Positions 1-64,000 of a stretch of 64,000 nucleotides of DNA are shown here, in pieces. The position numbers and the translations under genes were made by a program. Below the pieces are notes generated by a model. That model was not told the origin of the DNA. It ran no database searches and saw only the letters and a list, made by a program, of their open reading frames with translations. Position 1 is the first letter of the stretch. Every line of letters starts with the position of its first letter. The stretch comes from Mycteria americana (lineage: Eukaryota > Chordata > Aves > Ciconiiformes > Ciconiidae), in NCBI RefSeq assembly GCF_035582795.1, contig NC_134382.1:10978501-11042500 (forward strand), given 5' to 3'.

Positions 1-80
1 CTCTCGCCCTTGATGTGCTCCCGGTAGGCGTCGATGATCTGCAGGTCCCGCACGTGCCGGGCACGCTGCTCCTGCCAGCC
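1..80 (-). CDS. NPHP4: NPHP4 coding exon 17 (cut by window edge)
   Basis: Acceptor CCTCCCGGCAG at 82-81, phase 0. Encodes [19 protein letters not shown], matching human [20 protein letters not shown]. The exon continues beyond base 1. Confidence 0.88.
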
Positions 81-3000
81 CTGCCGGGAGGGAGGGGACC
101 ATAAGCCCGGAGCCACCGCGGCATCCCTGGCCCCCAGCACCCCTCTCCTCACCGAGAGCTGGGGCGTCCTCCCGCCGCCGGCATCCTCCTGCTGCCGCAC
201 CAGCGCCATGCGCCGCAGCTTGCGCCGGCGGGCAGCCGCGGCCTCGCTGGGGGCAGCCGGGGGGGCCAGCCTCGCCTCTGGCCGGCGGCCGCGCAGCGCG
301 GCCGCCAGCTCGCCGTCCACCTCCGCCAGCCTCCGTGCCCGCGACACCCGCCCACCTGCAGGGAGAGAGCATCGCGGCACCGACGAGAGACCCCCAGTTA
401 GCGCAGCCCCGAGGGCCCCCCACGATGCTGCGGGGCCGGGAAGGGGAGCGCCGGAGGGGGCAGCCACCCCGCAGCTGGGGGCAAAGCGCCAGCACCGCGG
501 CGGCAGAGACCGGCAGAGACCCTGCCGACCCGACCCTGCGTGGGGGGACGGGCCGAGCCCCAGCCCGGCAGGACTCACCGCCGGCGGCTTTCAGGGAGAA
601 CCAGCTGCCACCCGGGATGCTGCTGGTGCCGTCCGGTGCGGGCACGAGGCGGGAGCGGGACGGCGGCAGGGACGGCGGCTGCCCTGGGCTCTCCTCGCAT
701 GGGTGGCCTGCAACGAGCGGAGACGGGGACGAGAGGAAACCATCCGTTTTTCACTGTTATAAGTTGCACTGCAAATTTATATCCTTACTGCAGCTCTTTC
801 CAGATAATTTAAAAAAGCAGGAGCAAATATCTGGCTGCTAGCGATGCTCTGCGAGCCCTGCGGCGCTGCCTCCAGAGCCTATTGCTGTTACCGCCGTACA
901 GCCATCCGCCGAGACGGAGCAGCATCAAAAGCATGGCACCATCCCGAGCGAGTCACCACTGAGCCCCTCACCAGCTCCAGTTTGCATTTCTGTGTTCTCC
1001 ATCCCCGGGCACCGGCACAGCCACGCGCTGCTGCGTCTCCCCACTCCCACAAAGGTTATGCCAAGCAGAGCCGGACGAGGGTCTAAACCCACCGGGTATT
1101 TACGCAGCCTACAAATCCCGTCCCCATCCTCTGGGCAGGGGCACCAAGCTTTTCAATACTGTTTTTAACAACAGTATTTTGAAATTTAAAAAAAAAAGAG
1201 GACAGGAGGAAAAAAAAAAACACCACCAATCAAAGGGTGACTGTGGTCCTGGTGCAGCGTCTCTGCTTCCTCTCCCTCTCTTCTTTTGCGGGGTGCGAGT
1301 TAAACCTCTCCCTGGGTTGTGAATCTCAGATTCTCCTTCCCAGGAGCTTATCATCCCTTTGCAGGCAAAGTACGGAAACGATGATTTATGATATCTTATA
1401 ATGGAGCTAATCTTTCTTCTGAAGATAAGATTTTAAAACCTGGAGTCACTGCACATTTATAGGATGGGAAATTAAATATATAAAATAAGAGCAGCCAGCA
1501 GGTTCTGGGAAGAATAACGTGCTTACAAGCGCTGTTTTCTTTCGGGCGCAGCCCTGCGTGTGCCGTGCATTTCTCCCGCAGCCCCGTGCTGTTTGCTAGC
1601 CCCTAACTGCACGGCGCTGCCGCTGCGCTGCCAGCCGCCCAGCCGCTTTGCACCAGCACTGGCAGCCAAGCAGGCGGAAGGGACCGCAAGAACCACCAGG
1701 AGCCGCACGCCCCTGCCCGCGGCCCGGCGTCGCCCGGAGCCGAGCGGCTGGCACCGGGACGGGGGCTCCGACGGGCACCAGAGGTACCCGGCGAGGGGTG
1801 GGTGCCGTGGGGTGCCGGCGCTGGCACCCAAGCCTTTCACGAGCTTTCACGGGCCACGTGAGCAGCGGGCTCTTACCGACGTTGGCCAGGCAGAGGTAGA
1901 GGCGGCCCCTCACCGCCACGCAGACGCCGAGGGGCCGCAAGGCGCCGTGCCGCAGCGCCTCCCGGCCCATCACCGTCACGTCCGGCTCGTACTCGGTCGT
2001 GGCCACCTCCAGCTCATGGTGGGTCCTGACGGCCGCCCGGCCCTGGCGCAGCAGGGGCTGGGGACAAGGCAAGGACAGGCGGGGGGTAACGAGTTACTGG
2101 GGAGTCCGGTCTGGGGGTTAAGGGGCCTGGGTAAGCCTGTCTCTGGATGTCCTAGGTCTGGGGGGCTTAGCCCTAGAATAGCGCAGGAGTTCCGGGGAAG
2201 TGGAAGAAAGTTAACGTCTTGCCATCACTTTTGAGGAGAAGACGACAAATCCCACGATTAGGGGCTTGTCAGGCCGACACCAGTCTCGGTTACACAGAGG
2301 GGCTGACGGCAACTCAATTACTAAAAACGCGAGTGTAACGCAACAGCATCTCAACACCGGACCAAAGTTAAAGTCAGGCTCTTCCTTAACACTCCTGCAG
2401 GCCAAGCAGGGGGTCTCCTTCATCAGCAGTCCTGAGGGCTTAAGGGGAAAGACCTTCAATTAACTGATACCTCCAGTTTAACCAATACCTCCAGTTTAAC
2501 GGCAGCGGACCCAACGAGGAGCAGGGAGTCTCCATCCCAGACGTCAATCTGGAGGCTGTGCTCAGCCAGGTACCGCAGAAACCAGCGCTGCTCCCCAGGT
2601 CGCAGGAAAGCGGGGTCCACCATGTACTTCAGCTGCAAGCCTGGTGGTCCTGCGAGACACGCAGCGTCGTCACGGAAATGCAGCTTCCGCCGGCAGCGGC
2701 ACGTCAGCCGGGACGGGGACGCTCTCGTGCTCCGGAGAAGCCTGCCTGCTCGCACACCCACCCTCCTCCACGTAATGAACCCCTCGGTCAATCAGTAGGG
2801 TCCAAGGTCCCCCGGGATCGGCACGCTCCCACAGAAACACTCTCTCTGTACGGACCCCCCCCCCTCACTTCCATTAACAGCTCCACGTGGAGAAGGAGCT
2901 TCATCAGCCGCAAGTGCTTGGCGTCCCTTGGGACCAAAATTTAATAATACACAGAAAGAAACAAAGAAAATATTCATCTAGGAGGATCAGAGCCGCCCAC

Positions 3001-6000
3001 TCCGGGCGCTGTGCTCTCACATATTGCCTTTCTTTTCAAAGGTGCTTAGCCGCAGCGGGAGCCAGCGGCCTCGACGTGCAAATCGCGCCACCAACGCTTA
3101 CCAGTGTTTTACTTCAAACGTTGGACATTTTGAACATTTTTCATGGCGTGCCACTCAAACTAGCCGAGGTTTGCTATTAAAGCAGCCTCCGGCCTGTTCC
3201 TCAGCCCAGAGGCAAGCCCAAATCTGACTGACAAGGAGGAGCAGCCGCACGAGGATGCTAAAACCGGAGCTTACCGGTGCCGAGGGTCCCGTCCTTGTTC
3301 ACCCGGACGAGCAGCTGCGCCGGCGCAGCTGGCCCAGCCGCCAGCCCCCCGTCCGTGCTGACCAGCTGCAGCCGCGGCGTGGTGACCGGTGGGAAACGGT
3401 AGAACTGGAAGGTGAGAAAGACGGTCCTCGGCCACGTCCCCTCCGCACCGTCCCGGGCATCCCTCGAGGGAGAGAGAGGGGTTCGGGTTAGCTTGCGGCA
3501 CGGCACTGCCCCCCATCACGAGCTCCTCGTGTGTTTGGCACGCACTGAGATGCAGAACAAGAGAAGATCGGCAGCATCACAAGTATTTCGACTCCTCTGA
3601 AGACAGCGGGCATATGGTTTGCCTTGGCTTTCCAAAAAGCTTCATAATTCCAGCTGTCTCCCACCATATGCTGCGGCGGAGGAGCCCAGCAAAGGCAGCA
3701 TTTTACCTTTGCGCAGCACACTGCCATCCACGGAAAAAACACAAGCGGGGCCTCATCCGGCCAAAGCCACCCCCACAGGTGCCAACTTTCTCAACTCCAT
3801 ATGCATTTATGGAGGAAACCCTGCATTAACTAGCTTTTACCTCACATTGTGGCTAATGGATACAATAAAGAAATGGGAACGTGATTTAAGAGTGCCCGGA
3901 AAGGACAAGAGCATCATCGTAAAACCCTCCGGGGATTTGCCTCCACGGCAGGCGCTGGAGGAAGCGGCACCTTTGCAAGGAGTGCTCCCGCTCAAGCAGG
4001 GAAGCGGGCTGGGGGGATTTTGGGAAAGGACTCTCCCCCAGAAGGCCCCTGGGATCTGCCCGCAGAAGGCACCACGAAGGGCTGCCATCCCACCTGCCAA
4101 AAGCCAGGAACTGCAGGATTATTTCGTTGCCTTGCAGAGGGTCGGCTTCCTCCAGCCGCAGGCTGAAACTCGCCGGGTCCACCAGCTCCGAGATTCCCAC
4201 CGGCTCCTGGTTGTGGTCCAGGATCTCCGGGAAGCCAGCGGCGTGCAGGCGCGCCAGGGAGGCACGGGAGAGCAGCGTGCGGGAACTGACGGAGAAACGG
4301 GGGTGAGCCACGCGAAGCGGCTGCGGGGACCCCGGGGAAGGGCGGCCGAGCATCACCTGCCTGCCTGCAGCCCCACGGCGGCGATGGGCACCTGCAGCGG
4401 GGTGAAGGGCAGCGCCCGCAGCGGGTCGCCGGCGCAGGGCTCCGGGTCTGGCGAGCCGAGGTCGGCCTCCAGGTGAGCGATCCCCCCCTCCTGCCGAGAG
4501 CCGCGGCCACGCCGCGCCGGGGGCTGGCCCCCGCGCCGCGGCGGGGCCGACAGCTGGGACACCGACAGCTGGCGGGAGAGCGGCAAGCGTGAGCGCCCGC
4601 AGCCCCGCGCCGGGGGAGCAGCCCCCCGAGGCAGCCCGCCCTGCGGGAACCCCCACGGCGAGGCGGGCCAGCAGCCCCTCCTCGCTAAGGCGGCTCCGAT
4701 GCCGCGTGCCCCGGCATCGCTGCTCCGCCGAGAAGCGGCACAGCTCGGCTGCTCGAGGGTTCGCACCTCTGTTTCTTATTTAGCTGCTGCACTTTCCCTG
4801 GCAAGGGGAGGGATGAGAAAATGCAGCAAGAAGATCAAACCGCTTAATGCGGTCTTATGAAGCATTTCATTTCATCAAAAATATTTGTGTGCATTGATCC
4901 CTGCATCAAGATATAAAAAAGCATAAAGAGGGATCTCGGTATTCATAGCTCTCCTTAAATCCCAGTAGCTCCGCACAAAGAAACTGTGCGTCACTGTCAG
5001 CACATACCGGGGACAATAGTACCCAGCAAATCTGGGCTGTCAAAAACCAGAACTGTCCTTAAAAATACATTTGGGGTGTGAAAAGAGCTCAGGGAATTTT
5101 GCCCAGCACGTTATAGGCAGGATCCGTTTTGCTGCCCTGGCGGAGGTGGATTTGAGCGGGACGCTCGTTGCCTCTTGGCCACGGCTGCCAGGAAAAACGG
5201 ATGGGACCAGGAGCGCGTCCTCCGTCCTCGGCGCGTGGGCCGTGCCCCGGGAACACCGCTGCCCACCACCCGCGTCTGCTGGCGCACGTGGCACTTACCG
5301 CCGGTCCCCGTGGGGAGCCTGCCATTCGCAGTGGGGCCGGCGGATCTGCGGAGAGGGACGGGAGAGATGCTCTAGCGGAGCCGTCAGCCCCGGCCCCACC
5401 ACCACGGCTGTGCCCTCCACCAGCGAGCCCCCTCCACCCTCCCGCCTGCCCGTTTACTTTTGGGGGTGGGACCAGCTTATCGAGGTGCCTTACCATCTCT
5501 CAACCACTTATTTGACTTATTTTTCCAATAAGACTGTTGCCTGGGGGGGGGCAGAACGTAGCACGTCTCCAGATCCATCCGTTATTTTGCCAGGAATTAG
5601 GCTGACTCTGCCGTAAAAGGCAGCTCCTCCATCCCCAGACAGTGCCGCGGTTCCCTACGGCCATGCGGCGCTGCCTAAGTGGGATGCTTAATGAGACGTG
5701 AAAGTTTTAGGATACTTAAGGTTTTCGTCGCTCCTCCGTTATTTCTTGTCACTCCCTTCATCTGTTCGTGCATTCGTGCCCCGAAACGGTACGAGCTTTA
5801 TCGTGTTTATATTTGGCTGCTTGGCTCGCGCGCCGGCACAGCTGAGCTCGCTCTGCTGCGGAGCCGCGGGTCCTTCGGAGCGGACCAGGGGCACAGATGT
5901 TCTATCTCTGCACCCACGTGATGCCGAGACCTTATTTTGCTTTCGCCACCATTCCAGCTATTTCGCGCTGGCTGCTGTACAAAGGAAAGCACCCCGACTC

Positions 6001-9000
6001 CCTTACATCCTCACATAAAATGCTGGTTTTTCTCAGTTAGGATGGCTTTGGCCCTTGGTAAAGAGACGATGGACAGAACCATCAGCACCACCGGCAGCTG
6101 AGCCGACAGAAGATGTGCTAAGCTTCCCCTGGTCAAAAGGGCCAGAGCAGCACGTTTTCCAACAGAGCACTACAAACAGTTAAAAAAATGCTCTTTTCAG
6201 CAGCTTGGGGCACGGGCTGGCTCTCGTGCACGGCCACGCACCTCGCGGCACGGCTCCGGGACCACCACGATGCTTCCCGAGCTCTCCCCAGTTGCACCAG
6301 CCCGCCGGAGCCAGGGAAACACCAGGCAGCTCTCTCCCAAAAATCGCCCTGCCAGGGCATTCCCCCTCGCCGGGCACCCTGCCCACGCTCCAGCACGCTC
6401 CCCCAGGCCGGAGCGCACCAGCCCAGCGCCGGGCCGCAAGCTCACCATCGGTGCACGCTTGCTTCTCCCTTCACCGCACTGCAAGTCCCCCAATGCCCTG
6501 GCCACCGCCAGCTGAAAAGCGTCCAGGGAAGCCAGGAAGGTACCGGCAGCGACGCAGCCACGTCGCAGAGAGCCCAACCCGGCGCACCCCCAACACCGCC
6601 AGACCTCTCGTTTCGCCCGTGAAGAGCTCTGCTTTAAAGCCCCTTACACCAGCAAACCCGCCGGCAGAAAGCCGGGACTTGCCACGGCAAAGCCACGGTG
6701 CCACTGCCATCTCGTGGAAGGCAGGGCAGCGCCGGAGCCGGCGCGGGAGCAGTGCCCACGCTGCACCCACCGCGCCGGGCATCGCCCCGACCGCGGGCTG
6801 GCAGCTACCGGCTCACCAGAGGAGCCGGCTGAGCCGGTAAAACACACTTAAACCCCGTTAGGTACCCAGAGCATCGCACCGAGACCCGCACGGGAACCGC
6901 AGCGGGAGCGAGGCTGGGGAGGAAAGGGGAGCTTGCTTCCCACCGATCACGAAAGGGGGGAGCAGACAGAAACAAGCCGGAGAGGATTTCCAGGAGCCCA
7001 GGGCATTGACTCAACTCCGCGCCCAAACCCGAGCCAGCAGCAGTTTTCTTTCCGCCTCCAACACACAGCAGACGGGTGCTGAAACCCCGACCACCTGGCA
7101 CCCCTGCACTATACATAGAGAGATGCATACGCGCACACACGCATACGCAGCCTGGTTTTCCCCGGCTAGGCGCTGGCACAGCCCGTGCGCGCCGATCGAA
7201 CGCACGCTGCTGTCACGCTCCCTCAGCAGCAGCGCAATGAGATGGTTATTCTTCTTCCTCGGCCTATAATTGACATCCTTCCTGTCCTCGATGTCTGGAA
7301 GGATTCAGCATCCAGAGAGACAAGCAGCAGCACTGGCGGGGAGCAATGCGAGGAATGCGCTGCCGCGCCCTTCCAGCCGTTCTGGGTGTCGAGCACGGGA
7401 GCCCAAACGAGCACGGGAGCCCAAATGAGCACGGGAGCCCAAACGCCGTCAGAGTGACCGGAAAGGGGAGCGGGCTGGTGCCGCGCTGGAAATCCCTGGG
7501 GATTTTGCACGTGGCTCAGCGCTACTACCACAGGGCAATTTTGCAAGTGAAAAAGTGAGAGCTGAATTCAACTCGATGGAAACTCGGTTCACTCTGGTAA
7601 TTCATAAACTAGCTCACTGAAACTCAGCAAAGTCGTGGTTTTTCTTCCTGAGCAGACACCAGTGCCACACTCTATATTTTAAATGTCAGCGATCTGGAAA
7701 ACACTCACTCAGCGATGGCGTAGGAGGCTTCTCCGACTCGTCCCTGTCTTTACGTAGGATCTCTGCAGCAGTTACAAGATGTTCTTCCGAATCAGTGGAA
7801 ACATGGAATTGGACAGTCCCAGACTCCACGTGCTTCCCCTGAAATTGGAAATGGAACGCTTTCAGGCAGCGTGCTACACGCAGCCTCCCCCATACATCTG
7901 AGGGACGATTCCCCTGCCCTGCAGCCGGAGAAACGGAGGAGCAAGCTGGAGGCAGAGCAGCAAGGGGTTGTAGTTTAATAAGCTGATCAAACACCGATCA
8001 AATACCGCTGTCCTCGCAGAGACAAACACACACACCTGCCAAATCCACCCACCGCAACCCCGTATAAGACTTTACAGAGCAAGTTCTGCAGACACCCACC
8101 CGTCCATCCATCTGTCCGTCCATCCATCCATCCATCCTTGCCCACGGCACAGAGCAACCCGTGCAGCTTAGCACCACGGCTGTATTTTGGCCACCACCCT
8201 GCGACTCCTTCGCCCCAGCCCAAACCTCCTTTTGCTGACAAACACTTGGGAGCGAGGTCTTTATCTTTTGCGTGCGCATCACTCGGAATAAACCGGCTCA
8301 GGTCACAGCGGCCTCCAAGAAGTATCGCGATAAATAACTGTGTTGACCAACGCCGTGACAGCTCAGCCCGCACGTTTGCAGTCACTAAAGCCAAGCAGCA
8401 CTGGACACTGAGCGTGCTACCTATCAGCGTAGATGCACGCTGGCAGGGCGCGGGGGCTGTCACCCTCCTCTTCCCACGCCTCCATTCACTCGCAGATTTG
8501 CAGAGAGCTTCTCCATCGCCCGGGCACTTACAAAGGTTTCGGCAAAGAGCCTCTCTAACGGCGAGGCCGTCCGAGCACCAGCCACATGCCCACATATTTG
8601 CGGTGCAGAAGCAAGCCCTTACCTGGCGGGAGCTCCTGCTGCTCGGTGGGGTCCGGTAGACCAAGGCCTGGCAGGGGCCTCGGCGGGCACCGCCGCGCAG
8701 GGGCAGGACCACGTCCGCCTCGCTGGTGCCCAGGACGGGGCTCCAGACGGCCCAGCGCACCGAGCGCATGTCGGCTGCCTCGCCGTGGGTGCTGCCGGGC
8801 AGGGCCTGGGGGGAGCAGGGGGGAGCACGGTGAGTGCCGGGCACCCCCGCCTCGCCGCCGGGACGGGGGAGCGGGTGCTGCCAGGCAGACACGGGCTCCG
8901 ATCTCCCACCACCTTCCTGCACCCAGCTCTGGCGTCGCAGAAACCGCTCCCCTTCAACCCGCTCTGGAGACATTCCGCTTTCCAGCACCTTATTTCTCTT

Positions 9001-12000
9001 TTTGCACCCATTTTTCCCCCCCACCGACCGCACCTTTCTGCTCCCACCCCTTTGCAGGCTCTGAGGAGCACCAGGAACGCTTCTCTGGTGGAGACGGACG
9101 CTTTGGTCCCAAGGAGCGGACCCGGGATCGTGCAACCTCTCAGTGAAAGAGCACTGAGCCAGCCTGCACGGTTTTGAGGTTTGCTTCTCTTCCCTCTGCC
9201 AGCAGTGCCGCAGGCAGAACCAGCGCCTTCCTACGCGATGCCACCTCCTCAAGGCTGACCACAAACTCACGGCCACAGCTGCAGACAGGTACGAATCCCA
9301 CTTTCTCCCTCCAAACCCCGCACCACCCTTCCCACACGGGTACTCTCTGGTTTTCTGGCACTTGCCCCGATTACCCAGCCCACCGCTGACATGATTCCCC
9401 TTCCTGCAGGCTGCAGGCGCAGCACATCAAGCACCCGCGCTCCAGGTAATCGTACTTCATCCCTTCACCAAGTTACGCAAGGGACTACGCCTCTAGATTA
9501 TGGATCAGCAAAATATATGGGTCATATATGGATCAGCAGTGCCGATTCAATATAAAAGCAGGATATAATGCCTTTCAAAAATAACGGGGTTTTCATCCCT
9601 TGTATGTATTTTGCACATGTAGGCTGAGACAAAGACACCAGCACCCAGCCGAAGGGCTGCAACCCCCTCGCTCAAGCTGCACTGAGGGACGGATGTTGGA
9701 CCCCCCATCCCCGGCAGGCGGGAAAGGCGGCGTAAAGGCTTCCACTTACCCGGGTGCGTCCACAGCTTCCCCTTAAACCGAAGGAGAGGCGCAGAAGCAA
9801 ACCGAGAGGTCTCTACCAGCGCCCACAATCACCCTCACAGCCTGCTAATTATGGCATGGAGGACAAGGCGATCAGCTCGGCAAGCGGCTTTGGGATTAAC
9901 CACGCTGCCCAAGGGCTGCGCCGCGGGAACCGGCTCCACCGCAGCCCCGGCCAGCGCTCCCGGCACGCAGCACAGCCAGAGATCTGCAACTGGTGCCCCT
10001 AATCTCCGCGGGTCCTTGGGTTTCAGCCTTTTAAAGGAGCTGAACCCAACGCATAATTTCCGACAGCAAGGCTCAGCTTCTCCTCCCCCTCTCAATACAA
10101 ATCCCTCTGGCCTGGCACGCGTGTCCCACTTTATAAATACTCATTTTCCCCCCAGTTTTGCTCTGGACAGCTCTAACAAGAGAGGACACTTGCTGCATTT
10201 TCAATGAGCATCTTAACAGGACAATTAGGGCCTCCTAATGAACCCGTGGCCATCAATTCAGCCACACTACGAGCTAACGGCTCCAGCAGCACAGGGGATG
10301 ACTGAACGGCTCGCTAAGCTGGGTTTAACCTGCAGAAGGGTTAAACTGAAATACATGGAAATGATGGGTAAGTAGGCATTAGCAGGCGTGGTCTCTGCAG
10401 TCAATACTGAGACTTCTCCTGGCTTTAAGGCCCGGAGAACATCAGGCTGAAGCTCCCAGAAAGACCTCAGCATTCAGAAAAAAAAAGACCAGCAGAGGTT
10501 AACTTCTTTTTGGCATAAATGCTAAATTCTAAAGAAAATCCTTTTTTAAAATTAAAAAAAAAAGCTGAAATCTTCCAAATTAGCTTGCCAGAACACCATG
10601 GGACTGCTACAGGCTGCATTTCTCCATATACATATACACAGCGGAGAAACGTAACCACATGTAATTAAAATGATTCATTAAGCCCATTTGCAGGATATTT
10701 CGCACAGCGCTGCGGAAAGCCGTTTTGCAGGGCATTCGTTAGGCAGCGCCAGCCGCGCGATGAGGTGCCACTGCGTCTCGGGGGTGCGGGACAGCGGCAC
10801 GGGGGCAGAGGACGGAGTTACTCAGCAGGGCTCGCTGCCCCAGATCTCCGCTCTTTAATCAGGGACGGAGACGAGCTGCACGCACACTCAGCCCTACCTT
10901 CCCAGCGGCTCTCCCCGAGGCGCAGAAGACGTACTCCAGCTGGAAGCAGACCCCAAACGCCGGGTGAGGGACCATTTCGCTCAGGTGGATGCGGCTCCTC
11001 AGGACCAGGGCTTGACCCGCACCCCTGCGCCGGGACAGGGAAGCAGCTGTGGGCAGCGCCCGAGGCAGGAGGAAAGCGGCACCGGCAGTGCCGGAGGGTC
11101 TCCCCCTTACCTGGCTCCAGAGCCCGGCACCCCCGGGCAGCCACCCCGCGTCACCTCTGCCTCTGGCACCAGCACAGCCACCTGCGGCGCCTGGACGAAG
11201 CGCAGGCCGTTGTGGACGCCGACGTGCAGCCGCCGCTCCCGAACTGCCACCCCATCGCCGTCCGGCGCGGCATTAGCCTGCGACAGGCAAGTTTTCCAGC
11301 TCGGGCAGCGAGGCGGCACGGGGTGGCTCAGCACCCTTCCCTGTGCCGCCCGCAGCCAGGAAAATTCAGGCAATCCCTCAGAAACTCAAAAAAAAACGGG
11401 ACCCACCCCCCAGCAGCTGACAGATATTAAAATCTTTCGTCTTTATGGCAGAGTTGGTGCAAATCTGGCAAATAAAGGACTTGGCCAGCAGTCCTAACTG
11501 CACACCAAGTGCTGCTGTTCCTAAAGGGACATACTACGATGAGCACTGCATCTTATCTTTGCATCTTCCATAGCAGAGCAAACCCAAATTCTGCTTATTA
11601 GTGTCTGGATGTTCAAAACAAACCCAACACGGAGCACCCGTGCGCTAATCCAGCAGTAAAGCAAAAGGCCTGGACGGCAAAAAAAAAAAAATCAGAGACT
11701 CCAAGTGAAACAAACACACAAGCGCCATTTATCTGAACCTTTCCGCTCTGCCCAAAAACGAAGTGCCGGCATTACTGCTCACGCCCTGTCCTCTCCCCTG
11801 CCGTAACTGCATCAGCACTACCTTGAGTAAGCGATCGCTGTTCAGTAAGTCCAGCAGTTCTTCCTCGAATTCCTCCAGGGAAGGGTACAGCCGCACGGAC
11901 AGCCTCTCCAGATAGCAGGTAACCGGCTTCATCAGCCGGGGTTTCTGCAAGCAGTCACCTGAAAAGACAAAGCGGTGGCCACAGGTCAGGCCACTGCCAG

Positions 12001-15000
12001 GGGGGACGTCGCCGGGACCGCGGGGACACCTGCTGCCACACCTGAGCCAAAAGCAGCACCGGGGAGAGGTCGTGGTCACGCGTGGGATCCCCACCTTCCC
12101 CAGCACGCACACGTCTTCACGCCCGGGAGAGACCCAGAAATACCCAACGCCTTCGGCGTCAACGGATGCAATCTGTTGACTTAATAAAGCCACCGCCACT
12201 GTAGTGCTGAGGTGCCCTGCGGTGCAGGACGCTGGCTCTCCCCTCTTTGGCTTTCGAGCAGTGGTCTCAGCAGCACCGGCGACTCGGCTGCTTTGGAGAC
12301 CTCGCTCAGCTTTAACAGTACCAGTCACCACCCCCAAAATGGTTAGCGGTAGGGTTTTCCAGGCAGCAAGCTGAAGAATAACTCAGCTGCAGAATTGAGA
12401 GTACTTTTGAATCTTCAGATCACATAATTTTAATCGCAGCAGCTCAAACGGCAAGGCTGCTACCCACAGGGAAAGATTAACGAGGGCTGAGCGTGCAAGA
12501 GCTCGTCCCCCCGAACCTGCCAGACCCCCAGCAATCCTGAGCCCCAGCACGGAGGAGGACGACTTTAAACAAGCTGCAAGGGCTTCTAAGACTCCACCAA
12601 ACGACTGTAATTAAACCAACCATCACTCATCCCTAGCAGCTTCCCAGGAGCGAAGCAATTAAGGGACAGGGAGCAGACTGAAGCCGTTTTGACCTCTTTC
12701 AGGCTGAGCTATGAACGCAAGGGCTGCAGCTCCGCCGGCCCGTGCAGGGGAGATGCTCCTGCCAAGGGGCAGTGCTGCAGAGAACCCGTCGGTGCTGCCA
12801 GAAACCCCATGCCAGCGCCCTGCCCGCAGCCTCCCCAGGGACCTGCTGCCTTCAGCAGGAGCAGTGCAGGCAGCGGAGAAAGGGAAGGAGTCCTTACCCG
12901 TGTCTCCGTGCCCCGGCAGCAAGCCGGGAACGGTCTGCAGCCCAGACATCAGAAGGTTTTCGGGAAGGAGGTGAAATATCGTCTCCAGGGGCTGGTGGGG
13001 CTTCAGGGCGTACTGCAGGTGGCTCTTCTCCATCACGGTCAGGTACTTGTTCTCTGAAGAAGAGAAAACATCCCAAAATGACCAAAACCGGGGGAGACAG
13101 CTTTGCAGTGCCACTGTTGAAGAAATCATTATCCACAAACGCACATGTTGGGAGCAAAGGAAAACCTGGGTCTGCCCGGCCAGGCTTTTCCCTGCCGGCA
13201 GTAAGGCACGTCCGCTTAGCACTACCAGGGCACGGCCCGTGTACGGCATCGACCGGTCACACACGATACTCCTTTGGATAGGAGAGGCTTCCAAGAAAGG
13301 AGCAAGGCGCAACGTCTTGCTGCTGCTTACTTTCCATGGGGTCCTGGAAGCGCGGGTGCAGTAAGGCGCGCGGCGTCCCGTGGTACAGCTTCAGTCTGAA
13401 AGCAAAAAGCACGCGTGCAGCGGTCAGTAAATCCACCCTGAAGCACATCCTCATCTTCCACAGTGTCTCTGCTCAACAATAAGAAACCACCTTCCTACTC
13501 TGTACCCGCGGTAAAAATCCTATCCTTTAGGGAAAGGAGGGGCATCACTTACAAACCCGTCGCTGCTTCCCTAGCAGTGACAAATTCCAGGTTTCTAAAT
13601 GCTGGCTCTGTTTCTGCAGCCCCAGGACCACCCTCGCTCCCCCCAAAGCAGCAGCGCACGTTGCCACCCCTATTCCCGGCACGCCCCATCACGCAGCAGC
13701 GGGGGGACGTACGCTCTGTCCTCGGTGGCCGGGTCCGTCGCCTCCGACCCGCTGCCGAAGAGGGGGATGAGTCCAAAGCCACAGGAGAGATGCCGAGTGC
13801 CCCCGTCCCCTTTCCCAGCCGTCACCACCACTTCCACGACAGCAGCGATGCCGGGGTGGTTCAAGGAGGTGTGGAAGTAAACAGTCTGGGACGGGAAAGG
13901 AGAGAGAAGGGGTATTTCAGAGCTGGCGGTGGCAGCTGCAGGCAGAGCCGTACCTGTTGCATTTGGACAGCCAGCGGTGCAACCAGAACGTCCATTAAAA
14001 GTTCCAGACAGCGGCTCATGGCAAAGGACCTCCAGCACCGCTCGGAAGTCTCAGCCTCCTTAAATCTCAAACTTCATTAACTTTTTTTTTTCTTTTTTTT
14101 GTCACTAACACCTGTTTTCCAAAGTAACTCGCAGGCTGAAGTTACTCTGGAAGTTACGCCCAGAGTAACTCGCAGGCTGCCCCGTACGAGCGGGGCTTCG
14201 ACGTGCCCCTGACCTACAGCATTACAGCAAGCCCCGCACCGCGGGAGCCCGGGAGCCAAAGGAGCTGGAAACCCTGCTGCCGTGGGGAGGGGAGACGGGG
14301 GTGGCCCGGCCCTGAGGGCAGGAGGGGACGGGACACAGGTCACCTCCACAGGACAGGATTTAAAGCTAGGTTAATCTTTCTATTAAAAACTCATTACTGC
14401 AGTGTTCCAGGGAAAACGTTTACTGTAATCACAGGTTGTCAGGAAGTGATAACAGAGAGAGACATTACTGCACCAACTCAGGGAAATAAATCGTTATTCT
14501 ATTATCTTTTATTGCAAAACATTGAAATAATGACCGCTGGCTGCAGACCGATGCCTCGCCTTGCAAAGACAGAGAGAGCCCTTAAAGCGGATCCCTTGTA
14601 AAACCAGGCGTGCTGTTCCCTCTGTGAATGCTAACAACACTGCGACAGCTCGTTCCTCTCCCCTAGACCCCGTGAGGACGATGCAGCGTGGGGGTCACCT
14701 TGACCGCCACACGTCCCCTGCCCACGAGCCGTCCTCCTCCGGTGAGGCTGGCAAGCGTGCAGGCAGCACATGCAGGCAGCACATGCAGGCAGCACATGCA
14801 GGCAGCACATGCAGGCAGCAGCTCGGCACAGGGCCTGTGCAGGCAGAGGATGCAATGCCCCCGCACGCTGCCAGGTCCCACGAGGCGGCTCTCCAGCAGC
14901 CAGCAGCTTCTCCTGCACGAGGAGCAGTGCCTTTCCTCCTTCCCTCACCTTTCACAAATCGATTGCATCTGTACCTGAACTCTTTGCAACGCTAAACTGC

Positions 15001-17218
15001 TGAATATCACAAAGTTAAAAGATCCCAGCGCTCCTCAACAGCGGCCGGTGGCAGCACGCCCGCAGGCCGCCTCTCCTCTGCCCCGCCGCCTTTGCAAGAC
15101 CCCAAGCGCTGTGGCTGCACCGGGGGCATGCAGGGCACACTGCAGGGGACGGGCAATGCCATTCGGCGACTGCCGAGAGGCTGCGAGATGCAGTCCCCAA
15201 CGCCCCGAAGCTCCTGCCAGCTGCTCCCAACCGCACGCCAAACACCCAGGAAGCCTGCGGGCGTAGGGATGGTGCTCGGAAAGGCAGCTCCACCCGGCAT
15301 CTGGCGAGGTGGGGAGCAGTGCCATGTTTTTCTCGCCGCGGCACTCTCTGCCATAGTTTTTTCTCCGTCCCTCTTCAAAATAGCAGGGGTCAGCCAGCGA
15401 TTAAAACCCTCACGGAAGAAATGCACGCATCAACGCCCCTCAGATTCTGCTTAAATACCGACTTAAATAAATGAAGGAGCAGGGCTCTGATCAGTGTTAC
15501 ACTTCATCCGCGGCACAGAGCACTAGAGGAGGTGGAAACAAAAGTGTAATTGGAAAATGTGACACCTCGGCTCTCATCCACGCTACGGGGCAGCGGGATC
15601 TCCCCAGTAAGGGTTTGCGGGTATCGCAGCAGCTGGAAGCACGGCTCTGGGAGTGTTTAGTTCCCAGGTAAGGAGAGAAAAGCGCTGTGCCGGAGGGCGG
15701 GCGGCTGCTCCTTCCCTCCCTTCCCACTTGTGAACAAACACTGCTCTCTGCCGCCAGCTCTGAAGACAGCAGGCGGCACATGGCGGCACGCCGCCGCTCC
15801 CACGCCATCGCCAGCCCCGCAGGTAACCCAAGACCCCGCTTTCCCCATTCCAAGAAACCTTGCCTAAAAGCTTAATAATTGGGCAGTGTCTGGGGTGCAC
15901 CCCGGGCGAAGGATCGGGAGGCGCCGGAAGGGAGAGGGTTTGCTGCTGCTGTCTGCCTGCGTGCAGGAAGAACCGTCACAGACAGGGTTCAGCAGCGGAC
16001 AGACGGACCACGGGCCAGAGCCCGTGCACGCTTAGGACTTGCTGCTTTAAAAGGCTCACGGCTACAGCGTGCTGTGGCGGGCTCCTAGAGCTCTCCGAGC
16101 TCCCCTTCCACCAGTCTGAGGGAGTAAACCAGCATCAAAGGAGAGCAACTCCTGGCTGAACTCGAGCAACGACCGCCTTTCCCTTCGTGCATTAAAAACC
16201 TCCCTCCTCGGACTTGGCTCCTGCAGCTCCAGCCGCCTCCCCGCAGGATCGCTGCCCCCCCACACTTCTCGCCACCCCTTCCCGGGGTCTGCTGGCGTTT
16301 TCCCCAGACCCAGCCGGCACGGACGCTCCCCCGCCCGCCCGCAGCCCCCCGGCACCCTACCTCGTTGAAAGCCGCCCTGGCCGGGTGCGGCGGGGCGGCG
16401 CGGGCAGCTCGCCAGCCGCTCCTCCACGTCCTCCCGAAGAAGTGGTGGTAGGTGGCGTCGAAAAGGGAGAGGCGCAGCTGGTACTCGGCTCCCTGCAAGG
16501 CACGACAGGACGGGAGGCACCGGCGCTCAGGCCCGCTCGGGGACACGCCAAGCCGGTGGCCCCAAACTGCAGAAACCACACTTCAGTAAGAGAGGACAAA
16601 TAACTCCCGTTTTCTAATTGACGCCCAAATGGGGCACGCGGCCGCGTGCAGCTTCGCGCATTGCTGGAGAACCTTTCTCAAAGGCAGAGGTTGAACAGGC
16701 AAAGCAGAAGTGGGAAAACGGGATATTAAGCGCATAATAAATGGGTAGCAGGCTTTTAAAGTGCTACCCAGGGGTTTTAATTCTAAAATGCTTATCTAAA
16801 TTAAAAAATAACAAACATTAAAATAAAAATTAATTAAAAGCCAACTCAGATTTGCAGGTAAAAACACACGGGATTGAGACACGGCTCCGATTTGCGTTTC
16901 CGGGAGCTTTACAGTTAGTTCCCCCCAAAACAAGTAACTTCTTTCGAAAACCTCCACCTCTATGGGCTCCGGCCCACAAACGCAGCAAGTCCCGGTGGCA
17001 CCGCGGAACGGCGGCGGGCAGAAACCAAGGGCTCAGCAAGAAGACGCCGCCGGGCTCTCCCCCGCGGAGCCGAGACCCCCTACCTGGGCGAGGGCAGCCC
17101 CTTCCAGGCCCTTCAGGACGCAGCGGAAAGCCGTGGAGCCCGGCGGGCGAGCCCGTCTGCGCTGGCAGTGCGGAGGAAGGGCGAGGTGCCGCAGGAACAC
17201 CCCCTCCCACTCGCTCAT
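1..17218 (-). CDS. NPHP4: NPHP4 (nephrocystin-4), 5' part of gene, 17 coding exons, incomplete
   Basis: Nephrocystin-4 is a scaffold of the ciliary transition zone that works with NPHP1 and RPGRIP1L; loss in humans causes nephronophthisis and Senior-Loken syndrome (established knowledge). In the minus strand I joined 17 exons: 17084-17218, 16361-16492, 13713-13885, 13331-13395, 12898-13053, 11822-11958, 11111-11277, 10898-11024, 8623-8805, 7709-7838, 4357-4684 (start uncertain), 4094-4285, 3275-3462, 2489-2649, 1877-2057, 153-355, 1-80. They give about 912 codons matching roughly the first 980 residues of human NPHP4. Landmarks are [47 protein letters not shown] and [13 protein letters not shown]. 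The remaining C-terminal third lies outside the window. Gene order with KCNAB2 and CHD5 supports orthology. Some bird-specific shortening is seen at exon 2 and at the exon 15/16 junction. All introns used are GT-AG. Confidence 0.93.
153..355 (-). CDS. NPHP4: NPHP4 coding exon 16
   Basis: 203 bp. Encodes [32 protein letters not shown], as in human QKLADVDSELAAML and RRRKLERMRSVRLQEAGG. Acceptor CTCCCTGCAG, donor GTGAGG. It joins exon 15 directly, so about 45 human residues between LANVG and VVQAQKLADV are absent here. Confidence 0.88.
1877..2057 (-). CDS. NPHP4: NPHP4 coding exon 15
   Basis: 181 bp. Encodes [45 protein letters not shown], matching human HLLRQGRPAVQASHELEVV and KGRLHLTLANVG. 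Acceptor TGTCCCCAG, donor GTAAGA. Confidence 0.92.
2489..2649 (-). CDS. NPHP4: NPHP4 coding exon 14 (two tandem donors)
   Basis: 161 bp to the first donor. Encodes [47 protein letters not shown]. An 18-bp tandem duplication (16-bp identical units at 2467-2482 and 2485-2500) repeats the exon end and its splice donor. Use of the second donor would extend the exon to 2471 and add six residues (VLVKLE) in frame. Confidence 0.9.
3275..3462 (-). CDS. NPHP4: NPHP4 coding exon 13
   Basis: 188 bp. Encodes [25 protein letters not shown] and [14 protein letters not shown], as in human [19 protein letters not shown]. Acceptor CTCTCCCTCGAG (GAG rather than CAG/TAG), donor GTAAGC. Confidence 0.92.
4094..4285 (-). 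CDS. NPHP4: NPHP4 coding exon 12
   Basis: 192 bp. Encodes [38 protein letters not shown], matching human SRASMVLLQSSGFPEILDA and SNEMVLQFLAF. Acceptor TTTCTCCGTCAG, donor GTGGGA. Confidence 0.93.
4357..4684 (-). CDS. NPHP4: NPHP4 coding exon 11 (5' boundary uncertain)
   Basis: The 3' part is certain: [23 protein letters not shown] and [16 protein letters not shown] match human LSISQLAASP, AGISHLEADLS and LPFTPLHAPIVVGTQ. Donor CAG|GTGATG. Two acceptors are possible. CTCTCCCGCCAG would start the exon at 4568 but is phase 0 and cannot join exon 10. GCCGCCTTAG would start it at 4684 and keeps phase, adding a low-complexity Gly/Arg/Pro-rich stretch. An undetected small exon between 4.7 and 7.7 kb is a third possibility. 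Confidence 0.65.
4685..7708 (-). other. NPHP4 intron 10, no coding signal found
   Basis: About 3 kb between exons 10 and 11. I looked for a small exon that would fix the phase mismatch and found none I could support. A REST/RE1-like sequence lies near 6082-6097 (14 of 16 consensus positions), and an 18-bp x3 repeat at 7391-7444. Confidence 0.5.
7391..7444. repeat. 18-bp minisatellite, 3 copies
   Basis: Three head-to-tail copies of gagcacgggagcccaaac, with one C/T difference in the second unit, in NPHP4 intron 10. Confidence 0.9.
7709..7838 (-). CDS. NPHP4: NPHP4 coding exon 10
   Basis: 130 bp. Encodes [18 protein letters not shown] and KPPTPSL, collinear with human VESGTLRFQFSLGSEEHL and KPPTSP. 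Acceptor CAATTTCAG. The best donor is CTGA|GTGAGT, leaving phase 1. Its join to the next exon is the only uncertain junction in the gene. Confidence 0.85.
8099..8137. repeat. (CATC)n-type microsatellite
   Basis: Interrupted tetranucleotide run (ccatccatctgtccgtcc then ccatccatccatcc) in NPHP4 intron 9. Confidence 0.85.
8623..8805 (-). CDS. NPHP4: NPHP4 coding exon 9
   Basis: 61 codons, phase 0 at both ends. It contains [19 protein letters not shown] and ALVYRTP, matching human MVRWAVWNPLL, VTLPLQGG and CLVYKVP. Acceptor CTCCCCCCAG, donor GTAAGG. The residues before RWAVW are diverged. Confidence 0.92.
8806..10897 (-). other. NPHP4 intron 8
   Basis: About 2.1 kb of intron, more AT-rich around 9470-9620 and 10480-10700. 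No conserved reading frame or mobile element recognised. Confidence 0.5.
10898..11024 (-). CDS. NPHP4: NPHP4 coding exon 8
   Basis: 127 bp. Encodes [30 protein letters not shown], as in human [15 protein letters not shown] and FQLEYVF. Acceptor CCGGCGCAG, donor GTAGGG, ends in phase 0. Confidence 0.92.
11111..11277 (-). CDS. NPHP4: NPHP4 coding exon 7
   Basis: 167 bp. Contains [19 protein letters not shown] and VLVPEAEV. A closer GTGACG donor after VPEAE (11155) was rejected because it breaks the frame into exon 8. The strong CAG|GTAAGG at 11111 keeps phase. Confidence 0.9.
11822..11958 (-). CDS. NPHP4: NPHP4 coding exon 6
   Basis: 137 bp ending in phase 0. It encodes [13 protein letters not shown] and [16 protein letters not shown]. 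Acceptor CTTTTCAG, donor GTAGTG (a weaker +5 G context). Confidence 0.9.
12898..13053 (-). CDS. NPHP4: NPHP4 coding exon 5
   Basis: 156 bp; encodes [31 protein letters not shown] and [11 protein letters not shown], all collinear with human. Acceptor TTCTTCAG, donor GTAAGG. Confidence 0.93.
13331..13395 (-). CDS. NPHP4: NPHP4 coding exon 4
   Basis: 65 bp with [21 protein letters not shown], near-identical to human. Acceptor TTTCAG, donor GTAAGC. The junction codon A+AG gives Lys at the start of exon 5. Confidence 0.92.
13713..13885 (-). CDS. NPHP4: NPHP4 coding exon 3
   Basis: 173 bp, ends in phase 2. It contains [19 protein letters not shown] and [11 protein letters not shown], strongly conserved with human. 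Acceptor CCGTCCCAG; donor GTACGT after 13713. The split Ala codon joins exon 4 in frame. Confidence 0.92.
13886..16360 (-). other. NPHP4 intron 2
   Basis: About 2.5 kb intron between coding exons 2 and 3. It contains a 13-bp minisatellite at 14758-14820 and T/A-rich tracts near 14080-14100. No exon-like frame matching NPHP4 was seen. Confidence 0.5.
14758..14820. repeat. 13-bp minisatellite, nearly 5 copies
   Basis: Tandem units tgcaggcagcaca, four perfect and one partial, in NPHP4 intron 2. Confidence 0.92.
16361..16492 (-). CDS. NPHP4: NPHP4 coding exon 2
   Basis: 44 codons, phase 0 to phase 0. Acceptor CCTTGCAG, donor GTAGGG. The motif [13 protein letters not shown] matches human FDVTYRHFFGRTW. 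The exon begins GAEYQLRL, about 7 residues shorter than the human counterpart as I recall it, so the N-terminal boundary is either bird-specific or uses a different acceptor. Confidence 0.9.
17084..17218 (-). CDS. NPHP4: NPHP4 coding exon 1 (start codon)
   Basis: ATG at 17218-17216 (minus) with G at -3. It encodes 45 residues beginning MSEWEGVFL and ending GAALAQ, the same length as the human first coding exon and sharing PP, TAF and CVLK positions. The donor GTAGGG follows at 17083. It ends in phase 0. The upstream sequence is CpG-rich without a competing conserved start. Confidence 0.92.
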
Positions 17219-17503
17219 CTCGCTCCCCGAGGGTCGCCTCTCCCTCCCGGCGGCGGCGAGCGCTGGGCTGGAAGACGGGAGGGGAGCGCACGCTGCGGGA
17301 GCCGCGCACACGGCGACCCGACGGGACGCCTTCGAACGGGCCCCGGGCCCTGTGGCACCCGCACGGGGACGCGCCGGCCTTCCCGTGGGAGCGGGCAGCT
17401 CAGCAGGGCGTCCCACCGAGCCCACCCCAGGGGACGGTGCGCCGGCCCCACCGGCCGCCGCTCCCCCATACGACAAGGCCATATACACAGGCGCACGTGT
17501 GCT

Positions 17504-17595
17504 TACAGAGGCCCACGTACGTATGTGCACGTATGCACAGAGACCCACAGACATACGTGCGCGTGTACACAGAGACCCACGCACGTCTGTGCCCA
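17504..17595. repeat. 32-bp minisatellite, about 3 copies
   Basis: Units start at 17504, 17536 and 17568 with the shared core cacagagacccac, followed by acgt-rich spacers. It lies just upstream of the NPHP4 start codon (5' flank or 5' UTR side). Confidence 0.8.
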
Positions 17596-18414
17596 CAGAC
17601 ACGCAGCCCCCCGCTCGCACAGCGGCCCGCACGCCCGCATGCACGTGCACGCACGTTCAGCGCCGCAGGTGCAGGGGAGGCCGGGGGAGGCCGGGGGAGG
17701 CCGGGCCCGCCCTGCCCGCGCCAGGCCCGCCCGCCCCTACACCCGCCCGGAGCCGTCCACGCCGCGGGGGGAAGCCGCAGACACGCGTGTCCACGTGGCG
17801 GACAGCGCGGCCCGTACGCGCCCATACGCACAGCTACGCGCGGCGATAGGTGCCGGTGCCGGTGCCCGCGCCGCCCGCAGGACCGGGCCTCTCCGCGCAC
17901 CCACCGCTCCCCTACGCCATCTTCTTGGGCCCGACCAACCTCTCGCCGGGACGGGGGGGAACGGCCGCGCCGCCGCCGCTCGCCGCCCCGCCGCCCGCGC
18001 TCCCGCGCCCCCTCGCCGGCGGGCAGCGGAGAGGGGCGGCGGCGGGGCGATCCCGGAGCGGTGCGGAGCGCGGCGGCGGCGGCGGAAGCGGCGGCGGCAG
18101 AGGCCGTCCCCCCCCCCCCGCGCGGGTGGGCGCGCCCGGCTCGGCATCGGGTTACTAGGGCGATGGTGCCGCACCGCGGGGGGCGGGGCCTCGCCGCTGG
18201 GCCCGCCCGGCGCCGCGGCCAATGGGGACGGCGCGGAGCCCGCATCGTTTGCATGCGGCGGGAGAGGCGGGCGAGGCGGCCAATCGGCGGCGGGCGGGGC
18301 GGGGCGGGGCCTGCCCCCCACGAGGGCGCCGCGGCGGAGCGGCGGGGAGCGGCGGCCGCGGGCAGGTGCGGGCAGCGCGGGCCGGGGCGGGCGGGGCGGG
18401 GAGCGGGGACCGCG

Positions 18415-18468
18415 ATGGCGGCCGCGATGGGGGTGATGGAGCCGGGCACGGCCGCGGGCAGAGGCGCG
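18415..18468 (+). other. candidate KCNAB2 5' exon end with upstream ORF
   Basis: After the GC boxes an ATG opens 18 codons (MAAAMGVMEPGTAAGRGA), ending at a strong donor GCG|GTAAGG at 18468. If spliced to the acceptor at 24599 the frame reads four more codons and stops before the KCNAB2 start. It would therefore be a 5'-UTR exon carrying a 22-codon upstream ORF. There is no direct proof of transcription. Confidence 0.4.
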
Positions 18469-19808
18469 GTAAGGCCACGCCGCCGCACGCCCGGCCCCGG
18501 CAACACCGGGCTCGTAGCCCGGGAGCGGCGGGGGGCGATGCGCGGGGCAGCCGGTGCCCCTTCCCGCGGCGGGTCGGCTGCGATCGCCGGCTGCGCCCCG
18601 GGCATCCTCCCAGCGCTGCCGGGCGTTATCGGGGGGCGGCGGGCGCAGTGCGCGGTCTCGGCGGGGAGGGGCAGCGCTGGGGGCGGCGGGCGCGGTGCGC
18701 GGCCCCGGCCTTGCCCGCCCCGGCAGCCCGGGGCCCGGGGCCCGCGTCTCCTGAAAAGCCGCGGGGATGCGCCCAGGCCCGTACCTTCCCCTTCCCCTTC
18801 CCCGTCACGGCTCCGCTCGCTCGCCGTCCCTCGGGTGGCCCGCGGCCCAGCGCCCCGACCCGCGCGGCGAGCGGGGCCCGTCGCCAGCCCTGCCGGGGAG
18901 GCCCCTTTCCTCCGCAAGGAGCCGCACCCGGAGCGGGGAGGATGGGTTCCCTCCGCCCTTTTCTGTTCCCCGGCAAGGCAAGGTAACCCCGGACCGGTGC
19001 GCCGGTGGCTGGTGGCCCGTAGCCCGTTGGCGCTGCACCGGGCGGAGGCGGGCGCTTAAGCCCCGGTGACACGACGTGCTGCCAAACCCGCAGGAGAGCG
19101 CGCGCGTTCCTCCCGAAAGGTCTTCCCCTGCTCTGCGATCAGAGCCGCTTTGCGCACAGCGGAGACAAAACGGTCGCATTTCCACACTGAAGACGGTGGC
19201 TTCATTAGCCGAAATGACACGTAGGGCCGTTGGAACGGAGGACCCTTCTCCCGCGCTGTGGAGGATTCCCTGTCCTGCAACCCGGCCGCTGCCCGCGCTG
19301 CCCTTGGGCTTTCCTTCGGCCGCGTCCTAGACCCGTGGGTTTCTTTGGCTCATGAGCCCCTCTCCAGCCTCTACTTGTTAAGGCTGTTTTCCTTGCGGTG
19401 GGGGAGCCCCGTCGGTCCCGTGCCCGCTCAGCCAGCGCCGGGATGCCGTGCCGTTGTGGTTAACGCAGACGTCCTGGGACCGTTCGCGCGGGCGCCTCGG
19501 GCTCTCGTCCCGGTGAGAGCCTCTCGGCAGAAGAGCAGAGCCCGCTGGGAGGCGAGGCCAGGTCGCTGCCGGCTTTGCACGGGTAGGGCGTCGAGCCGGC
19601 TTTCCAAAAACCACAGGTTTCTTCCAAAAGCGTTGCTGGGAGCCATGGTGCCGCGTCATGCGTGAGTGCCGGCGCAGGCAGGCTGGACAATATGTATCCT
19701 ATATGTTGCATATATATACATATTGCATATATGCAGGGATTCTCCTGCTGGTTAACAAGAAACGCCTCTGCTCGCAACTGCTAGTGGAAGATTCACAAGA
19801 GCTGCTTT

Positions 19809-19873
19809 CTTATTATTTTATTATAATATTATTATATTATAATAGTATTATTATTAATTATAATTAATTAAAA
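19809..19873. repeat. AT-rich simple sequence
   Basis: About 65 bp composed almost only of A and T (TTA/ATA/TAAT runs), inside otherwise GC-rich DNA. Confidence 0.85.
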
Positions 19874-22800
19874 CTGGCGTGCAGGTCTGTGGGTCGGACG
19901 CGCGGTGGAGCGAGAGCAGAAAACCTCGGCGCGTGGTTTCCAGCATCTGCTGGAGAAGCAAAGCCGCCGCCGTGCCGGTGCTGGGGAGCGCTCCCCCAAC
20001 GGGACGGGGTTTACGGCCTTCCCCGCCTGTCACACGCTGCTAGCGGAGCTGCCGCGGCGGGGGAAGCGGGCAGCCTGCTGGGATCACCCGCCCCGGCGGT
20101 GCCGAGCGGGTCCCCATCCGTGCCAGCGCGGTTCGGAGCGGACAGGGTGCTCGCTGGCCCCGTCGGTGGCAGGACCGCGCCGGGAGGGCAGAGGAAGTGG
20201 CAGGATGCGGCAGTGAAGCTGAGCGGGACTCGGCGGATGGAGAGGAACCGGTTTTTCCTGGTTTATAAATGAAAAAAGTGCTGCTGCGCGCTTCTGAAAC
20301 CCTGACCCCTTTTTGCTGGCTTGGCCTCTGGTTTTCATGTTAAATCCAGCCGCTGGCCAGATCGGTGCTGTTATCACTCCAGGATTACAGTGCCGTGCTG
20401 CCGCCGGGGACCAGCGTGCTCCAGTTACTGGGGTGTCTCTGAACCACGCGCTCCGGGGTGGATTTTTTGCCCAAGATGGCCAAAAAGCAAAAGGTGCTGA
20501 GAAGGCATGATTGGCGTGCGTGGAGGAGGACGGGTGGCCACCCGGTGGGACACGGTGCCTGGGCGAGCCCCGGTGCGGGGAGGCAGCCCCGCAGCATCGC
20601 CTGCACACACTCTTATTTTATTTTTTAAGAAAAACACCCGGCGTGACTTAAAGGCATCCAGTGATGGAAACGTCCAGCTCCAGACTCCCCGCGGCCACCG
20701 GACGAGCCTCCTCTCGCCTGAGCTGCGTAGGGGTGGCCTGCGCCGGGTGGCAGCCGCTCACTCGCCCACGCGTGCTGGCAGTGCCGGGCTGCGGCACCGA
20801 CACGGTTAAGGCACCGGCGGGATCGGGAGCCGGGCTGCACGCCACGGCTGCACGCAGCCACGGCTGCACGCCACCGCGGAGCCAAACTTGCCGAGTCAGG
20901 ATGTGAGAGCGGCAGGGACGGCTCTGCGGCGTCCCTGGGTGCTGCCGCATCCCGGGGTGCGGAGGGCTCGGCTTCCCTCCTCCGCCAGACGCCTTTTCCC
21001 AGGGACGGAGCGGGAATGGGGTAGGAACCGGCTCCCGCTGTGTTTGCCGCCGGCTGTCGCAGCTGCTCTGCACCGGCATCAGCGCCACTTCCCGAAACCT
21101 GCAGAGCCTCCGGCTCTGCCGGCAGCTGGGCTTTTTATCTCCTTTTTTTTTTTGCCTCCCGACCGCACATCACCGTTAGAGCACCGGAGCCAGGTAGGTG
21201 GGGTGCGGGGTGGTCGACATCGCCGGCAGGTTTGCGGTGCCGTGGCGGTGGCTCAGCCGTGCCTGGCTGGCAGCCACGGCGCAGCAGGCAGCCCGCCCGC
21301 CGGCTCGCTGGGGAAGGGGCGCGTGCTGGCAGTGCTGCACATCGGGGACCCGCAGGTGCTCGCTGGCCTGATGGACCCCGTTGCTTTCGTGCTGGTGTAC
21401 GTGACGGCAAAGCAGGAATAACCCCGTCTGACGCGTCGCGTATGGTTTTGGGCTGTGTCATTGACTCGGGGGGCCGAGTGCCTGCGCTTCGGCATGATCA
21501 CGGGCAGCCTCACGTGTCGCAGCTAAATCCCCAGCGCCTGCCTTGTTCGTTGTCTTAATGACCGGCTTGTAAACACGCCCGAGCCCACCGGCCACGGTCG
21601 GAGGGAGCCCGTGCCGCGATGGCAGGCCGGGGGAACGCTGCTCTGCAGCAGAGGCTTCCCCGGGCAGAGGGAAGGGGCAGGGCTGCTGCTCTGCGGATCC
21701 CTGCAGCGCCGGTGCTGCGGGCGGGGGGCCGGGAGCGGACGGGGGAGTGCACGGGGCAGGAACAGAGAGGTGACGGCAGGAGGTGCCGGGTCGAAAGCCG
21801 TTTGCAAGGCAGAGCAGGGCAGTGTGAGTAATTGTGCTGAAGTCGCCTTTCCCGTGGCGTGTTGGGCGGGGGGCATTTGCTGGGGGTGCTTGTTTGCAAA
21901 CCCAGTAAACGAGGGGTAGAAATACGGGGACAGGTACCCGGAGCGGGAAGGTGCTCAGCGCCGTCTCCCCTGCATCCCTCACCTGAGCAGCTGGGAAGGA
22001 CGCTGGGGCGCCCGGGGCAGGGGTCCCGCAGCTCCCCCCACCCCAGTGCCTCACCCTCGGGGGCTCAGGCTCATCAGTAGGTGCGGAGGCTTCGTCCCTA
22101 TACTCAGATTAATTCCGTGTGCAGTTTCACCTCCTCTTGCTCCGACTGCAGCGTGTTTGGGAGGCTGCGGTCCGCAGACCATCCCCCAGGCTGGCCCAGC
22201 AGAACTTTGGCTCCCGGGGGTTCCCGGCCGTAAATCCTCCCAGTGCCTCCGTGCCCACGCTCTCGCGCCCCATCGTGCTGGCCCGGGATGGGGATGGAGC
22301 CTGGTGGGAGCACAAGTTTCGGGGCACCCTTGCACCCGGGTCCCAGGCACATCCCGCAGAAGAAAACACTTTTCTTCCCTTTGCATGCATCGCCCTGCAG
22401 AAAGTCCTGCAGTTGCGGGCTCGCGGCTGAGTTTTGCCGTGAGGAAGCTGAAGGTGCAGGAGTGGTCTCGGGGAAGCACCAAACTGCCAGCGTGGAGGGG
22501 ACCGGGCTTTCGGCAGCGCCTTTGGCTGGGAGGACCTGGTGGGGCGGGTTGACCCTGGGGGCCGGGATGCTCCGGCTCCTTGGGACGCGGAGCCCTGCCC
22601 CGGGTCCTGGCCGTCCAGCAGCGCTTCCCGGCAAAGTTCCTCCAATGCCACCAGAGACTTGCCAGCCACCGCGCTCGGTCCCCTGGCATTACCGTGAGGT
22701 AACGGATGAGGGGCGTCGGGTCCCGCTGAAAATTGCGGAGAGCTGAGCTCGTCGCAGAGCTGAGCTCGTCACACCACAGGTCCCCAGGGTACATAAACAG

Positions 22801-23440
22801 AGCCGGTCCTAAGCCGCGCCATAAGTTTGAGTCTCAGTTTGCGGCAGGGCAAGCGCGGAAGCCGCACGGCTGCCCCCGCTGCGGCTGGGGCAGGGGTCCG
22901 GCCGTCCCTGCTGCAGGCATCTCCCCAGCTCGCTTCAGCTTCCTTGCACTGCCACTAATTAAGTGACGCTGGGCGGGCACGAAGCCGCTTGCAGGAGCGT
23001 GCGAGACGGCACCGGGCCGGCGGCCGCTGTTGAACCTGCGTTTTGCAGGCAGCTGCCCGCTGCCAGGCGAGGGCCGCGGGGAGCGGCGAAGGCGGCACGA
23101 GCAGCCCCCGGGAGAAGCCGGGGGGATCGCGATGGCTTTGGGGGCTCGGCAGGGTCCTGCTCGGGGCGCGCAGTGCAACGGTGCGGGGCCGCGGGGCAGC
23201 AGCTCCCTCCCGCCCTCTCAAAAATAAACCCGGCTTTATTGAGCCTGCCTGACCTCTAGCCCTGGCTGCGGCCAAAGGGAGCCGCGTTTCTGTGGGCGCA
23301 GGGGAGGAGGGAGATGGGGCCCTGCACCGGGGCTGCAGCGGGGCCGGGGGCTGCGGTGGGCGGGCAGGGAGCTCCGCGGGGACGGGCTCGGCTGCCGCAG
23401 CCGCTGCCATTGGGCCGCGTGGGCTGCAGGGGCCGCACCG

Positions 23441-23690
23441 GGATGCGGGCACGCCAGGCCGGGATGCGGGAGGGATGCGGGATGCAGGCACGCTGCGCTG
23501 GGATGCGGGAGGGATGCGGGACGTGGCAGAGATGCAGGATGCAGGCATGCCCTGCTGGGATGCGGGCGGGACGCGATATGCAGGCACGCCGTGCTGGCAT
23601 GCGGGAGGGGTGCAGGATGCAGGATGCAGGCACGCCGTGCCAGGATGCAGGCAGGATGCGTGCCAGGACGCGAGCACGCTGTGCAAGGCC
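23441..23690. repeat. degenerate G-rich minisatellite
   Basis: About 250 bp of irregular repeats of gggatgcggg and gatgcaggcacgc blocks, with insertions between units; strand-asymmetric G richness. Lies in the presumed KCNAB2 first intron. Confidence 0.8.
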
Positions 23691-24599
23691 ACGCTCCTGC
23701 TGTGCCCAGGGCAGTCGGGGAAGGAGCCCGGAGATCTCTCAGTCCCCGTCCGGAGGAAAAAGCAGCTCGTGACCTGCAGCGTAAAGATGGCATTTCACGG
23801 GCCTAAAGAAAGATGGGTTATATTTAAAAATTAGCCCCAGTTTTGTAGGGAAGTGCTGTGGTTTTCTGTGATACTGGAAACTGCTGACGGGGTTGCGGGA
23901 TGGGGAGCGGGAGCAGGACCACAGCTCCTAGCAGATCATCGTGCCGGCCGCCCCCCCGGCATGGGGATGGGGACGGGGAGGGTCGGGGGTGCCTGGGGGC
24001 GAGCCCCCCTTTCCCTCGGAGCTCCTGCACCCCTGCTCGCAGTGTCACATGTGGGCTGCAGGAAAAGCCGAGCTATTTTCCTTTCCTTGGCTTGTCCTTT
24101 GCAGAGGGACCCTCTGGGGGCTGCTTTAGTGTTAAACACCAGCAAAATGATTCATTTTTCAGGCCCGCGTTTCTTCACTATTTCCTGATATGTCGTAAGA
24201 CCTCCATGACGTGGGTTGGTGCCTCGCTGCCGCAGCTCAGCTGGGTTGCCCCGTGGCGTGCCCTGCTCGCCTCCCATGGGCAGCGAGGCGGGCATTGAGG
24301 GGGGCAGCGAGAACCCCGCTCTGCCCTCCCCGGGAGCCCCCGAGGTTTGGGGAGAGCAACCCAGTTGGGGAGTTGGCGGCACAGGGCAGGGGCGGGACGG
24401 GTTTGGGATCGGCGGCGGGTCAGGGTGGAAGCCCTGGGGTCTGGGGCTGGCAGGGCTGCCGTCCCCTGCCTGCCGCGCTGCCTGCCGCTGCCGGTGCCAC
24501 ATGCCCATCCGCCTCGCGAGCTTCTGCAACAGGAAGCGCCGTCATGCGCGCGCCCCAAAAACCCCCGTTTCTTCCTCTTTTTCTCTTCCCCTGTGGCAG

Positions 24600-24718
24600 G
24601 GGTAAGGCGGTGAGCGGCTCCGGGGAGCCCAGGCTGGCTCCATGTATCCCGAATCCACCACTGACTCCCCGGCGCGACTCTCGCTGCGGCAGACGGGCTC
24701 CCCAGGGATGATTTACAG
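24600..24718 (+). CDS. KCNAB2: KCNAB2 canonical first coding exon (coding from 24642)
   Basis: Acceptor CCTGTGGCAG at 24599, 42 bases of 5' UTR, then ATG at 24642. Encodes [19 protein letters not shown] and SPGMIY; human has Gly for Asp8. The Kozak context is weak (T at -3). Donor AG|GTAAGG, ends in phase 2. Confidence 0.95.
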
Positions 24719-27700
24719 GTAAGGGTGCGGGGCGGCGCTGGGGGGGGTCTGCAGGGCTTCAAACCTGGGGCCACGGCACCCAGAACCGCCCCGGCATGCT
24801 TCATGCAAAAACTGCCAGGACTGCAAAAACCCACGTGGCAGCAGCAGCGTTTTTGGGTGCTGATGCCTGTTACGGGAGGAGTGGGTACTTTTGGGGAGCG
24901 TGCCGGTGCCTGCTGCATGGTGCCCCCCGCGATGCGGCACGGGTGGGTGCCACCGACCCTTCTTGTGGCCACCGGCTCTGCCGCTCCGTCCCGCTCCACC
25001 ATTCTAATGGGGTTTGTGGCATCTTTCTTCTTTCTCCCCTTTGCTGTCGGAAGCGCGAGGTACGGGAGCCCCAAGCGCCAGCTCCAGTTCTACAGGTAAC
25101 CCAGCTCTTCACCCTCCCCAAAATCCCCCCCGGCAAGCAGACACGGCTGAAGCCCCGGCAGCCTCTGCCCGTGCCCGGGGTGCTGCCGGCACGGGCGCTG
25201 CTGGCACAGCGCTGCCCTGCCTCCGTGCAGGGGTCCCTCCGCGCGGGGCGGGCATCGCCAGTGCGGCACCGCGTCTTCGCCCGCTCGTGGGTCTGGCGGC
25301 GCGACGTGGGGACCCCACGTGTGTGGCCGGGTAGGTGGGGGCCGTCCTCGCCGGGTCCCCAAGCAGCGGAGCGTGGCCGGAGGGCTACTGGGGGGCAGCC
25401 GCCGCGGCGGGGTGCGGGGCTCAGCTCGGCTCAGGGGGAGCATCCCGCGCCAATGCTGCGCCGGGAAGAGCCCGCTGGCTTTTCCCAAGGGCAGCTCCAG
25501 GAACCGGGCCAGCCGCTCCGCTGCTCCTTCCATTAAGAGAAGCATCATTAAGTGGTGAAGAAGGCAACGCTTGCCCCCCACACCCCCTCTTACCGTCTGA
25601 AGCGAAGGCGGCACTTTTCCACGCACACCGTGCCAGCAGCCGCTTCGCTGCTCCCGGGGCCGCAGCAGCCCAGCGGCGCTGGCCCGGGTCCGGCCTGGCC
25701 GCAATGGGGCGGGGGATAGGGGGCTGCCCCCCAAGGGAGCCGCGGCCTCCCCGCTCCGTCCCCACGTGCAGCGGGAGGAGGAGAGGCTGGCCGGCACCGG
25801 GGTGGTTCGGTGGCGCTGCCAACGTCCCCGTCCCGGCGATGCACTGCTGCCGGCACCGCCGAGCCCGAGCCACGGGTGGGTTTTGGCTGCCAAACCGGCC
25901 AGGCGCAGCCGCGCACCTGAATCGCCGGACGCATCTGGTGTGAAAGGGTCCCGAGGCCGACAGGCAGGAGCCAGCTTGCCCGTAGGCTGCTGCCACGGGC
26001 GTCTGTCACCCAGCCCCGTTTCGGGGCTCCTGCCCAGAGGAGGCTGCGTTTTCGTCCTGCCGCAGCCCAGCTCTGACCGTGGGGACCGCAGGAGGGCTGC
26101 GTCCGCCGCAGGGGACCTGCTCCGCTCCCAGACGGCCCCCAGCGCCCCGGCTGTCCCCAGCACCCCGCGTGCCGATGGCGCGGGACCTGTCACTGCAAGG
26201 CGAGGGTCGGCCGCGGGCGGAGGCAGCGATGCCAGCGTTGATAAAGCAGCGGCGCATCCCGGGGCTTTTAGCAAAGCGGCCATGAATAATTTAGCTCCCC
26301 TTCGCAAGGAAGAAAATCCCCTAATAGGGCTAATGGAGCACAGCAAGAAAGCCGGGCTCTGGGGGGGCCCGTCGCAGCCGCCAATTGCTTTGGACGCCAA
26401 GCGCCGACACTCCCCTAATGCAAAAAAACCCAGCGGCCGCGCGTCTCTTATAGCTGCCCCGGGGCAGCCCGGCCACCCAGAGCTGTGCCGTTGATGAGCA
26501 GCGTCCCCGGCGCGCGGGTGAGTCGGGGCCGGCGGCGCAGGTGGCAAGCGGGGATGGGCACGGCCGGCGGTGCAGCCCGCTGCGGGCAGCAGGGGGGATT
26601 TGCTGGGCAGGGGAGCTCGGGATTTGGTGGCTTGGGGGGGGGGCTCGTCCGGGGTCTTTTTGGTTTTAGGCAGGCTATCGGTTGCCAACAAGTTCCCAGC
26701 TTGGCAAGCCAGGCTGGACAGACGCCTTTCCGAGCAGCTACCCTGCACGCCCAACCGTCACCCACTTGTTGTGCCCCTGACGCGTGCTAACGGCCCCCTG
26801 CTATCCCTCGGAGCCTGCGTCCGGTCCCCATCCCCGCTCCTTCCCCGCCAAACAGCCTCTCCCGCTTGGGCACGGCACTGCTTGGGCTTCGGCAGCGCCC
26901 GCAGCCCCCGCTGCTTCTCGTCCCTCAGGCAGCCGCAGGATTTCTGCTAAGGAACGGCCCGTGGACGAGCCCGCTGCCTCCGCGCTCCCTCTGCCGCCCC
27001 ATAACGTCGCTCAGCCGAAAATGAGGGAGGTGTTGAAATGAGGCGGGCGGTGGGTTCCCGCCCCGTTCCTCAAAGCAGCCCAGACCAAAGCCCCCGGCTC
27101 CGCTTGCTGCAGCCGTTTCATTGCAGCGCGGTGAAGCTGTAGCGCAGCGGTGCAGCCGGCTCAGACGTCGCCCAGCCGCTGTCAGGCAAGGGGATCCCGC
27201 CGGGGCGAGGGGTCCTGCCGGGGACAAGGGGGTCCCCCCAGGGCTGGGTGCTGCGCCCATGCCCAGCAGGAGCCACCGGCGCTGCCCTAATTAAAAGCCC
27301 CAGCCGTGGAGAAGGGCTGGTGCCAGCGGTGCCGGCTCCGGGCTCCGGCTTCGAGGCGTGGCAGGAAGAGGAGGCTGGCGGCCAGCGTTCAGTTTGGCTT
27401 TGCCGCAGGAGAGGGGTCCCCTTTCCACGTCTCCCTGCATTCCCAGGCCCTCGCTGCAGAGCAGGAGGAGCTCGGGAGGGTCCCCGGCGGCGCAGGGTGT
27501 CGCAGGAGCCCCGCGCGTTTCGGTCACCCCTTGCCAGCTGACGCTCCGTACCTTCGGGGTTTTCTTCTTTTTTCTTGAGGTCACACCTCAGTGGGAAAGC
27601 GCACTTTGCTTTTGGCTCCTGCTACTGTAAATTTGAGCTTTGCAGGGAAAGAAGAAACCACCAGTGGGAGCCCGGCCGGAGCCTGATGCCGGCGCAGCTC

Positions 27701-30700
27701 CGGCACGGTGCACTCCCAGCTCCCAGTGGCCGCTTCGGCACCAGCGCCGTGGTTTCGGCCCCGGTTCCCGCTCCTTCTTTCAGACAGAGGGACACTGCAG
27801 AGAGCTGCAGGGAAATCGATGCCGGTGCCACCACCGGCGAGATCCCAGCTGTAGAGGCGGTGAGCACCTCCAGCCTGGTGAGCTCCGGTGAGGAGCCCGC
27901 TCTGCAGCAGGCTATTTTCGGCAGCCCGCACCGGCTGGGAGGTCGCTGCCGCGGCTGCGGGGAAGGTGTTGGCTGGCGGCACGGGTTGCGGCAGCCTCCC
28001 GCAGGCGCAGCAGCCACCGGCGAGCTCCCGGCACCCACGGCCCCTCTGCGGATGCCCACCTTCCCCAGGGAGCCCCACGGGGCCACCTTTCCTGTCCTGA
28101 CCTCTCCCGCCTACCGGCACACGGTGCCGGATTCTCACCAGCGGCGCTTGTGTCACCGCCCCAGCCAGCTCCCGGGGCCCACCGCGTCCCTCGCAGGGAT
28201 GCAACCCAGTGGCAGCCCAGCTGGTGCGAGCTGGGAGCAGCGCGGCCGGGGCACGTGCCAGGCTGCAGCAGCTCACCGCGCTCGGGGCGGCTGTGGTCGC
28301 CCGGCCACGGGCAGCACCACGTCCCTTCCGTGCCGCGCTGCCGCCCTCGCCCTTTCCTTTGCTCTTCGGCTCCCCCACCAAGACTTTACTCCGCTGAGGC
28401 GACTGGCTTGGCCAGGGTCCCCGCTCTCCCCTCCCTGCGCCGCAGACCCGCCGCAGGTCCTCGCAAGGGCAGGTGCCACCGCTCTGGCATCGCGGCACGG
28501 GCAGGGCTCTGCCTTGAGCGGCGGCGGAGCCCGGTGTCGCAGCAGGGCGCTTTCCCAGCTCTCTCCGTAGCATCGCTGAGCGGTCGGCGGCGGAGCCAGC
28601 CCGCAGAGCCCACGCTTGGGTGGCGGGATGCTCTCCATGACGTACAGCGAGAGCCTGCGCAGCGTGGCCAGCCGGCACCCGCCCGAGTGGGGGCTGCCCC
28701 CGGCCCCCCGGCCGGCGGACGGGCCGGAGCTGCGGCGGCTGCGGGACGTGCGGGCGGCAGCGCGGGCGAAGACGCTGGAGGAGTTCCTGCGGATGCACGG
28801 GCTCTCCCTGGCCGACGGCACCGCCCGCGCCACCGGCATGAAGTACAGGTAAGGCGGCACCTGCCGGGGCGGCGAACGCGGCGAGGGCCGAGCGTGCCCG
28901 GCCCGAGATGCGGGGACGGAGCAGGGGATGCTGCTTAGCGCTGGTTTCACGCCTCATCGGGGAAAGCCCGGCCTGCAGGATTTCACTGGTTTCCCTGTGC
29001 CGCACTGAGGTCGGGAGGAGCCGGCGCCCGCGGCATGAAAGGCGGCCTGGCGCGGCGTGTGCGGGAGAGGCTGCAGCAGGTCAGCGCCGTTGTCTCTTGC
29101 TCGGTGATCTGTGATCTCCTCACTTGGATTTCCCCCGTGCTGTTGGGTAGCTGCAAGTGCAAACACACTCTGCGCTCTTAAAGATCAGGCAGTTGGAGCA
29201 AAACGCTCCGGAGGTGCTTTGTCCGTCTGACGAGCGTTCGCTGCAGAGCTGGCCCTCCCCTCATCTTGCACGGGGGTCCCGGGATGGCGCGAGGCGCCTC
29301 AGGATTTCAGCCGACTTTTGTCCTCGTTACCCACCCGTGCCGGGGAGGACATGCCGGGCCGCCGGAGCCGTTGGCCACGGCTCGTCCGGGGGCACGTGGC
29401 TGGTTTTCCCGGCGCATCCCTGCCCGCTCTCCCCCAGCACCGCAGGTGGGGCGATGGGCCGGGCACCCCCGGTAGCCCGGCTGGGGCTGGGGCCGGGGGC
29501 ACCGGGGCTGGGGCCGGGAGCTGTTCCCCCCTGTGAAAACGCAGGGGTGCCCCTCGCCCCCCTGCTGCAGTGAAGGCCCCGGGGCCAGCGGCTCTGCCGG
29601 CTCCTGCTGCGCCGTGCCGTGCCGTGCCGTGCCGTGCCGTGCCGTGCCGTGCCGCGCCGCACCGCGGGTCGGGTTCCCCTCTGCTCCCAACAACAGAGGT
29701 AACATTTACACGGTGGCAAGAGCCCATCTAATATTCATGGGGCCGTTATTTATTGATGGGGAGAGGCTGGCACAGGCACCTCCAGTCCTTCGGGCATGTG
29801 CCCGCTGCCCCCAAAATCGCTGGGGTTTCTCCTCCTCGGGGAGCTGCCGATTGCTGCCGGGTCCCCCTCGCCCCGGGGCTGGAGCCGGCGGGATTACCCG
29901 GCTAAGGAGCTTTGTGGCAGAGGGAAGCGGAGGAGATTACAAGATTTCTCATTAGGTCGGGGCTGAACGCGCGTAATTTCCCCCGCAAACCAAGCCCTGG
30001 CCCCTCTCCCTGCTCCTTACCCGCGGGCACGGCCAGCGCGGGCAGCCGGCACGTGGCCCCGGCCACAAAAGGGTGCTGCAGCGCGGCCGGCTCGCACCCC
30101 TCCTTCGTCAGGAGATGCTGGGCTGGGTTTCGCCTCGATCCGCGTAGCTCGCGCTGCGCGAAATTTGGGTGATGGGCCGCGGCCCCGAGGGGGGGCAACC
30201 GGTCCCGCTTCGGCGAACCGCCGGCCTCCGCGCCCAGGAGAGCCAGCGGCGTCGCCACCGCCTGCGCTCTCGCCCCAGAACCGAGTATTTGGCGAGGTGC
30301 ACGCGCGGCTGCCGGGAGGTTTGCGCTTCGGACTCGCATCCGCCCGAGAGCAGGGACGCCGCGCTGGCGGGAGGCAAGAGGCCCCTTCGCCCCTGGGGCC
30401 TCGGCCCCCCCCGCGCCCCAAGCCGGGGCCGGGCCGGAAGCGTTGCCCGCGGGGGATGCCCGGCGGGTGCGGGGGTCCCTTCGGGGGGCACCCGCCGCGG
30501 TGCTCCCGTTCCTGCCCCCCGCCTGCCCCGGCACCGCTTGCTCGCTTCCTGAGCTCATCAAATATTGAGGGCAGGAGGGCTGACGGGAGCCAGCTCCGCG
30601 CCCGCAGCCTCGCAGCCCCCCGCCGTCACGTCGGCGGAGCGGCGGCGTGTGGGCGCGCAGGAGGAGCTCCCCGCCTCGCCGGGGGCACCGGCTAAATTTA

Positions 30701-33700
30701 GGCAGCTGGCACGGCTGCCCACCAGAGCAGCATGCAGGTCTCCTTTGTGTGCTCCGAGCACAGCATCAAGAGCCGGAGCGCGGAGGACCGACTGAACCGG
30801 CAGAATGCCGGCAGCCCCAGCCTCGGCACCCGCGGCAAGTTCCGGGCAGTGGCCATGGTGGCCCGTAGCCTGGGGCAGCTCTCGGTGCAGAACGTCCCCT
30901 CCTCCAGCGAGTCCAGCATCAAGCAGCTGGGGATGAAATACCGGTAGGAGACGGGCGCGCTGCTCGGGCAGGCAGATCTGCAGCCTGCTCGGCTGCCTTC
31001 GCTGCTCCTCGTCGAGATTTAGGGGGCGGCGGGGGGGGGGCTGGGGGGGCCGGGTGTGCTGCACTGCCCTAATCCCTGGCTCGCGTCCTGCTCCGTAGGT
31101 TTCTCGGTGTTAAAAGTGCTGACCGTGCGCCTCCGTCGCCTTCCGTACCGTTTGCTGCTGTCCCCTCTCGGCGCGGATTTGATTCAGGCTCGCGTAAAAC
31201 CAGCGGAATGCGGGGGGAAGGGACTCTAAAATTTGGGGTAGGATTAGTAGGATCCCCGGCGCCTGCCGAGCCAGGCAGGCTGCCAAGCCAGGGGGGTCTG
31301 AGAGTCGCGGCGTACGTTAATCTGCGGGCTGCCATGGCATCCTTACGGCACGGCCAGAGACTCGCTGCCCTGCGAAGCGTGCGCGGAGCTGCAAGCCAGG
31401 ATTCGGCCCTTGGCTGCCCGCGGTGGGTTTGGAAAGGAAGGGTGGTGTGTGCACCTTGTGCCCCCGGCCAGCACCCGCTGGGTGAACACCCTCCACGTCC
31501 CTGGCACTGGAGCAGAGCGCTGGGGGGATGAGCGTGCACCCGGGCGCGGGGCTGGGGGCTTCCCCCGGTGAGCACGCACGCCATGGTACGGCTGACAGCC
31601 GCTGCCCGCCCTCGCTGCAGCCCAGATGAGACCGGCACTGGGCTGCGAAGCGCATCGGGCCGGCAGAGCGCGGGGATGAGAACAGCCGTCACCCACCATC
31701 GTTGTCCAAATCAGCCGAGTCCCCTCGCCCAGGCGCAGGGGAGGGGTCCAGGGCGGCTCCCTCCGGCTCTCGAACGCCGAACCCTTGCAGTGGCGGCACT
31801 GGGGCCACGTGCGCTGGCACCCCCCAGGCTTGGCACTCGCGCCCTGCGGTCGCGTCCCCATCCGGAGGAGGAGCGCGCCGGGGGACCCTCTCCCGGGTGC
31901 TGGGTGCCTGGCTCGGGGGTCCCCGCCGGCGGCCGCGGGGGGGGACGGTGGCGCAGGGGGATGCTCCGTGCAAAGAGACAGGACGGGAAGGCCATGGCAC
32001 AGCGCGGCGGGATGCTCCTTCCCGCAGAGGCGGCGGGGGCTCGGCCTCCCCCAGTACCTGCCAGCGTCTCCGTTGGGCAACCAGGCAAGACGCTTTTGGG
32101 CAAGAAAGCCAGGAGCAGCGACGCGCTGCCGGTGCCCACCCGCCCCGGAGGACCCCGGCGATGCCCCTGCAGCCTGGAATGGCCGGGACAGGGCTGGTGC
32201 CATCCCCTCCCCACCACGACCCCCCATCACGGGGCCTTGAGCCGCCGCCGCCCCATGGCCGCGGCCTCTCCCCGCCATGAAATGCTCTAAAAATAATGCA
32301 GATTGGCGGGAGGAGCGCCCACGCCTCCAGATGTTGGGCAATAATGCGGCAGCGCGGAAGGAAGATGCCCCGACTCGGCTCGGCCCGCAGTTCACCGCCG
32401 CCGCTGTCGGACCGTGGCTGCTCCCTGCCCGGCTCCCCGTGCCCGTGCCGGCAATGCCGGTGGTGGAGGTGCCTCCCGGTTGCTACGCGACACCCGCGCG
32501 GGCGAGCTGCCACGGCTCACCTACACTTTATTTATTTTAACGCTCGTTACTCGAGCCTTTGTCATTTCTAACGAGAAACTGGCTCTCCATCACCGCAGCG
32601 AAGGCGTCTGCCAGCCCGGCCCCTTTCCCCAAAGCGGTTCTCCGGCTCCTTGTGCCGGCCAAATTTTCAGGGGTGCTCCATTTCTCTGGGATGCCGCTCC
32701 GCTCCCGAGCACCCTCTCCCTCTGGTGACCTGTGCCCCCCGTGCCACGCCGCAGAGAATGGGCACGGCTCGTGCCACGTGTGAGACGCTCCAGGCCTGAC
32801 CGCCGGTGTGCCGTCTCCCCCTGCTCCTGCCCTGTCCCCCGGCACCGGCAGCGCTGTCGGGGGAGCCGAGCACCCCGGCCTCGTGACGGGAGCCGCTTTA
32901 ACCAGGTCACTGCCCGCTGCCACGCAATTGCCCTGCCGGGCACAGCAGTTATTTTGTGTGCGGGAAACAGCGTCGCTGCACCGGTGCTGGCCGTGCCGCC
33001 GGCGAGCCGCAGCGTGCCCGGCCTGGGATGGCTCTTTAACCAGTCGCAGGGGACCCTCGCTGCGGGACCGTCCCGGCGGGGACGGGGATGGGGATGGGAG
33101 CGGCACTAGGGACCGCGACTCACTGGCACGCGGACACTGAGACGGTGTTTTGGGGCTCTCTGGCGGCTTTCCTAACGGGCCTCTGTCTTCCAGGAACCTC
33201 GGGAAGTCTGGGCTGCGCGTGTCCTGCCTGGGCCTGGGTAAGTGCCGGGGTTTGCCGCGGCCCCTCGGCTGCTCCTCCATCCCGCGGCTGCTGCCGGCGC
33301 TCCCCGGCGAGGGCGGCGCTCACCTGCTCCGGCGATGCTTTGCAAGGGAGGGAGAGGGTTTTCCTCCGGCCTGGCAGTGGTTTTGAGAGACGGCCCAGAC
33401 GTTGTCAAATTATTTTCTCTTGTTCTCCTCTGACGTGATAGGAAGCGACCGGGCTGTGCCGGGAGCGCTGTGCCACACGCGGCGGGGCCAACCACGGCTG
33501 CCGCGTGCCGGGGCTGTGCCGGGGGAGCCAGGGTGGGTGGCCGGGGGCTTGGGGCGGTGGCGTTCAGTGCTCACCGCGCTCACCATGCGTGCACCCTCTC
33601 TCCTCCACAGGGACATGGGTGACTTTTGGAGGGCAAATCACAGATGAGGTAAGGATCGCGCCCCCTTGCCCCGTCCCTCCCCAGCCTTTCCCGAACGAAG

Positions 33701-36700
33701 GGGGGGACGGATGGGGCCGGCACGGCCACGGGTGCTGTTCTCGGTGCACGTGGTGTGCCGGAGATCACCAGCGCACGCCTCCGCGCTCTGGCTCGCGGCC
33801 ACCCCCTTTGCCAACCCTCCCCGCTCTCCCCTCGCAGATGGCGGAGCAGCTGATGACTTTAGCCTACGACAACGGCATTAATCTCTTCGACACGGCAGAA
33901 GTCTATGCCGCCGGCAAGTAGGTACCCCGCTTCAGCAGCGGCACAAGGGGCCTCATCCTGCGCCCTGGCCTCCGGCAGCGCCGAGCCGCAGCGGCGCTGG
34001 GAGCCTCCCGGGTTTCCCGGCTGCAAAGCAGCTGCCAGGACGGGGCAGGGAGCGCCTGCTCGTGGCGGGGGTGATGGCTCGTGCGGACCTGCGCTGCCTG
34101 CGGCTGCCTGTGCCACGCGAGCACGGCTGCGCCCGGGGCGCAGTGGCCCAGAGGCATCGCAGCGTGCCCACGCGCCCACTTAAAAATAGCAAGCTCGCGC
34201 GCCAGGGAGCAGCTCGGCTCTTGGCGCTGCAGCTGGAGGGGGACACGGCGTCCCCGCGGCCACAGCGTTTGCCTCTCAGTCTGCGGGGCCGTCCCTGCTG
34301 GCGGCTGACATCCCCTTCCCTTGCAGGGCCGAGGTGGTGCTGGGGAACATCATCAAGAAGAAAGGGTGGAGGTAAGCCGGACTTCGTTCCTGTGCGGCAA
34401 AGCCGTCACCGCGGTGCCGACGGGCTGGGGAAAGCTGGCGGAGCAGCCCTGGGGGTGAACGCGCACGGGCAGGGAGCAGGCAGCAGGCAGCAGGCAGGGC
34501 ACGCGGGGCTTTGCGGGTGCTGCCGCCGGTGACTCTCTCTTTCTCCCTGCAGACGGTCCAGCCTGGTCATCACCACCAAAATCTTCTGGGGAGGAAAGTA
34601 GGTAGCGCACCCGCCCCGCGGCAGAGTGGCCGGAGCGCGCCGGGCTCTCACTCACCTTTCCTTTTCCAGGGCCGAGACGGAGAGGGGCCTGTCCCGAAAG
34701 CACATCATAGAAGGTAGGGATGCCCACCGGGTGCTGCCGGCCTCGGCGCCAGGCTGCGCCGGCACGGGCTGCCTCGCCGGCTGGCGGCACAGAGCCTGGC
34801 GTGCCTGACGGTCCCGTCGGTGTGGCAGGTCTGAAGGCGTCGCTGGAGCGGCTGCAGCTGGAGTACGTGGACGTGGTGTTTGCCAACCGGCCCGACCCCA
34901 ACACGCCGATGGAAGGTGGGTGCCGCGCCACGGCGCACGCTCCTCCCCGCCGCCTTTCGTCGCTGTCGCGGTCGGTTTGCGCCAGGCTTTTACTTCACGG
35001 GCGTTTTCCCTTCCTGAGCAGAAACCGCCCCTCCGCTGCCACGGTCAGGCCACGCCACGGTTAAGTCTCTGCCACCCCCAGCCCGGCACCGGGACCCCCC
35101 TCGGGCCGCAGCGGGGGTGGGTTGGTGGCGCAGCACCGGGTTGCTGCCCCTGTCCCGGCGAACCGCTTGCTCCGCTCCGCCGGCAGCAGCCGACTCCGCT
35201 CTCTCTCAATCTCTCTTTTATCACCAGGGAACCTGTTTAGTTCCTCCAAGTCCAGGACTTTCATCGTAGAAGGTACTCCCTGCCCGCACTCTGCCCGCCG
35301 GCCGCCGCCTGTGCCCCAGCGGCATTTCCTGGGGCAGAACCCCCACTCCTCTGAGATTGCCACCCCCGTCCCCCCGCCCCGAGCAAACCCCGCCATAAAA
35401 CGCACAGGCAGCGGCAGCACAACAACCCCCCCCGCCCCTTCAGACCATCGCGCAGTTAAAGGGGAATAAAGCGAAGAGGCTCCCCAGCCTCCTCGGGGTC
35501 CTCGCCACGGGGCGCCCTTTGCAGCCGTGCCGGGGACCGCAGCAGGGACCACGGCAGGGTCCCTCCTCACCAGGGCAGCTGTGAGCGTGCCGGGGCGCGC
35601 GCTCCGGCACCGGCCAGGTGAGCCTCGTGCCCGTCGCTCTCCCCGCTACCCGCCTTTGGCTGCAGGAGCGCGCCTTGGCTTGGCCCCAGCCCGCATGGCT
35701 CAGGGCCAGCTCTCCCCAGAGACCCCCCCGCGCCCCTTGCACGGGGTCCGGGGTTCCCTCCTTCTCCTGGGTCTCGGTGCACGGGCGATGCTTCGGGTCC
35801 CTCCCCCTGCAGCGGTGCCAAGCACGGTGCCTGCGCGGGTGCCCTGCGGGGCGTGGGGCCGGTGCCAGGAGCCGAGCGGCTGCTCTCCGTGCCGGGAGAG
35901 CCCCGGCATCGCCGGCGGCATGTCAGGGTTGGCCGTGGTCCCCAGCACGTCCCGAGCGGCTGCTCCCTCAGTCCCCGTCCTGCTCCTTCTCGGAAAGCAT
36001 CCTCTGGAACAACCCAGCTCCCGCCTCCCGCCTCGGCGCTGGGGAGCGGGACGCTCGCCAGCCGTCGGTGCGGCGTGAGCCCCCTCCTGCCGGCGCGGCG
36101 CCCGCTAACCCCCACTGCCGCTCTCCCCTTCCCTCCTGGCAGAGACGGTGCGAGCCATGACCCACGTCATCAACCAGGGGATGGCCATGTACTGGGGGAC
36201 CTCGCGCTGGAGCTCCATGGAGATCATGGTAGGGGCCCGGGGGCAGCTGTGGCGGAGCAGCCCCGGTGCCGCCGGTGCCGCTGATTTAATTCGACAGCAG
36301 CCGTCGGGAGCCAAGCGCTTGCAGATACGCTTGAGCCTTAATTATCTTTCGGGGCAGCTCTCAGGGGGGTGGGCAGGGGGCTCGGGGTGCGGCGGGGCGC
36401 TGAGGGTGCTGGCTCTTCGGCAGGAGGCATACTCGGTGGCCCGGCAGTTCAACCTGATCCCGCCGATCTGCGAGCAGGCCGAGTACCACATGTTCCAGCG
36501 GGAGAAGGTGGAGGTGCAGCTCCCCGAGCTCTTCCACAAGATAGGTACGGCAGCGGGGGTTCTGCCCCAGCCCCCCCCACACAGCGCTCCCCAAAGCCCG
36601 GCGCTGCCGTGGCCAGGCGCGGCACAGCCCGTGTCCCCCGGGGCCGGCCAGCCCCTGTGCCGCGTTCCCCGGGGGAGCTCGGGGGCGGCAGCGTCACCCC

Positions 36701-37899
36701 CCGCTCTGCTCTGCCCCAGGCGTCGGAGCCATGACCTGGTCCCCGCTGGCCTGCGGGATCATCTCGGGGAAGTACGACGGGGGGATCCCCCCCTACTCTC
36801 GCGCCTCGCTGAAGGTGAGCCCGGCTGGGGCCGGGGGGAGCGCAGCGGGACGGGCAGAGCCGGGGGAGCGGGGCCAGGGGTGTTGCAAGATCCCCATGGG
36901 AGCAGGAGGTCCAGGAGCCGTGACCCGGGGGGGTCTGGGGATGCCCTGCCTGCACGAGGTCCCGGTACGCCCCAGTCCCGCTGTGACACCCCCTCCGAGC
37001 CCCCTCCCGCCCCCCAGGGATACCAATGGCTGAAGGACAAGATCCTGAGCGAGGAGGGCCGGCGGCAGCAGGCGAAGCTGAAGGAGCTGCAGGCCATCGC
37101 CGAGCGCCTGGGGTGCACCCTGCCCCAGCTCGCCATCGGTAAGGGGGCCGGGGGGTGCGGGGGGGTCGCCGGGGGCGGCCGAGCCGCGCTCAGGCTCTGC
37201 TCTCCCTCCCGCCCCAGCCTGGTGCCTGCGCAACGAGGGGGTCAGCTCCGTCCTGCTGGGTGCCTCCAACGCCGACCAGCTGATGGAGAATATTGGAGCA
37301 ATACAGGTCAGCGCTCCCCACCTCGTCGGCACGCCGGCAGCGCGCGCCGGGGCAGGCTTCGCTGCGGGGAAGCAAGCAGACCCTGCTCGCGGGGCTCTAA
37401 CGGGGCAGCGCCTGCCTGCGCGTGCTTTGCTGCTGCAGCGCTGCGATGCAATGCGCGCTCCTACGGTGCACGGTGCTGCGATGCACGCTCCTGCGACGCT
37501 CGCTGCTGCGACGCTCTGGGTAGGAAAAGGAGGTTGTGAACCTCGGGCGAAACAAAAATTATGGGTTTTGCTTGATCCGAAGCTGAGCGGCAGAGACGAG
37601 GCTTTGCTGGGCTGAGAAGGCAGGGGACGAGCCCGGCCCAGGCTTTTCCGTAACCGCGTGGCTCAGTCGGCGAGCTGGGGCTCGTAGCATCGAGGTGGCG
37701 GGGCGGAGGCGGCGAGCGCAGCACGGCCATGTGCCGCCCGCAGCTGCATCCTCCCGCGTGCACCGGCGGCACGATCCCGACTCCCAACGGCGTCCCCCGT
37801 CCCCCGCAGGTCCTTCCGAAGCTGTCGTCTTCCATCGTCCACGAGATCGATAGCATCCTGGGCAACAAACCCTACAGCAAGAAGGACTACAGATCCTAA
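24642..37899 (+). CDS. KCNAB2: KCNAB2, voltage-gated K+ channel beta-2 subunit (complete coding region)
   Basis: Cytoplasmic auxiliary subunit of Kv1 channels with an NADPH-binding aldo-keto reductase fold. It forms a tetramer under the channel and affects trafficking and redox sensing (established knowledge). Canonical exons: 24642-24718, 25054-25095, 33194-33237, 33611-33648, 33838-33917, 34327-34371, 34553-34597, 34670-34713, 34829-34915, 36143-36228, 36424-36544, 36720-36814, 37018-37138, 37218-37306, 37810-37899. They total 1104 bp, 367 residues plus TAA, equal to human. Catalytic Asp85, Tyr90, Lys118 and Asn158 are all present, in [16 protein letters not shown] and VVFANR. The C-terminus is [10 protein letters not shown]. 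Alternative first exons at 28628 and 30732 and a 45-bp cassette at 35228 are listed separately. All introns are GT-AG and every phase closes. Confidence 0.97.
25054..25095 (+). CDS. KCNAB2: KCNAB2 14-residue cassette exon
   Basis: 42 bp. Encodes [13 protein letters not shown] with split codons at both ends. In human, including or skipping these 14 residues distinguishes two Kv-beta-2 splice forms. The exon is 3n and phase-neutral, so skipping keeps the frame. Donor AG|GTAACC. Confidence 0.93.
25096..28627 (+). other. KCNAB2 intron
   Basis: About 3.5 kb between the 14-residue cassette and the next alternative first exon. It is GC-rich with a short AT-richer island at about 26275-26345. No conserved frame recognised. 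Confidence 0.5.
28628..28848 (+). CDS. KCNAB2: KCNAB2 alternative first exon, Kv-beta-1.2-like
   Basis: ATG at 28628 (G at -3) opens 73 codons plus 2 bases and ends at AG|GTAAGG in the same phase as the other first exons. The frame begins [17 protein letters not shown]. Its C-terminal part, [12 protein letters not shown] plus TGMKYR, resembles LEKFLRVHGISL plus TGMAYR of the KCNAB1 (Kv-beta-1.2) alternative N-terminus. Joined to 33194 it reads [13 protein letters not shown]. The upstream 5' UTR boundary is not defined. Confidence 0.8.
28849..30731 (+). other. KCNAB2 intron and presumed promoter of the next first exon
   Basis: About 1.9 kb. Contains a GCCGT pentanucleotide repeat (29611-29650) followed by an AT-richer island (29690-29765) in GC-rich DNA. 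No coding exon supported. Confidence 0.5.
29611..29650. repeat. (GCCGT)8 pentanucleotide repeat
   Basis: Eight perfect gccgt units, continuing into two gccgc units. It lies between two KCNAB2 alternative first exons. Confidence 0.95.
30732..30943 (+). CDS. KCNAB2: KCNAB2 alternative first exon, Kv-beta-1.1-like ball N-terminus
   Basis: ATG at 30732 (A at -3) opens 70 codons plus 2 bases and ends CG|GTAGGA. It begins [20 protein letters not shown] and ends LGMKYR. Kv-beta-1.1 and Kv-beta-3 start MQVSIACTE, with the same Cys7 that gives redox control of N-type (ball) inactivation. Spliced to 33194 it reads in frame into [10 protein letters not shown]. This predicts a Kv-beta-2 isoform with an inactivation-type N-terminus, which the canonical form lacks. 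Confidence 0.85.
30944..33193 (+). other. KCNAB2 intron before the common core
   Basis: About 2.25 kb. Contains a perfect MEF2 consensus at 32287-32296. No exon supported. Confidence 0.5.
33194..33237 (+). CDS. KCNAB2: KCNAB2 common exon, core start
   Basis: 44 bp. Encodes (R)[15 protein letters not shown], invariant among Kv-beta proteins. Acceptor CTTCCAG, donor GTAAGT. All alternative first exons join here. Confidence 0.97.
33611..33648 (+). CDS. KCNAB2: KCNAB2 core exon
   Basis: 38 bp. Encodes (G)[12 protein letters not shown]. Acceptor CTCCACAG, donor GTAAGG. Confidence 0.97.
33838..33917 (+). CDS. KCNAB2: KCNAB2 core exon with catalytic Asp85 and Tyr90
   Basis: 80 bp. Encodes [19 protein letters not shown] then AEVYAAGK, carrying the aldo-keto reductase Asp and Tyr. 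Donor GTAGGT. Confidence 0.97.
34327..34371 (+). CDS. KCNAB2: KCNAB2 core exon
   Basis: 45 bp. Encodes [14 protein letters not shown]. Acceptor CCCTTGCAG, donor GTAAGC. Confidence 0.97.
34553..34597 (+). CDS. KCNAB2: KCNAB2 core exon with catalytic Lys118
   Basis: 45 bp. Encodes [16 protein letters not shown] (split ends). Acceptor CTCCCTGCAG, donor GTAGGT. Confidence 0.97.
34670..34713 (+). CDS. KCNAB2: KCNAB2 core exon
   Basis: 44 bp. Encodes [14 protein letters not shown]. Acceptor CTTTTCCAG, donor GTAGGG. Confidence 0.97.
34829..34915 (+). CDS. KCNAB2: KCNAB2 core exon with Asn158
   Basis: 87 bp. Encodes [20 protein letters not shown] then PDPNTPME, carrying the NADPH-site Asn. Donor GTGGGT. 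Confidence 0.97.
35228..35272 (+). CDS. KCNAB2: KCNAB2 45-bp in-frame cassette exon
   Basis: Acceptor TTTTATCACCAG, donor GTACTC. Encodes [15 protein letters not shown] when spliced between exons 34829-34915 and 36143-36228; 3n length and matching phase at both ends. It would insert 15 residues, Ser-rich and basic, between Glu167 and Glu168, in the loop after the strand bearing Asn158. I have a vague memory of a similar SSSKSRTF insert in some mammalian KCNAB2 transcripts, but cannot confirm it. Confidence 0.75.
36143..36228 (+). CDS. KCNAB2: KCNAB2 core exon
   Basis: 86 bp. Encodes [20 protein letters not shown] then RWSSMEIM. Acceptor CCTCCTGGCAG, donor GTAGGG. Confidence 0.97.
36424..36544 (+). 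CDS. KCNAB2: KCNAB2 core exon
   Basis: 121 bp. Encodes [20 protein letters not shown] then [17 protein letters not shown]. Human has Thr for Ile in NLTPP. Donor GTACGG. Confidence 0.97.
36720..36814 (+). CDS. KCNAB2: KCNAB2 core exon
   Basis: 95 bp. Encodes [18 protein letters not shown] then [13 protein letters not shown]. Acceptor CTGCCCCAG, donor GTGAGC. Confidence 0.97.
37018..37138 (+). CDS. KCNAB2: KCNAB2 core exon
   Basis: 121 bp. Encodes [20 protein letters not shown] then [18 protein letters not shown]. Acceptor CCCCCCAG, donor GTAAGG. Confidence 0.97.
37218..37306 (+). CDS. KCNAB2: KCNAB2 core exon
   Basis: 89 bp. Encodes [20 protein letters not shown] then LMENIGAIQ. Acceptor CGCCCCAG, donor GTCAGC. 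Confidence 0.97.
37810..37899 (+). CDS. KCNAB2: KCNAB2 last coding exon and stop
   Basis: 90 bp. Encodes [20 protein letters not shown] then PYSKKDYRS and TAA at 37897-37899. Acceptor CCCCCGCAG. Confidence 0.97.
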
Positions 37900-38579
37900 G
37901 CGCGCGCGCAGACGCGCCGCCCGTTGCACAGCCCTCGCCGCCCGTTCGCTTGCTTACGCTTTGTTGGAGCAAAGTGGAGAGTGTGGTTTGCACCGCGAGC
38001 GCCGAGAGCCAGCGCTCCCACCCGCGCTGCCCCGGGCCATCGTACCGCTTCCACCCGACGTGGCTCAAGCACAGGGACGGCCGCCGGCGGGGAGCGCACC
38101 AGGGCGAGCCCCGAGCCGCCCGGCCGCCCTACCCGCCACGGGCGCCGCCGGCGCGGCACGGGGGCCTGTTGCATGCGTCGCTCCCGCCCTCCGCGTTGCT
38201 GGAGGCGGCGGGCGCGGGCGCGGGGGCGCGAGCGGGTGCTGTACGCCCACGAGGCCGACAACACGAAGCTGTTCCCCAGCCTGCGCCCCGGCCCCTCGCC
38301 TCTGCCCTGCCTGCGCCGCGGCGGCGCCGACACCACCAACCTGGCACCGGCACCACGGGGGCTGCGGTCCCCCGGGAGCACCTGCTCCCGCCGCGGGGAG
38401 GGGAAGGGCACGGGCTCTGCCTCCCGGGGAGGGGGGGCGAGGAGGAGGGGGGCACCCCTGGGGTGGGGGGCAGCCCCCCGCGGCCGCAGCCACCCACCGA
38501 AGGACCCCGGGGTGCCCCCCCAGCTCCAGCCTCGGCCAAGCGCGGGGCGGGGGGCTTGGGGGCGTGAGTGCGTGTGCGT
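37900..38579 (+). other. KCNAB2: KCNAB2 3' UTR, GC-rich part
   Basis: Sequence after the KCNAB2 stop, GC-rich with G runs. No AATAAA is found on the plus strand before the repeat block, so the 3' end is undefined. The open frames here lack protein similarity I recognise. Confidence 0.6.
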
Positions 38580-40600
38580 GCGAGTGCTGAGCGTATGTGA
38601 ACAGACATATACACGTATGGACCTACACGTATTTGTACGCTGTATATACCTGTGTGCATACAGCTGTATGCCTGTCTATAGGCGGCTGCGTAGCTACAAC
38701 ACGCTATCTACAAGTACCCATAGCTGTATTTACACCTAGGTGTATCTATATGCACACGCATATATAAATTACAAGTGTGTATATACATACACACATACAT
38801 CTACAGCTGTATATATAGATGTAGATCTCTACCTATATCCCTATAGTTATCCCTATCTTTATACAGATATCAATACCTATTGATATATAGCGCTCTCTGT
38901 ATGTAGATATATATGCACACATCTATAAACATTACATATATAATATGTATACACACAAATCTAGACGTGTATATTTGCGTATATACATACATATATAGCT
39001 ATATGTAGATATATGGATATGTACATATCCATGTAAATATATTGATATAGTTACATATATAGTTGTATGCATATATATGCACACACATACGAAAATCACA
39101 AATAGATATATACATAAATGTGTGTATACACATGTATATATACATATATATGTGCAGATATATCTATATCAATACCTAGCTATGCAACTATATACTCATA
39201 TCTATACCTATATATATAAACCTGTGCCTATCTATATGGACATACACATATTTGTAATTTATATATAGCTATAGATATCTATATATCCTACGTCCTCTCT
39301 CTCTCTGTGCAGAAACAGACATCTTTGCCAGTACCTATCTGTATCCATATACATACACACGTCCCTAGATATGCACACACATAAATATAAAAATCACAAA
39401 TTCGTGTAGATTTATGTACAAAACTTGAGCTCTACACACAGACATGTATATACGTGTGTGTTTATCCACTGTATCTGTAGATATAGCTATACTCCTTTCC
39501 CTGCCATAGACGCGTGTCTGTACACGAAGGGGTGGGAGGCGTATGTGTATACGCACACACACACAGAGCCCCTCTCAAGCAATACGTTAAAAACCTCACA
39601 AATCTACGTATGGGTTTGTGTGGGGTCTGTGTACACACACATACATACACACACACACCCCCTTTAGATACGTCAATTTATCTGCATCTATACCTACATA
39701 CCTTCATCTATATATCTGATACCTATAGAACTACACAGATGTTTGCATGCCTATATAAACACATATACACTCATATATATGTATAAAATTACATATATAT
39801 GCATTATCTGTGTATACGCAGATATGTATACTATATATGTATAGCTATATCTATACACCTTTATCTGTATCTATATCTACACTTACGTATAAATACATAA
39901 AAATTACTAGTACATGTGTATGTGTGTGTCTGTATATACACACACAGCTCTATATACCTATATATCCATATAGATATAGATATATAGATATGTATATATC
40001 TATAGCTACATATGTATGTGTATATATACACACAGATATAAACTACAAATATAATTATATGTATACACATATATACACACAGATACGTGTGTATATACAC
40101 CTATGTAAATACATACCTATACATCCATACCTACATATATATGTCTATGCCTATCTACCCATACCTTGCCTATATATATACACACACCCCTATGTATTTA
40201 CTTATATATGTACGTAAGGATATATATACACATGAACACACATGTATTAAAATAACAAATACATTATATACCCGTGTATAAAAATATATAGATGTGAGTG
40301 TATACACACACCTGCATGTAGCTGTACCTAAATAGCTATACCTTTAGCTATACCTATATATCAATACCTTTTTATGTATGCTTATATATGCACACACATG
40401 TATCTAAAAACTACAATCATACGTATATCTACGCATGTGTCTATGCAGAGATATACACATCTATATATCTGTAGAGAGAAATACACGTATGTAGATGATG
40501 TAGATACAAGTACGTATATGCGTGTGTGTGCATACCCACGTATAAGAATTGCAGCTATATAGACACACATCTATACAGACACACACACACTTGTCTAGGG
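38580..40600. repeat. degenerate TA/CA-rich repeat block with higher-order period
   Basis: About 2 kb of tata, cacaca, atgt and tctata words with few long perfect runs. A recurring landmark (a CACACA run, then a short A-rich stretch, then TTACAA/CACAAAT) appears near 38770, 38932, 39105, 39250, 39397, 39598, 39790, 39910, 40046, 40255, 40408 and 40548. Spacing is 120-209 bases, mean about 160. This suggests an ancient expanded microsatellite duplicated in larger units. Confidence 0.8.
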
Positions 40601-40846
40601 GCGTGTGCCTGCGTGGGGGGAGCCGGGGCTGGGGGCTGCTGGCCAGGGAGGGGGCAGCTCCGCGGCCACGGGCCGGCGAGGGCCCTCGCGTCCGGGCGCG
40701 CACGCGCCCTTGCGTGCACACGCGGGTGTGCGCGGGGGCCATGACCGCGGCCGGGACCCCCTGGGGCCACCCCATCCCCCTGAGCGTGGCCGCCCTCGCC
40801 CCCCAGCCGCTCGCCCCCGCCAGCATCGCTGCATCCTTCGAAAGGA

Positions 40847-40852
40847 TTTATT
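40847..40852 (-). terminator. CHD5: probable CHD5 polyadenylation signal
   Basis: AATAAA on the minus strand (tttatt on plus), about 1.15 kb downstream of the CHD5 stop and just before the repeat block. It is the most likely 3' end of CHD5; cleavage would fall near 40825-40835. Confidence 0.55.
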
Positions 40853-41995
40853 AAAACACAGAGAACAGAACCCGGGACACACAGAGGACGAAGTGAATGC
40901 GGGGGCGTTGCTTACAGCTGCCGTCAGCCTCCGGTGAGAGGCCGCCACTGCGGCACAGTCGGTGTCACCACACTCGCAGGTGTCCCCGTCCCGGCTCCGG
41001 CCACCCCCTCCCTCCTGCCCGCGTCACCTCCACCGGGTGCCCCAAGCCCAGCACGCCGGGAGCCCCGGCCCCGCTGCCGGGACAGTGCCGGGGCTCCCCG
41101 CAGCAGCGCTGGTGCACGCCGGTGCTCCCGCCGGGACCGGGCGGGCGGGCTCCGGCAGCGGGGCTGGCAGCACGCATGCACTTGCTCAAACACCACGAGG
41201 ACGTCGAAATGGACCTTACAGGGAAGCTCGGGAGCGGGAGCCGGCTCGGCCCCGGACAGGCGCCCTGGCGCAGCCGGCCGGGAAGCAGGGCGCCCGCCGG
41301 CCTCCCCTCGCACCCCACACGTGCCAATAAAACCAGACACAAACACCGTGACCACCTCCCTTCTCAGCTCAGCCCTCCTTGCCCAGACAAACCCTTCAAG
41401 TCTTCAATAAGAAAGTGCAAAAAATGTACACGGAAATGAAACCCCCGTCCCGGCCGCTCCGGCGACGGCGGGGGGGTCGTGTCGATCGAAGCACACTTGA
41501 AGCGGGAGCGGGAGAGTTCGGCAGCGCCAGCGGCAGCTCTTCTTCCACGCAAGGCAATGCCACCGCGCTTCCCCTGCCCTTCCTCCAGCGACGGGGCGGC
41601 TTTCGGCTGGGGGGCCGGGGAGCGGCCCCCGGGGGCTTCTGCTAGGAGAGGGGAGAGCTGCCCATCAGCAGGGCTCCGGACCCTCCCCACGGCAAACGAG
41701 GGGCAGGGGGAGCATGCCGACCCCCCGAGCAGGGGCAGCCGGCTCGGGCACGCGATCCTGCCCCTGCTCCCGCCTCTGCTGCTGGTGCCCGCTGCGGCTG
41801 CTCGAGCCAGAGGCCGCATCCAGACACCGGCACCCGGGGAGGCAGCCCCGAGCAGAGCCCTCGTACCGCCCCCCGCCCCATCGCCTCTCTGCATGCGCGT
41901 TCCCACGAGACCCTGGCGAACGAAACGCGGGGAGCAGCGAGCGCAGCCTTACCTCAGCTGGAAACGGGAGCTGCAGAGGAAAATTGTGGGAACGG
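40853..41995 (-). other. CHD5: CHD5 3' UTR (inferred)
   Basis: From the CHD5 stop to the candidate polyadenylation signal. A strong donor-like GAG|GTAAGG sits at 41953, 43 bases past the stop, so a 3'-UTR intron is possible. A plus-strand AATAAA near 41326 could serve KCNAB2 but is far from its stop. Confidence 0.5.
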
Positions 41996-63820
<21,825 letters not shown>

Positions 63821-64000
63821 CTGGAGAAACAGAAGACTTGTTTGGTACTCTACAAACAGCTGTCCCCCAAATCACCCCCCACCCCAACTCCAGGATTTAC
63901 AGGGAAGATGAGAGAGCACTGGGGACCACGGGGAGCAGGGCGGCAGCTAGTGCCATCCACAGAGCACGTCCTTTGGGGTAAAAGGCTGCAAGCCCAGACC

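Follow-up and report, generated by a model that had tools for sequence, protein, structure and literature searches.

A Kvbeta1.1-type alternative first exon in the KCNAB2 gene of Mycteria americana that may encode an inactivating Kvbeta2 isoform

Results

Organization of the KCNAB2 locus

We analysed a 64,000-nucleotide stretch of Mycteria americana DNA, referred to here as the window. Spliced alignment identified a core of 13 exons extending from 33194 to 37899, in which 324 of 328 residues were the same as in Kvbeta2. A PDB search with the spliced protein returned Kvbeta2 structures as the top chains, 7ej1 (best) and 3lut, and both alignments started just ahead of the core. As judged from its sequence, the gene at this locus is KCNAB2. 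Its conventional exons are as follows.

24642 to 24718, forward strand: canonical KCNAB2 first coding exon (MYPES start), ending in phase 2 at donor CAG/GTAAGG; tblastn E 8e-10 to Kvbeta2
25054 to 25095, forward strand: 42-nucleotide cassette exon of 14 codons (13 residues plus a split Arg)
33194 to 33237, forward strand: KCNAB2 exon 2 with the common acceptor, opening with the second part of the split Arg codon
33611 to 37899, forward strand: twelve further KCNAB2 core exons up to the stop codon, placed by spliced alignment

The cassette exon preserves the phase of the MYPES exon, and its presence or absence would presumably give forms of the Kvbeta2.1 and Kvbeta2.2 type. CHD5-like SNF2 helicase exons were found on the reverse strand at 52059-55302, with six matches of 79-92% identity to a CHD4/5-type stretch that do not separate CHD3, CHD4 and CHD5. 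We take CHD5 to be the expected neighbour of KCNAB2, and the helicase exons would fit this arrangement if they belong to CHD5.

A candidate additional first exon joins the core in frame

A further candidate first exon was found between the MYPES exon and the core.

30732 to 30943, forward strand: Kvbeta1.1-type ball-and-chain first exon, open over its 212 nucleotides (70 codons plus 2 nucleotides), phase 2
30944 to 30949, forward strand: splice donor GTAGGA, the weakest among 16 scored donors

The coordinates, frame, start and junction given for this exon in the initial annotation were exact, with the donor at 30944 and the Arg codon rebuilt at 33194. An in-frame TAG stop codon lies at 30699-30701, ten codons ahead of the ATG, and the base at position -3 is A. 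Translation of the exon finishes with ...GMKY, followed by two nucleotides of the split Arg codon. The unspliced frame past 30943 would terminate immediately (CGG TAG), and splicing of 30943 to 33194 restores Arg as CG/G so that the frame runs on into NLGKSG of the core. This exon and the MYPES exon both end in phase 2, as had been claimed, and splicing the new exon to the core in silico predicted a Kvbeta2 isoform of 398 amino acids. Both the MQVS-type start and the Cys7 residue noted earlier are present in the translation, and the tip also keeps the heme motif C7xxH10 (C7-S-E-H10). When donors were scored with a frequency matrix, CCG/GTAGGA reached 2.47 bits compared with 2.94 bits for the next weakest of the 16, a value exceeding that of 94.3% of the GTs in the 24-38 kb interval. 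A donor of this strength could be expected of an exon that is regulated or of minor use, or of one that is falling out of use.

The region upstream of the exon

Inspection of the sequence ahead of the ATG revealed a possible regulatory site.

30692 to 30701, forward strand: CTAAATTTAG, which matches the MEF2-type consensus perfectly and sits 31 bases ahead of the ATG at 30732

The TAG of CTAAATTTAG doubles as the in-frame stop codon that precedes the ATG, and a CAGCTG E-box at 30703 adjoins it. CTAAATTTAG is the sole CTAWWWWTAG match in the window, although at least one such match occurred in 13 of 100 window shuffles and its position was noticed post hoc. No MEF2-type site was present within 300 bases upstream of KCNAB1 exon 1.1. 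CTAAATTTAG and the E-box are a possible promoter element. The observed/expected CpG ratio upstream of the exon was 0.79, which marks no promoter because it is similar to that of the neighbouring intron controls (0.77 and 0.76). A search for RE1/REST-type sites found two matches with three mismatches, compared with 1.07 expected, neither of which was near the exon.

The exon encodes a Kvbeta1.1-type ball and chain

Within the window, tblastn aligned the exon with human Kvbeta1.1 at 38 identities in 74 columns (E 3.3e-19). The local score for this comparison was 176, whereas the best of 5000 shuffles reached 50. Human Kvbeta3 gave a score of 77 (maximum of 44 in 2000 shuffles), and most of the likeness was confined to the initial ~21 residues and to the GMKYR end. 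Because the Kvbeta1.1 score was 176 and the Kvbeta3 score 77, we classify the exon as Kvbeta1.1-type; of the proposed closeness to both Kv-beta-1.1 and Kv-beta-3, the first part holds and the second is weaker than suggested.

The peptide was also compared with the whole genome (1.35 Gb in 279 contigs, with KCNAB2 on contig C18 and KCNAB1 on contig C7). The search returned the exon itself, C7:1973325-1973543 (E 2.9e-13, 53%) and a chance match with an E value of 9.6. We identify the C7 sequence as KCNAB1 exon 1.1, since it is identical to the human exon at 68 of 74 residues and the KCNAB1 core matches start 35 kb further on. The two exons from this genome align over their full length, with 38 of 71 aligned residues identical. 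The N-terminus encoded by the exon is expected to be disordered. Searches of PDB and Pfam with the 70-residue exon peptide gave chance matches only, and a peptide scan of genome and viral contig collections without vertebrates found no relative, as expected.

Among the best-kept stretches are the MQVS tip, C7, EH and, within the chain, KFRxVAxxARSLG. Tip residues I5A6 of Kvbeta1.1 read F5V6 in the KCNAB2 exon, and the chain is three residues shorter. These changes would be in keeping with an exon that is expressed but whose N-terminus does not block, serving instead in cytoskeletal attachment, trafficking, or calmodulin or redox sensing; one study describes binding of the Kvbeta1.1 N-terminal domain to the actin cytoskeleton as well (PMC8994742). 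However, the MQVS tip, C7, EH and KFRxVAxxARSLG are among the parts kept best, and the retained C7xxH10 fits a ball, such that we consider a non-blocking role unlikely.

Residues implicated in the control of Kvbeta1.1 were also compared. Hemin is reported to weaken the N-terminal block of Kv1 pores by Kvbeta1.1 via C7 and H10 (PMC7239824), and calmodulin to work on a site in the rat Kvbeta1.1 chain consisting of R37, R41, R48, F40 and F53 (PMC4614385). The latter report also cites redox control in which R37 and R48 couple to E265 and E349 of the core. Aligned to Kvbeta1.1, the KCNAB2 exon keeps R37, F40, R41 and R48, and has Leu in place of F53. E231 and E315 of Kvbeta2, which by length offset would be the counterparts of E265 and E349, are Glu and unchanged here. 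On these grounds, the 398-residue isoform would be expected to confer N-type inactivation that responds to redox state and heme, and its control by calmodulin would possibly be weaker.

Codon usage and divergence suggest selection

Two of the three reverse frames across the exon are also open in this GC-rich DNA, so that an open frame is by itself no evidence for an exon. GC content at codon positions 1, 2 and 3 was 0.56, 0.49 and 0.91 in the exon and 0.57, 0.41 and 0.86 in the core, and the GC3-GC2 gap of the exon was reached by none of 2976 overlapping intronic frames. When 71 codons were paired with those of KCNAB1 exon 1.1, there were 20, 20 and 40 differences at positions 1, 2 and 3. The corresponding pN/pS was 0.35 (bootstrap 0.24-0.50), a value obtained with saturated synonymous sites that sums over the two lineages from the time the genes diverged and is compatible with a recent loss of use. 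The exon shows apparent signs of purifying selection.

A weak donor (2.47 bits) and an upstream CpG ratio lacking contrast to the intron controls might instead mark a relic, that is, an ohnologous exon that was once used, lost its promoter or splicing, and has stayed intact by chance. This explanation is difficult to reconcile with the intact ATG, frame and donor, the third-position bias, and the 38 of 71 residues kept relative to KCNAB1. When neutral evolution was simulated at assumed rates, the exon was still intact in 6% of runs at 0.1 substitutions per site and in 0.5% at 0.2, making unselected survival unlikely past about 0.1-0.2 substitutions per site. We therefore regard a relic as quite unlikely.

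A second alternative first exon has a chain like that of KCNAB1 exon 1.2

Another exon, absent from the initial annotation, was matched by the Kvbeta1.2 query as well as by the Kvbeta1.1 query.

28628 to 28848, forward strand: second alternative KCNAB2 first exon (MLSMTYSES...), ending in a split Arg and phase 2; donor CAG/GTAAGG (strong)

A second in-frame ATG is present at 28637. Alignment with exon 1.2 of the KCNAB1 gene in this genome gave a score of 92 (5000-shuffle maximum of 50), and alignment with human Kvbeta1.2 gave 85 (maximum of 46 in 2000 shuffles), which fell to 61, against 48, without the last six residues. The score against Kvbeta1.1 was 71, and with the shared end removed it was 39, a value reached by 7 of 2000 shuffles. 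Here too, none of the 2976 intronic frames showed as large a GC3-GC2 gap as the exon. Because the genome-wide search with human Kvbeta1.2 gave an E value of 0.57 for this exon, the Kvbeta1.2-like assignment stands on place, phase, periodicity and shuffles jointly. The first ~40 residues are unlike both Kvbeta1.2 and Kvbeta1.1, and this tip may be of an additional, new kind.

A direct-repeat search of 24000-33300 showed that the MYPES exon and the 1.2-like exon have similar 3′ ends (family D7), amid a GC-rich background. A short tandem array with a GCCGT-type unit occupies 29595-29659, between the two alternative first exons.

The 1.2-type and 1.1-type first exons occur in matching order in KCNAB1 and KCNAB2

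On contig C7, exon 1.3 of KCNAB1 is at 1949525, exon 1.2 at 1953113, exon 1.1 at 1973325 and the core from 2008282. Thus, the order in KCNAB1 is 1.3, 1.2, 1.1 and core, and that in KCNAB2 is MYPES, 1.2-like, 1.1-like and core. In mouse Kcnab1, exon 1.3 is placed 169 kb and exon 1.2 is placed 132 kb ahead of exon 1.1 (PMC6509479). Because first-exon order matches in the two genes, the 1.2-like/1.1-like pair of KCNAB2 looks inherited from an ancestral Kvbeta gene; the simplest reading would be that first exons of the 1.2 and 1.1 types were already in that gene before the vertebrate genome duplications. The MYPES exon had no similarity above shuffles to exon 1.3 or to other Kvbeta1 or Kvbeta3 ends. 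No Kvbeta1.3-like exon was found at KCNAB2, the lowest E value being 0.39 among the window matches listed, and a genome-wide Kvbeta1.3 query found KCNAB1 plus one chance place only.

The GC-rich stretch is rich in open frames, but a chance frame is contradicted by the shuffle and genome-wide scores, and mis-assembly from KCNAB1 by the ordered position of the 1.1-like exon with the 1.2-like exon and by the separate KCNAB1 exon 1.1 on C7, which differs at 80 of 213 nucleotides and shows that the 30732 exon is no copy, leaving either explanation highly improbable. The placement of the exon in KCNAB2 as an alternative first exon is supported by the core (324/328), the in-frame split-Arg join and the full-length Kvbeta1.1 homology.

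KCNAB3 was not detected in the core search of the genome; among the best candidates scored there were 16 matches, eight on C18 (KCNAB2) and eight on C7 (KCNAB1). PMC3711925 also names KCNAB3 among the genes apparently missing in songbirds. A genome search with the Aldo_ket_red family gave 12 matches, none of which was at KCNAB1 or KCNAB2, indicating that the family search misses short exons. Among the eight loci kept from this search, the overlapping L003 and L008 match the Kvbeta core at 38%.

Discussion

Our preferred model is that 30732-30943 is a working, ancestral alternative first exon of KCNAB2 that yields an inactivating Kvbeta2 isoform of 398 residues, and we assign this reading a probability of roughly 0.7 on the basis of the genomic comparisons described above. 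According to this model, the exon and its KCNAB1 counterpart were both inherited from an ancestral vertebrate Kvbeta gene. A promoter just upstream of 30732 would drive transcription, and splicing of 30943 to 33194 would generate a Kvbeta2 subunit whose N-terminus is of the Kvbeta1.1 type. Four of these would hang beneath the Kv1 tetramer, and a free N-terminus would enter the open pore and block it, resulting in N-type inactivation. As in Kvbeta1.1, redox state and heme would be predicted to influence this block through Cys7 and His10. A broader proposal is that Kvbeta2 is not inherently non-inactivating, that KCNAB2 in this lineage keeps a functional ancestral inactivating first exon together with a Kvbeta1.2-like one, and that promoter choice switches its product between helper and blocker; we put the odds of this proposal at even.

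In the largely open-access literature searched, no Kvbeta1.1-type first exon in KCNAB2 was described. One text match for MQVSF came from a paper that was unrelated as judged by its title and abstract. Automated annotation of KCNAB2 may already list the exon. It would represent a further Kvbeta1.1-type ball exon, in a gene thought to have none.

Published descriptions of Kvbeta2 present it as having no ball or as not producing N-type inactivation (PMC7239824, PMC8994742), and as the predominant Kvbeta subunit of mammalian brain Kv1 complexes (PMC9317154). If KCNAB2 also makes a ball-bearing isoform, the gene name no longer predicts inactivation of the Kv1 current, and expression studies probing just the shared core would overlook the switch. 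The matching exon sets suggest that inactivating N-termini are ancestral, with non-inactivating Kvbeta2 reflecting promoter use or later loss. With no KCNAB3 detected, KCNAB1 and KCNAB2 would be the sole sources of Kvbeta balls in this genome. KCNAB2 of zebra finch is reported as strongly regulated across song nuclei (PMC3711925), and isoform choice would therefore be directly testable there.

Comparison with known Kvbeta N-termini places the exon among its relatives. Canonical Kvbeta2 shares its gene, core and splice phase, but the MYPES N-terminus is without similarity to the Kvbeta1 and Kvbeta3 balls above shuffles. Kvbeta3.1, encoded by KCNAB3 (human sequence), has the same MQVS tip, Cys7, SRSxEDRL and GMKYR end, whereas its residue 10 is Gln and its chain is Gly/Pro-rich where the KCNAB2 exon has KFRxVAxxARSLG. 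In the case of exon 28628-28848, the chain and end match KCNAB1 exon 1.2, but the MLSMTYSES... tip is unlike MHLYKPACAD... and has no Cys, and the Kvbeta1.2 cysteine and histidine motifs described in PMC7239824 are not kept. Finally, although the 30732-30943 exon differs from KCNAB1 exon 1.1 in having F5V6 rather than I5A6, three residues fewer and Leu at F53, the two share the MQVS tip, C7xxH10, the KFRxVAxxARSLG chain, the GMKYR end with a split Arg in phase 2, and their position as the last alternative first exon ahead of the core.
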